This document shows, piece after piece, positions 1 to 64,000 of a stretch of 64,000 bases of DNA. The notes under the pieces were generated by a model. It had not been told where the DNA came from. It did no database searches and saw only the letters and a list, made by a program, of their open reading frames with translations. Every line of letters starts with the position of its first letter. Positions within the stretch are counted from its first letter, which is position 1. A program made the translations under genes and the position numbers. The stretch is from Acidobacteriota bacterium (lineage in GTDB: Bacteria > Acidobacteriota > Holophagae > Holophagales > Holophagaceae), in the NCBI GenBank assembly GCA_016213735.1, contig JACQZU010000019.1, forward strand, positions 62,001-126,000. The letters run 5' to 3'.

Positions 1-3000
1 ATCTTCCGACCCTGCCCGAGGAAGTTCCCGTTCAGGTCCGGAGACCCCCGCAGGATTCCAGTCGCTGTCCATCAGCTCGGTATCCGGATCCAGGGCCACC
101 AGCCGCCGCAGGCTTTCATCGTCCAGTTCCGTGAGCCAGCCTTCCCCGCTGCCCACCACCCGGTCAGCCAGGTCCCGCTTGCCCTCCAGGAGCTGGTCGA
201 TCTTCTCCTCCAGGGTGCCGATGGTGATGAGTTTGTGGACCTGGACGTTCCGGGTCTGGCCGATGCGGTAGGTGCGGTCCGTGGCCTGGTCCTCCACGGC
301 GGGGTTCCACCAGCGGTCGAAGTGGAACACGTGGGTGGCCGCGGTGAGGTTCAGCCCCACCCCGCCCGCCTTGAGGCTGAGGAGGAAGACGGGCGAGAAG
401 TCGGGATCTTCCTGGAAGCTCCGCACCAGCTCGTCCCGCTCCTTGCGGGGGGTTCCCCCGTGCAGGAAGGGGGGCTCGAAGCCCAGTGCCTCCTGGAAAT
501 GCACCTGCAGCCGGTCTCCCATTTCCTTGAATTGGGTGAAGACCAGCGCGCGCTCCCCGCTTTCGAGCACCTCCTCCAGCATCTCGGTGAGCCGGTCCAG
601 CTTGCCGCTGCGGGCGGCGTAGGGACCCTGCTGGCGAAGAAACTGGGAGGGATGGTTGCAGATCTGCTTGAGGTGGGTGAGCAGGGCCAGGATCCTGCCC
701 CTGCGCTCGATGCCGGTGGCCTTGGCCAGGTCCTGATCCATCTGATCCACCCGCGCCTGGTAGAGCAGGGCCTGCTCCCGGGTGAGCTGGGTGTACACCT
801 TCATCTCCTGCTTCTCCGGAAGGTCCTGGATGATGGTCTTGTCCGTCTTCAGGCGCCGCAGGATGAAAGGTCCCACCCGCTGGCGCAGTTCCGCCGCTGC
901 GTCCGCGTCCCGGTACTTCTCGATGGGCGTGGCGAAGCGCTCCTTGAAGGAGGACTCCACGCCCAGGTAGCCCGGCAGGGCGCTGCCCATGATGGACCAC
1001 AGCTCCAGCAGGCGGTTCTCAATGGGGGTCCCGGTGAGGGCCAGCTTGAAGTGCCCCTTGAGCCGCCGGATGGCCTTCGCCTGGGCGCTCCCGGCATTCT
1101 TGATGGCCTGGGCTTCGTCCACCACCACCATGCCCCAGGTGCGGGCGCCGAAGATCTCCTCTTCCCTGCGCACCACCCCGTAGGTGGTCAGCACCACCGT
1201 GTGGGGCGCAAAGCGCTCGGGCAGGGGGTCCCGATTGTTGCCGTGGTGCACGAAGAAGGGAATGGAGGGGGAGAATTTGGCCAGTTCCCGTTCCCAGTTC
1301 CCCAGCAGAGAGGTGGGACATACCAGAAGGGTGGTGGGGCCGTGGAGAGGGTTCTGTTGCTGCCGGTGGAGCAGCAGGGCGATGACCTCGATGGTCTTGC
1401 CCAGGCCCATGTCGTCGGCGAGGATGCCCCCCAGGCCCAGCCGGGAAAGCCCGTCCAGCCAGGCCAGGCCGCGCACCTGGTAGGGGCGCAGCTGTCCCCT
1501 GAACTCCCGGGGCTGCTTGATGGGCTTGTCGGGGAGGTTTTTCAGCTCGGCGAGGGCGGACCCGAAATCCCCCGCGACCTCCACCTCGATGGCTTCCGAT
1601 ACCCCGGGGATGCGGGCCGTGCCGGTCAGGGCGGCGGCCAGGGCCTCGCCCTTGGTCATGCTCTCGAAACCCGCACCGCGGCTGGCCTGGATCACCTGGG
1701 TGATCTGCTTGAGGGTTTCCGGGTCCAGGGCCACCCATTTCCCCTTCCAGGCCACGAGGGGGTGCTTGAGGCTGGCCATCTGGGCGAAGGCCTCGATCTC
1801 CAGCTGGTCGTCCCCGAGCATCAGGGACCAGTCCGCGCTGACGCTCCCCTCCAGGCCCGCCTGTCCCTGGGAGTCCTCTCCGGAAACCACGCTTCGGGCC
1901 CCCAGGCGCACCTTGGCACGCAAGCGGCGCGCCCCGCCAAATTCCGCCAGCTCCTCCGGAACCTGCACCAGGAAGCCTGCCTCCTTCAATTGGGCGGCGC
2001 CCTTCGTCAGGAAGAGCCAGGCTTCGGTGGGCTTGAGTTTGAGATCCTCGGGCTTCTGGCCCGCCAGGGCCCCCTGGATCGGGGGGAAGAAGGGCGTGGC
2101 GCGCGCAAGCCCCCGGAGGAGGAGCTGGCGGGCCTGGAGGACTGCACCCTCGGTGCTGGGCTCCCACAACCTCGCCACGGGAATCTCTTGATCCTCGGCC
2201 GTCTCCAATCCGACCCGCAGCACCCAGCCTTCCTCGGAAAGCCGGTCCGCCTCCTGGATGGCTTCCTGGTTGGGGACGGGGGGCGCCTCCAGTTTGAAGC
2301 TCGGGCGGGCCCAGGGGTCCCGGGCGCCCTCGCTCCATTGATCGATCTGCTCCCCGAGGGTGCGTTCGGTGATCCCCACCGTGGGGAATTCGCTCATGGG
2401 GTGGCTCAAGGCCACCAGGAGGCGCTCGTCCCAGGGCAGGCGGTCCCGCTTGTGGCCTCTCAGGCGATGGATCACGGCGAGGCGGGGATCCTCCCCGGGC
2501 CGGAGGGTTCCCGCGACGAAACGCAGGATGAAGTCCGCCCCGTCCTCCAGGAAGGCCCGGAGCACGCTTTCCGGGGTCGGGGGAAGGGCGAGCTCGTCCT
2601 CCACCTCGAAACTCTCGAGGTTCCCCAGGCTCAGCCCCTTGGTGAACAGCCAGTTGTCGCCCTGGGGGAAGGCCAGCGCGGAGGGAGGCATGGCACGGGC
2701 GAGCTGGGCCATGGCCCGGCGATCAGAGGGGCCCGTGAGGCTTACGCCCCAGCGCGCCCGCCAGGGCGAGGCCTGAGTGTCCAGGGAGGGGAGGAGGGCG
2801 CCCCGGATCACCATGGATTGAAGCAGCCGGAGGGCGGCGGCCCAGAAGGCGATGCTGCCCTCGGTGCCCGGGGGCATGGAGGCCAGCCAGGGCAGGGCCC
2901 GCTGCCAGCGGAGCGGCACTGCGTGGGTCTCCACCAGGTTTCCGTCGGCCAGGAAGAGACGGGCCTTCGCGGGCGTCAGGCGCTCCCGGCCCAGCAGGTT

Positions 3001-3111
3001 GCCCGGAAGGGTCCGGAGGGTCCGTTGCCACTGGGAGGGATCCCCTGGCTCCGAGAGGCCCAGGAGGAAGCCCCGATCCTCGGGGCGGTACTGGAGGATG
3101 GCCTTCAGCAT
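1..3111 (-). CDS. SNF2/SWI-type DEAD/DEAH helicase, C-terminus beyond the window
   Basis: 1037 codons are visible from the ATG at 3111 and the frame is still open at base 1, so the C-terminus is missing. The N-terminal ~480 residues look like the SNF2-associated region of bacterial SNF2 proteins. The helicase core follows: a Walker A motif DDMGLGKT near residue 566, a DEAQ box near 665, then the second RecA-like lobe with LKAGGVGLNL and a terminal arginine-finger-like DRTYRIGQ motif. These proteins are ATP-driven DNA translocases thought to remodel protein-DNA complexes; the bacterial role is poorly defined. The gene is transcribed away from rpiB, with 47 bp between the two starts. Confidence 0.9.
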   Translation of the reverse strand, partial: MLKAILQYRPEDRGFLLGLSEPGDPSQWQRTLRTLPGNLLGRERLTPAKARLFLADGNLVETHAVPLRWQRALPWLASMPPGTEGSIAFWAAALRLLQSMVIRGALLPSLDTQASPWRARWGVSLTGPSDRRAMAQLARAMPPSALAFPQGDNWLFTKGLSLGNLESFEVEDELALPPTPESVLRAFLEDGADFILRFVAGTLRPGEDPRLAVIHRLRGHKRDRLPWDERLLVALSHPMSEFPTVGITERTLGEQIDQWSEGARDPWARPSFKLEAPPVPNQEAIQEADRLSEEGWVLRVGLETAEDQEIPVARLWEPSTEGAVLQARQLLLRGLARATPFFPPIQGALAGQKPEDLKLKPTEAWLFLTKGAAQLKEAGFLVQVPEELAEFGGARRLRAKVRLGARSVVSGEDSQGQAGLEGSVSADWSLMLGDDQLEIEAFAQMASLKHPLVAWKGKWVALDPETLKQITQVIQASRGAGFESMTKGEALAAALTGTARIPGVSEAIEVEVAGDFGSALAELKNLPDKPIKQPREFRGQLRPYQVRGLAWLDGLSRLGLGGILADDMGLGKTIEVIALLLHRQQQNPLHGPTTLLVCPTSLLGNWERELAKFSPSIPFFVHHGNNRDPLPERFAPHTVVLTTYGVVRREEEIFGARTWGMVVVDEAQAIKNAGSAQAKAIRRLKGHFKLALTGTPIENRLLELWSIMGSALPGYLGVESSFKERFATPIEKYRDADAAAELRQRVGPFILRRLKTDKTIIQDLPEKQEMKVYTQLTREQALLYQARVDQMDQDLAKATGIERRGRILALLTHLKQICNHPSQFLRQQGPYAARSGKLDRLTEMLEEVLESGERALVFTQFKEMGDRLQVHFQEALGFEPPFLHGGTPRKERDELVRSFQEDPDFSPVFLLSLKAGGVGLNLTAATHVFHFDRWWNPAVEDQATDRTYRIGQTRNVQVHKLITIGTLEEKIDQLLEGKRDLADRVVGSGEGWLTELDDESLRRLVALDPDTELMDSDWNPAGVSGPERELPRAGSED

Positions 3112-3128
3112 GGCCGGCCGGCCCAGGG

Positions 3129-3134
3129 TAGGCT
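3129..3134 (+). promoter_or_regulatory. TAGGCT promoter-like element upstream of rpiB
   Basis: TAGGCT followed by GG lies 24 bp upstream of the rpiB ATG. It is one of about eleven copies of a GCTAGACTGG-like motif in this window that sit just upstream of genes. It resembles a -10 hexamer (TAnnnT), but no good -35 is visible. Confidence 0.4.
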
Positions 3135-3158
3135 GGACCCCGGAAGCTTGGGGGTCAC

Positions 3159-3590
3159 ATGCGGGTCGGTTTCGCGAGCGATCATGCGGGTTTTCCGCTC
3201 AAGGAGCGCCTGAAGGCCTGGGCCTCGGCAGCGGGACAGGGAATCGTGGATTTCGGAACGGACGGAACATCCTCGGTGGACTATCCCGATTTCGCGCATC
3301 GTGCGGCGGAGCGGCAGGAAGAGTGGGATCGCCTCGTTCTGGTCTGCGGCTCCGGCATCGGCATCAGCATCGCGGCCAACCGCCATGCTGGAATCCGGTG
3401 CGCCCTGGTGACCTCTCCAGAGCACGCCGAGCTGGCTCGAAGGCACAACGACGCGAATGCGATCGCCTTCGGTCAGCGGCTGACGGATCCGCTCCAGGCT
3501 GAATACTACCTCAAAATCTTCCTGGAAACAGAATTCGAAGGGGGGAGGCACGCCGGACGGGTCCGGAAGATCGAGGCGGGGCGCCCATGA
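3159..3590 (+). CDS. rpiB: ribose-5-phosphate isomerase B
   Basis: This 143-residue protein has the RpiB/LacA family layout: SDHAG at residues 8-12, the catalytic-cysteine loop CGSGIG at 63-68 and HNDANAIAFG from 96. It interconverts ribose-5-phosphate and ribulose-5-phosphate in the cytoplasm (pentose phosphate pathway). The length is normal for the family (about 140-150). The stop overlaps the start of rph (ATGA), so the two are probably translationally coupled. The C-terminal tail is basic and slightly divergent. Confidence 0.92.
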   Translation: MRVGFASDHAGFPLKERLKAWASAAGQGIVDFGTDGTSSVDYPDFAHRAAERQEEWDRLVLVCGSGIGISIAANRHAGIRCALVTSPEHAELARRHNDANAIAFGQRLTDPLQAEYYLKIFLETEFEGGRHAGRVRKIEAGRP

Positions 3591-4315
3591 CCCGGACCGC
3601 CGAGGAATTCCGACCCCTGGCCTTCGAGACGGGGGTCCAGGTGCACGCGGACGGATCCTGCCTGGTGCGCCTGGGCAACACCCACGTGCTTTGCGCGGCG
3701 GCGGTGGAGGAGAAAGTCCCCGGCTGGATGAAGGGGAAGGGGCGAGGCTGGGTCACGGCCGAGTACGGCATGCTCCCGGGCGCCACCCACACCCGGGGGG
3801 AACGGGAGGCGGCCCGGGGCAAACAACAGGGCCGCACGGTCGAGATCCAGCGCCTCATCGGCCGGGCCCTTCGCCAGGCCGTGGACCTCTCGGCCCTGGG
3901 GGAGCGGCAAATCACCCTGGATTGCGATGTCCTCAATGCGGACGGGGGAACTCGCTGCGCGGGGATCACGGGAGCCTGGGTCGCCTTGGCCCTGGCCCTG
4001 CGCCGCCGGGGCCTGGAGGGGGCCCTGCTCCGCCAGGTCGCCGCCACCAGCGTGGGGGCCGTGGATCCCGGGGAGGGCTGGGAGGGCCGGACCGGCCTGA
4101 TCCTGGACCTCGCCTACGAAGAAGATCACCGGGCTGCGGCGGACGCCAACCTCGTGGCCGCCCGGGACCTCTCCGGAGGGGAGGTCGAAATCGTTGAATT
4201 CCAGGCCTCTGGAGAGGGCCGCAGCCTTCGGCGCGGGGAGCTGGAGACCTTGGTGGACATGGGCCTGGCCGGCTGCGCCCGGCTCTTCGACCGGCAGCGG
4301 CAGATCCTGGCCTGA
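3587..4315 (+). CDS. rph: ribonuclease PH
   Basis: This 242-residue phosphorolytic 3'-5' exoribonuclease trims tRNA 3' ends and some other RNA ends using phosphate. Family motifs are clear: RTVEIQRLIGRALR in the first half, then DCDVLNADGGTR and AGITGAWVAL. The length matches the usual ~240 residues. The start codon overlaps the rpiB stop by four bases. A short inverted repeat (CTGGCC/GGCCAG, 4307-4324) spans the stop codon but lacks a T-tract. Confidence 0.95.
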   Translation: MTRTAEEFRPLAFETGVQVHADGSCLVRLGNTHVLCAAAVEEKVPGWMKGKGRGWVTAEYGMLPGATHTRGEREAARGKQQGRTVEIQRLIGRALRQAVDLSALGERQITLDCDVLNADGGTRCAGITGAWVALALALRRRGLEGALLRQVAATSVGAVDPGEGWEGRTGLILDLAYEEDHRAAADANLVAARDLSGGEVEIVEFQASGEGRSLRRGELETLVDMGLAGCARLFDRQRQILA

Positions 4316-4376
4316 CCGGGCCAGTGCCCTCCCTCACATCCTCCGGTTCCCGGGACCCCCGGACAGGGGCGCACGC

Positions 4377-4382
4377 TAGACT
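4377..4382 (+). promoter_or_regulatory. TAGACT promoter-like element upstream of gcvPA
   Basis: CGCTAGACTG lies 49 bp upstream of gcvPA, in the 116-bp gap after rph. It is the same element as before ftsY (12143) and lon (9649). No glycine-riboswitch-like structure was recognised in this gap. Confidence 0.4.
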
Positions 4383-4431
4383 GCCCCTGGGCCACCCGGC
4401 GGCGGGGCGCCCCATCCCTGCAAGGTGATCC

Positions 4432-5796
4432 ATGCGCTACCTGCCTTCGGCCCCCGCGGAGGACCGCGCGCTCCTGGAGACCATTGGTGTCCGGAACGCC
4501 GAGGAATTGCTCGGGGGCATTCCAGACCGGCTCCGCCTGGGCCGCGAGCTTGCCCTTCCTCCCCACGCCTCGGAGCAGGAGGTGGCCTGGGAGATGGGGC
4601 GCCTCTCCGCCCGGAACGCCCGGTTCTGCGCGCAGTTTCTCGGAGCCGGAGCCTACGACCACTTCGTCCCGGCGGCGGTGGACGCCCAGATCGGCCGGCA
4701 GGAGTGGTTCACCGCCTACACCCCCTACCAGCCCGAGATCAGCCAGGGCACGCTCCAGCACATCTTCGAGTACCAGACCCTCATCGCCGACCTCGCGGGC
4801 CTGGATGTGAGCAACGCGAGCCTCTACGACGGCGGCACGGCCTGTGTGGAAGCGGCCCTCATGGCGGTCCGGGTCCAGAAGAAGCGTCGGACGGTGCTGG
4901 TGAGCCGGGGGCTCCACCCCTTCTACCGCCAGGTGCTGGCCACGGCCTTTGCGCCCCACCAGGAACTCCGTCTGGTCGAACTCCCCCTTGCGGCCGGGGG
5001 CACGGAACCCGCGGACCTGGCGGCCGCCCTCCATGAAGACGTCGCCGCCGTGCTGGTGGGATATCCCAATTTCCTGGGGAGCGTGGAGGACCTGACCGCC
5101 CTGGGCGAGGTGGCCCACGGGCGGGGAGCCCTCCTGGTGAGCGTGACCCAGGAGCCCTTCGCCTTGGGCTGGCTCGAGGCCCCAGGCAGGGCCGGCGCCG
5201 ACATGGCCTGCGGCGAGGCCATGTCCTTCGGCAATAAGCTCAACTACGGGGGTCCCTACCTTGGATTCCTGGCGGTTCGGGACTCCCACAAGCGGGAGAT
5301 CCCTGGGCGGGTGGTCGGGCAGACGGTGGACCTGGAGGGGCGTACCGGGTACGTCCTCACCCTCACGGCCCGGGAGCAGCACATCCGCCGGGACAAGGCC
5401 ACCAGCAACATTTGCTCCAACCAGGGCCTCGCCGCCCTGCGGGCCAACATCTTCCTTCAATTGGCCGGCCCCCAGGGCCTGGCAGGTCTGGCGGAGCTCA
5501 ATGCGGCGAAAGCCCAATTCCTCCGGTCCCGACTGCTTGAACTTCCCGACTTCGAACCCGTTTTCGACCGTCCCTTTTTCAATGAGTTCGTCCTCCGGTA
5601 CCACGGAGACGTGGCCACCCTTCGGGAGGCCTGCCTTCGTGAGAGCCTGTTGCCCGGCCTGGACCTGGGGCCCTGGTATCCCGAACTGGAGGGTTGCCTC
5701 CTCTGGTGCGCCACCGAACTGCATACCCGCGGCATGATCGAGAGCGTCGTGGAGGTTGCGGCGCGGGTGCCCAGCCTGAACCGCGAAGGAGCCTGA
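4432..5796 (+). CDS. gcvPA: glycine dehydrogenase (decarboxylating) subunit 1
   Basis: This 454-residue protein is the N-terminal half of the glycine cleavage P-protein, which exists as two chains in many bacteria and archaea. Together with GcvPB it decarboxylates glycine and passes the methylamine group to lipoyl-GcvH. It begins with the family-like MRYLPS and contains FVPAAVDAQIGRQEW and SNASLYDGGTA. The length is typical (about 440-455). The next gene starts one base after its stop. gcvT and gcvH are not in the window; lipA, needed for the H-protein lipoyl group, is at the right edge. Confidence 0.95.
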   Translation: MRYLPSAPAEDRALLETIGVRNAEELLGGIPDRLRLGRELALPPHASEQEVAWEMGRLSARNARFCAQFLGAGAYDHFVPAAVDAQIGRQEWFTAYTPYQPEISQGTLQHIFEYQTLIADLAGLDVSNASLYDGGTACVEAALMAVRVQKKRRTVLVSRGLHPFYRQVLATAFAPHQELRLVELPLAAGGTEPADLAAALHEDVAAVLVGYPNFLGSVEDLTALGEVAHGRGALLVSVTQEPFALGWLEAPGRAGADMACGEAMSFGNKLNYGGPYLGFLAVRDSHKREIPGRVVGQTVDLEGRTGYVLTLTAREQHIRRDKATSNICSNQGLAALRANIFLQLAGPQGLAGLAELNAAKAQFLRSRLLELPDFEPVFDRPFFNEFVLRYHGDVATLREACLRESLLPGLDLGPWYPELEGCLLWCATELHTRGMIESVVEVAARVPSLNREGA

Positions 5797-5797
5797 A

Positions 5798-7330
5798 ATG
5801 TCCACGCGCCAGCGGGAACCCCTGATTTTCGAGCAGTCCGTGCCGGGAAAGCGGGGCATGGACCTGCCCCCCCTGGACGTGCCTCCCCCCCGGGACACCC
5901 GGGCGGCCCACCTCCGCCGTCGGGATTTCGGGATCCTCCCCTCCGTCAGCGAAGTGGATGTCATTCGGCACTTCACCCGGATGTCGCACTGGAACTACGG
6001 CGTGGACGACGGGATCTATCCCCTGGGCTCCTGCACCATGAAGCACAACCCGCGGCTCAACGAGAAGGCCGCGGCCCTTCCGGGGTTCACCGACTGCCAT
6101 CCCATGGCCCCGGACGAACTGGCGCAGGGAAACCTCGAGCTGATCTACACGCTCCAGGAATGGCTGAAGGAAATCACCGGACTGCCGGGGATCACCCTGC
6201 AGCCCAGCGCGGGTGCCGCCGGGGAACTCACCGGCGTGATGCTCATCAGGGCCTACCATGTGAGCCGGGGCGCCGCCCGGCGGATCATCCTGATCCCCGA
6301 CAGCGCCCACGGGACCAATCCCGCCACCGCCGCCATGGCCGGCTACGAGGTCCTCGAGGTTGCCTCGGGCCCGGACGGGACCATCAGCTTCACGGACCTC
6401 GACGAGGGCGGCAAGACCCGGCGAGGGCTGAACAGCCTTTTGGCAGAGTTCGGTCCCGAGGTGGCCGGCCTCATGGTGACCAACCCCAACACCCTGGGTG
6501 TCTTCGAGCAGGCCATCCAGGAGGTGGCGGACGCCCTCCACGCCGTGGGCGCCCTGATGTACATGGACGGCGCCAACATGAACGCCCTCGTGGGGGTCGC
6601 CCGGCCAGGTGACTTCGGGGTGGATGTCATGCACCTCAACCTCCACAAGACCTTCTCCACCCCCCACGGCGGGGGGGGGCCCGGTTCGGGCCCCGTGGCT
6701 TGCAGCGCGGCCCTTGAACCCTTCCTCCCCGTGCCGGTGGTCCGCCGCGACACCCGGAGGGTGGGCGAAGGCGAAGTGGAAACCCACACCTACCGCTGGG
6801 ACTGGGACCGCCCCAAGAGCATCGGGAAGGTCCACACCTACCACGGCAACTTCGGGATGCTGGTCCGGGCCCTGGCCTACTGCCTCAGCCACGGGGCCGA
6901 CGGCCTGAAGCAGGCGACCCTTCGCGCCATCGTCAACGCCAACTACATCCGGGCCCGCCTTTCCGGGACCTACCACCTGCCGATCCAGAGCCCCACCCTG
7001 CACGAGGTGGTCTTCAGCGACACCCGTCAGGCGGCCCATGACGTGCACACCCTGGACATCGCGAAACGCCTCATTGATTGCGGCTTCCACCCTCCCACGG
7101 TGTATTTCCCGCTCATCGTGCCGGGGGCGATCATGATCGAGCCCACCGAAAGCGAGTCCAAGGCCGAGCTGGATGCCTTCTGCGAGGCCATGCTCACCAT
7201 CGCGCGGGAGGCCGAGACCGACCCGGAGCTTCTCCATCAGGCCCCGACCACTGCACCCCTCCGCCGCCTGGACGAGACCACCGCGGCGCGCCGACCTGTT
7301 CTCCGCTGGCGCAGCCCCGAAACCACCTGA
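5798..7330 (+). CDS. gcvPB: glycine dehydrogenase (decarboxylating) subunit 2
   Basis: This 510-residue protein is the PLP-carrying half of the glycine cleavage P-protein. The PLP lysine is K284 in HLNLHKTFSTPHGGGGPG, preceded by DGANMNALVG. YPLGSCTMKHNPR near the N-terminus is also typical. The spacing to gcvPA (1 bp) indicates one operon and an obligate heteromeric enzyme. Just after K284 the gene has a run of nine G bases (6671-6679) encoding glycines. C-terminal residues from about 480 on are arginine-rich and probably not conserved. Confidence 0.95.
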   Translation: MSTRQREPLIFEQSVPGKRGMDLPPLDVPPPRDTRAAHLRRRDFGILPSVSEVDVIRHFTRMSHWNYGVDDGIYPLGSCTMKHNPRLNEKAAALPGFTDCHPMAPDELAQGNLELIYTLQEWLKEITGLPGITLQPSAGAAGELTGVMLIRAYHVSRGAARRIILIPDSAHGTNPATAAMAGYEVLEVASGPDGTISFTDLDEGGKTRRGLNSLLAEFGPEVAGLMVTNPNTLGVFEQAIQEVADALHAVGALMYMDGANMNALVGVARPGDFGVDVMHLNLHKTFSTPHGGGGPGSGPVACSAALEPFLPVPVVRRDTRRVGEGEVETHTYRWDWDRPKSIGKVHTYHGNFGMLVRALAYCLSHGADGLKQATLRAIVNANYIRARLSGTYHLPIQSPTLHEVVFSDTRQAAHDVHTLDIAKRLIDCGFHPPTVYFPLIVPGAIMIEPTESESKAELDAFCEAMLTIAREAETDPELLHQAPTTAPLRRLDETTAARRPVLRWRSPETT

Positions 7331-7407
7331 GACGGGACCGGAACCTCAAGCGCTTCCGCGGCATCGGCGTTGCAGACGGTTCCACCCACCCCAACCCTGG
7401 GCCCCCC

Positions 7408-7896
7408 GTGAAAGCATCCTGGACCCTATCCCTCCTGTTCTTACTGGCCTGCCGCGGCAGCCTGGAGCCTGGGGCCCCCTTCTTCCATGGCCTTCGCAGC
7501 GGCCAGGCGCCGGAAGAGGTCCAGGGGCTGTTGGGCCTGGGGCCGGAGCAATGGCACCCGGTGGACGACGCCCTCCTGCCGAGGGGAAGGACCCTCGGGT
7601 TCCGCATGGTCCGGGTCGAAATCAAGACCTTCGCCCACCAGGACTGCCCCGGGCGCCTGGTGCTCTACTTCTTCAACGACCGGCTCGTCCGGGCCCGCTT
7701 CCATCCCGCCGACTTCCCCCGCTTCCAAAAGGTCCTGGCAGAAAAGGAGGATCTCTCCCTGGCCGCCGGCACCACCCTGGATCCCGAGGATGGCCTGCGG
7801 ATCCGGGTGCTCCGGGACCAGGCCGGGGGCAGCTACGTGGTCTGGGAGGACCCCAACCTCCTGGCGCAGTGGGACGCCCTCAACAAGCGGCGTTGA
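7408..7896 (+). CDS. small predicted lipoprotein, function unknown
   Basis: This 162-residue product is read from a GTG at 7408; the frame is open further upstream but overlaps gcvPB. The N-terminus is a short lipoprotein signal peptide (KASWTLSLLFLLAC, predicted lipidated Cys15). The mature part has RMVRVEIKTF, a strand-rich middle and a conserved-looking YVVWEDPNLLAQW near the end. I do not recognise the family; it loosely resembles small SmpA/OmlA-like lipoproteins, without a clear match. No strong ribosome binding site precedes the GTG. Confidence 0.6.
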   Translation: MKASWTLSLLFLLACRGSLEPGAPFFHGLRSGQAPEEVQGLLGLGPEQWHPVDDALLPRGRTLGFRMVRVEIKTFAHQDCPGRLVLYFFNDRLVRARFHPADFPRFQKVLAEKEDLSLAAGTTLDPEDGLRIRVLRDQAGGSYVVWEDPNLLAQWDALNKRR

Positions 7897-7903
7897 GCAG
7901 CCC

Positions 7904-8965
7904 TCAGATTTCCCGGAGCAATTCCTCCTTCCGCCGCTGGAAATCCTGCTCCGTGATGAGTCCCTTTTTCCGGAGCCGGTCCAGTTCCTCCAGGCGCTGT
8001 TCGACGCTGGGTTTCCGGGCTTCGGCCCCGGTCTTTTTCGGAGGGTTGGCGGCGGCCTTCGATTGCCATCGGAGGTAGGCCGCCTGGGTGTCTCGCGCCC
8101 TCAGGCACTCCTGCAGGGTCTCCCGGAAGATGCTCGCCTCCGGGTTCATGTCCCGGGCTTCCTGAAGCCTGGGGATCGCCGCCTCGAAATCCCCCAGGAC
8201 CATGTGGGCCGCGCCGAGGTTGTACTTGGCCCGCTCACGGTATTTGGCCTTGCCTCCACGGTCGGCCGTGGCTTCCGCGTCCCCGCGTCGGGCCCATTCC
8301 AGCGCGCCCTTGGGATCCCGGTCCCGCAGGCGGGCGTGGGCCTTGTCCATTCCGTAGGCGTCGTCGTCGAAGAAGGTGATCCTCAGGATTTCCGGCCAAG
8401 GGAACAGGAGCCTGAAGATCCGGTCCTTCACCCGGCCGTGAACTCCCCTCCGGAGTTCCGTCTCTCCGGGGTGCGCCGGGACTCCCGAGGTGGATTCCTT
8501 GCTGAGGTGGGGGCTCTCCTCGAATTTCAGGGACTGGAGGAGCTTGCCGTCTCCGCCGAGAATCTGGAGTGTTGCGCTGAATTCCAGGGTGGTGGTGGCC
8601 GTCCGGGTGACCGTGACCGTCCCCTTGGAATCCTTGGATTCCTTCGTCGTGTTCGTGCGGCTGACCCGGGCCCGGTGGACATCCACAAGGAGGGTGGCCC
8701 CTCCGGGATCCCCGGGTTCCAGCCGGGCCGAATCCACCACTTCGACCTGACCCTCCCGCCGCAGGGCCCCCGCCAGGTCGTCGGCCAGTTCCCTGGATTC
8801 GGGGTAGGGCGTGGGTTGGAGGGCGAGCCTGGACACCCTGATCCCCAATTCGGGGGGGTGCATGAAACGAGCCTCCACTTTCGGGTTGGCCAACTCCGCC
8901 CAGAACTGGGCCCGGGCGGGCAGCAGGATCAGGAGCCCCAGGACAAGCGCAGGAAGTGGTCGCAT
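7904..8965 (-). CDS. secreted TPR protein with C-terminal SHOCT domain
   Basis: This 353-residue product starts at ATG 8965, with GGGAGAA upstream. It has a cleavable signal peptide (LPALVLGLLILLPARA), then a strand-rich domain of about 170 residues reminiscent of periplasmic proteins that build a value from components (ADDLAGALRREGQVEVVDSARL). Tetratricopeptide-like helices follow (YNLGAAHMVLGDFEAAIPRLQEA, residues ~250-275). The C-terminus is a SHOCT motif (LEELDRLRKKGLITEQDFQRRK). The function is unknown. SHOCT modules are short oligomerisation motifs common at bacterial protein termini. It is divergent from nrdR. Confidence 0.75.
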   Translation of the reverse strand: MRPLPALVLGLLILLPARAQFWAELANPKVEARFMHPPELGIRVSRLALQPTPYPESRELADDLAGALRREGQVEVVDSARLEPGDPGGATLLVDVHRARVSRTNTTKESKDSKGTVTVTRTATTTLEFSATLQILGGDGKLLQSLKFEESPHLSKESTSGVPAHPGETELRRGVHGRVKDRIFRLLFPWPEILRITFFDDDAYGMDKAHARLRDRDPKGALEWARRGDAEATADRGGKAKYRERAKYNLGAAHMVLGDFEAAIPRLQEARDMNPEASIFRETLQECLRARDTQAAYLRWQSKAAANPPKKTGAEARKPSVEQRLEELDRLRKKGLITEQDFQRRKEELLREI

Positions 8966-9049
8966 GGGTTCTCCCGGGATGTCCCCTCATCCTGCCCTGG
9001 CGCGGCGGTCCTTGCCACGCCCTCTCATCCGGCGGACCTCCGACCCGGC

Positions 9050-9055
9050 TAGGCT
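9050..9055 (+). promoter_or_regulatory. TAGGCT promoter-like element immediately before nrdR
   Basis: GGCTAGGCTGGTCCC abuts the nrdR ATG, with only six bases between TAGGCT and the start codon. If this is a -10 element, transcription would begin at or next to the ATG and the mRNA would be leaderless. No Shine-Dalgarno sequence fits in the gap. Confidence 0.45.
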
Positions 9056-9061
9056 GGTCCC

Positions 9062-9646
9062 ATGCGATGCCCCTTCTGTGGCCACCCCGAGGACAAGGTG
9101 GTGGATTCCCGGGAATCCCGGGAAGGGGACTCCATTCGCCGCCGACGGGAGTGTCTGGGGTGCAGCCGGCGTTTCACCAGCTATGAACGGGTGGAGGAGG
9201 TGCCCGTGGTCGTGGTGAAAAAGGATGGGCGCCGCGAGGTCTTCGACGCGGGCAAGCTCCTCAAGGGCGTCAGCCTGGCCTGCCAGAAACGCCCGGTTTC
9301 CCTGGCCCGGCTGGAGGAACTGGTGAAGGACCTCCAGGCACGCCTGGTGGAACTGCCGGACCGGGAGATCCGCAGCCGGGACCTGGGCGAGATGGTGATG
9401 GAGGAATTGCGCCAGGTGGATCACGTGGCCTACGTTCGCTTCGCCAGCGTGTACCGCGACTTCAAGGATCTCTCGGAATTCGTGACGGCCCTGGATGGGC
9501 TCATGAAACGGGAGCGCACCCCCGCCCCGCCTCCGTCCGACCCGGGTCCCAGGGGATCCGACGCCTCCCCTTCGAAGGCCCAGGCTCCGCCCCTCTTTCC
9601 CGGGCTCGACGCGCCCTCCTTGCCCGGGGGCCGGCGGAGGCGCTGA
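9062..9646 (+). CDS. nrdR: transcriptional repressor NrdR
   Basis: NrdR represses ribonucleotide reductase genes by sensing ATP/dATP. The zinc ribbon uses C3, C6, C31 and C34 (CPFCG ... CLGCSRRF). An ATP-cone domain follows ([18 protein letters not shown] to [11 protein letters not shown], residues ~47-150). The family is about 150 residues; here there is a 40-residue proline- and arginine-rich tail ending GGRRRR. The gene may be leaderless. No NrdR-box pair was recognised nearby, so targets lie outside the window. It is followed 26 bp later by lon. Confidence 0.93.
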
Positions 9647-9648
9647 GG

Positions 9649-9654
9649 TAGACT
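9649..9654 (+). promoter_or_regulatory. TAGACT promoter-like element upstream of lon
   Basis: GGTAGACTGTTC overlaps the nrdR 3' end and lies 18 bp before the lon GTG. GAGG at 9663-9666 could be the ribosome binding site. TTGCCC at 9620-9625 is a possible but over-spaced -35 (23 bp). Confidence 0.4.
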
Positions 9655-9672
9655 GTTCGCCCGAGGTGCCTC

Positions 9673-12081
9673 GTGGCCGAAGAGTTCCCTCAAAACGTGG
9701 TTCTGGAGGAATCCCCCCGGATTCCCGAGGTTCTGCCCGTCCTTCCCTTGCGGGACCTGGTGGTCTACCCCTTCGTCATCCAGCCGTTGAGCATCAGCCG
9801 CGAGAAGTCCATCAAGGCCGTGGATGCAGCCCTGGTCGAAAACCGGATGATCCTGCTCCTTTCCCAGCGCCAGATGGAAATGGACAACCCCGGGCCCGGG
9901 GACCTCTTCCAGATCGGCACGGCCGCCCTGATCATGCGGGTCCTGAAGCTCCCCGACGGTCGGATCCGCGCCCTGGTCCAGGGCCTGCAGCGCGTCCGGG
10001 TGGAGTACTTCACCGAGACCCAGGAACTCTACCGGGCCAAGGTGGAACCCGTCCAGGAGCCGGAACGGGGCGAGCGGGATCTCGAGTACGACGCCATGAT
10101 GCGCTCCGTGAAGCAGACCCTGGAGAAAGCCGTGGCCCTCGGGAAGAACCTGCCCCAGGAGGTGCTGGTCATCGCAGGGAACCTCGACAATCCCGGACGA
10201 CTCGCGGACCTGGTGGCCTCCAACCTGGAGCTGAAGCCCCCGCAGATGCAGGAGGTCCTCGAGATCTCGGACCCCGTGCCCCGCCTGAGGAAGGTCCACG
10301 AGCTTCTCATGCGGGAACTGGATCTGCTCGAGATCCAGCAGAAGATCACCATGGAAGCCCGGGGAGAGATGGACAAGAGCCAGCGGGAGTACTACCTCCG
10401 CCAGCAACTCAAGGCCATCCAGCAGGAACTTGGCGAGGGCAACGAGCTGGCCGAGGAGATCCAGGTCTTCAGGGACAAGCTGGCCAAGCTCACGGTCCCC
10501 GAGGACGTGATGACCGAGATCGAACGGAACCTCAAGAAGCTCGAGCGGATGCACCCCGACAGCTCGGAGACCGCGGTCACCCGGACCTACCTGGAGTGGA
10601 TGACCGAGGTGCCCTGGGGCGTGACCACCCAGGACAACCACGACCTGGCCCGGGCCAAGGAGATCCTGGAGGAGGACCATTACGGCCTGGACAAGATCAA
10701 GGAGCGGCTTCTGGAGTTCCTGGCGGTCCGCAAGCTCAAGCCCGGCCAGAAGGGCACCATCCTCTGCCTGGTGGGGCCCCCGGGCACCGGGAAGACTTCC
10801 CTCGGCCGGAGCGTGGCCAGGGCCCTGGGCCGGAAATTCGCCCGGATCAGCCTGGGCGGCGTGCACGACGAAAGCGAGATCCGTGGACACCGGCGCACCT
10901 ACGTGGGCGCCATGCCCGGCCGCATCGTCCAGGCCATCCACCAGGCCAAGACCCTCAATCCTCTCATCATGCTGGACGAGGTGGACAAGATCGGCCGGGA
11001 CATGCGCGGGGACCCCAGCGCGGCGTTGCTGGAAGCCCTGGATCCCGAGCAGAACAACAGCTTCCGGGACCACTACCTCAACGTGCCGCTGGACCTCAGC
11101 CAGGTCCTCTTCATCACCAACGCCAACGAACTGGACCCCATCCACCCCGCCTTCCGGGACCGCATGGAGGTGATCCACCTTTCGAGCTACACGCTCGAGG
11201 AGAAGCTGGGCATCGCCAAACGGCACCTGATCCCGCGCCAGCTGGACAACAATGGGGTCACCGGAAAACAGTTGGGTTTCAGCGACAAGGGTCTGCGCGC
11301 CCTCATCCAGGGCTACACCCGGGAGGCGGGTCTGCGGCAGCTGGAACGCGAGATCGGTTCCGTCTCCCGGAAGATCGCCCGCAGGATCGCCGAGGGGGAG
11401 GAGGGGGTCAAATTCACCCTGACGGATCGAAACGTCCAGGACCTCCTCGGCCCCGTCAAGTTCCTCCAGGACGAACGCCTCAAGGCCCCGCGGGTGGGCG
11501 TGGTCACGGGGCTGGCCTGGACCGCCTCGGGAGGGGATGTCCTCTTCGTGGAGGCCCTCAAGATGCCGGGGAAGGGCGGCCTGCTCCTCACGGGCCAACT
11601 GGGGGACGTGATGAAGGAAAGCGCCCAGGCGGCCCTGAGCTACATCCGCAGCCGGGGCGACGCCTTCGGCATTGACGCCGAAGTATTCCAGAAGTTCGAC
11701 ATCCACATTCATTTTCCCGAGGGCGCGGTCCCCAAGGACGGGCCCAGCGCCGGCCTGACCATGGCCACGGCCCTCCTCTCGGTCCTCAAGGGCATTCCGG
11801 TGAAGAACACGGTGGCCATGACCGGGGAAATTGATCTGCGGGGCGAGGCCCTCGCCATCGGGGGCCTCAAGGAGAAGGCCCTGGCGGCGCTCCGGGTGGG
11901 GGTCTACGACATCATCCTTCCTCAAGCCAACGTCAAGGACCTGGAGGAGATTGCCCCCGAGGTTCGGCAGAAGCTGCGCTTCCACCCCATCTCCCACGTG
12001 GAGGACGTCTTCGTGTTGGCCCTCAAGGGGTGGAAAAAACCGCAAGGGAACGCTGGATCCCGGGATAAGAAAAAACCGTGA
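9673..12081 (+). CDS. lon: ATP-dependent protease La
   Basis: This 802-residue protein starts at a GTG with GAGG upstream. Lon degrades misfolded and regulatory proteins in the cytoplasm. The order is an N-terminal substrate domain ([14 protein letters not shown], residues ~20-34), coiled coil, AAA+ module (Walker [10 protein letters not shown] from 368, Walker B LDEVDKIG) and a serine protease domain with the Ser692/Lys735 dyad ([16 protein letters not shown]). The length fits LonA. A heat-shock (CIRCE-like) operator was looked for upstream and not seen. Confidence 0.97.
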
Positions 12082-12121
12082 TTCCATTCTTCCCGCAGGA
12101 CTGCCTGGGGCTCCCCGGGCC

Positions 12122-12137
12122 TGTTCCACGTGGAACC
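12122..12137. promoter_or_regulatory. parS: parS-like site 1 (upstream of ftsY)
   Basis: TGTTCCACGTGGAACC contains the perfect 14-bp palindrome GTTCCACGTGGAAC (12123-12136). It matches the well-known chromosomal parS consensus bound by ParB, the centromere-like site near replication origins. The same 14-mer recurs at 20142 and 28884. This copy is intergenic between lon and ftsY and overlaps the region where the ftsY promoter would lie. parA and parB are not in the window. Confidence 0.85.
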
Positions 12138-12142
12138 CGGGC

Positions 12143-12148
12143 TAGACT
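12143..12148 (+). promoter_or_regulatory. TAGACT promoter-like element upstream of ftsY
   Basis: GGGCTAGACTGGTC begins six bases after the parS palindrome and 18 bp before the ftsY GTG. The palindrome would occupy the -10/-35 spacer region, so ParB binding could compete with RNA polymerase here. Confidence 0.45.
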
Positions 12149-12166
12149 GGTCACCGTGGGGGAGTC

Positions 12167-13078
12167 GTGGGTTTTCTGGGTGGCCTGATCGGAAAATTCA
12201 AGGGGGGCCTGCAGCGGACCCGAGAGGTGGTGTTTCGGCCCATGGGACACCTGCTGGGCTTGCGCCACCTGGACGAGGCCCAACTCCAGGAGGTGGAAGA
12301 CCTGCTGTTGCAGGCGGACCTGGGAGCGCCGGCCGTGGGGGACCTCATGGCTCGCCTTCGTACGGAGCTCAAGCGGTCGGGGAGCGTGGACCCCAGGGCC
12401 ATCCTTCGGGAGGCCCTGCTCACCCGGCTCCGCGGTTTCCCGCCGAAAGCCCTGGAGGTCCGGGGGACCCAGGTCCTGCTCCTGGTGGGGGTGAACGGGG
12501 TGGGGAAGACCACCACCCTGGGCAAGCTGGCAGCCCACCTGAAGGCCCGCGGGGACGACGTCCTGATCGTGGCCGGAGACACCTTCCGGGCTGCCGCCAT
12601 TGATCAGCTCGAGCACTGGGGGGAGCGCGCGGGCGTTCCGGTGATCCGGAACCAGATGGGGGGGGACCCCGCCGCGGTGGCCTTCGACGGAGCGGCCGCG
12701 GCCGTTGCCCGGAGAACGCCCTGGGTGCTCATCGACACGGCGGGCCGGCTGCACACCAAAGACCACCTCATGCGGGAATTGGAGAAGATCCGCCGGAGCC
12801 TGCAGAAGGTCCTGCCCGAGGCCCCCCATCGGGTGTTCCTGGTCCTGGACGCCACCACCGGCCAGAACGGGCTGGCCCAGGCCGAGGCCTTCCGGCAGGT
12901 TGCAGGGGTCACCGACCTGGTCCTGACCAAGCTGGACGGCAGCGCCAAGGGGGGGGTGGTGGTCCCCATTCTGGAGCGGCTCCGGATTCCCATCGCCTTC
13001 GTCGGCCTGGGCGAAGGCCTGGACGACCTCGTGCCCTTCGACCCCGAGGCCTTTGTGGACGGGTTGCTGGGCCCATGA
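12167..13078 (+). CDS. ftsY: signal recognition particle receptor FtsY
   Basis: This 303-residue SRP-GTPase reads from GTG 12167 (start peptide GFLGGLIGKFKGGL). It docks SRP-ribosome complexes at the membrane. The long acidic A-domain of E. coli FtsY is absent; the protein is essentially the NG domain with a short amphipathic start. Motifs are P-loop GVNGVGKTTT (~108-117), AGDTFRAAAIDQLE, DTAGRL and TKLDGSAKGG. The stop overlaps the ribD ATG (ATGA). Its upstream region carries parS site 1. Confidence 0.95.
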   Translation: MGFLGGLIGKFKGGLQRTREVVFRPMGHLLGLRHLDEAQLQEVEDLLLQADLGAPAVGDLMARLRTELKRSGSVDPRAILREALLTRLRGFPPKALEVRGTQVLLLVGVNGVGKTTTLGKLAAHLKARGDDVLIVAGDTFRAAAIDQLEHWGERAGVPVIRNQMGGDPAAVAFDGAAAAVARRTPWVLIDTAGRLHTKDHLMRELEKIRRSLQKVLPEAPHRVFLVLDATTGQNGLAQAEAFRQVAGVTDLVLTKLDGSAKGGVVVPILERLRIPIAFVGLGEGLDDLVPFDPEAFVDGLLGP

Positions 13079-14241
13079 TTCCGGAGCCCCTGTCCGCCCG
13101 GGCCTGGGCGCTCGCCTGCGGGGGGCCCTACCCGGACCCGGCGGACCTGGTCGGAGACGAGCATTTCATGGCCCTGGCCCTCCGCGAGGCCCTGAAGGGG
13201 GTCGGCCACGCCAGTCCCAACCCGCCCGTGGGTTGCGTTCTGGTGCGTGAGGGAGAGGTGCTGGGGCGGGGCGTCCACACCCGGGCCGGGGACCCCCACG
13301 CCGAGGTCATGTCCCTGCGCCACGCGGAGGAGGGAGGGTTGGATCCCGCCGGATCCACGGCCTTCGTCACCCTCGAGCCCTGTTGCCACCAGGGGCGCAC
13401 CCCGCCCTGCACGGACGCCCTCCTCCGGGCCGGGGTGGCCGAGGTGGTGGTGGGCGTCCGCGATCCCAATCCGAGGGTGGCCGGAGGCGGGATTTCCATC
13501 CTCCGCCAGCGGGGGGTAAAGGTCCGGGAGGGGGTTCTGGGTGAAGCCTGCGGACGCTTCCACGCACCCTTCTTTAAATGGATCCTCAGCGGTCTTCCTT
13601 GGGTCTCCCTCAAATTGGCCCTCGATCCCCAGGACCGGATGGGGGTGCCCGGGTTCCGCACCGAAGTCACCCCCCCGGAGCTTCAGGCCCTGGCCCACGC
13701 CCTTCGCCGGGCCAGCGACGGAGTGCTGGTGGGCCGGGCCACCGCCCAGGTGGACGACCCCAGACTGTCCGATCGCTGGCCCGCCCGCAGCCTCCCGCAC
13801 AGGGTCTTCCGGAGGGTGGTGCTGGATACCCGCGGCCGTTTGCCTGCCACCCTCCAGATCTGGCGCCGCCTCGAAGGGCAGCCCTGCTTCCGGGTCCTCG
13901 CGGAGGAGGCCCGGCCTCTGCCCGACGTGGAGGATCTTCGCGTTCCACCGGGGCCCGGTGGATGCAGTTTGCGACACTTGTTGCAGGAACTGGGCGCGCG
14001 GGGGGTCAGCCGACTGCTGGTGGAAGGGGGCCCGACCCTTCATCGGGCCCTGCTTGCAGAGGGGCTGGCGGACGAACTCCATCTCTTCCGGGGCGCGGCG
14101 GAAGTCGGCGGGGCGCCGATTCACCTCCCTGTGACCCAGGAATGGTCCCGCCGTGCAAGGCTTTCCTTCCAGGGTGGCACCTGGGAAATCCTGGAAAACC
14201 CCACCTTGGCACATCCTTTCCATTGGCCCCCCCGTCCCTAG
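13075..14241 (+). CDS. ribD: bifunctional riboflavin biosynthesis deaminase/reductase
   Basis: This 388-residue protein carries out two steps of riboflavin synthesis. The N-terminal half is a zinc cytidine-deaminase fold (H75-A-E77; PCC at 102-104 and PPC ending at C112 in a GRTPPC motif). The C-terminal half is the NADPH-dependent reductase (GRATAQVDDPRLSDRW; LLVEGGPTLHRALL). An extra ~25 residues precede the deaminase domain. It is translationally coupled to ftsY. No FMN riboswitch was seen, and ribE/ribBA/ribH do not follow, so riboflavin genes are dispersed. Confidence 0.93.
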   Translation: MIPEPLSARAWALACGGPYPDPADLVGDEHFMALALREALKGVGHASPNPPVGCVLVREGEVLGRGVHTRAGDPHAEVMSLRHAEEGGLDPAGSTAFVTLEPCCHQGRTPPCTDALLRAGVAEVVVGVRDPNPRVAGGGISILRQRGVKVREGVLGEACGRFHAPFFKWILSGLPWVSLKLALDPQDRMGVPGFRTEVTPPELQALAHALRRASDGVLVGRATAQVDDPRLSDRWPARSLPHRVFRRVVLDTRGRLPATLQIWRRLEGQPCFRVLAEEARPLPDVEDLRVPPGPGGCSLRHLLQELGARGVSRLLVEGGPTLHRALLAEGLADELHLFRGAAEVGGAPIHLPVTQEWSRRARLSFQGGTWEILENPTLAHPFHWPPRP

Positions 14242-14244
14242 CCT
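14239..14244 (+). promoter_or_regulatory. TAGCCT promoter-like element at the ribD 3' end
   Basis: CCCTAGCCTGGAG contains the ribD stop codon and lies 10 bp before the next ATG. It matches the recurrent TAGACTGG-type motif, but less well than the other copies. Confidence 0.3.
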
Positions 14245-14254
14245 GGAGGCCCCC

Positions 14255-15973
14255 ATGCTTCACCTGAACTGGAAGACCTGGCTGCTGTCCCTGTCCCTGG
14301 GACTCCTGGTGGGCTGCTTCGGCGGCTCCGGGGACAACGGAAGCAACCTGGGGGGAGGGGGAAACGCCCGGGTCACGGTCCAGGCCTCCTATGAAAAACA
14401 GACCCTCAGCTCCCAGGGCCTGGGCGCCGTGGTGAACACTCCGGCCCGCTACGCGTACGTGGAAATCCGGCAGGTTTCCAACAATTCCCTGCTCGCCAAC
14501 GGCTACCTGGGCTCCGACGGTTCGGGGTACGCCGACCTGCCTTCGGGCGTGACGGCCTATGTCCGGGTCTTCGCCGCCTACGAGATTCCCTCCACCAACG
14601 GGGGCTCCTTCTTCATGCGGGGATCGGTGGTGAACGAGCCCTACAACAGTTCCCGGCCTTTCGAGGCGACCAGCGACTGGTACATGGACAGCAGTGCCAT
14701 CACCGTGAACACCTCGGGGACCCTCACGGTCCGGGCGCCGATCGCCAATCGCCTCGCCGGTGCCTTCAACATCGCCGACCGGGCCGTGGATTTCGGCATG
14801 CGCGTCCGGGACCTGGAACCTTCCCTTCGCCTCCCGAACCTGCACACCTACTGGACCACCAGCAGCAATCCCAACGACCAGACCCGCACCTACCCCGTGG
14901 TCCTGATGACCAAACCCCAGCCACCTCAACCACCCGAGGTCGTGAAGAGCGGCAGCGGCCGGGCGATCTTCACCCACGCGGTCTACGGCCTCCAGGGCGG
15001 GGCGGCCTGGACCGAGCAGGACGAATGGGACGACGGGGCCCTGCTCGAGACCTTCGGCCATCTTCTGTTCGCCAACTACAGCTACCAGCCGGACGGGTCC
15101 AGCTTCCTGTCCCTGCTCCGCCTGGACAACGAGAACACCTACGTGAGCCGTTACCGTCCCAGCGAGGCCTCCGTGGCCTTCGCCGGGGGCTTCTGCGACT
15201 TCTTCGCCGGGGCGTCCTTGAACTCGCCCTTGCTGCTGGACAGCTACCTGGACGCCAACCGGCACCTGGCCGTGGAGGCCTTCGACCTGTCCCGGCACGA
15301 CCAGGTGGACCCGGCCAGCCGGACAGAATTCACCCGGGGCTCCGTAGCCGTCAGCCTCTGGGGGATCTGGAAGAACGCCTTCGGCGGCTCCAGCACGGGC
15401 CTCGCCAGCCTCTGGCAGGCCGTCCGCTCGAACACCCTCGTCCAGGACGGGACCGGGGAATACAACGCCGCCGCCCTCAGCTCCTTCCCCACGTACCTGA
15501 CGGGACTGAAGGCCCGCAATCCCTCCGCCTGGTCGGCGGTGGTCGGCCAACTCCAGGCGGAGTCCATTCCGGAGCCCACCGCCACCTATTTCTCCGGCCT
15601 CGGGAACAACACCCGACTTTGGATCAATGCGAATCTCCCTTCCGGCACGCTCAATGGCAGCATTCCCTGCTACCCCGGCAGCGAGCAGCGCTACTACGAC
15701 TACGCCCAGGCCTGGCCCTTCCGGTTCTCCTTCTCCGGGGCCCCCCGCACGGTCACCGTCACCATGAATGCCCTGGACAATCAGGATTTCGAGTTGGACG
15801 TGATCGGCCCCCAGGGGTGGTTCAAATCCAGTTATGATGGTCCTTATCCAAAGTCCACCCGCACCCTGACCCTGAACGGGCTCACCGCCGGCGCCTACGT
15901 GGTGCGGGTCCGCGCCAATCCGGACGCGCCCTCCACCGCGGGCTCCTACCGCTTCAATCTCACCATCAATTGA
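14255..15973 (+). CDS. secreted lipoprotein with C-terminal PPC-like beta domain
   Basis: This 572-residue product starts at ATG 14255; the frame is open upstream but overlaps ribD. It carries a lipoprotein signal (WLLSLSLGLLVGC, predicted lipid at about Cys21) followed by a Gly/Ser/Asn linker. The middle (residues ~100-470) has no family I recognise; it may be an alpha-helical hydrolase-like region with LLETFGHLLFANYSY. The last ~90 residues (VTVTMNALDNQDFELDVIG ... GAYVVRVRA) look like a bacterial pre-peptidase C-terminal-type beta sandwich. It is likely anchored in the outer membrane. Function unknown. Confidence 0.7.
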   Translation: MLHLNWKTWLLSLSLGLLVGCFGGSGDNGSNLGGGGNARVTVQASYEKQTLSSQGLGAVVNTPARYAYVEIRQVSNNSLLANGYLGSDGSGYADLPSGVTAYVRVFAAYEIPSTNGGSFFMRGSVVNEPYNSSRPFEATSDWYMDSSAITVNTSGTLTVRAPIANRLAGAFNIADRAVDFGMRVRDLEPSLRLPNLHTYWTTSSNPNDQTRTYPVVLMTKPQPPQPPEVVKSGSGRAIFTHAVYGLQGGAAWTEQDEWDDGALLETFGHLLFANYSYQPDGSSFLSLLRLDNENTYVSRYRPSEASVAFAGGFCDFFAGASLNSPLLLDSYLDANRHLAVEAFDLSRHDQVDPASRTEFTRGSVAVSLWGIWKNAFGGSSTGLASLWQAVRSNTLVQDGTGEYNAAALSSFPTYLTGLKARNPSAWSAVVGQLQAESIPEPTATYFSGLGNNTRLWINANLPSGTLNGSIPCYPGSEQRYYDYAQAWPFRFSFSGAPRTVTVTMNALDNQDFELDVIGPQGWFKSSYDGPYPKSTRTLTLNGLTAGAYVVRVRANPDAPSTAGSYRFNLTIN

Positions 15974-16020
15974 TCCCCGGGGGGCGCGGCAGAGCCCTCT
16001 CCCCCCCCTCGGCCTCCCGC

Positions 16021-16221
16021 CTAGCCGCCCCCCACGAGGCGAACCACCTCCACCCGATCGCCCTCTCGCAGGGGGGTGAAGGGGTGGCGGTGGCGCGGGA
16101 CAACCTCCCCGTTCAATTCGATGGCCGAGCCAAAGGCGGGAAGTTCCAGCCAGGCTCCGAGATCCGCAAGGGTCCCCAGCTCCGGGGCCTGTTCATCCCG
16201 CCCGTTGAGGACGAACCGCAT
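16021..16221 (-). CDS. thiS: ThiS-family sulfur carrier protein
   Basis: This 66-residue ubiquitin-like protein ends in VGGG, the tail that is adenylated and converted to a thiocarboxylate. Family features are the MRFVLNG start, IELNGEVVPR and LREGDRVEVVRLV. ThiS delivers sulfur for thiazole synthesis in thiamine biosynthesis. Here it overlaps by one base (TGATG) the stop of a PLP trans-sulfuration enzyme rather than thiG/thiF/thiH, so it may feed sulfide to that enzyme instead. Confidence 0.85.
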   Translation of the reverse strand: MRFVLNGRDEQAPELGTLADLGAWLELPAFGSAIELNGEVVPRHRHPFTPLREGDRVEVVRLVGGG

Positions 16222-17417
16222 CAGAGGACGCCCGAGGCCGCCTGGAGGCCCCGCTCCAGGTCCGCGACGAGGTCGGGTTCGTCTTCGATCCCCACCGAGA
16301 GGCGCAGGAGCCCGTCCCCGATCCCGAGCCTGGCCTTGACCTCGGGGGGGGTCCGCAGGTGGCTCATGCTGGCGGGGTGCTGGATGAGGCTTTCCACGCC
16401 CCCCAAGGAGACCCCCCGGGTGATGACTTCCAAGGCCTCGCAGAAGCGCCGCCCCGCCTCCACCCCTCCCCGGAGTTCGAAGCCCAGCATGGCCCCGAAA
16501 CCGTCCCCCATCTGTTTCCGGGCCACTTCGTGCCCCCGATGGGTCGGGAGGCCCGGGTAGTCCACCCGGGCCACCAGGGGTTGCCAGAGCAGCCATTGGG
16601 CCAGACTTTGAGCGTTGTCCGAGGCCCTGCGGATCCTCAGGGCCAGGGTCTTCAGGCCCCGGTGAAGGAGCCAGGCGGCCATGGGGTCCAGGGTGGGGCC
16701 CTGGAGCTTGGCCACCTGCCAGCAGGCCACCAGGTCCGCCGTCTTCCCGGCGATCACCCCGGCCACGAGGTCCGAGTGTCCCGCCAAGTATTTCGTCCCG
16801 CTCGAGACACTGAGGTCCACCCCGAGTTCGACCGGCCGGGTCAGGGCCGGGCTGGCGAAGGTGTTGTCGGCCACGGACCGGGCGCCCTGCCGCTGGGCCA
16901 GTTCGGCCACGGCCGCCAGGTCGGTGATGGCCAGGGTCGGGTTGCTGGGGGATTCCAGGAGCACCATGGCCGTTCCGGGGGTGATGGCCCGTCCCCACTC
17001 CTGCAGGTCCATGGAATTGGCCACCCAGGTCACCCGGAGCTTTCGGCGTTCGCTCCAGCGTCGAAGCAACTGCTCTGTTCCTAGGTAGATGGCTGCGGGC
17101 GCCACCAGGTGGTCCCCGTCCCGCAGGAAGGCCTCGAAGACCGTGGCGAAGGCCGCCATGCCCGAACTGGTCACCAGGGCGCGCTCCGCCCCTTCCAGGC
17201 GGGCCAGAACCTCCTCGACCTCGGAGAAGTTCGGATTGCCCCACCGGGTGTAGAAGGCCGGGGGTTCCACCGCGGCGGCGAACTCGGCGCCTTCGGCGTT
17301 CTCCCTGAGCTGGAATACGGAAGTCTGGAAGATGGGCGTGGTAACCGCGGTGGTGGGGTTGTGGCGCCGGCCGCCATGGATGGCCGTGGTGCTCATTCCC
17401 CAGGGTCTCGCGGTCAT
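16221..17417 (-). CDS. PLP-dependent trans-sulfuration enzyme (cystathionine gamma-synthase / O-acetylhomoserine sulfhydrylase family)
   Basis: This 398-residue protein starts at ATG 17417, chosen because GGAG lies 8 bases upstream; a later ATG at 17396 has no properly spaced site. The PLP lysine is K209 in SSGTKYLAGHSD. TTAIHGGRR at the start, YTRWGNPN and ESPSNPTLAITD are family motifs. The family includes MetB, MetY/MetZ, MetC and methionine gamma-lyase, which sequence alone does not separate. The downstream overlapping thiS hints at a sulfhydrylase that takes sulfur from a protein thiocarboxylate. Confidence 0.88.
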   Translation of the reverse strand: MTARPWGMSTTAIHGGRRHNPTTAVTTPIFQTSVFQLRENAEGAEFAAAVEPPAFYTRWGNPNFSEVEEVLARLEGAERALVTSSGMAAFATVFEAFLRDGDHLVAPAAIYLGTEQLLRRWSERRKLRVTWVANSMDLQEWGRAITPGTAMVLLESPSNPTLAITDLAAVAELAQRQGARSVADNTFASPALTRPVELGVDLSVSSGTKYLAGHSDLVAGVIAGKTADLVACWQVAKLQGPTLDPMAAWLLHRGLKTLALRIRRASDNAQSLAQWLLWQPLVARVDYPGLPTHRGHEVARKQMGDGFGAMLGFELRGGVEAGRRFCEALEVITRGVSLGGVESLIQHPASMSHLRTPPEVKARLGIGDGLLRLSVGIEDEPDLVADLERGLQAASGVL

Positions 17418-17435
17418 GTCAGGATCTCCGGGCCC

Positions 17436-17441
17436 AGGATA
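17436..17441 (-). promoter_or_regulatory. TATCCT -10-like element upstream of the trans-sulfuration gene
   Basis: On the minus strand GGTATCCTGGG lies 18 bp before the ATG at 17417, in the 181-bp gap between this gene and the tail-anchored protein gene. The remainder of that gap is GC-rich and shows nothing further. Confidence 0.35.
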
Positions 17442-17598
17442 CCCCTGCCCCGTGCGCCCCGCCTGAAATTCCGGTCCCCCAGGATGCGGGTTCCACCCCT
17501 GGGGGATTCGGCCTTCCGCTCGAACCCCTGGTGGGCCGTTTCGCTCCCCGAAAGCCCGGCGCACCCGGGGAACCCCTGGGGGGTCCTGGGAGGCTGAC

Positions 17599-17916
17599 CT
17601 AGCGCTTCCAGAACACGAGGGCCAGGGCCGCGACCGCCAGCAGCAGCAGGAAGATGGTCCTCCAGAAGGTCGGGGCCGTGTTCACCGTGTCGCGGATGCC
17701 CGCTCCCGGGTCTCCCAGGGCGGCGGCGGCCAATTCATCCTCCGGGGATTCCGGCGGACCGGGATGGGGGGGGACCAGGGGTTCGGTGAGGGGTCCGAAA
17801 GTCACCCGCCGCCAACTGCCGTCCGCTCCGGAAGGGGGGACGAATTCGGGTCCCGGGACCGGGAGGGCTTCCGAATTCCCCTCCTCCGGGGACCGGGGAG
17901 GGGTGTCGGGTTCCAT
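17599..17916 (-). CDS. proline-rich tail-anchored membrane protein, unknown function
   Basis: This 105-residue product starts at ATG 17916 with GGAGG about 8 bases upstream. The first ~80 residues are Pro/Glu/Gly-rich and probably disordered. The last ~22 (TIFLLLLAVAALALVFWKR) form one transmembrane helix ending in a short positive tail, so it is predicted to be tail-anchored with its bulk in the cytoplasm. It lies 20 bp downstream of gatB and is likely co-transcribed with it. I recognise no family. Confidence 0.6.
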   Translation of the reverse strand: MEPDTPPRSPEEGNSEALPVPGPEFVPPSGADGSWRRVTFGPLTEPLVPPHPGPPESPEDELAAAALGDPGAGIRDTVNTAPTFWRTIFLLLLAVAALALVFWKR

Positions 17917-17936
17917 GGCGTCCTCCTGAGTGGAGG

Positions 17937-19397
17937 CTAATCCCTGGCGAGTTCCTTGGCCAGGATTTCATGGACCTGGACCGGGTCCAGGCGGCCCCCG
18001 CCCGCCTTCAGCACCTTCCCCACCAGGAATCCGCGCAGGGCCTCCTTCCCCTGCCGGAGTTGGGCCGCCTGGGCGGGGTGGGCCGCCAGGACGCCCCGGA
18101 CCGTCTCCGCCACGAACTCGGGGTCCCGCACCTGGGAGAGACCCAGGCGCTCGGCGATCTCCCCTGGACTCCCGGGATCCTCGAACAGGCGGGGGAAGAC
18201 TTGTTCCCGGGCACTGGAGAGGCTGAGCCGGCCCGAGGACACCAGGCGCAGCAGCTCCCCCAGGCGTCCGGGCTCCAGGCCCAGCGCCTCCAGGGACCCT
18301 CCGCGGGCGTTCAGCACCCGGCTCAAATCCCCCAGCATCCAATTCGCGGCGCTCCGGCCGTCCCCGCAGGCCTCGGCCAGACGGTCGAAGTAATCCGCGA
18401 ACTCCGGGCTCTGGGCCAGGGTGGCCGTTTCGTCCGGCCCCAGTTCGAACCGGGCGGTCCAGCGCGCCCGCCGGGCCTCGGGCAGTTCCGGCAGGCTGGA
18501 TCGAAGGGCCTGGATCCAGTCCCGGTGCAGGCGGAGCGGGGGAAGGTCCGGCTCCGGGAAGTACCGGTAGTCCATGGCCGCTTCCTTGCCCCGCTGGGGA
18601 AGGGTCTCTCCCGAGGAGGCGTCCCAGCCCCGGGTTTCAGCTCCCACCTTCTCCCCGGCGTTCAACAGCGCCGTCTGCCGGGCCACCTCGTAGGCCAGGG
18701 CCCGGCGAAGGTGGTTGAAACTGTTGAGGTTCTTGATCTCCACCCGGGTTCCCAGGGCCTCCTGGCCCCCGGGCCGGAGGGAGATGTTGGCATCGCAGCG
18801 GAAGGCCCCTTCCTCCATGTTCCCGTCGCAGATCCCGAGGGCGGTCACCAGGCGGTGCAGGACCTTGAGGGTCTCCTGGGCTTCCCGGGGGCTCCGGAGG
18901 TCGGGGGCGCCCACGATCTCCAGCAGGGGGACTCCGGCCCGGTTGAGGTCCACCCAGGTTTCCCCGGCCCGGGTTCCGTGGAAGTTCTTCCCCGCGTCCT
19001 CTTCCAGGTGCGCCCGCTCGATCCGAATCCGGAGGGGGCCGGGCCCCCCCCGCACCTCGGGGTCCCCGGGGATTTCCAGGCTTCCTCCCTCGACCACGGC
19101 CACGGGCCCCTGGGTGATCTGGAATCCCTTGGGGAGGTCCGGGTAGAAGTACTGCTTCCGGTAGAACCAGCTTTCTTCCCGGATCTCCGCCCCCAGGGCG
19201 TGCCCCAGGAGCACCGCCATGCGCACGGCCTCCTGGTTGGGCACGGGCAGGGCGCCGGGCAGCCCCAGGCACACCGGGCAGGTGCGGACGTTGGGTGGAC
19301 CGCCGAAGGCGTTCTCGCAGGCGCAGAACATTTTGGACCGGGTCCGGAGCTGGACGTGGACTTCCAGTCCGATGACGGCCTCGAAACCGGCGCCCAT
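17937..19397 (-). CDS. gatB: aspartyl/glutamyl-tRNA(Asn/Gln) amidotransferase subunit B
   Basis: This 486-residue protein is taken from ATG 19397; a GTG two codons upstream (19403) is an alternative. GatB binds misacylated tRNA and, with GatA and GatC, converts Glu-tRNA(Gln) or Asp-tRNA(Asn). The start (VIGLEVHVQLRTRSKMFC), zinc-type cysteines (FCAC ... CPVCLG), YFYPDLPKGFQITQ and DYRYFPEPDLPP are diagnostic. The C-terminal helical/YqeY tail is complete (ILAKELARD). gatA and gatC are not adjacent. It follows mnmE by 19 bp. Confidence 0.96.
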   Translation of the reverse strand: MGAGFEAVIGLEVHVQLRTRSKMFCACENAFGGPPNVRTCPVCLGLPGALPVPNQEAVRMAVLLGHALGAEIREESWFYRKQYFYPDLPKGFQITQGPVAVVEGGSLEIPGDPEVRGGPGPLRIRIERAHLEEDAGKNFHGTRAGETWVDLNRAGVPLLEIVGAPDLRSPREAQETLKVLHRLVTALGICDGNMEEGAFRCDANISLRPGGQEALGTRVEIKNLNSFNHLRRALAYEVARQTALLNAGEKVGAETRGWDASSGETLPQRGKEAAMDYRYFPEPDLPPLRLHRDWIQALRSSLPELPEARRARWTARFELGPDETATLAQSPEFADYFDRLAEACGDGRSAANWMLGDLSRVLNARGGSLEALGLEPGRLGELLRLVSSGRLSLSSAREQVFPRLFEDPGSPGEIAERLGLSQVRDPEFVAETVRGVLAAHPAQAAQLRQGKEALRGFLVGKVLKAGGGRLDPVQVHEILAKELARD

Positions 19398-19416
19398 GGC
19401 CACCCCCCGGACCAGT

Positions 19417-20730
19417 CTACTTGCCCAGGCAGAAGCCGCCGAAGACCTGGTCCAGGGTGCTCTCGGCCCGGTCTTCCCCGCTGAGCCTGGTCAGAAGGGT
19501 CCAGAGGCCCTGGAGCCCGGAAGCCATGAGTTCGGCGGGGGCCCCGGGGTCCAGGGAGCGGAGGTCGCGGACCTGGCGGAGCAGTTCCGTCAGCAATTCC
19601 CGTTGTCGGGGGGTCCCCAGGGCTCCTCGGCAGGCCTCCGGGCTCAGGGGCCCCAGGAAGCGGGACCGAAGGACCCCTTCCAACCCGTCCAGATCCCCGG
19701 AGGGGGCGCAGATCCGCGGCTCGCCCTCCCAGGGTCCGGGCCCGGGGGCAAGGTCTCCGAAGGTCCGGATCACCTGGCTCCTCCCCTTGAAAGGCGCCAG
19801 CAGGTCGCGGACGAAGGGGTCCTCCGCCGCGTCCCCCGCCGGGACCAGGTGGAGGATCAGGTCGCATCCCTCCAGGAGGGGGCGGATGCGCCTCACCCCT
19901 TCCCGCTCGATGGGGTCCTCCGTATCCCGGAGGCCCGCCGTGTCGTGCAGGAGAAGGGGGAGGCCCCGCCACTCCACCTGGGCATCCAGGCTGTCCCGGG
20001 TGGTTCCGGGCTGGGGGGTCACGATGGATCTGTCCCGGCCCAGGAGGGTGTTGAACAGGGTGCTTTTCCCCGCGTTGGGCCGCCCCGCGAGCACGACGAT
20101 GATTCCGTCCCGCAGCCACCGGGCGGCCTCCGCGCGCTGTTGTTCCACGTGGAACGTTTGCTCCAGGCCCGCCAGGAATCCCCCGAGGTCCCCCGGGTCG
20201 AGGGAAAGGCCCTCCTCCTCCCCGTAGTCCACCGCGGCTTCGGCGGCGGCCACCCAGGGGCCCAGGGTCTCCCGGGCCTCCCGCAGCCAGGCGGGGAGAC
20301 CCCCCGCCGCAGCCTCCGCCTGCAGGACCTGGGCCTCGGTGGCCGCCTGGATCAGATCGCGCAGGGCCTCCGCCTGAAGGAGGTCCTGTTTCCCGTTCAG
20401 GAGGGCCCGCCGGGTGAACTCCCCGGGTTCCGCCAGCCGGATGCCCAGGCTCCCCAGGTGATCCAGGAGCCTCCGGACCAGCAGGGGGTTGCCGGGCACC
20501 TGGAGTTCCACCACGTCCTCCCCGGTGTAGCTGCGGGGCGCGGGAAAGTGGAGCACCAGCACCCTTTCCCGGAAGCCCCCCCAGGACAGTGCGCACAGCG
20601 TGGCCCGCCGGGGCGGCGGCAGGGGAAACCACCCGGACAGGCGGGGGCCGAGGGCCTCTCCGGAGATCCGGACCACCGCGAGGGCCGAGGGGAGCAGGGG
20701 CGTCGAGGGGGCGCAGATGGGGTCGCCCAC
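19417..20730 (-). CDS. mnmE: tRNA-5-carboxymethylaminomethyluridine GTPase MnmE
   Basis: This 437-residue protein is read from GTG 20730, 8 bp after the jag stop; the longer open frame overlaps jag. With MnmG it modifies wobble uridine 34 of several tRNAs. Domains are the N-terminal folate-binding part (LAVVRISGEAL; AEPGEFTRRALLNGK), a helical part and an inserted G domain (GRPNAGKSTLFN; DTAGLRDTEDPIEREG), ending in the invariant FCLGK with its catalytic cysteine. The usual IAAIAT-like start is diverged (ICAPST). The gene body contains parS site 2. mnmG is not adjacent. Confidence 0.94.
   Translation of the reverse strand: MGDPICAPSTPLLPSALAVVRISGEALGPRLSGWFPLPPPRRATLCALSWGGFRERVLVLHFPAPRSYTGEDVVELQVPGNPLLVRRLLDHLGSLGIRLAEPGEFTRRALLNGKQDLLQAEALRDLIQAATEAQVLQAEAAAGGLPAWLREARETLGPWVAAAEAAVDYGEEEGLSLDPGDLGGFLAGLEQTFHVEQQRAEAARWLRDGIIVVLAGRPNAGKSTLFNTLLGRDRSIVTPQPGTTRDSLDAQVEWRGLPLLLHDTAGLRDTEDPIEREGVRRIRPLLEGCDLILHLVPAGDAAEDPFVRDLLAPFKGRSQVIRTFGDLAPGPGPWEGEPRICAPSGDLDGLEGVLRSRFLGPLSPEACRGALGTPRQRELLTELLRQVRDLRSLDPGAPAELMASGLQGLWTLLTRLSGEDRAESTLDQVFGGFCLGK
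20141..20156. promoter_or_regulatory. parS: parS-like site 2 (inside mnmE)
   Basis: TGTTCCACGTGGAACG contains the same perfect palindrome GTTCCACGTGGAAC at 20142-20155, about 8.0 kb from site 1. It lies inside the mnmE coding sequence, where it encodes FHVEQ in the helical domain. Intragenic parS copies are normal in other chromosomes. Confidence 0.85.
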
Positions 20731-20738
20731 GGGGGACC

Positions 20739-21206
20739 CTACTTCCGGGCGACGCGGAGGCTCTTCATGGTTCCGGTGCCCTCGCTCACGCTCTCCAGTC
20801 CGGGCTGCCGGGCGATGGCCAGGTGGATCCATCGCCGCTCCCGGGGCGTGAGGGACTTGAAGGTGTAGCTCCCCGACTCCTGGGCCTTCCGGGCGGCGAA
20901 CTCCGCCATGGCGGTCATCTCCCGCATCCGGAAGAGGCGCTGCCCCATGGCGTCCAGGTAGACCAGCCGGGCTTCCTCCCGCTCTCCCTGGGCCTCGTGC
21001 AGGAGGTGCTGGAGGGCGTCCAGGGCCGCCCCGCGGTTGGCCGCGAAAAGGTGGGCGTCAGGCCCCTCCAGGACCAGCCGGTTGGGGAACATCTCTGGGT
21101 CGCCGGAGTCCTCGAATCGGATCTTGAGGTCCAGGCCGAGGTGCTGCGCCCAGGTCCGGACCTGTTCGGGAATGGCCTCCAGGGCGAGGTGCCTGCGCAT
21201 GTCCAT
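20739..21206 (-). CDS. jag: Jag/KhpB-type KH-R3H RNA-binding protein
   Basis: This 155-residue protein is encoded between yidC and mnmE, the standard place for jag. It consists of a KH-like region (RLVLEGPDAHLF ... ALDALQHLLHEA) and a C-terminal R3H domain (LTPRERRWIHLAI ... SVSEGTGTMKSLRV). The separate N-terminal Jag_N domain is absent. The KH GxxG loop is degenerate, reading FAANRG where IGRRG-like residues are expected, so RNA binding may rest on R3H. Family members bind RNA and affect cell-envelope growth in other bacteria. Confidence 0.88.
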   Translation of the reverse strand: MDMRRHLALEAIPEQVRTWAQHLGLDLKIRFEDSGDPEMFPNRLVLEGPDAHLFAANRGAALDALQHLLHEAQGEREEARLVYLDAMGQRLFRMREMTAMAEFAARKAQESGSYTFKSLTPRERRWIHLAIARQPGLESVSEGTGTMKSLRVARK

Positions 21207-21212
21207 CCTCCC

Positions 21213-22829
21213 TCAAGCCACCACGGGCGCCGGGACGTAGCTCCGCTTGATCCACCAGGTCTGCAGCAACCCGATCAGGTTGAAGATCAGGTAGTAGAGG
21301 TTCAGGCCTGCGGCGAAATTCAGGAACATGAAGGTCATCATGCCCGGCATCAGCCAGGTCATCATCTTCCTTTGAGTCGGGTCACCCATGGCGGGGGTGG
21401 CCACCTGCTGGGCCAGCATGGAGAGGCCCAGGAGGATGGGGAGCACGTAGAAGCGGTCCGGGGCCGAGAGGTCCTGGATCCAGAAGATCCATGGGGCGTG
21501 ACGCAGCTCGAAGACCGCGTTGAGCATGGACCAGAGGGCCAGGAAGAAGGGCATCTGCAGCAACATGGGGAGGCAGCCCCCCAGGGGGTTGTGGCCGTTC
21601 TTCTTGTAGAAGGCCATCAATTCCTTCTGCATCTCGGCCTTCTTGGCCATGTCGTTGCCGAATTTCTCGTACTTGGCCTGGATGGCCTTTTGGTGCGGCT
21701 CCAAATCCTTTGTCCTCAACATCTGGACCGTGGACTTGGTGTTCAGGGGCCACATGGCCAGGCGGATGACAACGGTGAAGACGATGATGGCCCATCCCCA
21801 GTTGGGGAACACGGCGTGGATGGACTTCAGGAACCAGAAAAGGAACTGGGCGATCTTTCCGAAGAAGCCGAAATCCACCACCTGGGTGAAGACCGGGCCG
21901 AAGGCCTTCAGGCTGTCGCCCTCCTTGGGGCCCAGGTACAGCCGGGCCCGAGCCTGGCCCTGCTGGGGGGAGGCCAGGTAGCCCGCTTCGGCCAACTGGA
22001 CGGGAGCCTCGCTGTCCCACAGGGCCGCAAAGTAGTGATTGCTCTGGCTGGCGCCGCTCTTTTCCAGGCCGGCGTCCAGGCCGAGACGCCGGGCGGCGGG
22101 GGGGAGCTCCTTTCGCTTCGCACCGAGGAAACGGAAGAAGGGGTCCGTGAGGACGTCGTTCCACGCCACGGCCTCCGCGCCCGTGTCAGGCAGGGAGATC
22201 ACGCGCCCAAGGTGCGCGACGGGACTGACCTCCACCCACTCCTGGTTCTTGGGATTCTGGACTTTTCGGGATTCCCGGACCCTCCGGACCAGCAACAGGC
22301 CCGCTCCGGGTTCGGAGGCTCCGGTCAGGGAGGCCTCGAGGACGTGTCCCCGGTCGGGAATCCGGTAGCTGAGGCGCAGGCCCCGGCCGTCCTCGAAGTG
22401 CAGGAGGAGGTAGTCCTTGCCGTCCCGGCTTTCACGCTCTTCCCGCACCCCGGTGAAGGGGCTGCCGGGGACTCCGCCGATCCCGGTGAAGGTGTCCGCC
22501 CCCTGGGACGGGTCCAGTTCCGGGAAGAAACGGGTTCCGTCCCGGAGCCACTCGGCCTGCTGGAGGGCCCCATCCTGGACGCGGAAGGCGAGCCTCAATT
22601 CCGCCAGGCTCACCTTGTGGAGCCGGCCGGAATCCACGGACCGCTCGACGGCTTGGGTCGGCACCGGAGTGGGGGTCGGGGCCGGGGCCCTGGGCGCCTC
22701 CGCGGCGGGTCCGGGGACGGGGACGGCTTGCGGCGGTTTCGGGGGTTGGTAACGGCTGGTGAGCCAGGCTTGCCCCAGGAGGAGCACCAGGCTGGCCAGG
22801 GCGAAGATGAGGATGTTCTTGTTCTTCAT
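21213..22829 (-). CDS. yidC: membrane protein insertase YidC
   Basis: This 538-residue protein is the Gram-negative form. It has an N-terminal membrane anchor (ILIFALASLVLLLGQAW), a Pro/Ala linker, a periplasmic beta-supersandwich domain (~80-320) and the five-helix insertase core (FWFLKSIHAVFPNWGWAIIVFTVVIR ... GCLPMLLQMPFFLALW ... NLYYLIFNLIGLLQTWW). It inserts inner-membrane proteins with or without Sec. Its ATG overlaps the rnpA stop by four bases. The yidD gene usually found between rnpA and yidC is missing here. Confidence 0.96.
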   Translation of the reverse strand: MKNKNILIFALASLVLLLGQAWLTSRYQPPKPPQAVPVPGPAAEAPRAPAPTPTPVPTQAVERSVDSGRLHKVSLAELRLAFRVQDGALQQAEWLRDGTRFFPELDPSQGADTFTGIGGVPGSPFTGVREERESRDGKDYLLLHFEDGRGLRLSYRIPDRGHVLEASLTGASEPGAGLLLVRRVRESRKVQNPKNQEWVEVSPVAHLGRVISLPDTGAEAVAWNDVLTDPFFRFLGAKRKELPPAARRLGLDAGLEKSGASQSNHYFAALWDSEAPVQLAEAGYLASPQQGQARARLYLGPKEGDSLKAFGPVFTQVVDFGFFGKIAQFLFWFLKSIHAVFPNWGWAIIVFTVVIRLAMWPLNTKSTVQMLRTKDLEPHQKAIQAKYEKFGNDMAKKAEMQKELMAFYKKNGHNPLGGCLPMLLQMPFFLALWSMLNAVFELRHAPWIFWIQDLSAPDRFYVLPILLGLSMLAQQVATPAMGDPTQRKMMTWLMPGMMTFMFLNFAAGLNLYYLIFNLIGLLQTWWIKRSYVPAPVVA

Positions 22830-23188
22830 GTGTTTCCCTGACCGCAGAGGGCCGAACGGAGAAGGCGGACGATCTCCTGGAAGGAGGGGGTTTTTCCGTC
22901 CAGGCGAAAGCCCTGGGCGGGTCTGACCCAGACGACACCCAGGCGCGTCCCGCCCGGGAGCCCCTCTCGGACCAGGGCCAAGAAAGCCATCCGAACCCGC
23001 CGCCGGAACCGATTTCGCTGGACCGCCCCGCCCTGCCGGCGGGAGGCGTTCACCAGGAGCAGGGGCTCTCCGCCGGAGGCCCAGACGCGCACGTCGAGGG
23101 GGGCGCAGGCAGGGCGGGGACGGGGCGCGGGCACGGGAACCGCGCGGTCCGAGCGCCGCACCACCCGGAAGCAGCCCCGGAACCGCAC
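22826..23188 (-). CDS. rnpA: ribonuclease P protein component
   Basis: This 120-residue basic protein is the protein subunit of RNase P, which matures tRNA 5' ends together with the rnpB RNA (not in this window). The RNR signature is seen as QRNRFRRRVRMAF, with LLVNASRRQGGAV before it. The overlap with yidC (ATGA) and the 7-bp gap after rpmH show one transcription unit. The N-terminus (MRFRGCFRVVRRSDRAV) is a diverged form of the usual FxxV/RxG start. Confidence 0.93.
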   Translation of the reverse strand: MRFRGCFRVVRRSDRAVPVPAPRPRPACAPLDVRVWASGGEPLLLVNASRRQGGAVQRNRFRRRVRMAFLALVREGLPGGTRLGVVWVRPAQGFRLDGKTPSFQEIVRLLRSALCGQGNT

Positions 23189-23195
23189 GGGGCGG

Positions 23196-23330
23196 CTAGA
23201 TCGCGAGGACGTGCCGGCCCTTGTCCCGTCGGCGCTTGAGGACCAGACGGCCGTTCTTCGTCTTCATGCGGGACAGGAAGCCGTGGGTCTTGGCCCGGCG
23301 TCGCTTGTTCGGCTGGTAGGTGCGTTTCAT
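23196..23330 (-). CDS. rpmH: 50S ribosomal protein L34
   Basis: This 44-residue, highly basic ribosomal protein begins [18 protein letters not shown] and has the expected [18 protein letters not shown]. It is read from ATG 23330; the frame is open further upstream but the L34 start is unambiguous. It is first in the rpmH-rnpA-yidC-jag-mnmE unit transcribed away from dnaA. A good promoter lies at 23378-23406. Confidence 0.97.
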
Positions 23331-23377
23331 CGGTCCACCTCGGGGAGGCTCCTCCCGGGGGGGAGGTCGAACCGCTG

Positions 23378-23406
23378 AGAATATCACCCATGGCCCCGCC
23401 TCACAA
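23378..23406 (-). promoter_or_regulatory. rpmH promoter (extended -10)
   Basis: On the minus strand TTGTGA (23406-23401) is followed by a 17-bp spacer and TATTCT (23383-23378). The -10 is preceded by TGA, giving an extended TGnTATTCT element. This is the best sigma70-type promoter seen in the window and it sits 48 bp before rpmH. Confidence 0.7.
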
Positions 23407-23442
23407 CCATCCAGAGCGCCCCTCCCGCGGCGTGCCCAGTGG

Positions 23443-23448
23443 TAGAGT
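23443..23448 (+). promoter_or_regulatory. TAGAGT promoter-like element upstream of dnaA
   Basis: GTGGTAGAGTGTTCC lies 91 bp before the dnaA ATG and is a variant of the recurrent TAGACTG motif. No -35 is evident. Confidence 0.35.
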
Positions 23449-23539
23449 GTTCCTCCCTTCCTCCCCGCCGCCTCCAGGATTCCTGGCGGGGCTTTTCCTC
23501 CCGCGCCCTCCCCACCCCTTGCAACTCCCCGGGATCGCC

Positions 23540-24910
23540 ATGCCCGCCACCGACGCCCAAAGCTTGTGGGAGACCCTTCGAAGCGGCCTGGCGGAGCGCC
23601 TCAGCGAATCCAGCTTCCGGGACTGGGTTCAGCCTTGCCGGCCCCTCAGCTTCGACGGCTCCACGCTCTGGGTCCAAGTCCCTTCCCCCTCCGCCCGCAT
23701 CTGGATCGAACAGCAGCTGGCCGAGGAATTCAACGACACCCTCGTCCAGGCGGACCTGGGGCACCTTCGCCTGGCCTTTTCGGTGGAGGAGGCTCCGGGG
23801 GCGCCCCGGCCCGCCCGCAGGGGCGCGGCGGCCCGGGCGGCCAAGGGAGAGGGCCCCGCGGATTTCCCCCAGTTGTTCCACCGCTACACCCTCGACCGCT
23901 TCGTGGTCGGTCCGGGCAGCCAGCTCGCCTTTGCCGCGGCCAAGGCGGTGGTGGACAACCACGGAAAGGCCAACGCAGGGTTCAACATGAACCCCCTCTT
24001 CGTCTACGGCGGGGCCGGCCTCGGGAAGACCCACCTCATGATCGGGATCGGGAAGGCCCTGAAGGCCCGTCACCCGGACCTGGCCGTGTGCTACCTGAAG
24101 GTTGACAGTTTCTTCCACGAGCTCACCGGGGCCATCAAGAACCGGAACACCGAGCCGCTCCGGCGGAAGTACCAGCAGAACGACGTGCTCCTCCTGGACG
24201 ACGTGCAGACCCTGCGAAGCATGGAGCGGACCCAGGAAGAGGTCTTCTACATCCTGGAGTACCTCCTCCAGAACGGCAGGCAGATCGTCATCACCTCGGA
24301 CAACCCCCCCCAGAAGCTGGAGGGGCTCCACGAGCGGCTCATCACGCGCTGCAAGTGGGGGCTCACCGCCGACATCCAGCCCCCCGATTTCGAAACCCGC
24401 ATCGCCATCCTGAAGAAGAAGCTGGAGGACGAGTTCCGGGAGCTGCCCCCCGTTCCAGAGGAGGTCCTGTCCTTCATCGCCCACAAGGCCAAGGGCAGCG
24501 TCCGGGACCTGGAAGGACTGCTGACCCGGGTGGTCTTCCAGGCGGACTTCCTGGGGGTTCCCCTGGGCCTGGAGGTGGCCCAGGTCGCGTACCAGGGGGT
24601 GAGCGGCCAGGACGCCGCGGCCCCGGTGTCCATGGAGCGCGTGTTCCGGGCCGCCGCCGAGAACTTCGGCCTGACCCTGCCGGACCTGTTGAGGAAGAAA
24701 AGCCGCCAGGCCTCGATCCTGTTGCCTCGCCAAGTGGCCATGTTCCTCGCCCGCGAGCTGACCGCCGCCTCCTTCACCGAGATCGGGCGGGCCTTCAACA
24801 ACATGCACCACAGCACGGTCATGAACGCCATCGATTCCGTGCGCCTTCGCATGCGGCGGGATCCGGATTTCCACAAGAGTGTCCACGCCCTTCTGAACAG
24901 TATCCATTGA
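23540..24910 (+). CDS. dnaA: chromosomal replication initiator DnaA with unusual DNA-binding loop
   Basis: This 456-residue protein is read from ATG 23540 ([10 protein letters not shown]). Domain I ([25 protein letters not shown]) is typical, domain II is short, and the AAA+ domain III has Walker [10 protein letters not shown] near 157, Walker [10 protein letters not shown] and [10 protein letters not shown]. Domain IV is recognisable ([25 protein letters not shown]), but the highly conserved GGRDHTTV segment that reads the DnaA box is NNMHHSTV (420-427): Arg to Met and Asp to His, with the key His424 kept. The family signature is therefore broken. It is followed by dnaN, gyrB and gyrA. Confidence 0.96.
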
Positions 24911-25135
24911 GGGCAAGGCCCTTCCTGAACCAATGCACCGATCCCCCGCCGTTCCCCCGGGCAGCCCCTGTGGGAAGGGTTCCCGGGACGACTTCACGGG
25001 CCCCGGAAGTGGGGCGTTTCCGAAGGCCTCCGGGGCATTTCCGCAGGGTATGCGGGAGGGGTTTTCCAGGTACACTGGGGACTTACAGCCCGAATCCGCA
25101 TGACTGCTCGGATATCAGCATCATCAGGGTGATCC
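24911..25135. other. dnaA-dnaN intergenic region without visible DnaA boxes
   Basis: This 225-bp region is a usual place for oriC. It is GC-rich apart from a short stretch around 25080-25130. I find no match to TTATCCACA with fewer than about three mismatches on either strand; the closest looks are TTTTCCAGG (25062) and TGTGGGAAG (24969). A TACACT element at 25071 probably serves dnaN. Confidence 0.55.
25071..25076 (+). promoter_or_regulatory. TACACT promoter-like element upstream of dnaN
   Basis: CCAGGTACACTGGGG lies 59 bp before the dnaN ATG and matches the recurrent motif. The flanking CCAG...CTGG gives it partial dyad symmetry. Confidence 0.4.
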
Positions 25136-26269
25136 ATGAACTTCAACATCCAGGTTTCCAAGGAACGATTGGATCGGGCCCTGGGAATCCTGAAACACGC
25201 CCTGGACAAGCGGGTGACCCTCCCCATCCTCCAGCACATCCTCATGGACGTGGACGATACGGAACTGAGCCTGAAGGCCACGGACATGGAGCTGGCCTTC
25301 CACGCCACCCTTCCGGTGGAAGGCAAGGGCCAGAAGACCGTGGTGGTCCCGGGGAAGAAGTTCGTGGAGACGGTCCGGGTGTATCCCGATGGAATCCTCT
25401 CCCTCGAATGGCCGGACAACACCAACCGCATGTGGCTGCGCACCCGCGGTTTCAACACGGAGCACAACATCCAGCCCGGGGAGGGGTTCCCCGACCTTCC
25501 GAGTCCGGCCCCGAGCCTTCCTTCGGTCAAGCTTCCGGTTCCCGAACTTAGGCGGGCCATTCACCTTGGCACCCTCGCGGTGAGCCGAGATGCCACGAAA
25601 CCCACGCTTTCCGCCGTGCTTCTGCACCTCTCCCGGACCTTTCTCCGGGTGGTCTCCACCGACGGATTTCGACTGGCGGTGGTGGAGGTCCCCTGCGCCA
25701 CCAGCCTGGAGACCGACGTCCGCCTGATCGTTCCGAAAAGGGCCCTGGACCTGCTCCCCGGGTCTCTCCTGGAGGATGGGGACGTCACCCTGCGGTGGGA
25801 TGCGAACACCCTCTTCCTGGACCAGGCCGGCCTCAAGGTGTCCACGCGGCTGGTCACGGGGAACTACCCCGCCTATGAAAAGGTGCTGCCAGCCGAGCTT
25901 CCGAAGAGGGTCGTGGTGGACCGGGAAGATTTCCTCCGCACGCTGCGCATCGTCGGGCTGAAGAAGGACGACTACAACAAGAACGTCAGGCTTTTCTTCG
26001 AGTTCCCGAGCCTGAAGGTGGTCTTCCAGCACCCGGACGAAGGGGTCAACCAGGGCACCCTCAGCTTCTCGGGGGAGGAGCAGTCCTTCGAGCTCGCATT
26101 CAACATCGACTACCTGACCGAGCTGCTGGAGCGGCTGCCCGGCGACGAGGTGGTCTACCAGTTCAAGGACGAAGTGGGGCAGGGGATCTTCCAGTCTCCC
26201 AGCCTGGAAGGCCTCAGCTTCCGCTACGTCCTCATGCCCGTCCGCTTCGCCAGCCCCGCGGCGGTTTAA
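25136..26269 (+). CDS. dnaN: DNA polymerase III beta subunit (sliding clamp)
   Basis: This 377-residue protein starts with the typical MNFNIQVSKERLDRALGIL. It has three repeated clamp folds and the C-terminal YVLMPVRF, where the family motif is usually YVVMPMR(L/I). It forms the ring that tethers DNA polymerase III. GTLSFSGEEQSFELAFNIDYL is also family-typical. Spacing and order (dnaA-dnaN-gyrB-gyrA, recF absent) suggest transcription continues into gyrB. Confidence 0.97.
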   Translation: MNFNIQVSKERLDRALGILKHALDKRVTLPILQHILMDVDDTELSLKATDMELAFHATLPVEGKGQKTVVVPGKKFVETVRVYPDGILSLEWPDNTNRMWLRTRGFNTEHNIQPGEGFPDLPSPAPSLPSVKLPVPELRRAIHLGTLAVSRDATKPTLSAVLLHLSRTFLRVVSTDGFRLAVVEVPCATSLETDVRLIVPKRALDLLPGSLLEDGDVTLRWDANTLFLDQAGLKVSTRLVTGNYPAYEKVLPAELPKRVVVDREDFLRTLRIVGLKKDDYNKNVRLFFEFPSLKVVFQHPDEGVNQGTLSFSGEEQSFELAFNIDYLTELLERLPGDEVVYQFKDEVGQGIFQSPSLEGLSFRYVLMPVRFASPAAV

Positions 26270-28834
<2,565 letters not shown>

Positions 28835-28882
28835 GCGCGCCATTCACCGCCCCCCGCCCCCATCCGGCGGCCCGAGGGAGGC

Positions 28883-28898
28883 GGTTCCACGTGGAACA
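28883..28898. promoter_or_regulatory. parS: parS-like site 3 (upstream of gyrA)
   Basis: GGTTCCACGTGGAACA contains the perfect palindrome GTTCCACGTGGAAC at 28884-28897, 8.7 kb from site 2 and 12 bp before the gyrA ATG. It occupies the place where a gyrA ribosome binding site would lie, and no clear Shine-Dalgarno is left between it and the start. Confidence 0.85.
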
Positions 28899-28909
28899 AC
28901 GGAAGACCC

Positions 28910-31528
28910 ATGACGCGAATCGAACCCATCGAGATCGAAAAGGAGATGCGGAAGTCCTACCTCGACTACGCCATGAGCGTGATCGTGGGCCGGGCCCTTC
29001 CCGATGTCCGCGACGGCCTCAAGCCCGTCCACCGACGCGTGCTCTTCGCCATGAAGCAGTCGGGGAACGAGTGGAACCGGGCCTACAAGAAGTCGGCCCG
29101 CACCGTGGGCGACGTGATCGGCAAGTACCACCCCCACGGCGACGCGCCGGCCTACGATACCCTGGTGCGCCTGGCCCAGCCCTTCACCATGCGGCACGTG
29201 CTGGTGGACGGACAGGGCAACTTCGGCTCCATCGATGGGGACAGCCCCGCCGCCATGCGTTACACGGAGGCCAGGCTCTCCCGGCTCTCCAACGAGCTCA
29301 TGGCCGACCTGGACCAGGAGACGGTGGACTTCGGCCCCAACTACGACGGCAGCGAGGAGGAGCCCTTGGTGCTCCCCACCCGCTTCCCCAACTTGCTGGT
29401 GAACGGCTCCCAGGGCATCGCCGTGGGCATGGCCACGAGCATACCCCCGCACAACCTGAGGGAGTGCAGCCAGGCCCTGGTCCACCTCATCGACAACCCC
29501 GGGGCGGACCTGGCGGCGCTCATGCGCTTCATCCACGGACCCGACTTCCCGGGCGGCGGCCTCATGCTCGGCACGGAGGGGGTCCTGGACGCCTACCGGA
29601 CAGGCCGGGGCCGATGCGTGGTGAGGGCCAAGTCCCACGTGGAGCAGGTGCGGGTGAAGAACAAGGGGGAGGTGGAGCAGCTGGTCTTCACCGAGCTGCC
29701 CTACCAGGTGAACAAGGCCACCCTCATCGAGAAGATCGCCGACCTGGTGCGGGACAAGAAGGTGGACGGCATCGCGGACCTCCGGGACGAATCCGACCGC
29801 GAGGGCATCCGCCTGGTGGTGGAACTGAAGAAGAACGAGCCCAGCGACATCGTGCTGAACCAGCTCTACCAGCAGACCCAGCTGCAGAACTCCTTCCCCA
29901 TCACCATGCTGACCATCGTCAACGGCCAGCCGCGGATCTGCACCCTCCGGGAGATCCTCCAGGAGTTCATCGGTTTCCGCCGGGAGGTGGTCACCCGCCG
30001 CACCATGTACCAGCTGCGGAAGGCCGAGGAACGCCACCACGTGCTCCTGGGCCTCAAGACCGCCCTGGACCACCTGGACGCCGTCATCAAGCTCATCCGG
30101 GGCGCCAAGACCCCCGAAGAGGCCAAGTCGGGCCTCATGGCCGGAGCCTTCGCCAGCGCCGCGGCGATCAAGAAGGATCCAGCCCTCCGCCTTTCGGCCG
30201 TGCAGGCCCAGGCCATCCTTGAAATGCGCCTGCAGCGGCTCACGGGGCTGGAACGGGCCAAGATTTTGGAGGAGCTGGCGGAGCTGGAGAAGACCATCGC
30301 CCAGCTCAAGGCCATCCTGGCCGACGAGTCCCTGCTCCTGAAAGTGATCAAGGAGGAGCTCAAGGCGGTGGCGGACCAGTTCGGGGACGCCCGGCGCACG
30401 GAGATCGTGGCCTACAGCGGCGAGATCCGCATGGAGGACGTGGTGCCCGACGACCCCATGGTCGTCACCATGTCCAAGGCCGGCTACATCAAGCGCACGG
30501 AACTCACCGCCTACCGGCGCCAGAAGCGGGGGGGCAAGGGCAAGCTGGGCATGCGCACCAAGGACGAGGACTTCGTCGAGCAGCTCTTCCTCACCAAGGC
30601 TCACGACACGCTCATGGCCTTCACGGACCGGGGCTACGTCTACGCCCTGAAGGTCTACGATCTGCCCGAGGCCGCGGCTTCCACCCGGGGCAAGCACATC
30701 CGGAACCTCATCAACCTCAAGGACGGCGAGAACGTCGTCACCCTGCTCACCCTGCGCGAATTCCCCGAGGGCGAGTACCTGGTCTTCGCCACCGCGGACG
30801 GCACCGTGAAGCGGACCAGCCTGAGCCTCTACCAGAACATCCGCAGCAACGGCCTCATCGCCCTCAACATCGACGACGGCAACAGCCTCATCGCGGTGCG
30901 GCGCTCCACGGGGGACCAGCAGATCCTGCTCATCAGCGCCCAGGGCAAGGCCATCCGCTTCCCCGAGGAGGACATCCGCCCCGTGGGCCGCGTGGCCACG
31001 GGGGTGCGGGGCATGCGCCTCGCCTCCGGGGACAAGATCGTGGACGCGGAGGTGGTGGACGCCCTCCCCGACCTTCCGGAAGGCGTGGAGCCCGACGAGA
31101 GCACCGAGGGCCACGGCATGGTCCTGACGGTCACCGAGAAGGGATTCGGCAAGCGCAGCCTTCTGCAGGACTACCGGCTCCAGGGCCGCGGCGGCACCGG
31201 CGTGATCAACATCCGCACGGGGGTCCGCAACGGCCTCGTGGTGGGTTCGGTGCTGGTGAAGCCGGGGGAGGGCTGCCTCCTCATCAGCCAGGAGGGCATG
31301 GTCATCCGCTTCGCCATCGAGGAGGTCCGGAAGACCGGCCGCAACGCCCTGGGTGTCCGCCTCGTCAAGTTCACCGAAGAGAAGGACCGGGTGGTGGGCA
31401 TCGCCAAGATCGACGCCAGCGCCCAGGCCCTGGACGAGGAGGAGGACCTGGACCTGGTGGCCGATGCGGAACCCGCCAAGCCTGGACCCGACGAGGGCGG
31501 AAAGCAGCCCGGGTTGCCGATGTCCTGA
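28910..31528 (+). CDS. gyrA: DNA gyrase subunit A
   Basis: This 872-residue protein has the breakage-reunion domain with active-site Tyr118 (AAMRYTEARL). The C-terminal wrapping domain has the gyrase-specific GyrA box (QKRGGKGK), which separates it from ParC. It ends in an acidic tail. In the quinolone-determining region the residue equivalent to E. coli Ser83 is Ala79 (HPHGDAPAYD), while the Asp87 equivalent (Asp83) is kept. Natural alanine here is known in some intrinsically less quinolone-susceptible bacteria. No parC/parE are in the window. Confidence 0.97.
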   Translation: MTRIEPIEIEKEMRKSYLDYAMSVIVGRALPDVRDGLKPVHRRVLFAMKQSGNEWNRAYKKSARTVGDVIGKYHPHGDAPAYDTLVRLAQPFTMRHVLVDGQGNFGSIDGDSPAAMRYTEARLSRLSNELMADLDQETVDFGPNYDGSEEEPLVLPTRFPNLLVNGSQGIAVGMATSIPPHNLRECSQALVHLIDNPGADLAALMRFIHGPDFPGGGLMLGTEGVLDAYRTGRGRCVVRAKSHVEQVRVKNKGEVEQLVFTELPYQVNKATLIEKIADLVRDKKVDGIADLRDESDREGIRLVVELKKNEPSDIVLNQLYQQTQLQNSFPITMLTIVNGQPRICTLREILQEFIGFRREVVTRRTMYQLRKAEERHHVLLGLKTALDHLDAVIKLIRGAKTPEEAKSGLMAGAFASAAAIKKDPALRLSAVQAQAILEMRLQRLTGLERAKILEELAELEKTIAQLKAILADESLLLKVIKEELKAVADQFGDARRTEIVAYSGEIRMEDVVPDDPMVVTMSKAGYIKRTELTAYRRQKRGGKGKLGMRTKDEDFVEQLFLTKAHDTLMAFTDRGYVYALKVYDLPEAAASTRGKHIRNLINLKDGENVVTLLTLREFPEGEYLVFATADGTVKRTSLSLYQNIRSNGLIALNIDDGNSLIAVRRSTGDQQILLISAQGKAIRFPEEDIRPVGRVATGVRGMRLASGDKIVDAEVVDALPDLPEGVEPDESTEGHGMVLTVTEKGFGKRSLLQDYRLQGRGGTGVINIRTGVRNGLVVGSVLVKPGEGCLLISQEGMVIRFAIEEVRKTGRNALGVRLVKFTEEKDRVVGIAKIDASAQALDEEEDLDLVADAEPAKPGPDEGGKQPGLPMS

Positions 31529-31548
31529 CGGCACGCCTCCCGGAAACC

Positions 31549-31577
31549 GAAGAGCCGGGCCTGGAGCCCGGCTCTTC
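31549..31577. terminator. gyrA / trpB2 convergent hairpin terminator
   Basis: A perfect 12-bp stem (GAAGAGCCGGGC / GCCCGGCTCTTC) with a 5-nt loop lies 20 bp after the gyrA stop and 24 bp after the trpB2 stop on the other strand. There is no real T-tract, but position and strength suggest a two-way terminator. Confidence 0.7.
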
Positions 31578-31600
31578 CGCCTTCGGGCCCAAGCGGGGGT

Positions 31601-32965
31601 TCAGACCGGCGTGGGGTGCCCCTCCAGGCATTTCAGCCCGGCCCTCAGGTCCTCCTCGGGCAGGCTGTGGTCGGCGAGCTGGCCGTCCAGGTAGGCGCCG
31701 TAGCCGTTGAGGTCCATGAGGCCGTGGCCGCTGAGGTTGAAGACGATGACCCGTTCCTTGCCCTCTTCCCGGGCCTGGACCGCGGAGCGGATGGCCTGGG
31801 CGATGGCGTGGCTGGACTCGGGGGCTGGAATGATGCCCTCGGTGCGCGAGAAGGCCAGGGCGGCCGCGAAGCACTCCAGCTGCTGGATCGCGATGGGCGT
31901 CACCAGCCCATCCACCACGGTCCGGCTCACCAGGGGGGCCATGCCGTGGTAGCGCAGGCCCCCGGCGTGGATGCCAGGGGGCATGAAGGTGTGCCCCAGG
32001 CTGTGCATGGGGAGCAGGGGCGTCATGCGGGCCACGTCGCCGTGGTCGTAGGCGTAGGGTCCCCGGGTGAGGGTGGGGCAGGAGGCGGGTTCCACGGCCA
32101 GCACCTCCATGTCGGCGCCGGCGATCTTGTCCCGGAGGAAGGGGAAGGCCAGCCCGGCGAAGTTGCTGCCCCCGCCCACGCAGCCGATCACCGTGTCCAC
32201 CTTCTTCTCCCCGGCCAGGGCCAACTGCTTCTGGGTTTCCAGGCCGATGATGGTCTGGTGGAGCAGCACGTGGTTCAGCACGCTGCCCAGGGTGTAGCGG
32301 GTGCTGCCCGTGGGGTCCGTGACCGCGGCCTCCACGGCCTCGCTGATGGCGATGCCCAGGCTGCCCGGCGAACTGCGGTCCTGCTCCAGGATGGCGCGGC
32401 CGGCCGCGGTCTCCTCCGAGGGACTGGCCACGCACTCGGCTCCCCAGGTGCGCATCATGAGCTTGCGGAAGGGCTTCTGGTCAAAGCTCACCCGCACCAT
32501 GTAGATCTTGCACTCCAGGCCGAACTGGGCGCAGGCGAAGGCGATGGAACTGCCCCACTGGCCCGCGCCGGTCTCGGAGGTGACCCGCTTCATGCCGGCC
32601 ATCTTGTTGTAGTAGGCCTGGGCGACGGCGGTGTTCACCTTGTGGCTCCCCGCCGGGCTTACGCTCTCGTTCTTGAAGTAGATCCTCGCCGGGGTCTTCA
32701 GGTGGGCCTCCAGGGCCTTGGCCCGGTGCAGGGGGGTGGGGCGGTAGCGCAGGAGGATTTCCAGGACCTCCTCGGGGATGGGGATCCAGCGCTCCTGGCT
32801 CACCTCCTGCTCGATGAGGTTCATGGGGAACACCGCGCCCAGGGCCGCCGGGCTCACGGGGTTCCCGTCGGGACCCAGGGGCGGACCCGGGGGGTGGGGC
32901 AGGTCGGCGGCAATGTTGTACCAGGAGGCGGGAAGCTCGCTGACGGGGAGTAGGGTGCGGGACAT
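31601..32965 (-). CDS. trpB2: TrpB2-type tryptophan synthase beta chain
   Basis: This 454-residue fold-II PLP enzyme has its PLP lysine at K109 ([14 protein letters not shown]) and a phosphate-binding GCVGGGSNF. Length and the long N-terminal extension ([20 protein letters not shown]) are those of TrpB2 rather than TrpB1. TrpB2 makes tryptophan from indole and serine, often without partnering TrpA; no trpA is nearby. It lies 27 bp downstream of a trpR gene and is presumably under its control. Confidence 0.93.
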
Positions 32966-32992
32966 GGAGGCTCCGTGGGGTGGGTGGGGGTT

Positions 32993-33271
32993 TCAGTGGG
33001 GGCGGGGCCGGGGAAGGGCCAGGACCGCCTTGAGGGCGGAGCCAGGGCGTTTCAGTTCCCGGGAGCCCCGTGTGATCTTGCAGAGGCTGACCCCAAGTTC
33101 CGTGGCGATCTGCCGCTGGGTCTCTCCGGCCTCCAAGCGCTTCAGCAGCTCCCATCGGGACCCCAGGTCCCGGGTCTCCGAGGGGGTCAGGATCTCCCGG
33201 AGGAAGCGTTCCATGAGATCCGGATCCCGGAGCCGGGCAAGGAGGCGGGTGAGCTCAGTGAAGGTATCCAT
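32993..33271 (-). CDS. trpR: TrpR-family transcriptional repressor
   Basis: This 92-residue protein matches TrpR along its length. It has the helical start (MDTFTELTRLLARLRD), the domain-linking LTPSETRDLGSRWELLKRLE, then the helix-turn-helix QRQIATELGVSLCKITRGSRELK. E. coli TrpR reads ITRGSNSLK at the same place. TrpR binds tryptophan and represses trp genes. It is encoded directly before trpB2, and a nested AT-rich palindrome overlaps its own start region, so autoregulation is likely. The start has no visible ribosome binding site. Confidence 0.88.
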   Translation of the reverse strand: MDTFTELTRLLARLRDPDLMERFLREILTPSETRDLGSRWELLKRLEAGETQRQIATELGVSLCKITRGSRELKRPGSALKAVLALPRPRPH

Positions 33272-33304
33272 GTTGTTTCTATAGATAGAAACATTCCAAC
33301 ATGC
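33270..33304. promoter_or_regulatory. nested palindrome, candidate TrpR operator
   Basis: An inner perfect inverted repeat TGTTTCTAT-AG-ATAGAAACA (33275-33294) is enclosed by outer arms CATGTTG (33270-33276) and CAACATG (33298-33304). It is strikingly AT-rich for this genome. It ends at the trpR start codon, so a bound repressor would cover the initiation region. It does not match the E. coli trp operator, which is centred on CTAG. Confidence 0.6.
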
Positions 33305-33337
33305 GACCGCCAGGGAGTCAATGGTTCTCCTCGGCTC

Positions 33338-33856
33338 CTAGGTGTGCCGCTCCACGGTGAACCGCTGGATGCGGATCTTTTCATCCCCGGGGATCCCGGC
33401 CTTCCGGCGGGCGATGGCCAGCTGCTGTCCGGGGCTGTCCACCCCTTCCAGGTCGGGGAGCAGCACCCCCCGCCGCCCCGCGTCATCCTCCACCACCACG
33501 CCAAAGCGCCGGGGATCCAGGGCCGAAACCCCCTCCACGGATTCGAGGGGGGAGAGGACGTCCACCTTCACCTCCAGGTCCTGGAGTTCCCCGGCCTCCA
33601 AGGGGGGGAAGCGGCGGTCCCGGGAACAGGCGGCCACGGCGTTCTCCCGGATCTCCGCCCCCAGGCTTGCATGGCAGGGTTCCAGGGTGCCGATGCAACC
33701 CCGAAGCTCCCCCCTTCGGTGCAGGCTCACGAAGCAGGCGCCAGGCCGGCGGAGTTCGGGAAGGACGGGGACCCCCGGGTCCTGGGGCAGGCGACCAGAG
33801 CGGACCCAGGCTTCGATGGTCTGGCGGGCGAGTTGCACCAGCGGATCCAGGAGCAC
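33338..33856 (-). CDS. amrA: AMMECR1-domain protein (AmmeMemoRadiSam system protein A)
   Basis: This 172-residue protein starts at GTG 33856. The AMMECR1 signature is present as LRGCIGTLEP, preceded by ACFVSLHRRGE and followed by NAVAACSRDRRFPPLEAGEL. It usually occurs with a Memo-family protein and a radical SAM protein in a system of unknown chemistry; neither partner is next to it here. It is last in the glyA-GGCT-amrA unit, 7 bp after the preceding stop. Confidence 0.88.
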   Translation of the reverse strand: MLLDPLVQLARQTIEAWVRSGRLPQDPGVPVLPELRRPGACFVSLHRRGELRGCIGTLEPCHASLGAEIRENAVAACSRDRRFPPLEAGELQDLEVKVDVLSPLESVEGVSALDPRRFGVVVEDDAGRRGVLLPDLEGVDSPGQQLAIARRKAGIPGDEKIRIQRFTVERHT

Positions 33857-33863
33857 CTCCCCC

Positions 33864-34295
33864 TCAAAGATAGGCCGACCAGTCGCCCTCCGTCAGTTCC
33901 ACCCCTTCCCGAAGGAGACGGGGCAGGCGGTCCTCTGGAAAGAGGTAGGCCCAGGCCCGGTACCGGAGGCCCGAATCCAGGAGGACGGTCAGGATCCGCC
34001 GTTCGAAGAGGCCCTCTTCCAGGCCTTCGAGGGGATCCAGGTCGGCCAGGGCGGATTCCAGCGCCTGCCCGTCCTCGTACCCCACGAATTCCCCGGTCAC
34101 CCACCCCGGGGCCGGAGGAGGGGCCGGGGGTTCACCCTGGGGCACCAGGGCGGGATAGCCCGCCGCGGGCAGGTGGAACAGGCGGCCCGGGGTCCAAGCC
34201 CGGCACCATCCCTCGGGGTGGGTCCGCTCCAGCCAGCGGTGGTTCCGCCCCCCGGGGCGGAGGCTGCCGTAGATGAAGAGGCCATCGGCCTCCAC
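33864..34295 (-). CDS. gamma-glutamylcyclotransferase-family protein
   Basis: This 143-residue protein has the GGCT/AIG2 fold start FIYGSLRPGGRNH, with the YGSL substrate-binding loop at 9-12. A glutamate expected to act as general acid/base falls in the FVGYEDGQALESAL / DPLEGLEEG region. Family members release 5-oxoproline from gamma-glutamyl amines or act on related amides; the exact substrate cannot be told. It begins 3 bp after the glyA stop, so it belongs to the glyA operon. Confidence 0.8.
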   Translation of the reverse strand: MEADGLFIYGSLRPGGRNHRWLERTHPEGWCRAWTPGRLFHLPAAGYPALVPQGEPPAPPPAPGWVTGEFVGYEDGQALESALADLDPLEGLEEGLFERRILTVLLDSGLRYRAWAYLFPEDRLPRLLREGVELTEGDWSAYL

Positions 34296-34298
34296 GGG

Positions 34299-35543
34299 CT
34301 ACTCCGGGATGGGGTACTGGTCGGTGAGGTGGAAGACTTCCTGGCGGATCCGCGCGATGGCGGCCTCGTCGGCCCCGTGGCGCAGGCCCATGTCGATCCA
34401 GCCGGCGATGTGGTCCATCTCCTCCTCCAGGAGGCCGCGGGTGGTCACCGCCGGGGTCCCCAGACGGATGCCGCTGGGCTTGAGGGGGGGGTTGGGATCG
34501 AAGGGAATGCCGTTCTTGTTCACCGTGATGCCGCACCGTTCGAGGACCCGCTCTGCCTCGGAGCCCAGGATGCCGTGATCGAAAACGTCCACCAGCATGA
34601 GGTGGTTGTCGGTGCCCCCGGAGACGAGGCGCCAGCCCCGCCTCTTCAAGCCCTCCGAGAGCGCCTGGGCGTTTTTCACGACCTGTTCCTGGTAGCGCAG
34701 GAAGTCCGGCCGCAGGGCTTCGCCCAGGGCCACCGCCTTGGCGGCGATCACGTGCATGAGGGGGCCCCCCTGGACGCCGGGGAAAAGGGCGCGGTCCAGG
34801 TCCTTGGCGAACTGCTGCCGGCAGAGGATGAGTCCTCCGCGGGGGCCCCGCAGGGTCTTGTGGGTGGTGGTGGTGACGAAGTCGGCGTGGGGCACGGGGC
34901 TCGGATGGACCCCGGCGGCCACGAGGCCGGCGATGTGGGCCATGTCCACCATGAGCAGGGCGCCCGCCTCGTCGGCGATGGCCCGGAAGGCCGGGAAATC
35001 GAAGGTCCGGGAATAGGCAGAAGCGCCGGCCACGATCATCTTGGGGCGATGCTCCAGGGCCAGCCGGCGCACCTGGTCCATGTCGATGCGCTCGTCCTCC
35101 TTGCGGACCTGGTAGCCGATGAAGCGGTAGAGGATTCCCGAGCTGTTGAGGGGATGGCCGTGCGTAAGGTGGCCGCCGTGGGCCAGGTCCAGGCCCAGGA
35201 CCGTATCCCCGGGCTGCAGCACCGAGAGGTAGACCGCCATGTTGGCCTGGGCGCCGCTGTGGGGCTGGACATTGATGTGCTCGCAGCCGAAGAGGCGCTT
35301 GCCCCGGTTCCGGGCCAGCTCCTCCACGGTGTCCACGTTGGCGCAGCCTCCGTAGTAGCGCCTCCCCGGGTAGCCCTCGGCGTACTTGTTCGTGAAGTGG
35401 GAGCCCATGGCCTGCATCACGGCCCGGCTGGCGTAGTTCTCGGAAGCGATGAGCTCCAGGTGGTGCCGCTGGCGCTGGATCTCCAGCTCCAGGGCCTGGA
35501 ACACCTCCGGGTCGCCGTTGCGGAAGGCCTCGTACATGGGCAT
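34299..35543 (-). CDS. glyA: serine hydroxymethyltransferase
   Basis: This 414-residue PLP enzyme interconverts serine and glycine with tetrahydrofolate. It is read from ATG 35543, with GAGGTG upstream; the frame is open to 35645 but overlaps purB. Motifs are [36 protein letters not shown] and the PLP lysine in [13 protein letters not shown]. The length is standard. It is divergent from purB, with 100 bp between the starts, linking one-carbon and purine supply. Confidence 0.96.
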
Positions 35544-35643
35544 GGGGGACACCTCGGTCTGCAGGGCCATCATCGCATCCGGGGGGGCCGCGGGCCAGAA
35601 GGCGACCGACCGGCCTTCTGCCACCATGGAGGGGGGTGTTTCC

Positions 35644-37095
35644 ATGACCTTCCTTCCTCCCGCCGAGGGGCCCGAGCTGGAACGCTTCGAGCATCCCCTG
35701 GCCAGCCGCTACGCCAGCAAGGCCATGCTGCGGCTGCTCTCCCCCCTCTACCGGATGCGGGTTTGGAGGCGGCTCTGGATCGCCCTGGCCGAGGCGGAAG
35801 CCGAGCTGGGACTGCCCATCGCTGAGGCCCAACTGGAGGAACTCCGGCGCACCAGGGAATCGGTGGACCTGGAGGCCATCGCCCGGCACGAAGCCGACCT
35901 GCGCCACGACGTGATGGCGGCCATCCACGCCTGGGGGGAACAGGCCCCCCGGGCACGGCCCATCCTGCACCTGGGCGCCACCAGCTGCTTCGTCACCGAC
36001 AACGGGGACCTCCTGATCTGCCACGCGGCCCTCCAACTGCTGCGGAAGCGCCTCCTGGATGTCCTGGGGGCCCTCTCGACCTTCGCGGCCACCTGGAAGG
36101 AGCAGCCCTGCCTGGGCTTCACCCACTTCCAGCCGGCCCAGCCCACCACGGTCGGCAAGCGGGCCTGCCTCTGGATCCAGGACCTGCTGCTGGACCTGGG
36201 GGACCTGGACCACCTGATCGCCACCACCCCGGTGCGCGGCGTGAAGGGCGTGACGGGCACCCAGGCGAGCTTCCTGGAGCTCTTCGACGGAGACGGGGCC
36301 AAGGTGGAGGCCCTGGAACGGCGCTTCTGCGAGAAGGTCGGCCATCCTGCCATCCCCGTGAGCGGACAGACGGCCACCCGGAAACTGGAAGACCGCATCG
36401 GCCAGGTGCTCTGCGGGATCGCCGCCAGCGCCAGCAAGTTCGCCTGCGACCTGCGCCTGCTCCAGCACCTGAAGGAAGTGGAGGAGCCCTTCGAGACCAA
36501 GCAGATCGGTTCCAGCGCCATGCCATACAAGCGCAACCCCATGCGCAGCGAGCGCATCAACAGCCTGGCGCGCTTCGTCCTGGGGCTGGTGCCCAGCAGC
36601 TACCAGACCAGCGCCACGCAATGGATGGAGCGCACCCTGGACGACAGCGCCCACCGGCGCCTGACGATCAGCCAGGGCCTCCTGGCCGTGGACGCGATCC
36701 TGGTGCTCTACCGCAACGTGGCCTCGGGCCTGGTGGTGCACCCCCGGATGATCGAGGCCAGGCTCGCCCAGGAACTGCCCTTCATGGCGGCGGAGGTCCT
36801 GCTCATGGAGGGGGTCAAGCGGGGCGGCGACCGGCAGGACCTCCACGAACGCTTCCGCGTGGCCTCCCTGGAGGCCGGCCGGGCCGTGAAGGAGGAGGGG
36901 CTGCCCAATCCGCTGCTGAGGCTGCTAGCCGAGGACGGCGCCTGGCGGATGAACGAAACGGAACTGGCCGCCCTCCTGGACGCCCGGCGCTTCACGGGCC
37001 GGGCCGCGGAGCAGGTCGCGGGGTTCCTGGGCTCCGAGGTGGCGCGGGCCCTCGAAGCGCATGCGGCGGGTGGGGAGGAGGGGCTCCGGGTCTAG
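35644..37095 (+). CDS. purB: adenylosuccinate lyase
   Basis: This 483-residue member of the fumarase/aspartase superfamily is read from ATG 35644, preceded by GGAGGGGGG. It cleaves SAICAR and adenylosuccinate in purine synthesis. The superfamily signature is [14 protein letters not shown], and catalytic-histidine regions are [13 protein letters not shown] and [13 protein letters not shown]. Length and [20 protein letters not shown] suggest the longer form found in animals and some bacteria. Its stop overlaps the convergent 60-codon gene by four bases. Confidence 0.94.
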
Positions 37096-37274
37096 TCTTC
37101 CCCGGCCGCAGGGGCAGTCCCCTCCCCGGGGCCCCCCTCGACCGCGGAGGTCTCGGTGGCGGAGGACGCTTCCCCGCTCTCCTTGTGCAGCTTCCGCTGC
37201 CGCTTCTCTTCCTGCTTCCGCTGCCGCTCAAGGTCCCGAAGCCGCTTGTCGCGTGCGTAGTTCACCCGGGCCAT
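37092..37274 (-). CDS. short basic, highly charged conserved protein
   Basis: This 60-residue product reads from ATG 37274 with a strong GGGAGG 8 bases upstream. The first half is Arg/Lys/Glu-rich and predicted helical (VNYARDKRLRDLERQRKQEE); the rest is an acidic, disordered tail. Similar small proteins with a near-identical start occur in other proteobacteria-like genomes, but I know no function. It lies downstream of the cold-shock gene, past a terminator-like hairpin that may let some transcription through. Its stop overlaps the purB stop. Confidence 0.7.
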   Translation of the reverse strand: MARVNYARDKRLRDLERQRKQEEKRQRKLHKESGEASSATETSAVEGGPGEGTAPAAGED

Positions 37275-37284
37275 GAGGCCTCCC

Positions 37285-37323
37285 AAAAAGGAACGGCCCG
37301 CCGCCTTGGGAAGGAGCGGGCCG
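37285..37323 (-). terminator. terminator/attenuator between csp and the short basic gene
   Basis: On the minus strand an 8-bp stem (CGGCCCGC / GCGGGCCG, 37294-37323) is followed by TTCCTTTTT. It lies after the csp stop and directly before the next gene's ribosome binding site, as expected for a leaky terminator setting a csp-high, downstream-low ratio. Confidence 0.65.
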
Positions 37324-37341
37324 AGGGTTGGTGGTACAGGA

Positions 37342-37545
37342 TCAGATCTTGGTGACGTTGACCGCCTGGGGACCCTTCTGCCCCTGGCCGGTCTCGAAGC
37401 TGACGCGCTGCTTCTCGTCCAGCGTCTTGAACCCGGTGCCCTGGATGGCGGAGTGATGGACGAAGAGGTCGGGGCCGCCTCCATCCGGCGTGATGAAGCC
37501 GTATCCCTTTTCCGCGTTGAACCACTTGACGGTGCCTTGTGCCAT
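37342..37545 (-). CDS. csp: cold-shock domain protein
   Basis: This 67-residue single-domain CspA-family protein has RNP1 KGYGFIT and RNP2 DLFVHHSAI, with the usual start AQGTVKWFN. It binds single-stranded RNA/DNA as an RNA chaperone. Whether it is cold-induced cannot be told from the protein. The transcript leader contains an 8-bp inverted repeat with a 20-nt spacer that could form a structured 5' region. It is preceded by a long (281-bp) gene-free stretch shared with the next plus-strand gene. Confidence 0.95.
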
Positions 37546-37560
37546 GACTTTCTTCCATTT

Positions 37561-37596
37561 TGTCTCGAAAGGATTCGCTGGATGCTAGTCGAGACA
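37561..37596 (-). promoter_or_regulatory. inverted repeat in the csp leader/promoter region
   Basis: TGTCTCGA (37561-37568) and TCGAGACA (37589-37596) form perfect 8-bp arms 22-51 bp upstream of the csp start. They could be a regulator site or an RNA hairpin in the leader. The rest of 37546-37826 holds a possible TAGGCT element (37688-37693, plus) and no credible gene. Confidence 0.5.
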
Positions 37597-37769
37597 AGGC
37601 CTGGCACAGCGCGAGGGACCCGCAACGTGCGGATTCCTTCTCCCCAGCATGCCGCAGTTCCAGGGAAAAGTCCCTGAAAGATGTGAGGAATAGGCTTCGG
37701 TGCCGTGGCGACGGTGAGACCGCCCGGGCCCGACGGGGGGGGGCGACCCTGTGGCTCGGGCGCCTGGGG

Positions 37770-37775
37770 TAGGGT
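37770..37775 (+). promoter_or_regulatory. TAGGGT promoter-like element before the Asd-like gene
   Basis: TGGGGTAGGGTGGAGC lies 51 bp upstream of the Asd-like ATG and is a weak version of the recurrent motif. TAGGCT at 37688 is an alternative. Confidence 0.25.
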
Positions 37776-37826
37776 GGAGCATGGCTCCCCCGGCTCCCTG
37801 GAGGGGGGCCGGACAGGAAGGACCCC

Positions 37827-38660
37827 ATGCTCAAGACCGCGGTGGTGGGCGCCCAGACCTTGTTGGGCCGGGAACTTGTGCGCGCCCTGGAAGCCTGCGA
37901 GGCCTCGGTCCTGCCCCTCCACACCGGCCCCCTCACGACCGCGGAGGAAGAAGGGGATCTGGTGATCTTCGCTCCGGAACCGGCCCTGCTGGAGGGCGTG
38001 GACCTCGTCATCCTGGCGGACCGGCCCTCTTCGGGAACCCTGCTGCGGGGCTTCCCGGGCCGGGTCCTGGACCTCCAGGAGGATGCGGACCCGCGGGAAA
38101 GCGGGGACCCCATGCCTCTGGCCGGTGATTGGCCCCCGACGGTGCTGCGGTTCCGCGGCCGGGCCCCCCTCGAGCAGGCGCTGGCCCTGGTGCCCCGGCT
38201 GGTGGAAGGTGTAGGCGAGGTGTGCGCCACCCACCTCCGCTCCATCGCGATGCTGGGGGAGCGTGGGATCCAGGGGCTCCTCGAACAGACCGAAGCCGTC
38301 CTCGGGGGAACGGATCCCGACCCGACCAAGCTCGGCTACCGGGCCGCCTTCGAGGTGATCCCGGGAGTGGCCCGCGGAGCCCTGGTGGAGGTCCGGGTGC
38401 CGGTCTTCCACGGGGACATCCTGCTCCTCCACCTTCGCGGCATTCCGGGCACCCCCCTGTCGGCCAAGAACCCCCCGCCCGGCGTTCTGTGGCGGGACCT
38501 GCCCCCGTCGAGCCGGGACGTGGCCGTGAGCGCGGAGGCCCTCGCCCACCTGCAGGTGGACACGGAAGGGGCCCGGGGGGTGCTCACCCTGGGCTACGAC
38601 CCCATCCTTTGGGGCGTCCTCAGGCCCGTCCTCCGCCTGCTGGGCCTGGGCCAGGGCTGA
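37827..38660 (+). CDS. aspartate-semialdehyde-dehydrogenase-like protein lacking the catalytic cysteine
   Basis: This 277-residue product starts at ATG 37827 with GGAAGGA upstream. The N-terminus is an Asd-type Rossmann start (KTAVVGAQTLLGRELVRAL). The C-terminal dimerisation part includes RVPVFHGDILLLHL, matching the Asd RVPV-H region. Where Asd has NPNCST with the acylated cysteine, the sequence reads RFRGRAPL, and it is ~60 residues shorter than Asd. It is therefore probably not a dehydrogenase. E. coli Usg is a comparable Asd-like protein of unknown role. It is convergent with the TPR gene (9 bp). Confidence 0.8.
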   Translation: MLKTAVVGAQTLLGRELVRALEACEASVLPLHTGPLTTAEEEGDLVIFAPEPALLEGVDLVILADRPSSGTLLRGFPGRVLDLQEDADPRESGDPMPLAGDWPPTVLRFRGRAPLEQALALVPRLVEGVGEVCATHLRSIAMLGERGIQGLLEQTEAVLGGTDPDPTKLGYRAAFEVIPGVARGALVEVRVPVFHGDILLLHLRGIPGTPLSAKNPPPGVLWRDLPPSSRDVAVSAEALAHLQVDTEGARGVLTLGYDPILWGVLRPVLRLLGLGQG

Positions 38661-38669
38661 ACCAGGCCA

Positions 38670-40085
38670 TCACCCCGGACCGAAGCCCGCCGGGGGAAAG
38701 CGCGCATTCAAACGTGCTTCCTGCTCCTGGAGGTGTCGGAGCAGGGCCTGCCAGCGGGGGTGGGCCTGAACGCTCCGGAGGAAGGGAGCCCCCTCGTACC
38801 AGGCGCGGCATCCAAACCCCTGGGCCGAGGCCCGGAGGCCGGTTTCCAGGGCCTCCGAGTCGGCGCCCAGGAAGCCGAAGGCCTCGGCCAATTTGAAGGT
38901 GAACTCCCCGTCGGGGACCCGGATCTGGGTCCGTTCCCGGACGATCTCCCGGAGTTCGGCCAGGGCCTCCTCCCGTTTCTCCAGAAGGGCCAGTTCGTAG
39001 ACACGGGCCAGGCGTTCGAACTGGATGGTCCTGCCCGGCCGGGACTGGGCCTCCCGGAAAGGGCCAAGGGCCCGCTCGGGATGTCCCCGGAGCAGTTCGA
39101 GGTAGCCCCGGTAGAAGAGGCGCAGGGGGCTGAAGGGTGTTCCGGGCTCGGCGGCCAGGCTCTTCTCGAAACGGTCGAGATCACCCAGGTACAGATAGGT
39201 GTTCTCCCCCAGGCCGGGGTCGCCCCCCAGTCCTCCGGCAAGCCTTTCCCTGGCGTGGATGGCACGGCGGGCGCCCTCCAGCAGCCCGGCGCAGCGTGCG
39301 GCGTAGGCCAGGGCCCCGTAAGGAAGGAGGCTGCGGGGGTGGCTTTCCAACAGACGGAAGGCCAGGGCCAGGGAACCCTCGGGATCACCCACGTCGGTCT
39401 TGTAACGGGCGTAGTGGTACAGGGCCCGGGGATGATCGGGGATGCTCTCCAGCACCCTCCGGAACAGGTGGTCGCAGGACGTCAGCGCATCTGGATCCTC
39501 GGCGGCTTCCCGGATCAGGAGCCGGGCGTGGAGGTAGGCGGCCCGGAACCAGGCCGAGGCGCTGCCGGAGTCCGCCCGGGCCAAAGCCAGGGCCAGGTCC
39601 CTGCGGGGCTGGAGCTGGGCATAGGTGAAGGGTCCGGAGATCCGCGCGAGCTGCCAGAAGACCCCCGGTTCCTCGGGAAGCAGGGCCCCCAGCCTCCGGT
39701 GCTCGAACCCCAGTTCCCCGAACATGTCGGCGATGGCTTTCCGAGGAGGGCCCGCTGTCTCGAAGGGCGTGGCGTCCTCCGCCCGGAAGCGGAGAAGGAG
39801 GGTTCCCCCCTCCTCCCGCGCACTGACCAGGAAACGGCGCAAACCGGCCCTCGATTCCCGAGGGGGTTCGGTCAGGAGCGTGACCCGGGGATCCAGTTCC
39901 AGGGCCTCCTGGAGAAGGGCCAGGAGGCCGAGGCGCTCTTCCTCCGGGAGGTGCCCCCATTCGCCGACTGGGGCGGCCTCCAGCAGGACCGCCTGGACAG
40001 GAGGGTAGCGAAGCCCGCGCCACCCCAGGATGGCCAGGATCACCATGAGCGCGACACCCAGGAGGGCCGCGGCGCCCCGCCTCAT
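38670..40085 (-). CDS. membrane-anchored TPR-rich protein
   Basis: This 471-residue product starts at ATG 40085. It has one N-terminal hydrophobic helix (ALLGVALMVILAILGW), suggesting a membrane anchor with the rest outside the cytoplasm. Helical repeats of TPR type run from about residue 180 to the end (HPRALYHYARYKTDVGDPEGSLALAFRLLES; RGHPERALGPFREAQ). The region before them (residues 30-170) is not a family I recognise. Likely a scaffold. It is divergent from the polyferredoxin gene (117 bp). Confidence 0.75.
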   Translation of the reverse strand: MRRGAAALLGVALMVILAILGWRGLRYPPVQAVLLEAAPVGEWGHLPEEERLGLLALLQEALELDPRVTLLTEPPRESRAGLRRFLVSAREEGGTLLLRFRAEDATPFETAGPPRKAIADMFGELGFEHRRLGALLPEEPGVFWQLARISGPFTYAQLQPRRDLALALARADSGSASAWFRAAYLHARLLIREAAEDPDALTSCDHLFRRVLESIPDHPRALYHYARYKTDVGDPEGSLALAFRLLESHPRSLLPYGALAYAARCAGLLEGARRAIHARERLAGGLGGDPGLGENTYLYLGDLDRFEKSLAAEPGTPFSPLRLFYRGYLELLRGHPERALGPFREAQSRPGRTIQFERLARVYELALLEKREEALAELREIVRERTQIRVPDGEFTFKLAEAFGFLGADSEALETGLRASAQGFGCRAWYEGAPFLRSVQAHPRWQALLRHLQEQEARLNARFPPAGFGPG

Positions 40086-40202
40086 GGCGGGGACTTCGGG
40101 GAACCGAGGGAAACGTTCCGGCCCATGCCTCCTCTTGTAGCCCCTGGGGGTGGCGCCATCAAGGCACTTCCCCGGAAGGGGCCCAGGAACGAGAATCCCC
40201 CC

Positions 40203-40844
40203 ATGGCCCGAAAGCTGGATGAGCCTCAGGACCGGGGGGATTTCTTCAAGTCCCTGGGGACGCTGTTCGCCGGTTTCCTGGCCGACCAGATCGAGGACGC
40301 GGTGACCGGGGTGGCCCCGCGCCTGCTCCGTCCTCCGGGGGCCCTGGACGAGTTCGAGTTCCTGACGGCCTGCACCCGCTGCGACAAGTGCATCAAGGCC
40401 TGCCCCCAGGACTCCATCCGCAAGGCGGGGGGCGGCGCCGGCCTGGGGGTGAACACGCCCTACCTCGAAGTCCGGAGCATGCCCTGCTTCCTCTGCACGG
40501 ACCTCCCCTGCATCCCGGCCTGCCCGGACGGCGCCCTCCTGTGGCCCACGCGCACGCTGGCCAGCGGCGAGGTCCTGGACGGCCCCCGGGCCGTGAAGAT
40601 GGGGACCGCCAGGATCCTGGAGGACCTGTGCCTGACCTTTTCCGGGGAGGACAAGGAGCCCCAGGTGTGCCGCACCTGCGTGGACCGCTGCCCCTACCCC
40701 GGCGTGGCCATCGCCATCCCGGACACCGAAGACGGCTCGGTACCCCACCCCCGGGTGATCGAGGAATGCTGCACAGGCTGTGGCCTCTGCGTCTTCGGCT
40801 GCCCCACCCCCAAGGCCGCCATCATCGTGGAACCCCGGCGCTGA
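40203..40844 (+). CDS. 4x[4Fe-4S] polyferredoxin (NapG/MauM type)
   Basis: This 213-residue protein has four cysteine clusters: CTRCDKCIKACP, CFLCTDLPCIPACP, CRTCVDRCP and CCTGCGLCVFGCP. Similar iron-sulfur proteins (NapF/NapG, MauM/N) carry electrons around molybdoenzymes. No Tat or Sec signal is seen, so it is probably cytoplasmic. It is encoded 81 bp before the three-subunit molybdenum hydroxylase, which suggests it serves as electron acceptor or donor there. The reading frame is open upstream; ATG 40203 is the first that fits. Confidence 0.88.
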   Translation: MARKLDEPQDRGDFFKSLGTLFAGFLADQIEDAVTGVAPRLLRPPGALDEFEFLTACTRCDKCIKACPQDSIRKAGGGAGLGVNTPYLEVRSMPCFLCTDLPCIPACPDGALLWPTRTLASGEVLDGPRAVKMGTARILEDLCLTFSGEDKEPQVCRTCVDRCPYPGVAIAIPDTEDGSVPHPRVIEECCTGCGLCVFGCPTPKAAIIVEPRR

Positions 40845-40898
40845 AGGCGGGGGGCGGTCTGTGGCCCCGTTCACATGCCGAAAGCACCCCCGGGGCGC

Positions 40899-40904
40899 TA
40901 CACT
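40899..40904 (+). promoter_or_regulatory. TACACT promoter-like element before the xanthine-dehydrogenase-type operon
   Basis: GCGCTACACTGGCCC lies 21 bp before the start of the large molybdopterin subunit. TTCACA at 40870-40875 is a possible but distant -35 (23-bp gap). It matches the recurrent motif well. Confidence 0.45.
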
Positions 40905-40925
40905 GGCCCGCCTCAAGGGTGGTGC

Positions 40926-43151
40926 ATGGCCCAGTCCCCCATCGGCAGCCCGGTTCTCCGCCGCGAAGGCGGGGCCAAGCTCGCGGGCGCCACGCAGTAC
41001 ACCGACGACCTGCGGATCCCGGGCCTGCTCCACGGGGTGACGGTGCGCAGCCCCGTGGCCCGGGGACGGCTGAGGGCGGTGCATTTCGGGGAGGGCATCC
41101 CCTGGGAGGAGTTCACCATCGTCCGGGCCGCCGACATCCCCGGCCGCAACGCAGTGGCCCACATCCTCGAGGACCAACCCTGCCTGGTGGACGGGGAGAT
41201 CCGGCATGCCGAAGAGGCGGTGCTCCTGTTGGCCCACGAGGATCGGGCCCTGGCAGAGCTGGCCCGCACCCGGGTGCGCCTGGACTTCGAGGCACTCCCG
41301 GCGGTGCTGAGCCTGGACGAAGCCCTGGAGACCCGCGAAAGGGTCTGGGGCGAGGACAACACCTTCAAGCGGATCCTCATCGAGAAGGGCGATCCCTTCG
41401 ACTGGGCCGCGGCGCCCCGGGTCCACGAGGGCACCTACCGCACCGGGGCCCAGGAGCACGTCTACATCGAGCCCAACGCCATGATCGCGGAGGCCTCGCC
41501 CGACGGGGTGCTGGCCCGGGGCTCCCTCCAGTGCCCCTACTACGTGCACCACAGCCTCCAGGCCCTTCTCGGCCTGCCCCCGGAAAGGATCCGGGTGGTG
41601 CAGCTCGACACGGGGGGCGGCTTCGGCGGCAAGGAGGATTTCCCCTCCATGATCGCGGCCCACGCGGCCCTGCTTTCCTGGAAGGCCGGCGGCCGGCCCG
41701 TGAAGATCGCCTACGACCGCGAGGAGGACATGGCCTGCACCACCAAGCGCCATCCGTCCCGAACGCGGATCCGGAGCGCCTTTGCGCCGGACGGGACCCT
41801 TCTGGCCCTGGAGATCGAATTCATCCTGGACGGCGGGGCCTACCTCACCCTCTCGCCGGTGGTCCTCAGCCGGGGCGCCCTCCACGCCTCGGGGCCCTAC
41901 CGCTGCGGGCACATCCGCATCGAGGCCCGGGCGGTGGCCACGAACACCCCGCCCCACGGCGCCTTCCGGGGTTTCGGCGCCCCCCAGAGCCTCTTCGCCA
42001 TCGAGCGTCACATGACCGAAGCCGCTCGGCGCCTGGGGATGGATCCCGCGGAGTTGCGCCGGAAGAACCTCCTCCGGCCCGGCGACACCATGGCCACGGG
42101 CCAGGTCCTGCGGGACGCGGTGGATCTGCCCGCCCTCATGGACCGGGCCCTGGCCGAGATCGGGTACCGGGAGAAGCGGCCCCTTGACGCCAGGCTCCAC
42201 GAACGGCCGGGACGCCCCCGGCGGGGGATCGGCTTCGCCGTCTTCATGCACGGAGGAGGCTTCACGGGCGGCGGGGAGGTCTTCCTCGGGTCCGTGGCCG
42301 CGGTGGAGGGCACCGTCGAAGGACGCTTCCGGGTGCTGGCGGCGTCCACGGAGATCGGCCAGGGGGCCACCACCGTGTTCGGCCAGATCGCCGCGGAGGC
42401 CCTGGGCTGCCCCCTGGAAGCCGTGGAGGTGGCCCGGCCCGACACCGCGGTGGTGCCCAACAGTGGGCCCACGGTGGCCTCCCGCACCACCCAGGTGGTG
42501 GGCAAGCTCATCTTCGACGCCGCCCTGGCCCTCCGGAAAACCCTCCTGGAGTCGGGGCACCTCGCCGAGGGCGGAGATGTTTCCGCCGCCGCCCGGGCCT
42601 TCATCGCGGCCCGGGGCGCCCTGCGGGCAGAGAGTCGCTACCAGAAGCCCCCTTTCGTGCAGTGGGACGACGCGGCCTACCGGGGGGACGCCTACGCCAC
42701 CTACGCCTGGGCCTGCTATGCCGCGGAGGTGTCGGCGGACTCCCGCACCTACGAGGTCCGGGTGGAGGACTTCGTGGCGGTGCAGGAAGTGGGTCGGGTG
42801 GTGAATCCCACCCTCGCCGCCGGCCAGATCGAGGGAGGCGTGGCCCAGGGCATCGGCTGGGCCCTCAGCGAGGAGGTGGTCTGGCGCGACGGCCGCATGG
42901 CCAACGCCCAGATGACGAACTACCTCATCCCCACCAGCGCCGACCTTCCCCGGATCCGGGCTTTCTTCGAAGAGTCCCCCTACCCCTACGGGCCCGGAGG
43001 GGCCAAGGGGATCGGAGAACTGCCCATGGACGGTCCGGCCCCGGCGATCCTGAACGCCGTGCAGGAGGCCCTGGGTGTGGAGGCCCGGGAGCTGCCCCTG
43101 ACGCCCGAGCGCCTGCTGGACCTGGTGGAGCCGGAGGCTGCCGATGGCTGA
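40926..43151 (+). CDS. xanthine dehydrogenase-family molybdopterin-binding subunit
   Basis: This 741-residue large subunit is read from ATG 40926. Cofactor and active-site motifs are QEHVYIEPNAM, GGGFGGKEDFPS, GAFRGFGAPQ, TEIGQGATTVFGQ and the catalytic-glutamate loop GAKGIGELP. The enzyme hydroxylates N-heterocycles such as hypoxanthine and xanthine with water as oxygen source. Large, iron-sulfur and FAD subunits follow in the order L-S-M with overlapping ends. The substrate is inferred from the cluster; other aldehyde or heterocycle oxidation is possible. Confidence 0.9.
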   Translation: MAQSPIGSPVLRREGGAKLAGATQYTDDLRIPGLLHGVTVRSPVARGRLRAVHFGEGIPWEEFTIVRAADIPGRNAVAHILEDQPCLVDGEIRHAEEAVLLLAHEDRALAELARTRVRLDFEALPAVLSLDEALETRERVWGEDNTFKRILIEKGDPFDWAAAPRVHEGTYRTGAQEHVYIEPNAMIAEASPDGVLARGSLQCPYYVHHSLQALLGLPPERIRVVQLDTGGGFGGKEDFPSMIAAHAALLSWKAGGRPVKIAYDREEDMACTTKRHPSRTRIRSAFAPDGTLLALEIEFILDGGAYLTLSPVVLSRGALHASGPYRCGHIRIEARAVATNTPPHGAFRGFGAPQSLFAIERHMTEAARRLGMDPAELRRKNLLRPGDTMATGQVLRDAVDLPALMDRALAEIGYREKRPLDARLHERPGRPRRGIGFAVFMHGGGFTGGGEVFLGSVAAVEGTVEGRFRVLAASTEIGQGATTVFGQIAAEALGCPLEAVEVARPDTAVVPNSGPTVASRTTQVVGKLIFDAALALRKTLLESGHLAEGGDVSAAARAFIAARGALRAESRYQKPPFVQWDDAAYRGDAYATYAWACYAAEVSADSRTYEVRVEDFVAVQEVGRVVNPTLAAGQIEGGVAQGIGWALSEEVVWRDGRMANAQMTNYLIPTSADLPRIRAFFEESPYPYGPGGAKGIGELPMDGPAPAILNAVQEALGVEARELPLTPERLLDLVEPEAADG

Positions 43152-43617
43152 GAAGATCCTCCTGTGGATGACCGTGAACGGCGAAGCCCGCAGCGCCGAG
43201 GTCTTTCCCATGGCGAGGCTCCTGGATGTGATCCGGGAGGACTGGGGTCTCACGGGCACCAAGGAGGGCTGTGGCGAGGGCGAGTGCGGCGCCTGCTCCG
43301 TGATATTGGATGGCGTGCTGGTGAACGCCTGCCTGATCCCCGCCGTGCAGGCCCAGGGCGGGGAGCTCCTCACCGTGGAGGGCTTGGCCCGGAAAGGCGA
43401 GCTGGACCCCCTGCAGGAGGCCTTCCTCCACCACGGCGGGGCCCAGTGCGGTTTCTGCACCCCCGGCATGCTCATGGCGGGCACCCATCTGCTGGCGCAG
43501 GGCGGTCCAGGTGACGAGGCGGAGGCCCGGGCTGGGCTGGCGGGAAACCTCTGCCGCTGCACCGGCTACAACCGCATCGTGGACGCCGTCCTGGCGGCGC
43601 GAAGGGAACATCCGTGA
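43144..43617 (+). CDS. xanthine dehydrogenase-family [2Fe-2S] subunit
   Basis: This 157-residue small subunit carries two [2Fe-2S] clusters: the plant-type one (C43, C48, C51, C63 in EGCGEGECGAC) and the helical one (C102, C105, C137, C139 in CGFCTPG ... NLCRCTGY). It passes electrons from the molybdenum centre to FAD. It overlaps the large subunit by 8 bp and the FAD subunit by 4 bp (GTGA), so the three are translationally coupled. Confidence 0.95.
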   Translation: MAEKILLWMTVNGEARSAEVFPMARLLDVIREDWGLTGTKEGCGEGECGACSVILDGVLVNACLIPAVQAQGGELLTVEGLARKGELDPLQEAFLHHGGAQCGFCTPGMLMAGTHLLAQGGPGDEAEARAGLAGNLCRCTGYNRIVDAVLAARREHP

Positions 43618-44471
43618 GAGGCCAGCCTTCGGCCTGCGAGGTCCACACCCCCGAGACCCTGGCTGGGGCCCTGGCCTTCCGCGCCGGCAACCCCGATTGG
43701 CGCCCCCTGGCGGGAGGCACGGACCTCATGGTGCCCTTCGCGGCGGGGCGCCTGGGCGACCAGCGCTTCCTCAACCTCTGGGGCCTGCGGGAATTGAAAG
43801 GAATCCTGGCCTCGGAAGACGCCGTCCTCATCGGCGCCCTTGCGAGCTACCGCGCGATCGCCGCCCACCCGGTGATCCAGGCCCGCCTGCCGAACCTCGT
43901 GGCCAGCGCCCGGGCCACGGGGGCCCTGGCCATCCAGGGGCGCGGGACCCTGGGGGGCAACCTCGTGAACGGCAGCCCCGCCGCCGACTCGCCCCCGAGC
44001 CTCCTCGTCTATGAAGCCGAGGTGGAACTCGCCTCGGTGCGGGGCGGGCGGTGGATCCCCTACGCGGCCTTCCACACGGGCTACCGCGCCAACGCGATGG
44101 CTCCCGACGAACTGCTCACCTGCATCCGGGTTCCCTTGCCCCCCGAAGGTGGCGTGCACTACTTCCGGAAAGTGGGCACCCGGCAGGCCCAGGCCATCGC
44201 CAAGCTCAGCCTCGCCGGGTGGGCGCTCCCCAGGCAGGGCCGTCTGGCCGAAATCCGCCTGGCCCTGGGCAGCGTGGCGCCGGTGCCAGTGCGGGCGCTC
44301 CACGCCGAGACCGTGCTGCGCGGCGCGCCGCTGTCGGCCCTGCCCCTGTCGGCCGCCCGGGAGGCCCTCCAGGCCGACATCGCCCCCATCGACGACCTGC
44401 GCAGCAGCGCCCGCTACCGCCGCCGGGTGGCTGGGAACTTGTTGGAGGAAGCGCTGGCGGCGCTGATCTGA
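43614..44471 (+). CDS. xanthine dehydrogenase-family FAD-binding subunit
   Basis: This 285-residue medium subunit reads from GTG 43614. FAD-binding motifs are WRPLAGGTDLMV and AIQGRGTLGGNLVNGSPAAD. The C-terminal CO-dehydrogenase flavoprotein domain is present. It transfers electrons to NAD or another acceptor; the neighbouring polyferredoxin may be that acceptor. It is last of the operon, convergent with the Sel1 lipoprotein gene (25 bp). Confidence 0.93.
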   Translation: MRGQPSACEVHTPETLAGALAFRAGNPDWRPLAGGTDLMVPFAAGRLGDQRFLNLWGLRELKGILASEDAVLIGALASYRAIAAHPVIQARLPNLVASARATGALAIQGRGTLGGNLVNGSPAADSPPSLLVYEAEVELASVRGGRWIPYAAFHTGYRANAMAPDELLTCIRVPLPPEGGVHYFRKVGTRQAQAIAKLSLAGWALPRQGRLAEIRLALGSVAPVPVRALHAETVLRGAPLSALPLSAAREALQADIAPIDDLRSSARYRRRVAGNLLEEALAALI

Positions 44472-44496
44472 GGGGACCCGCGCGCCCTTCGTTCCA

Positions 44497-45606
44497 TCAG
44501 GGCAGGCGTGGGAAGAGAAGGTCCAGCAGCTCCCGGGCCTCTGGGCGCCCCGCGGCCTGGGCCCGCTCGAAACATCGGCGGGCCTCGACCTTGTCCTCCG
44601 GCACCCGGCGGCCGTAGTAGTGCAGGGCCCCCAGTTCCATCAGGGCCTCACCGTGGTTCGCGGCGGCCGCCTTCCGGAGCCAAACCAGGGACTCCTGACC
44701 CGAGGCCGGATCCAAGTCCCTCAGGTCCATGGCCAGTTTGAACATGGCCAAGGGGTCCCCGGCGGCTGCCCGCTGTCGAAGGGCCTCCCGCGCCGCCAGG
44801 ATGGCCGGATCCTCGCGCTGCGCCTTGAGCCAGGCCCTTTCCCGGGCTCCGGGATCCTCTTCGCCGGCCGCCATCGGCCCGGGGGACGGCGCCACCTTCC
44901 GGATGGCGCCTGAATCGAGGTCCAGGGCCAGGGCCGCGTCGGGCAGGGCCACCCATAGGGCGTCCCGCCCGAGGGCCGCCGCCCGAGGACGGCCCCAGGG
45001 GAAGACGCGCCAGCGCTGCCTGGAAGGGAATCCCTGAGTCTGGGCGGTCCAGAGCAGCACATCGTTCAGCCAGAGGATCCTCCCGTCCAGGGCGGGGCCC
45101 GGGAGGCGCAGGGACGCTGAGGAGGGGGGCCAGGGAATCCACTGGGACGGCAGCTCCGGTGGGGGTGGAGGGGAGGCGGTGCCCCCCACCTGGGCCCAGG
45201 CCCAACGGAACCCCTCCACCTGCCCCTGGGCGAAGGTCTCGCTCCCACCCATGGCCGGGGCCAACTGGAGCCCCGTCTCGGGGTCGACTTCCAGGGATGG
45301 GGGGGGCACAAGGATCTCCACGCCCGGCGGAGGGGAAGTTCGCGGGACGGCGGCGAAGGGGGCACCCTGCCTGGGCAGGAAAGGGCGCATCCCGGATTCC
45401 CGGGACTTCCGGACCATCTCGGTCCCGTTCAGGAAGCCCTCCCGGAAGGCCGCCTGCCCCTGAGGATCCACACGCAGGGACGCCTGCTTCGCCTGGCGCC
45501 CGGCCTCCAGCACCCAGGCGGGAGGTCCCGCGGAGCCTTCGGGCCCTTTGCAGGCCGTCAGGCACAGAGAAAGCAGGATTCCCGGGAGAAAGGAAGGGTG
45601 TCGCAT
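44497..45606 (-). CDS. lipoprotein with C-terminal Sel1 repeats
   Basis: This 369-residue product reads from ATG 45606 with AGGA upstream. It has a lipoprotein signal (LPGILLSLCLTAC, lipid at ~Cys19), a proline-rich region and a strand-rich middle of unknown type that could be a small beta-propeller-like part. Two Sel1-like repeats lie near the end (DPLAMFKLAMDLRDL ... WLRKAAAANHGEALMELGALHYYGRRVPEDKVEARRCF). Sel1 proteins are protein-protein adaptors. It has its own TAGAGT element, so it is likely separate from the ssnA unit. Confidence 0.75.
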   Translation of the reverse strand: MRHPSFLPGILLSLCLTACKGPEGSAGPPAWVLEAGRQAKQASLRVDPQGQAAFREGFLNGTEMVRKSRESGMRPFLPRQGAPFAAVPRTSPPPGVEILVPPPSLEVDPETGLQLAPAMGGSETFAQGQVEGFRWAWAQVGGTASPPPPPELPSQWIPWPPSSASLRLPGPALDGRILWLNDVLLWTAQTQGFPSRQRWRVFPWGRPRAAALGRDALWVALPDAALALDLDSGAIRKVAPSPGPMAAGEEDPGARERAWLKAQREDPAILAAREALRQRAAAGDPLAMFKLAMDLRDLDPASGQESLVWLRKAAAANHGEALMELGALHYYGRRVPEDKVEARRCFERAQAAGRPEARELLDLLFPRLP

Positions 45607-45630
45607 GGTGGTCCTGAAGATCTGATCCAG

Positions 45631-45636
45631 ACTCTA
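45631..45636 (-). promoter_or_regulatory. TAGAGT promoter-like element for the Sel1 lipoprotein
   Basis: On the minus strand ACCTAGAGTCTGG lies 24 bp before the ATG at 45606. It is the minus-strand example of the recurrent motif. Confidence 0.35.
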
Positions 45637-45711
45637 GGTCCTCCCCCACTCCAGCGGGTCACAGGTGTGTCAGCGGGACCGACGGGACCGCGAGCGGGCC
45701 CCAGCCTGCCC

Positions 45712-47040
45712 TCAGAGGCGCCGCCAGAGCTGCCGGGCCAGGTCCCGGCTGCGCTCCGCGAGTCCAGCCTCGTCCAGGTTGAGGCACAGGTTCCGACCCT
45801 TCATCAGGACCCTTCCGCCGCAGACCGTCGTGTCCACCCGCGCCTGGCTGATGCCGAAGAGGAGATGCCCCAGGGCGTTGCCTTCGTCCATCGGCGTCGG
45901 CGGGTCGTAGGGCACCAGGATGAGGTCCGCCGCGGCGCCGGCCTCCAGGGTTCCGAGGGGAAAGCCCCAGAGGCGCGAGGCGAGGCGGGGGTTTTCCACG
46001 GTGAGGCTCTCGGTGACCACCCCCCAGCCCGCGGAGGCGTCGTCCTGGCGGCGGTGCTGGGCCCAGAGGGCCACGCGCGCTTCCTCCAGCATGTCCACCG
46101 TCATGGCGTCGGTGCCCAGGGCCACGGGCACCCCGGCGCGCCGCAGGCCCACCAGGTCCGCGATGCCCACGGCGTTGTTGAGGTTGCTCTGGGGGTTGGT
46201 GGCCACCGTGGCGCCGGTCTCCGCCAACTCGGCCATCTCCGGGGCCATGAGGTGCACCCCGTGGGCCGCCAGGGTGCCGGGACCCAGGATGCCGTGGCGG
46301 CGCAGGCGGGGCACCACCCGCTCGCCGTGCTCGGTGAGGCTGTGGGCCTGGTCGGACTCGGCCTCCGCCAGGTGGATGTGGAAGCCCGTGGCCAGGTCCC
46401 GGGCCATTCCCGCGGCGAGGTCGAGGCTCTCGTCGGAAAGGGTGAAGGCGGCGTGGAGACCGAAGAGGGCCCGGAGCTGGGGATCCCGCTCGTCCCGGCA
46501 GCGGCGGACGAACCGCGCGTTCTCGGCCAGCCCCGCGTCCCGGACCGCCTTCCCGTCCCGGTCCGAGACCTCGTAGCAGAGGCAGGCGCGGATCCCCGCC
46601 TCCTTCACGGCCCCGGCCACCGCGTCCAGGGAGCCCTCCACCGCGCCGGGGCTGGCGTGGTGGTCCACCAGGGTGGTGCAGCCATGGCGGACCGCCTCCA
46701 GGGCCATCACCAGGGCGCTCGTGCGGGCGTCCTCCAGGGTGAGGGCCTTGTCCAGGCGCCACCAGAGGTTCCGGAGGACCTCGGTGAAATCCTTGCTGGG
46801 AGCGGCTGGGGTGAATCCCCGGGCGAAGGTGCTGTAGAAGTGCATGTGGGCGTTGATCAGGCCGGGCATCACCACCATGCCCGTGGCGTCCAGGACCTCG
46901 GCGAAGGGTCCCGGGGCCCTGCCCGCCGGCGCGATGGCCGCGATGCGGTCCCCCTCGACGAGGACCTCGTGGCCCTCCAGCACGCGGCAGGGTTTCCCGA
47001 AGCTGAGCAGGGTGCCGTGCTGGATCAGGATGCGGCGCAT
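45712..47040 (-). CDS. ssnA: SsnA-type aminohydrolase
   Basis: This 442-residue amidohydrolase-superfamily protein, the same length as E. coli SsnA, reads from ATG 47040. Metal ligands are H65 and H67 (NAHMHFYSTF), FHIHLAEAESD, AAHGVHL and GTDAM. SsnA is a marker of selenium-dependent molybdenum hydroxylase clusters and of purine-degradation clusters, where it is thought to deaminate or open a ring intermediate. It lies 47 bp after ygeY and probably shares its promoter. A guanine-deaminase-like activity is the alternative. Confidence 0.9.
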   Translation of the reverse strand: MRRILIQHGTLLSFGKPCRVLEGHEVLVEGDRIAAIAPAGRAPGPFAEVLDATGMVVMPGLINAHMHFYSTFARGFTPAAPSKDFTEVLRNLWWRLDKALTLEDARTSALVMALEAVRHGCTTLVDHHASPGAVEGSLDAVAGAVKEAGIRACLCYEVSDRDGKAVRDAGLAENARFVRRCRDERDPQLRALFGLHAAFTLSDESLDLAAGMARDLATGFHIHLAEAESDQAHSLTEHGERVVPRLRRHGILGPGTLAAHGVHLMAPEMAELAETGATVATNPQSNLNNAVGIADLVGLRRAGVPVALGTDAMTVDMLEEARVALWAQHRRQDDASAGWGVVTESLTVENPRLASRLWGFPLGTLEAGAAADLILVPYDPPTPMDEGNALGHLLFGISQARVDTTVCGGRVLMKGRNLCLNLDEAGLAERSRDLARQLWRRL

Positions 47041-47087
47041 CGGATCTCCGGAGCCCGGGGGCTCAGGCAGGATAGCTCCTCCCGGCC

Positions 47088-48620
47088 TCAGGCCCCGGCG
47101 AAGACGCTGGGGTAGCGCGCCAGGAAGGCGGCGCAATGCTGCAGCTCCCGGGCGTCCAGGCACTCGCCGATCTTGTGGGTGTTCTGCTCGATGCCGGGGC
47201 CGAAGCCGAACATGGCGGGGTGCTTGTAGACCTCCCCCACCACCCAATTTTTCTTCGCGGCCCCGGGGACGGGGGCCTCGCGGGGGACGGGGAAGCCCAC
47301 GCCGTCCGTGGAGAAGACCCAGCGAGCCACCCGGGGTTCCTTCGTGAGGACGCCGCCCTCGCCCACCTTCCCCTCCACGTGGGGGCTCACCACGCCCTGG
47401 TAGGCGGCGACGGCGGCCTGGATGGCGGGATGCTCCTCCGGCGTGACCCAGCCCAGGTAGACCTGGGGATTGTCCAGCACGAAGCCCTTCCAGCTGGGAT
47501 CCCGGTAGACCGGGACGCCCACCTCCACCTGCAGCCCGGCCCGCCGAGCGGCGGCCACGGCGTCCAGGGACTCCACGTCGGCCAGGGCCTGCTCCGGGGT
47601 CTCGCCGAGGGTCAGCCTCCGGTCGAAGCGGAAGGTGAAGCGCTCCGGCACGGCGCAATCGCTGGGGGTGTCCAGGCGGGCCCAGGAGGCCGTGCGGGTG
47701 CCGTGGCCCAGGAAGGCGTCGTCCCTGAAGCCCTCGCGCCGCTCGTACTTCTCCGCGGCCTCCTTCACGATGGCGCCGCCGAATTCCAGGGGGTTCAGCC
47801 CCTCCCAGGGCATGGAGCCGTGGCAGGACTTCCCGGTGACCGTCACCTCGATCTGCATGCGGCCCCGCTGGCCGCGGTAGATGCCCAGGGCGCCGCGCTT
47901 GGAGCAGCCCGTGCCATCGGTGAGGATGACCACGTCGGGCACGATTTCGGGCGGGGCCGCGGGGAAGACCTCCCGGTTGAGGAACATGGGCCCGGCCCCG
48001 TCGTTGTCCTCCTCGCAGACCGTGGCGTAGGAGCGGACGATGACGCCCCTCAGGGAGCCCTGGGCCTCCAGGTCCAGCAGGATCTTCGTGGCGAGGATCG
48101 CCGCCACCACGCCGCCCAGCTGGTCCGCGGAGCCCCGGCCGAAGACGAGGTGATTCCATTCGGCGTCGGGGGGCATCCAGCCCAGCTCCTTCTTCAGGAA
48201 GTCCCTGTTCACCGCGGCGGGGTCCACCAGACCCTCGTAGCAGTCCACCCCGCCCACCTTCTCCCGCCACTGGGTTCGCAGGGCGCGCACCGTGTCCGTG
48301 TGGCCGTCGATGTAGACGACCTTTTTCTGCTCGGCGGGAAGCCCGTCCGAAGGATCCTCCACCGACCACACCAGGTTGCCGAAGGCGTCGTAGCCGACAT
48401 CCTCCGGGCGCCGCACGGCCCCCACCTCCAGGATTTTCCGCCGGAGGTAGTCCAGGCGCGGGAATTCGTGGTTGGAAAGGCCGCAGAGGGGGTCCCCTCC
48501 CTGTTCTGCGGGCCTGTCCACAAAATCCGCAGGGATACGGATGGCCTCGGCGAGGATCTCGATCCCCAAGGGAAGGAGGGTCGCGGCGCGTTCGGCGATG
48601 CGGGCGTCCAGGGACGGCAT
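47088..48620 (-). CDS. ygeY: YgeY-like M20 metallohydrolase
   Basis: This 510-residue product reads from ATG 48620, with GGAG about 9 bases upstream. It is an M20-family zinc hydrolase: IDGHTDTV near residue 105, RGSADQLGGVVAAIL, catalytic EED in CEEDNDG and a dimerisation lid. It is ~100 residues longer than E. coli YgeY. In ygeW/ygeX/ygeY clusters it is expected to hydrolyse an amide such as an N-acyl or N-carbamoyl diamino acid. It is first gene of the ygeY-ssnA unit, divergent from the large molybdenum hydroxylase. Confidence 0.85.
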   Translation of the reverse strand: MPSLDARIAERAATLLPLGIEILAEAIRIPADFVDRPAEQGGDPLCGLSNHEFPRLDYLRRKILEVGAVRRPEDVGYDAFGNLVWSVEDPSDGLPAEQKKVVYIDGHTDTVRALRTQWREKVGGVDCYEGLVDPAAVNRDFLKKELGWMPPDAEWNHLVFGRGSADQLGGVVAAILATKILLDLEAQGSLRGVIVRSYATVCEEDNDGAGPMFLNREVFPAAPPEIVPDVVILTDGTGCSKRGALGIYRGQRGRMQIEVTVTGKSCHGSMPWEGLNPLEFGGAIVKEAAEKYERREGFRDDAFLGHGTRTASWARLDTPSDCAVPERFTFRFDRRLTLGETPEQALADVESLDAVAAARRAGLQVEVGVPVYRDPSWKGFVLDNPQVYLGWVTPEEHPAIQAAVAAYQGVVSPHVEGKVGEGGVLTKEPRVARWVFSTDGVGFPVPREAPVPGAAKKNWVVGEVYKHPAMFGFGPGIEQNTHKIGECLDARELQHCAAFLARYPSVFAGA

Positions 48621-48676
48621 GGCGGCTCCGGCGGGGAAGGGTCCCCGGGAAGAGCGTAGCCCCGGCGGGGCCACAG

Positions 48677-48721
48677 ACAAAAATTTTTTCGCTGGAATAA
48701 TTTTTTATCGTTCCGGTTATC
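48677..48721. promoter_or_regulatory. AT-rich divergent promoter region, ygeY / molybdenum hydroxylase
   Basis: A 45-bp stretch made mostly of A/T (with AAAAATTTTTT and AATAATTTTTTAT) is exceptional in this GC-rich window. It lies between two divergently transcribed catabolic genes (198-bp gap), so it probably holds both promoters and an operator. Exact hexamers are ambiguous. Confidence 0.6.
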
Positions 48722-48818
48722 CTGACCTGCGCGTGTCCTGGGCAGCCTTCGCCTTCCGCCGTATGTTTCATGTCCGGGCCTGCGACCATTTCTGCCCGGG
48801 GAGGCGGCGCGAGCATCC

Positions 48819-51434
48819 ATGGAATTCACCCTCAATGGCCAGGCGCGAAGCTTCCGGGGCGATCCGGACCTGGGGCTGCTCTGCTACCTCCGGGAGGTGG
48901 CCGGTCTCCTGAGCCCCAAGGACGGGTGCTCCGGCGAGGGAGTCTGCGGATGCTGCACCGTACTGGTGGACGGAACGGCGCGCCTGAGCTGCCGCATGAA
49001 GCTGCGGGAGGTGGAGGGCAAATCGGTCACCACGCTGGAAGGGCTGCCCGCCACCGAACAGGACGCCTTCGCGGACGCCTTCGTGCTGAAGGGGGGCGTC
49101 CAGTGCGGCTACTGCACGCCCGGAATCGTGGTGAAGGCCAGCGCCCTCCTGGCGAAGCATCCCCAACCCACCCGGCAGCAGGTGGTGGACAGCCTGGGCA
49201 CCAACATCTGCCGCTGCACGGGCTACCAGAAGGTGGTGGATTCCATCCTCTGTGCCGGGGAGGCCCTGCGCGCGGGGCGCCCCGTCCCCGCGGGGACCGC
49301 CACGGGCCGCGTGGGCAGTTCCCTGGCCAAGTACACCGGACGGGAGGCGGTGCTCGGGCGGCGCGTCTTCGTGGCGGACATGCGGGAACCCGGCATGCTC
49401 CACGGGGCCCTCTGTTTCAGTGAACACCCCAGGGCCCGGGTGCTTTCCATCGACCCCTCCGCCGCCCTCCAGGTTCCGGGCGTGGTGAAAGTCCTCACCG
49501 CCACGGACATTCCCGGGCAGCGGGTCGTCGGGATGATCTTCCGCGACTGGCCCCTGATGGTGACCCCCGGGGAGGAGACCCGCTACATCGGGGACGTTCT
49601 CGCCGCGGTGGCGGCCGAAACGGAAGCCGCCGCCCGTGAAGCCGCCGCCCGGATCCGGGTGACCTACGAGGTGCTTCCCCCGGTGACGGACGCCTTCGAG
49701 GCGCTGGAGCCCGGAGCGCCCTGGCTGACCGAGAAGGGGAACGTCCTGTCGGTCTCGGAGGTCGCGGTGGGAGACGCCGAGCGGGCCCTTGCCGAATCGG
49801 CCTTCGTGGTGAGGGACCGTTACATCACGCAGCGAATCGAGCACGCCTACCTGGAGATGGAAGCCACCCTGGCCCGCCCCTGGAAGAAGGACGGGGAGAC
49901 GGGCGTGGAACTCTTCGACTGCGGCCAGGGGGTCTACGAGGACCGGAGGCAGGTGGCCGAACTCCTGGGCCTGCCCGAGCGGCGCGTGCGCGTGGTGCAG
50001 GTGCAGAACGGGGGCGGATTCGGGGGCAAGGAGGACCTCAGCACCCAGGGCCACGCGGCCCTCCTCTGCTGGCACACCGGCCGCCCGGTGAGGTTGTGTT
50101 TGACCCGGGCGGAATCCATCCGCATGCACCCCAAGCGCCACCCCATCGTCATGGACTACGCCCTGGGCTGCGACCGGGAGGGGCGCCTGACGGCCCTGGT
50201 GGCCACCCTGCATTCCGATTCCGGCGCCTACGCCAGCGTCGGCATGAAGGTCATCGAGCGGGCGGTGGCCCACGCCGCGGGAGCCTACTTCGTGCCCAAC
50301 GTGGCGGTGAAGGGCACCGCCGTCATCACGAACAATGTTCCCTGCGGGGCCATGCGGGGTTTCGGGGTCAACCAGTCCTGCTTTGCCATGGAATCCTGCG
50401 TGGACGAGCTCTGCCGGATGGGAGGCTTCGACCGCTGGCGCTTCCGCTGGGAGAACGCCCTGACCGAGGGGCGGTCCACCGCCACCGGCCAGGTGCTCCG
50501 GGGAGGGGTGGGCGTCCGGGCCTGCCTGGAGGCCCTGGAGCCCCGCTTCCGGGCCGCGAAATTCGCCGGGCTGGCGGCCGGGATCAAGAACACCGGCATC
50601 GGCTGCGGCATGCCCGACGTCGGGCGGGCCCGCGTGGTGGTGGAAGCCCCCGACCGGGTGGTGGTCCACCACGGGTGGTGCGAGATGGGCCAGGGGGTCT
50701 ACACCATGGCCATCCAGGCCCTGGTGGAGGAGACGGGCCTGGATCCGGCCTGCGTCCAGGTGGAGGTGGACACGGACGCCGAGGTGGCCGCCGGCATGAC
50801 CACGGCGTCCCGGGGCACCTCCCTCCTGGGCCACGCGGTGCGGGCGGCGGGGCAGAAGCTCCGGGACGACTTGGCCGCCTCGGGGGGCCTGGGCCCCCTG
50901 GTGGGCCGGGCCTACGAAGGGGAATGGGTCTGCGATTGGACCACCAAGGTCGGCCACGCGCCCCCGCCCGGCCGGGAGGTAGCCACCCACTACAGCTACG
51001 GCTACGCCGCCCAGCTCGTGGAGCTGGACGAGGGCGGCCGCATCACCCGGGTCACCGCCGCCCACGACGCGGGGCGGATCATGAACCCCGTGCTCTTCGA
51101 GGGCCAGATCGAGGGCTCCATCCACATGGGCCTGGGCTACGCCCTCTCGGAGGAACTTCCCTCCGTGGGCGGCTGGCCCTCCACCTTCAGGCTGGGGGAG
51201 CTGGGCCTGCTCCGGGCCCGGGACATGCCTCCGGTGGACGTGATCGGCGTGGAGGTCCCCGATCCCAACGGGCCCTACGGGGCCAAGGGCGTGGGCGAGA
51301 TCGGCCTGGTGCCCACCGCGCCTGCGGTGGCCAACGCCCTATGCGCCTTCGATGGGATCCGGCGCACCAGCCTGCCCCTGCGGGACCCGCGGCTGCTGGG
51401 ACGGAAGCCAAAGGCCGCGGGGACCCCGCCGTGA
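48819..51434 (+). CDS. selenium-dependent-type molybdenum hydroxylase (XdhD-like)
   Basis: This 871-residue one-chain enzyme has an N-terminal [2Fe-2S] part (C37, C43, C46, C58; C95, C98, C130, C132) fused to the molybdopterin domain (GGGFGGKEDLS, GAMRGFGVNQ, CEMGQGVYTM and the catalytic GAKGVGE near the end). The FAD domain is absent. This layout is that of XdhD and the selenium-dependent molybdenum hydroxylase family, whose cofactor carries a labile selenium. Selenium use here is inferred from the family and from ssnA/ygeY/ygfK neighbours; selD, yqeB and yqeC are not in the window. Confidence 0.88.
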   Translation: MEFTLNGQARSFRGDPDLGLLCYLREVAGLLSPKDGCSGEGVCGCCTVLVDGTARLSCRMKLREVEGKSVTTLEGLPATEQDAFADAFVLKGGVQCGYCTPGIVVKASALLAKHPQPTRQQVVDSLGTNICRCTGYQKVVDSILCAGEALRAGRPVPAGTATGRVGSSLAKYTGREAVLGRRVFVADMREPGMLHGALCFSEHPRARVLSIDPSAALQVPGVVKVLTATDIPGQRVVGMIFRDWPLMVTPGEETRYIGDVLAAVAAETEAAAREAAARIRVTYEVLPPVTDAFEALEPGAPWLTEKGNVLSVSEVAVGDAERALAESAFVVRDRYITQRIEHAYLEMEATLARPWKKDGETGVELFDCGQGVYEDRRQVAELLGLPERRVRVVQVQNGGGFGGKEDLSTQGHAALLCWHTGRPVRLCLTRAESIRMHPKRHPIVMDYALGCDREGRLTALVATLHSDSGAYASVGMKVIERAVAHAAGAYFVPNVAVKGTAVITNNVPCGAMRGFGVNQSCFAMESCVDELCRMGGFDRWRFRWENALTEGRSTATGQVLRGGVGVRACLEALEPRFRAAKFAGLAAGIKNTGIGCGMPDVGRARVVVEAPDRVVVHHGWCEMGQGVYTMAIQALVEETGLDPACVQVEVDTDAEVAAGMTTASRGTSLLGHAVRAAGQKLRDDLAASGGLGPLVGRAYEGEWVCDWTTKVGHAPPPGREVATHYSYGYAAQLVELDEGGRITRVTAAHDAGRIMNPVLFEGQIEGSIHMGLGYALSEELPSVGGWPSTFRLGELGLLRARDMPPVDVIGVEVPDPNGPYGAKGVGEIGLVPTAPAVANALCAFDGIRRTSLPLRDPRLLGRKPKAAGTPP

Positions 51435-51468
51435 ACACCCCCACCGCCACCGGACGGGCGGGGACCCC

Positions 51469-51494
51469 CTGGGGGCGCCACGCCGCCCCCCCAG
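51469..51494 (+). terminator. hairpin in the hydroxylase-ygfK gap
   Basis: CTGGGGGCG and a C-rich complementary arm ending in CCCCAG form a strong GC hairpin in the 126-bp gap. There is no T-tract. It may reduce read-through into ygfK. Confidence 0.35.
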
Positions 51495-51560
51495 AGCCCC
51501 GGCCAGGGGTGTCGGGGATCGCCGCGGTTGGTGCCAGTATTCCTGGCGGACACCTCTAGG

Positions 51561-54500
51561 ATGGACCAGCCCTTCCGCCCCATTCCCCTCGCGAGCCTGG
51601 CCCATTGGATCTTCGGGGCCCTGGAGCGCCGGGACACGGTCCTGGGGATTCCCAAGGGAAATTTCCAGATTCCGGACCCTCGGCTGGCCTCGCTCTTCCA
51701 GGGCCGGCCCCTCGCCGCGCCCCTGGGCATGGCCGCGGGGCCCCACACCCAGCTGGCCCAGAACCTGGTGGCCGGTTGGCTCTGCGGGGCGCGCTTCATG
51801 GAGCTCAAGACCGTCCAGGTGCTCGACGAACTGGACATCAGCCGGCCCTGCATCGATGCGGCCGACGAGACCTACAACTGCGAATGGAGCCAGGAACTGA
51901 GGCTCGAGCAGAGTTTCGACGAGTACCTGAAGGCCTGGGTGCTGATCCACGCCCTGGCCCACCGCCTGGGCCTCCCCGGCCCGGGGACCCACTTCGCCAT
52001 GAGCGTGGGCTACGACCTGGCGGGGCTCCGGGATCCCCGCGTGCTCGCCTTCGTCGAAGCCATGCGGAACCCGGGCGAGGCTCTCGGGGCCGCGGTGGAG
52101 GCCGTGGCCTCCGCCTACGGCCCCATCCGTGGAATCCGGATCCCGGCGTGCCTCTCCCAGCACCTGACCCTCTCCACGATGCACGGGTGCCCGCCGGAGG
52201 AGATCGAGCGCATCGGCCGCTTCCTCCTGGAGGACCTGGGCGTCCACACCTGGATCAAGCTCAACCCCACCCTCCTGGGTCCCGGCCGCCTGAGGAAACT
52301 CCTCAACGGCGACCTGGGCTACGGGATCCAGGTTCCCGACGAGGCCTTCTCCCATGATCCCGCCCTTCCCGAAGCTCTGGCCATGGTGCGGAGCCTGGAG
52401 GGGACGGCGAAAAGGGTGGGCCTGGACTTCGGGCTCAAACTCACCAACACCCTGGAGGTGGAGAACCACCGCGGGGTGTTCCCGCCCAAGGAAACCCGGA
52501 TGTACCTTTCGGGGCGCGCCCTGCACCCCCTCACCCTGCGCCTGGCCCAGGTGCTCCGGGCGGAGCTGGGCCCTGGACTTTCCCTCAGCTTCTGCGGGGG
52601 GGCGGACGCCCTCAACTTCCCCGGGCTGGTGGCGGCGGGCCTGGGGCCCGTCACCGTGTGCACGGACCTCCTCAAACCCGGGGGCTACGCCCGGCTGCAG
52701 CAGTACCTGGTGAACCTCGCGGGGGCCCTGGATCGGGCAGGAGCCCCCGACCTGGGGACCTACGCTTCCGATCCGGACGGGACCCTGGCCCGCCTGGCGG
52801 AAGAGGTCGTCCGGGATCCCCGCTACCGCGGCCGCGTACGCCCCCTGGACTTCAAGGGGCACCGCAAACTGGGCCCCTTCGACTGCATCGCCGCGCCCTG
52901 CGTGGAGGCCTGCCCGGCCCAGCAGAACATCCCGGACTACCTCTGGGAGGCGGCCCACGGGCGGCCCGACGGTTCCCTCGCGGTGATCCTTCGCACGAAC
53001 CCCCAGCCGGGCGTCACCGGCAGCGTCTGCGACCACCCCTGCACGGACAAGTGCGTGCGGGCCTTCTACGACGCACCCCTGGCCATCCGGGAGATCAAGC
53101 GTTTCGCCTACGAGCACGGAGAAGCCCCAAACCCGGCGGCCCAGGCCCCCCTGGGCCTGCGGGTGGCCGTGGTGGGCGCCGGGCCCGCAGGCCTGTCGGC
53201 AGCGTACTCACTGGCCCTCCTGGGATTCGAGGTCGAGGTCTTCGAGGCCCGGGAGGATCCCGGCGGCATGGTGGCCAACGCCATCCCCGCCTACCGGCTG
53301 GACGGGAAGGCCCTGCAGGGGGACCTGGAACGGGTCCTCCAGCTGGGGGTGAAGATCCACTACGGACGGGGCCTGGGACCCACCCTTCGGCTCTCCGAGC
53401 TCCGGGCGGCGTTCTCCTACGTGTTCCTCGGCGTCGGAGCCGCCCGGGGGAAGCGTCTCGGCATTCCAGGGGAGGAGGCGGCCGGGGTGTGGGACGCCTT
53501 GGCCTTCCTCGAGGGGGTGGCGGACCGCCCCCAGGGCTCCCTGGGGACCCGCGTCCTCGTCATCGGAGGGGGCAACTCCGCCATGGACGCGGCCCGCTCC
53601 GCCCGGCGCCTCACGCCCCACGGAGAGGTGGGCCTGGTGTACCGGCGCACCCGCGCCCACATGCCGGCGGATCCAGAAGAAGTGTCGGCCTGCCTGGAGG
53701 AAGGGGTCCACCTGCATGAGCTTCTGGCCCCGCTTCGGGTCCTGGCGGAGAACGGCCGCGTGACCGGCCTGGCCTGCGCCCCCATGCGCCTCGGGCCCCG
53801 GGACGCCTCGGGCCGGCCCCGGCCCGTTCCGGCGGAAGGGGGGGAGCGGGTGCTGCCCGCCGACACCATCCTCTCGGCCATCAGCCAGGAGCCCGTGCTG
53901 GACTTCCTGGAGGACCTGGATCCTGTGCGGAACCCCGATGGAACCCTGAGGGTGTCGGGCCAGGGGGAGACCAGCGTGGCTGGGCTTTTCGCGGGGGGCG
54001 ACGCGGTGCGGGGCCCCGCCTCCATCATCCACGCCATCGCCGACGGAACCCGGGCGGCGGAAGAGATGGGTCGCCGCCACGGCCGCCGCCTGCCCCCGGA
54101 GCCCGGGCTGGACAAGGGCCAGAATCCTGTGGCCCTGATGGAACGGCGGGGGGAGGCGCATCGCCCCCAGGTCACCGTTCCGATCCTTCCCCTGGCCGCC
54201 CGGGCCGGCTTCCAGGAAGTGCACGGCAGCTACGACGCCGCCGGGGCTGCGGCGGAGGCATCCCGCTGCCTGGACTGCGACGACGTCTGCAGCCTTTGCG
54301 TCACCGTGTGTCCCAACCGGGCCAACATCGCCTTCGCCACCCGGCCCCTGGAGCTGGCGCTGCCCCGCCTTGTCCTGCGCGGGGGGCGCCTCGTGGCGGA
54401 AGAGGGAGGGGTGTTCCGGGTCGCCCAGGGGGTGCAAATCCTCAACCTGGGGGATGCCTGCAACGACTGCGGCAACTGCACGCCCTTCTGCCCCACCGCC

Positions 54501-54839
54501 GGAGAACCCTACCGGGACAAGCCCCGCTTCTGGGCGGACCGGTCCGCCTTCGAAGGAAGCCCGGGGGACGCCTACCACCTCTGGAAGGAACGCGGATCCC
54601 TCGTGCTGGAAGCCCGGATCCAGGGACTGGGGCACCGCCTTCGCAGGGGCCCCGCGGGGTGGTCCTACGAGGGGCCGGGCTGCCGGGTGCTGCTGGACGG
54701 CGAATCCCATGCCCTGCTGTCCACGGAAGCCACGGGCTCCATGGAAGAGGGCGAGGCGGTGGACCTGACCCCCCTCGGACCGATGCTGCTCTTCCTGGAG
54801 AATCCCCCGGACCTGCCGGTGGAGGAGGCCGCGCCGTGA
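51561..54839 (+). CDS. ygfK: YgfK-like flavo-iron-sulfur oxidoreductase
   Basis: This 1092-residue protein reads from ATG 51561. The first ~430 residues are a dihydroorotate-dehydrogenase/DPD-like TIM-barrel region. A GltD-type module follows: cysteines CVEACPAQQNIPDYLW and CDHPCTDKC, FAD site VVGAGPAGLSAAYSL from ~535, NAD(P) site VIGGGNSAMDAARSA near 665. C-terminal clusters are CLDCDDVCSLCVTVCP (~903-920) and CNDCGNCTPFCP (~967-980). YgfK is annotated as a putative selenate reductase subunit but is tied genetically to purine/urate catabolism; reductive dearomatisation of the purine ring is a plausible job. Its stop overlaps the next start (GTGA). Confidence 0.9.
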   Translation: MDQPFRPIPLASLAHWIFGALERRDTVLGIPKGNFQIPDPRLASLFQGRPLAAPLGMAAGPHTQLAQNLVAGWLCGARFMELKTVQVLDELDISRPCIDAADETYNCEWSQELRLEQSFDEYLKAWVLIHALAHRLGLPGPGTHFAMSVGYDLAGLRDPRVLAFVEAMRNPGEALGAAVEAVASAYGPIRGIRIPACLSQHLTLSTMHGCPPEEIERIGRFLLEDLGVHTWIKLNPTLLGPGRLRKLLNGDLGYGIQVPDEAFSHDPALPEALAMVRSLEGTAKRVGLDFGLKLTNTLEVENHRGVFPPKETRMYLSGRALHPLTLRLAQVLRAELGPGLSLSFCGGADALNFPGLVAAGLGPVTVCTDLLKPGGYARLQQYLVNLAGALDRAGAPDLGTYASDPDGTLARLAEEVVRDPRYRGRVRPLDFKGHRKLGPFDCIAAPCVEACPAQQNIPDYLWEAAHGRPDGSLAVILRTNPQPGVTGSVCDHPCTDKCVRAFYDAPLAIREIKRFAYEHGEAPNPAAQAPLGLRVAVVGAGPAGLSAAYSLALLGFEVEVFEAREDPGGMVANAIPAYRLDGKALQGDLERVLQLGVKIHYGRGLGPTLRLSELRAAFSYVFLGVGAARGKRLGIPGEEAAGVWDALAFLEGVADRPQGSLGTRVLVIGGGNSAMDAARSARRLTPHGEVGLVYRRTRAHMPADPEEVSACLEEGVHLHELLAPLRVLAENGRVTGLACAPMRLGPRDASGRPRPVPAEGGERVLPADTILSAISQEPVLDFLEDLDPVRNPDGTLRVSGQGETSVAGLFAGGDAVRGPASIIHAIADGTRAAEEMGRRHGRRLPPEPGLDKGQNPVALMERRGEAHRPQVTVPILPLAARAGFQEVHGSYDAAGAAAEASRCLDCDDVCSLCVTVCPNRANIAFATRPLELALPRLVLRGGRLVAEEGGVFRVAQGVQILNLGDACNDCGNCTPFCPTAGEPYRDKPRFWADRSAFEGSPGDAYHLWKERGSLVLEARIQGLGHRLRRGPAGWSYEGPGCRVLLDGESHALLSTEATGSMEEGEAVDLTPLGPMLLFLENPPDLPVEEAAP

Positions 54840-56050
54840 TCCCCTTCACCTACCGGTGCACCGACTGTGGCCGCAGTTACCAGCGGGAGGCGGTGCGGTA
54901 CCTCTGCCCCACCTGCGGGGGGACCTACCGGCCCGGAGTGCCCCTGCCGGGGGTGCTCGAGGCAGTTCTGGACTACGCGGCCATCGGGCGGGCCTTCGAT
55001 CCGGCGCGGCCCGACTGGAACCTGTTCTGCGCCGTGGAGCCTGAATTCCACCCGGCCAGCCCCGTGGGGAACACCCCCCTGGTGCCCGGCGGCCGCTACG
55101 GGCAGAGCCTGGGGCTGGACTGCCTCTGGGTCAAGAACGAGGGCCTCAACCCCAGCGGAAGCCTGAAGGACCGCGCCTCCTTCCTGGTGGTGGCGGAGGC
55201 CCTGCGGATCGGGGAACCGCGCATCGTGGCCGCCTCCACGGGCAATGCCGCCTCCGCCCTGGCCGCGGTGTGCGCCGCCGCCGGCCTGGAGGCCCTCATC
55301 TTCGTGCCCGAGAAGGCCCCCCGCGCCAAGTTGGTCCAGATGCTGCTCTACGGCGCCCGGGTGCTGCCCGTGAAGGGCACCTACGACGACGCCTTCCGTC
55401 TTTCCCTGGAATTCACCGCCCGGAGGGGAGGGCTGAACCGCAACACGGCCTACCACCCCCTCACCATCGAGGGAAAGAAGACCGCGGGACTGGAGATCTG
55501 GGCCCAGCTGGGGCAGGAAGTTCCGGATGCCATCTTCGTTCCCGTGGGGGACGGCGTGATCCTGGGGGGGATCCACAAGGCCTTCCTGGACCTGAAACGA
55601 ACCGGGCTTGCAGGGCACCTGCCCCGCCTGTTCTGCATCCAGGCGGAACGCTCCGACGCCATCCACCGGTACATCCAGACGGGAACCTATGCGGACGCGC
55701 CGGACCCCGCCACCCGCGCCGACTCCATTTCGGTGTCCTGTCCCAGCAATGCCCACGGGGCTCGGCGGGCGGTCCTCGAGAGCGGCGGCGCCAGCCTCAC
55801 GGTGAGCGACGAGGAGATCCTGGCCGCCCAGGCGGCGATGGCCCGGCTCACGGGGATCTTCGCCGAACCCGCGGCGGCGGCCGCGGCCGCGGGGCTCGCC
55901 AAGCTCCAGGCTGGGCCCAGCCCGCTTCCCCGGGAGTCCAAGGTCGTGCTGCTCGTCACGGGGCACGGCCTGAAGGACATCGAGGCACCGCTCTCGGGAA
56001 TCCGGATCCCACCCCCCATTGAACCCCGGCTTGACGCCGTGCCGGGCTGA
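54836..56050 (+). CDS. threonine-synthase-like PLP enzyme with N-terminal zinc ribbon
   Basis: This 404-residue fold-II PLP protein reads from GTG 54836, coupled to ygfK. It starts with a rubredoxin-like zinc ribbon (CTDCG ... CPTCGG). The PLP lysine is K111 in NPSGSLKDRAS, followed by STGNAASALAAV. It is closest to threonine synthase, but no hom, thrB or other threonine genes are near and it lies inside the ygfK-ygeW cluster. It may act as a beta-elimination or replacement enzyme on a purine-derived amino acid. Ordinary threonine synthase is the alternative. Confidence 0.85.
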   Translation: MIPFTYRCTDCGRSYQREAVRYLCPTCGGTYRPGVPLPGVLEAVLDYAAIGRAFDPARPDWNLFCAVEPEFHPASPVGNTPLVPGGRYGQSLGLDCLWVKNEGLNPSGSLKDRASFLVVAEALRIGEPRIVAASTGNAASALAAVCAAAGLEALIFVPEKAPRAKLVQMLLYGARVLPVKGTYDDAFRLSLEFTARRGGLNRNTAYHPLTIEGKKTAGLEIWAQLGQEVPDAIFVPVGDGVILGGIHKAFLDLKRTGLAGHLPRLFCIQAERSDAIHRYIQTGTYADAPDPATRADSISVSCPSNAHGARRAVLESGGASLTVSDEEILAAQAAMARLTGIFAEPAAAAAAAGLAKLQAGPSPLPRESKVVLLVTGHGLKDIEAPLSGIRIPPPIEPRLDAVPG

Positions 56051-56083
56051 TCCAGCCCCCCCCTCCCGCCCAGGAGTTTTCCG

Positions 56084-57274
56084 ATGCCCTCAGCGCCCCT
56101 CTCGTCCCTGGCCGCGTCCTTCCAGGCTCTGAAGACCGACTTGTATCAGAAGGATTTCCTCCTGACCTGGGAGCACTCCACCGAACAGCTGGAGGCCGTG
56201 CTGACCCTGGCGGAGATCTTCAAGCAGCTCCACCGGGCCGGGACCTCCTTCCGCGCCTTCGACGCGGGGCTGGCCATCTCCATCTTCCGGGACAACAGCA
56301 CCCGGACCCGCTTCTCCTTCGCCTCGGCGGCCAGCGCCCTGGGTTTCACGCTCTCGGAGCTGGACGAACAGAAGAGCCAGGTCGCCCACGGCGAGACGGT
56401 GCGGGAGACCGCGAACATGATCAGCTTCCTCGCGGAGGTGATCGGCATCCGGGACGACATGTACCTGGGGGCCGGGAATGCCTACATGCGGGAGGTGGGG
56501 GAGGCCCTCAGCGACGGGGCGGCCCGGGGGGTGCGCCACCGGCGCCCCAGCCTTATCAATCTTCAGTGCGACGTGGACCACCCCACCCAGACCCTCGCGG
56601 ACCTCGCCTGGCTCCGGGAGCACTTCGGCGGGCTGGAGCAGCTCCGTGGGAAGAAGATCGCCATGACCTGGGCCTACAGCCCCAGCTACGGGAAACCCCT
56701 CTCCGTGCCCCAGGGCGTCATCGGCCTCATGACCCGCTTCGGGATGGAGGTGCGGCTGGCCCACCCGGAGGGCTACGGCCTGATCCCCGAAGTGATGGAG
56801 CTGGCGGGACGGAATGCGGGAGCCGCCGGAGGCCGTTTCCAGGTGATGGGAAGCATGGAGGAGGCCTTCGAGGGGGCGGACATCGTGTACCCCAAATCCT
56901 GGGCGCCCTTCCACGTCATGCAGCGACGCACCGAGCTGCTGAAGAATGGCGACCGGGAAGGTCTGAAGGAGCTGGAGAAGGTGTGCCTGGCCAACAACGC
57001 CCGGTACCGGAACTGGGAGTGCGACCGGAGGAAGATGGACCTCACCGCGGGGAAGGCGGCCCTCTACATGCACTGCCTGCCCGCCGACATCACCGGCGTC
57101 AGCTGCGAGGCCGGCGAAGTGAGCGCCGAGGTCTTCGAGCAGGCCCGCATCCCCACCTACCACGAGGCCAGTTACAAGCCCTTCGTCATCAGCGCCCTGA
57201 TGTTCCTCACCCGGGTCAAGGACCCTGCGGCCAGGCTGGGCGAGATCCTCGCGCGGCGGAAGCCCTTGGGGTGA
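56084..57274 (+). CDS. ygeW: YgeW-like knotted carbamoyltransferase
   Basis: This 396-residue aspartate/ornithine-carbamoyltransferase-family protein reads from ATG 56084 with AGGAG upstream. The carbamoyl-phosphate loop is S72-T-R-T-R76 (DNSTRTRFSFAS) and HCLPAD falls at 330. CDVDHPTQTLADL and MTWAYSPSYGKP match YgeW. YgeW does not use ornithine or aspartate; in this cluster it is expected to work in the phosphorolytic direction on a ureido intermediate, giving carbamoyl phosphate (and ATP via a carbamate kinase, which is not in the window). Confidence 0.92.
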   Translation: MPSAPLSSLAASFQALKTDLYQKDFLLTWEHSTEQLEAVLTLAEIFKQLHRAGTSFRAFDAGLAISIFRDNSTRTRFSFASAASALGFTLSELDEQKSQVAHGETVRETANMISFLAEVIGIRDDMYLGAGNAYMREVGEALSDGAARGVRHRRPSLINLQCDVDHPTQTLADLAWLREHFGGLEQLRGKKIAMTWAYSPSYGKPLSVPQGVIGLMTRFGMEVRLAHPEGYGLIPEVMELAGRNAGAAGGRFQVMGSMEEAFEGADIVYPKSWAPFHVMQRRTELLKNGDREGLKELEKVCLANNARYRNWECDRRKMDLTAGKAALYMHCLPADITGVSCEAGEVSAEVFEQARIPTYHEASYKPFVISALMFLTRVKDPAARLGEILARRKPLG

Positions 57275-57290
57275 GGGGAAGGAAAGCCGT

Positions 57291-57473
57291 TAACGCAAAG
57301 GCGCAAAGGCGCAAAGGAAGGCGGAAGGACATGCAAGGAAGCGTGGGGATGGACTTCAGGATGTCCTTTCGGGTCTCCCTTTTGTTTCCCCGGGATCCTC
57401 GGCACCCCCAGCGAAACGGCCGACCATTTCGATCCTTCTCGTTCTTCCTTCGCGCCTTCGCGCCTTTGCGTTG
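57291..57473. repeat. long imperfect inverted repeat with GGCGCAAA iterations
   Basis: The left arm (57291-57320) contains three tandem units of the CGCAAAGG type. The right arm (57444-57473) is its reverse complement in 27 of 30 positions, and the mismatches are compatible with G-U pairs in RNA. The arms enclose ~120 bp without a convincing gene. It fills most of the 221-bp gap between ygeW and the next gene. It looks like a non-autonomous repeat or a large stem-loop. Confidence 0.75.
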
Positions 57474-57495
57474 ATCCCCCTTTTCCGGAGCCCCC

Positions 57496-58947
57496 ATGTC
57501 GCGCATCGTGAAAGACATCCACCCCGAGGTCGTGGCCCGGACCGCCCGGCGCTGCCGGGAACGGGGCATCCTCATCCCCACCTACGCCCAGATGCGGGAC
57601 CCGGCGCGCATCCCCGAGGCGATCCGCGCGCGCCTTGCGGGCGTGGGCCTCTGGGACGTCCATCCGGCCAATCTCTTCCGGATCACCTGGAAGAACGATC
57701 CGGCCACAGGGGCCTTCCATGGTCCCAACCACCTGGAAATCCCCCCGTCCATCACCGGGGTGAGGGCGCGGATCGTCGGCCTGGTGGGGAAGTTCTTCCC
57801 CACAGGGGCCCACAAGGTGGGCGCAGCCTTCTCCTGCCTGGTGCCCCGGCTCGTCGGGGGGGCCTTCGACCCCGAGCGCCACAAGGCCGTCTGGCCCAGC
57901 ACCGGGAACTACTGCCGGGGGGGAGCCTTCGACTCCGTGATCCTGGGTTGCACCCCGGTGGCCGTCCTCCCCGAGAACATGTCCAGGGAGCGCTTCGCCT
58001 GGCTGCGGGAGATCGGCTCCGAGATCATCGCCACCCCGGGTTCCGAGTCCAACGTCAAGGAGATCTACGACAAGTGCTGGGAGCTGAAGCGGGACCCCGT
58101 CCATGTGGTGTTCAACCAGTTCGAGGAGTTCGGGAATCCCATCTGGCACTACAACGTGACCGGGCCGGCCCTTGCTGAACTGTTCCAGGGGCTCCAGCAG
58201 CCCGGAGCCCGCCTGGCGGCCTTCGTCAGCGCCACGGGGAGCGCCGGCACCCTCGCCGCCGGGGACCACCTAAAAAAGCACCACGGCAGCCGCACCGTGG
58301 CCGCGGAGGCGCTGCAGTGCCCCACCCTCCTCTGCAACGGTTTCGGGGAGCACCGCATCGAGGGCATCGGCGACAAGCACGTGCCCTGGGTCCACAACGT
58401 GCGCAATACCGACGCCGTGGCGGCGGTGGACGACGAGGACTGCATGCGGATCTTCAGGCTCTTCAATGAGCCCGAGGGTCGGAAGGAGCTCCGGGCCGCC
58501 GGCGTGGACGAGACCACGCTGGACCGGCTGCCGCTGCTGGGCATCAGCGGAATTTGCAACCTGCTGGCCGCCATCAAGACGGCGAAGTTCTGGGAACTGG
58601 ACGAGCGCGACGTGATCCTCACGGTGTTCACGGACAGCGCCGCGATGTACGGCTCCCGCCTGGAGGAGCTGGCCGCGGAGCGGGGGCCCTTCGGCGCCCT
58701 GGACGCCGCCCGCACCCTGGCCGGCAGCCTGGAGCGCCAGGCCCCGGACCATTTCCGGGAGCTGGGCCACGCGGGGCGGAAGGCCATCCACAACCTGAAG
58801 TACTTCACCTGGGTGGAGCAGCAGGGCAAGAGCGCCCGGGACCTCGACGCCCAGTGGGATCCCGACTACTGGGGCGAACTCTTCGAGGACGAGGTCGAAC
58901 ACTTCGAACGCCTCATCGAGGCCTTCAATCGAGAGGTCGGGGGGTAA
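57496..58947 (+). CDS. TrpB/cysteine-synthase-like PLP enzyme, uncharacterised family
   Basis: This 483-residue fold-II PLP protein reads from ATG 57496 with CCGGAG upstream. The PLP lysine is predicted at K107 in TGAHKVGAAF and a phosphate loop is SATGSAGTLAAGD (~230). WPSTGNYCRGGAFDSVIL and the C-terminal DAQWDPDYWGELF are striking and not typical of DAP ammonia-lyase, cysteine synthase or TrpB. I do not know its reaction. Placed after ygeW, it is a candidate for the ammonia-lyase step normally done by YgeX. It is flanked on both sides by inverted-repeat elements. Confidence 0.82.
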   Translation: MSRIVKDIHPEVVARTARRCRERGILIPTYAQMRDPARIPEAIRARLAGVGLWDVHPANLFRITWKNDPATGAFHGPNHLEIPPSITGVRARIVGLVGKFFPTGAHKVGAAFSCLVPRLVGGAFDPERHKAVWPSTGNYCRGGAFDSVILGCTPVAVLPENMSRERFAWLREIGSEIIATPGSESNVKEIYDKCWELKRDPVHVVFNQFEEFGNPIWHYNVTGPALAELFQGLQQPGARLAAFVSATGSAGTLAAGDHLKKHHGSRTVAAEALQCPTLLCNGFGEHRIEGIGDKHVPWVHNVRNTDAVAAVDDEDCMRIFRLFNEPEGRKELRAAGVDETTLDRLPLLGISGICNLLAAIKTAKFWELDERDVILTVFTDSAAMYGSRLEELAAERGPFGALDAARTLAGSLERQAPDHFRELGHAGRKAIHNLKYFTWVEQQGKSARDLDAQWDPDYWGELFEDEVEHFERLIEAFNREVGG

Positions 58948-58996
58948 GGGTCCCGCTCATCCCAAGGGGCGCCCAATTCGACGAAAAGGCCACACT

Positions 58997-59063
58997 CACC
59001 GCCAAGGCGCCAAGCATGCCAAGAACCGCCTGAGCATTGGATTTCGTTTCCTTGGCGGGGGTG
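58997..59063. repeat. second inverted-repeat element (CCGCCAAGG type)
   Basis: CACCGCCAAGG (58997-59007) and CCTTGGCGGGGGTG (59050-59063) are complementary arms around ~42 bp, followed by GCGCCAAG and GCCAAG repeats in the loop. It lies between the PLP enzyme gene and the GT41 gene, which are convergent, and resembles the 57291 element in design but not in exact sequence. It may also work as a two-way terminator (TTTTTCTTT follows the right arm). Confidence 0.6.
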
Positions 59064-59088
59064 GTTTTTCTTTGAAGGCCCGTTCGAA

Positions 59089-60972
59089 TCAAGCCCTGGC
59101 CCGGGCCTTCCCGCAGGCCTCCGCCCACAGGGTGTGGTAGAGGGCCTCCATCCGGCGGGCCAGGGCCGGGGCATCGCAAAGGGCGGAGGCCTCGAGGCGG
59201 AACCGCAGGCCCTCCCCCAGGCGTGAGAGATCCTCCCGGTCGGCCGCCCGGGCCGCACCGAGGGCCACGAGATCCTGGGGATCCCGGGCCACCAGGTCTT
59301 CCACACCCAGGAGGCGCAGGAATGACGCGCCGTGCCGGGCCAGGCTGTGGCGTCCCTCCAGGGCCAGCACCGGGACGCCCATCCAGAGGGCTTCCAGGGT
59401 GGTGGTGACGCCGTTGTAGGGGAAGGGATCCAGGGCCAGGTCCACCTGCCCGTAGAGTTCGAGGTGCTCCCGGGGGCTCGCCGTGAAGTCCAGGAGTTCG
59501 AGGCGGCGGGCAGGGATGCCCTCCTCCCGGAAGACCTCGAAGATCCGGTCCCGGGTCACGGGGTCCGAGGCCCCCAGGCCTTTCAGGAGCAGGCGGGAGC
59601 CTGGGACGCGCCGCACGAGCGCCGCCCAGGCCTGGAGGACGGCTTCGTTCAGCTTGGCGAACTGGTTGAAGCTGCCGAAGGTGAAGGGCCCCGACGGGGA
59701 GGGCCGGGGGGAAAGGTCCGCCGCCGGGGGCTGCCAGGCGAGGTAGCAGGGGTCCACGCGCCGGAGGAGCTCGGTGCCGTAGGCCTCGTTTCCCGGGGGA
59801 TCCACCCCGCTGTCCGTGACCCTGCCGTCCAGGCAGGACAGGCCCGTGGTGAAGGGGTAGCCCAGCCAGGTGAGCTGGACCGGGGCGGGGCGGAGGGGCA
59901 GCAGGGGCAGGCGGTTGTGGGCCATGTGGCCGGCCATCTCCACCAGCACGTCGATCCCGTCCTCCTGGATCCGGCGGTGCAGTTCGGCCAGGCCCAGGGA
60001 ATGAACCTCCACCCACTGGTCCGCCAGGTGGCGGAACACCTCGCTCCGGGGCGTCTGGACCCCCGAGTCGTGGTAGAGCGTGAGGTGGACGCGCGTCCGG
60101 TCGTGGGCCCGGAAGAGGGGCTCGGCGAAGTGGGCGCAGCTGTGGTCCCGGAAGTCCGGGCTGAGGTAGGCCACCCGGAGCCGCCGGCCGGGGTCCCAGT
60201 TGCGCTCCGGCGCCGGGAAGCGGGGCAGGGAGGCCTCGAGACGATGCCCGTGCTCCCGGTGGACGCGGGCCAGTTCCAGGGGGGGGCACTTCGGATCGTA
60301 GGCCCGGGCCGCGAGCAGGCCGGACAGGGCCGAGGGGTTCGCCGGGTTTCGTTCCAGGACCTTTCCATAGAGCCCGGCGGTCTCGGCGATCCGCCCGGAT
60401 TCCCCCAGGAACTGGGCGCAGTCGAGAAGGGCCGCCTCACTGGAGGGGTCGCACAGGATGCGTCTGCGGAAGGCGGCCTCGGCTCCGGGCCGGTCGCCGG
60501 CACGCTGAAGGATCCTGGCGTAATCGGCCCAGAACGCGGGGTCCGTGCTTCGGTGGGGGAGCAGGAGCTCGGCCTGGGCTCGGGCCTCGGGGATCCGTCC
60601 GGCCTCGGCCAGGAGGGCCAGGGCCCAGGCTCGGCCCTCGGGGTCCGCAGGCTGCAGGCGCAACGCCTCCAGCAGGTCCTCGAGGGCCTCCGCTTCCCGC
60701 CCCTGGTCCAGGCGGAGAGAGACGCGGACCTTCAAGGCGGCGGCGAGGAGCCCTCCCCCTCCGGCCTCACCTTGGGCGAGCTCGGGGAGGAGAGCGTCCA
60801 GGGCGGCCTCGGCGGCCGGCAGCTTCCCCAGGCCATGCCAGGCGGCCGCCTGGAGCACGCGACCCCAGGCGTCGCCCGGCCTCTCCCGGAGCCCCGCTTC
60901 CGCCTGGATCAGCGCCCGGGCGGCGTCCCCCGTGGCGAGGGCTTCCTGGGCCAGCCGGAAGGGAATCGACAT
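59089..60972 (-). CDS. TPR-GT41 (O-GlcNAc-transferase/SPINDLY-like) glycosyltransferase
   Basis: This 627-residue protein has TPR-type helical repeats in residues 1-~255, then a GT41 catalytic half. That half has YLSPDFRDHSCAHF (with the family's His in the SxDFxxH motif), HMAHNRLPLLPLRPAPVQLTWLGYPFTTG, FGSFNQFAKLNEAVLQAW and LDPFPYNGVTTTLEALWMGVPV. Such enzymes transfer a sugar from a nucleotide sugar to protein Ser/Thr; bacterial targets are mostly unknown. It has no signal peptide. It is last of a minus-strand run hydA-rpiR-GT41, 12 bp after the regulator. Confidence 0.88.
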   Translation of the reverse strand: MSIPFRLAQEALATGDAARALIQAEAGLRERPGDAWGRVLQAAAWHGLGKLPAAEAALDALLPELAQGEAGGGGLLAAALKVRVSLRLDQGREAEALEDLLEALRLQPADPEGRAWALALLAEAGRIPEARAQAELLLPHRSTDPAFWADYARILQRAGDRPGAEAAFRRRILCDPSSEAALLDCAQFLGESGRIAETAGLYGKVLERNPANPSALSGLLAARAYDPKCPPLELARVHREHGHRLEASLPRFPAPERNWDPGRRLRVAYLSPDFRDHSCAHFAEPLFRAHDRTRVHLTLYHDSGVQTPRSEVFRHLADQWVEVHSLGLAELHRRIQEDGIDVLVEMAGHMAHNRLPLLPLRPAPVQLTWLGYPFTTGLSCLDGRVTDSGVDPPGNEAYGTELLRRVDPCYLAWQPPAADLSPRPSPSGPFTFGSFNQFAKLNEAVLQAWAALVRRVPGSRLLLKGLGASDPVTRDRIFEVFREEGIPARRLELLDFTASPREHLELYGQVDLALDPFPYNGVTTTLEALWMGVPVLALEGRHSLARHGASFLRLLGVEDLVARDPQDLVALGAARAADREDLSRLGEGLRFRLEASALCDAPALARRMEALYHTLWAEACGKARARA

Positions 60973-60984
60973 CTGCCGGGGGCC

Positions 60985-61893
60985 CTATTCGTCCTTGGCC
61001 CGTTTGCGGATGGCGACGGGTGGGGCCGGCAGCCAGTGCTCCACGAAGAGGGGCTGGGCCACCCGGTCCGCGGCCTTCAGGCGTTTCAGGGTGCCGGCCG
61101 GGTCCCGGGCCGCCAGGACGATGGCGAAGGCGTGGGCCAGCGCCGCGAAGGAGGTCAGGCTGCAACTGAAAAGGAGATCCTCGCTGGGAACCGGGATCAG
61201 CAGGTCCGAGAGGCCGGCCAGGGGCGAGTCGGCGCGATCGGAGAGGGCCAGCACGGGCACCCCGTTCTGCCGGGCGAAGGCTGCGGCGTCCAGGGTCTCC
61301 CGGCTGTAGGGATGGAAGCTGATGGCCACCAGCAAGTCCTCCCGGCCCAGGTTGGCGGCCTGGTTGGAAAAGTCGGAGGGGAGGGCGGCCACACAGGGGA
61401 CCCCGGCTTGGGTCAAGTAGAACGCGAGGATCAGTCCCATCACCTGCCCGATGCCCCGGCCCAGGATCACCCGGTGCCGGGCCCCCAGGAGGGCGCGGCC
61501 CGCGGCCTCCAGGGTGTCGTGGTCCACCGCCTGGATCATCCGCGCCAAGTGCTGGCTGTCGCGCTGGACCACTTCGGCGAGGGTTCCAAAGAGGTCCGCG
61601 GGCCCCTCCAGATCCTCCAGGCCCTTTTCTCCCGACCGTGTCCGGCAGGCGGCCCGCAGGGCGTCCCGGAAGTCGCTGAAACCCCCGAAGCCGAGGCGGC
61701 GGGCCAGCCGCATCACCGTGCCAGGGCTCACCCGCGCCCGCTGGGCCATCGCCTCGATGCCCCAGAGGGCCCCGAGAAGGGGATCCCCCATGAGGGCGTC
61801 CGCCACGGCGCGCTGGGCCTCGGGCAGGTCCCGGTAGGCTTCCGCCAGGCGGGACTGGATGTCGGGAGGGGCGGGCGGGGCTTTCACGGGCAC
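60985..61893 (-). CDS. RpiR-family transcriptional regulator
   Basis: This 302-residue protein reads from GTG 61893, with GGAGGGG 5 bases upstream; a GTG at 61887 is poorer. It has an N-terminal RpiR helix-turn-helix (GIEAMAQRARVSPGTVMRLARRLGFGGFSDFRDAL, ~55-90) and a C-terminal SIS domain (ILGRGIGQVMGLILAFYL; VAISFHPYSRETLDAA). SIS domains usually sense phosphosugars, but RpiR regulators also control amino-acid and nitrogen catabolism. It lies 46 bp after hydA, so it is a likely regulator of the catabolic cluster. Confidence 0.9.
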   Translation of the reverse strand: MPVKAPPAPPDIQSRLAEAYRDLPEAQRAVADALMGDPLLGALWGIEAMAQRARVSPGTVMRLARRLGFGGFSDFRDALRAACRTRSGEKGLEDLEGPADLFGTLAEVVQRDSQHLARMIQAVDHDTLEAAGRALLGARHRVILGRGIGQVMGLILAFYLTQAGVPCVAALPSDFSNQAANLGREDLLVAISFHPYSRETLDAAAFARQNGVPVLALSDRADSPLAGLSDLLIPVPSEDLLFSCSLTSFAALAHAFAIVLAARDPAGTLKRLKAADRVAQPLFVEHWLPAPPVAIRKRAKDE

Positions 61894-61939
61894 GTCGGCC
61901 CCTCCAGGGTAGTGGAATCCGGTCCGTGGGCTCCGGGAC

Positions 61940-63289
61940 TCACAGCTCAGGGAACCGGGGCAGAATCCGGCCGCCTGGATCCGCTTCGACCAGTTGGCCC
62001 TCGGCCACGATGAGGTCCCCACGCCGGAAGACCAGGCTGGCCTGGACGCGGGTGCGGAAGCCTGGATACGGCTCCCACACCTCCCCGAGGCTGGAGCGGA
62101 CCTCCCGCTCCGGACCGGAGGGGTCCACCACGGCCACGTCGGCGTCGGAGCCCGGGGCCAGGGAACCCTTGCGGGGCCAGAGGCCCGCCACCCGGGCGGG
62201 ATTCTCCGCGGCCCGCCGGGCCAGCTCCAGGGCGGCCCGGTCGGGGTCCTCCTCGAAGAGACGCCAAAAGAGCGGGAGGAGGGCGCCGAGCCCCGGGAGA
62301 CCGTTGGCCACGCTCCGGACATCCCGGCGGTCCCAGTCGTCCTTGTCCCCGCGGCAGAAGGGGCAGTGGTCGGTGGCGAAAACGTCGAAGGCGCCGGAAC
62401 GGGCCAGGTCCCGGAATTCCTCCCGGTCCTCCCGGAGGGGCGGGCTGCAGATCCAGCGGTGACCGTCCTCCCGCCTCAGCCAAGCCGGATCCAGCCAGAG
62501 GTACTGAGGACAGGTCTCGCAGGTAATGCCGTGGTCGCCCTCCCGGGCCGGAGCAAGGGCGCGGGCCGCCGCGGCGGTGGAGACGTGCACCACGTGGAGC
62601 CGGGCCCGGTTCGCCCGGGCAAGGCCGAGAACCTTCCGCACCGCCGTGAGCTCCGCAAGGGGAGGCCGCAGGTCGGCGTGGGCTTGAGGACCTGCGGAAG
62701 GGTCCGCGTCGGCGCCGGAGATCAGGTCGTCGTCCTCGCAGTGCACCAGGAAGCCGAAGCCCGCGGGGCCCAGGGTCCGGAAGAGGTCCCCGATCCTGGA
62801 ATCGTCCGAGCAGATCCCGGCCTCCCGGTAGGTGGTGTAGAGCTTGATCGTGTGCCAGCCCAGGGCCGGAAGGGTCGCCAGGAAGGCCCGGTCCCGGGCC
62901 TCGAAGGTGGTGGGCGTCAGGTGCCATTGGAGGTCGCAGTGGGTTCCCCGGGCCGCCCGTTCCCGAGCGTCCCTCATGGCCTGGGGCAGGCTGCGGCAAC
63001 GGTCCTGGGTGATGAAACTGCAGAGGGTGGTGATCCCGTTCTGGGCGGCGATCCGGGACCCCCCCAGGTAGGAGTCCGCCAACTCGAAGCGCCCGATCTG
63101 GTCGTCCAGGTGGACGTGCAGGTCCACCAGGCCGGGGAGAATGTAGGCGCCCTTCAGGTCGAAGACGCGCTCCGCATTTCCAGAAAGCTCAGGCCCTGCG
63201 GCCACGATCCGCTCCCCGTCCATGAGGAGGTTCCCGGGCCCCACGCGGCCTCCCGCCGCCAGCCGCCCGTTCCGAAGGAGTGTGCGCAT
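61940..63289 (-). CDS. hydA: hydantoinase/dihydropyrimidinase-family amidohydrolase (HydA)
   Basis: This 449-residue cyclic amidohydrolase has metal ligands H58 and H60 (LHVHLDD), the carboxylated lysine expected at K149 (HTIKLYTTYREAG), H183 (LVHCEDDD), HVVHVSTAAA and ATDHCPF. The family opens hydantoin, dihydropyrimidine or allantoin rings. E. coli hyuA lies beside ygeW/ygeX/ygeY in the same kind of cluster, so a dearomatised purine ring is the likely substrate. It is transcribed with rpiR. lipA, upstream, is separated by 25 bp and may or may not be in the same unit. Confidence 0.9.
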   Translation of the reverse strand: MRTLLRNGRLAAGGRVGPGNLLMDGERIVAAGPELSGNAERVFDLKGAYILPGLVDLHVHLDDQIGRFELADSYLGGSRIAAQNGITTLCSFITQDRCRSLPQAMRDARERAARGTHCDLQWHLTPTTFEARDRAFLATLPALGWHTIKLYTTYREAGICSDDSRIGDLFRTLGPAGFGFLVHCEDDDLISGADADPSAGPQAHADLRPPLAELTAVRKVLGLARANRARLHVVHVSTAAAARALAPAREGDHGITCETCPQYLWLDPAWLRREDGHRWICSPPLREDREEFRDLARSGAFDVFATDHCPFCRGDKDDWDRRDVRSVANGLPGLGALLPLFWRLFEEDPDRAALELARRAAENPARVAGLWPRKGSLAPGSDADVAVVDPSGPEREVRSSLGEVWEPYPGFRTRVQASLVFRRGDLIVAEGQLVEADPGGRILPRFPEL

Positions 63290-63314
63290 GGTCCCTGGAT
63301 TCTACCCGCCGCGA

Positions 63315-64000
63315 TCAGGGAAGGAGGCGCAGGCCGTCCCCCCGGGTCACTTCGTGGGCATTGAAGCTGCTGCGGACCAGGGGACCGGCGTAGACCGTGC
63401 GGAAGCCGAAATCCTTCGCCCGCCGGCCCAGCGACTCGAATTCCTCGGGGGGGAGGTAACGCCGGACGGGGAGCTGGTGGCGGGTGGGGCGCAGGTACTG
63501 GCCCAGGGTGAGGATGTCCACGCCGACGCCTGCAAGGGCATGGAAGGCTTCGAAGAGCTGGGCCTCGGTCTCTCCCAGGCCCAGCATGAGGCCGCTCTTG
63601 GTCCGGAATCCGGGTCCGAACAGGGCCTGTCCCGTCCGTCGGGCTGCGGCCAGGACCTCCAGGCTGCGCTCGAAGCGGGCGGCCGGGCGGACCTCTGAGT
63701 AGAGGGCGGGGACAGTTTCCACGTTGTGGTTGAACACCACGGGCCCGGAGGCCACCACCCGGGCCACGGCCTCGGGATCGCCCTGGAAATCCGGCACCAG
63801 GACCTCCACCTCGGCGGTGCTGCGGGCCCGGATGGCGCGGACGGTGGTGGCGAAATGGGCGGAGCCCCCGTCGGGCAGATCGTCGCGATCCACGCTGGTG
63901 AGCACCGCATAGCGAAGCCCGAGGGCCGCCACCCGGGCGGCCACCTCCTCCGGCTCCGCGGGGTCCAGGGGGGCGGGGCGGCCGCTGGCGATGCTGCAGA
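63315..64000 (-). CDS. lipA: lipoyl synthase, N-terminus beyond the window
   Basis: The C-terminal ~228 residues are visible and the frame is open at base 64000. LipA is a radical SAM enzyme that inserts sulfur into octanoyl domains, including GcvH. The visible part begins at the last radical-SAM cysteine (CSIASGRP) and continues through TSVDRDDLPDGGSAHF, FNHNVETVP, KSGLMLGLGET, TLGQYLRPTRHQLPV and a C-terminal VRSSFNAHE, all family motifs. The N-terminal auxiliary-cluster cysteines lie outside. Confidence 0.96.
   Translation of the reverse strand, partial: CSIASGRPAPLDPAEPEEVAARVAALGLRYAVLTSVDRDDLPDGGSAHFATTVRAIRARSTAEVEVLVPDFQGDPEAVARVVASGPVVFNHNVETVPALYSEVRPAARFERSLEVLAAARRTGQALFGPGFRTKSGLMLGLGETEAQLFEAFHALAGVGVDILTLGQYLRPTRHQLPVRRYLPPEEFESLGRRAKDFGFRTVYAGPLVRSSFNAHEVTRGDGLRLLP

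Follow-up and report, generated by a model that had tools for sequence, protein, structure and literature searches.

On balance, we favour the view that the dnaA gene of the window (the whole stretch of 64,000 nucleotides analysed here) encodes the ordinary, functional and intact initiator of a member of Holophagaceae, a family of soil and sediment bacteria, and that domain IV of this DnaA would read a slightly relaxed DnaA box. In the candidate DnaA boxes of Holophagaceae base 7 appears as A or G, and elsewhere nearly always as A. Judged from these target sites, box specificity does look altered, modestly and at one base, being neither broken nor replaced. TCCACA is still the commonest core in the family, three times as frequent as TCCGCA, which argues for a relaxation rather than a new box, and the protein probably continues to bind canonical boxes. 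An earlier prediction, made from the letters of the window, held that DnaA-box specificity is probably altered; this stands in one respect, namely the A or G found at base 7 of the target sites, but not in the sense of a replaced target, given the persistence of TCCACA.

The DnaA Protein of the Window

The dnaA product scores 403 bits against TIGR00362 (cut-off 344), identifying it as a DnaA equivalog, together with 167 bits against PF00308 (the Bac_DnaA AAA+ domain) and 72.6 bits, above the cut-off, against PF08299 (Bac_DnaA_C). A profile search of the genome (3.59 Mb) gave one Bac_DnaA_C match, the dnaA of the window, which is thus its single DnaA. The gene order is mnmE-jag-yidC-rnpA-rpmH-dnaA-dnaN-gyrB-gyrA, the names other than dnaA having been read off translations, and the closest named relatives of the genome are Holophagaceae, Geothrix included. 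The AAA+ and Bac_DnaA_C domains, the fold of domain IV and the location by dnaN, gyrB and gyrA all agree with membership of the DnaA family. The coordinates of the features discussed are collected in Table 1.

The segment NNMHHSTV is translated in frame with the dnaA ORF and lies opposite GGRDHTTV of B. subtilis DnaA in the alignment, so that the original prediction was right to take it as real. Compared with E. coli residues 430–437, it carries R432M, D433H and T435S, with H434 and T436 kept; in place of the canonical R432/D433/H434/T435, the window protein thus has M, H, H and S. The three substitutions had been noted originally, but further changes at base-contact positions (P423 to T, L438 to M and H439 to N) had not been listed. 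The histidine described as “His424 kept” is indeed kept, but its number was off: it corresponds to E. coli H434 and to residue 425 counted from the ATG at 23537, residue 424 being the position of the D433 to H change. Contact positions including 423, 435, 438 and 439 appear in PMC5043019 and PMC7561715, and base-contact assignments rest on papers that cite Fujikawa et al. (2003). According to PMC8235120, D433 and L438 contact base 7 of the E. coli DnaA box, and D433 is highly conserved across bacterial classes, its contact distinguishing base 7, the position tied to the ATP-DnaA box phenotype.

An AlphaFold2 model of domain IV reached a pLDDT of 88.9 overall and 97–98 in the recognition helix, and Foldseek matched it to 3PVP, 1J1V and 8BTG at 1.1–1.2 Å; the helix-turn-helix is, as modelled, intact. 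That the unusual segment reflects a sequencing error or a decaying gene copy has practically no probability left: no point speaks for it, and the segment is conserved family-wide in a single-copy gene with an intact predicted fold. The earlier judgement that this is not decay is borne out by this conservation, by the single copy and by the predicted likeness to 1J1V and 3PVP, and sequencing error, which had been named as a possible refutation, is ruled out by the same form of the segment throughout Holophagaceae.

Table 1. Coordinates of the features discussed (window positions unless a contig is given).
Feature	Position	Strand	Other coordinate or locus	Remark
dnaA CDS	23537..24910	+		ORF 23390-24910, open from ATG 23390; likely start ATG 23537
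NNMHHSTV	24797..24820	+		N-terminal end of the domain IV recognition helix; equivalents of E. coli 430-437
Recognition helix of domain IV	24809..24859	+		predicted, pLDDT 96-98; runs on as ...VMNAIDSV (L438M, H439N)
ATTTCCACA within the dnaA CDS	24867..24875	+		codes for D-F-H; may be coincidental within the coding sequence
dnaA-dnaN spacer, candidate origin segment	24911..25135			TCCGCA core twice, TCCACA absent (0.09 and 0.13 expected)
DnaA-box-like ATTTCCGCA	25037..25045	+		base 7 is G, followed by G; from sequence
DnaA-box-like GAATCCGCA, dnaN-proximal box	25092..25100	+		same place in 64 Holophagaceae
dnaN	25136..26269	+		anchor used for the definition of the spacer
parS-like TGTTCCACGTGGAACC	12122..12137		C14:74122	marks origin-proximal region
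parS-like TGTTCCACGTGGAACG	20141..20156		C14:82141	
parS-like GGTTCCACGTGGAACA	28883..28898		C14:90883	
smc-linked element	G000:C28 about 10260-10455		L105, L366; also L078-L107, L333-L339	right boxes 10431-10450
pyk array	G000:C15:60829-60848		L353; also L341, L344-L346, L354-L362	

Distribution of the Recognition Segment in Acidobacteriota

Every readable DnaA segment of Holophagaceae (about 120 loci, duplicates among them) fits the form x-(M/L)-H-(H/Y)-STV, and in Geothrix and its relatives (e.g., L050–L056) the turn before the recognition helix is one residue shorter (F-NMHHSTV). GGRDHTTV had been called near-invariant, which does not hold here: KHH[ST]TV is found almost everywhere in the remaining Acidobacteriota, sampled mostly as one genome per family, and the tree of the phylum holds at least nine Thr/Ser changes at 435. 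Exceptions outside Holophagaceae are M432 in G055 and G268 and R432 in G075 (L246), along with the divergent segments FGFDHASV, a D433 form, in G062 (L250) and FNKNHATV in G112 (L264); the dnaA-dnaN spacers of these last two genomes contain neither TCCACA nor TCCGCA. As D433 to H is seen phylum-wide, the alignment indicates that this change is old and common to the phylum, and that Lys/Arg432 to Met is mainly a Holophagaceae trait. Aligning DnaA across the phylum, the check proposed originally, thus supports the R432 to M change as specific to the family, but D433 to H turns out to be the norm of the phylum and not peculiar to this DnaA.

Two observations from the same survey are recorded here. 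H434 is replaced by Y (NMHYSTV) in the DnaA of L049 (G009) and L184, the histidine being otherwise invariant. In G054 (L057), a 98%-complete genome of the same phylum, a search for DnaA at 1e-30 found nothing and Bac_DnaA_C matched only weakly (2e-9), although the DnaA of G082, from the same genus, is normal.

Candidate DnaA Boxes and the Identity of Base 7

In 64 non-redundant Holophagaceae dnaA-dnaN spacers, the six-base core and each sequence differing from it by one base were counted and compared with dinucleotide shuffles. TCCACA was found 193 times (expected 10.4) and TCCGCA 65 times, about ten times its expectation (6.5, P 1.6e-41), while, beyond TCCTCA, the 16 other one-base variants were in no significant excess in these spacers and TCCCCA occurred 8 times against 21.6 expected. 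TCCTCA was considered as a third box type and rejected, its 2.6-fold excess going with unrelated flanks (CC[AC]GGTCCTCAGCAT). The flanks are alike at TCCGCA and TCCACA sites, with G at position 10 in fractions of 0.70 and 0.71 and A/T at positions 2–3. In the aligned dnaN-proximal box, bases 4, 5, 6 and 8 are fixed (in 63–64 of the 64 spacers); at base 7, 43 spacers have A, 19 have G and 2 have T. A relaxed box TCCRCA is thus enriched, keeps its flanks and has A or G at orthologous sites, and the same alternation at base 7, with neighbouring bases fixed, recurs in three unlinked loci: the dnaN-proximal box, the pyruvate kinase array and the smc-linked element. Near dnaA in the window, no site lies within one mismatch of the canonical box TTATCCACA (TTWTNCACA). 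Comparing how often TTWTNCACA and the reversed pattern occur across the genome proved uninformative and was dropped.

The TCCGCA sites could also be low-affinity, ATP-DnaA-specific boxes such as those of E. coli or Caulobacter, the specificity of the protein being unchanged; base 7 is tied to the ATP-DnaA phenotype in PMC8235120, and the W-boxes of Caulobacter, TCCCCA, bind weakly (PMC4285127). We consider this unlikely, as the base at one and the same orthologous box is A or G depending on the genus, which would be unexpected if both bases marked separate affinity classes; A is moreover replaced by G and not by C, as the low count of TCCCCA attests, and the spacer of the window would be left with zero strong boxes.

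Residues That Track Base 7

In the phylum outside Holophagaceae, TCCGCA accounts for 33 of 173 sites in genomes with S435 against 4 of 127 in those with T435 (Fisher 1.4e-5), and a residue other than Leu at 438 goes with TCCGCA in the same way. The share of TCCGCA also climbs with spacer GC, by 0.4–0.6 logit per 10% GC, as would be expected if A7 of weakly constrained boxes decayed to G in GC-rich genomes while the protein remained unchanged. Such GC-driven drift is nonetheless a distinctly unlikely cause, since at a spacer GC of at least 0.5 the T435 clades (mean GC 0.61) retain A7, with TCCGCA at 3 of 44 sites versus 27 of 102 with S435 (p = 0.007), and since TCCGCA reaches ten times its composition-matched expectation, as no other substitution does. 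With spacer GC as a covariate (outside Holophagaceae) p was 3e-5 for S435 and 5e-5 for non-Leu438, and phylogenetic regression gave 0.02–0.04 for S435 and 0.01–0.03 for 438. The link between S435 and TCCGCA hence survives correction for GC and, weakly, for phylogeny, GC explaining part of the trend. S435 and 438 co-vary (p 0.12 and 0.07 when fitted together in the phylogenetic regression), and their effects are inseparable in these data. Within Holophagaceae, members with the one-residue-shorter turn (Geothrix and relatives) have TCCGCA at 26 of 179 sites versus 39 of 79 in those with the two-residue turn; the former being richer in TCCACA, turn length or ancestry matters as well for the TCCGCA share.

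The original prediction had attributed the change in specificity to Arg432 to Met and Asp433 to His, and D433 does contact base 7 in E. coli, according to PMC8235120, so that H433 may be a precondition. As the cause, however, this pair is very improbable: H433 is phylum-wide, including clades which keep T435 and A7 boxes, and M432 has no association with box type outside Holophagaceae (p 0.7–0.9 with phylogenetic correction). The TCCGCA share is 0.19 with K432 and S435 and 0.24 with M432 and S435, and the two genomes combining M432 with T435 have three TCCACA and zero TCCGCA (G268) and one of each (G055). R432M was therefore rejected as a specificity determinant, residue 432 having no association with box type with or without phylogenetic correction. 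The Thr to Ser change, mentioned in passing in that prediction, does track box type; its companion, non-Leu438, had been missed.

We are thus inclined, with some reserve, to an explanation in which recognition of base pair 7 has relaxed from A to purine via H433, S435 and M438, with a core T-C-C-(A/G)-C-A preceded by A/T-rich bases and followed by G. H433, in place of D433, would form a hydrogen bond with N7, which both purines have; T435 and L438, where kept, would sit against the methyl group of the thymine paired with A7, so that an A:T pair is demanded, and S435 and M438 would loosen this packing, so that a G:C pair is accepted. R432M marks the family and leaves no discernible trace in the box. 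Since D433 and L438 are described as contacting base 7 in PMC8235120, a relaxation at this base is what would be predicted for a lineage without D433 and with a variable 438.

Origin Context and Distal Box Arrays

GC skew, sampled as 20-kb stretches of the genomes of relatives, and the polarity of GGGNAGGG indicate an origin close to dnaA, with the terminus on the far side; the signal is clear in G003 and noisier in G034 and G014. Sites resembling parS (TGTTCCACGTGGAAC[A/C/G]) surround dnaA in the seven of seven Holophagaceae genomes searched, no farther than about 20 kb away in G000 and most of its relatives, and no farther than about 110 kb in any of the seven. No clearly AT-rich stretch was found near dnaA in this GC-rich genome (positions 24911–25135 and the whole window; at most 49% AT per 120 bp), nor a duplex-unwinding element there.

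A conserved smc-linked element of 192–196 bp has CGAAAGAAA and a DnaA-like box in inverted orientation, a middle part rich in AT, and AATCC(A/G)CA in tandem with TTTTCCACA at fixed spacing. It lies 3' of smc in many Holophagaceae, whatever the next gene, and at other locations in others; it had no match over the gathering score in Rfam. Its AT-rich character and inverted TTTTCCACA boxes led us to consider it as oriC, which was rejected: skew, polarity and parS put the origin near dnaA, and the element, at some 70–80% of the origin-to-terminus distance in the three genomes sampled, is thus distal. It is a candidate datA/DARS-like or other DnaA-binding element. Furthermore, three head-to-tail DnaA-like boxes precede the pyruvate kinase gene and are kept across Holophagaceae genera, sharing the gap with a divergent small gene whose translation (...NQSAAARSLGIHRNTLSKKL) suggests, by eye, a Fis-like helix-turn-helix. 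The third box of this pyk array reads TTTTCCACA in seven genomes, TTTTCCGCA in six and ATTTCCACA in one. For both arrays we can guess at roles in titrating or reactivating DnaA or in controlling a promoter, and binding of DnaA at the spacer, smc-linked and pyk sites is assumed from their sequence.

A wider scenario, which we put forward tentatively and with considerable doubt, would join a phylum-wide D433 to H switch in the base-7 contact with recurrent Thr/Ser exchanges at 435 and substitutions at 438, by which the box would be set to A7 only or to A/G7. Holophagaceae would apply the relaxed code across a network of conserved arrays (the origin, the pyk-Fis-like triple array and the distal, fixed-geometry datA/DARS-like element). 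If true, box position 7, the reported discriminator between ADP- and ATP-DnaA, would be set by the lineage of the protein. A whole phylum with His at 433, recurrent Thr/Ser exchanges at 435 and matching shifts in the targets is in itself a natural experiment in the joint evolution of an essential initiator and its sites. Origin finders relying on TTATCCACA will miss boxes in these genomes.

Comparison With Known Systems

Domain IV of E. coli DnaA on an R-type box (1J1V) resembles the window protein in its fold (1.1 Å over 93 columns), in R399, H434 and T436, and in the TCC-CA of the box; the Holophagaceae protein differs by P423T, R432M, D433H, T435S, L438M and H439N, and by A or G at base 7. 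The DNA-binding domain of M. tuberculosis DnaA (3PVP) and that of Streptomyces, with the box TTGTCCACA, share the fold and the setting of a GC-rich genome with an adapted box, but their adaptation to GC is at box position 3, with A7 kept (PMC4285127), whereas Holophagaceae show theirs at position 7. The DnaA of Epsilonproteobacteria (H. pylori, A. butzleri), with TTCAC as box core, likewise couples a lineage-specific recognition helix, with Ser435 and changed 438–439, to a lineage-specific box (PMC5043019); it reads T at base 5 and keeps the D433-H434 pair, in contrast to the C at base 5 and the His433 of Holophagaceae. Finally, the W-boxes of Caulobacter (TCCCCA) and other ATP-DnaA boxes share a base other than A at position 7, although in W-boxes this base is C, in a weak class of boxes within a single origin, while in Holophagaceae orthologous sites carry G in some genomes and A in others.
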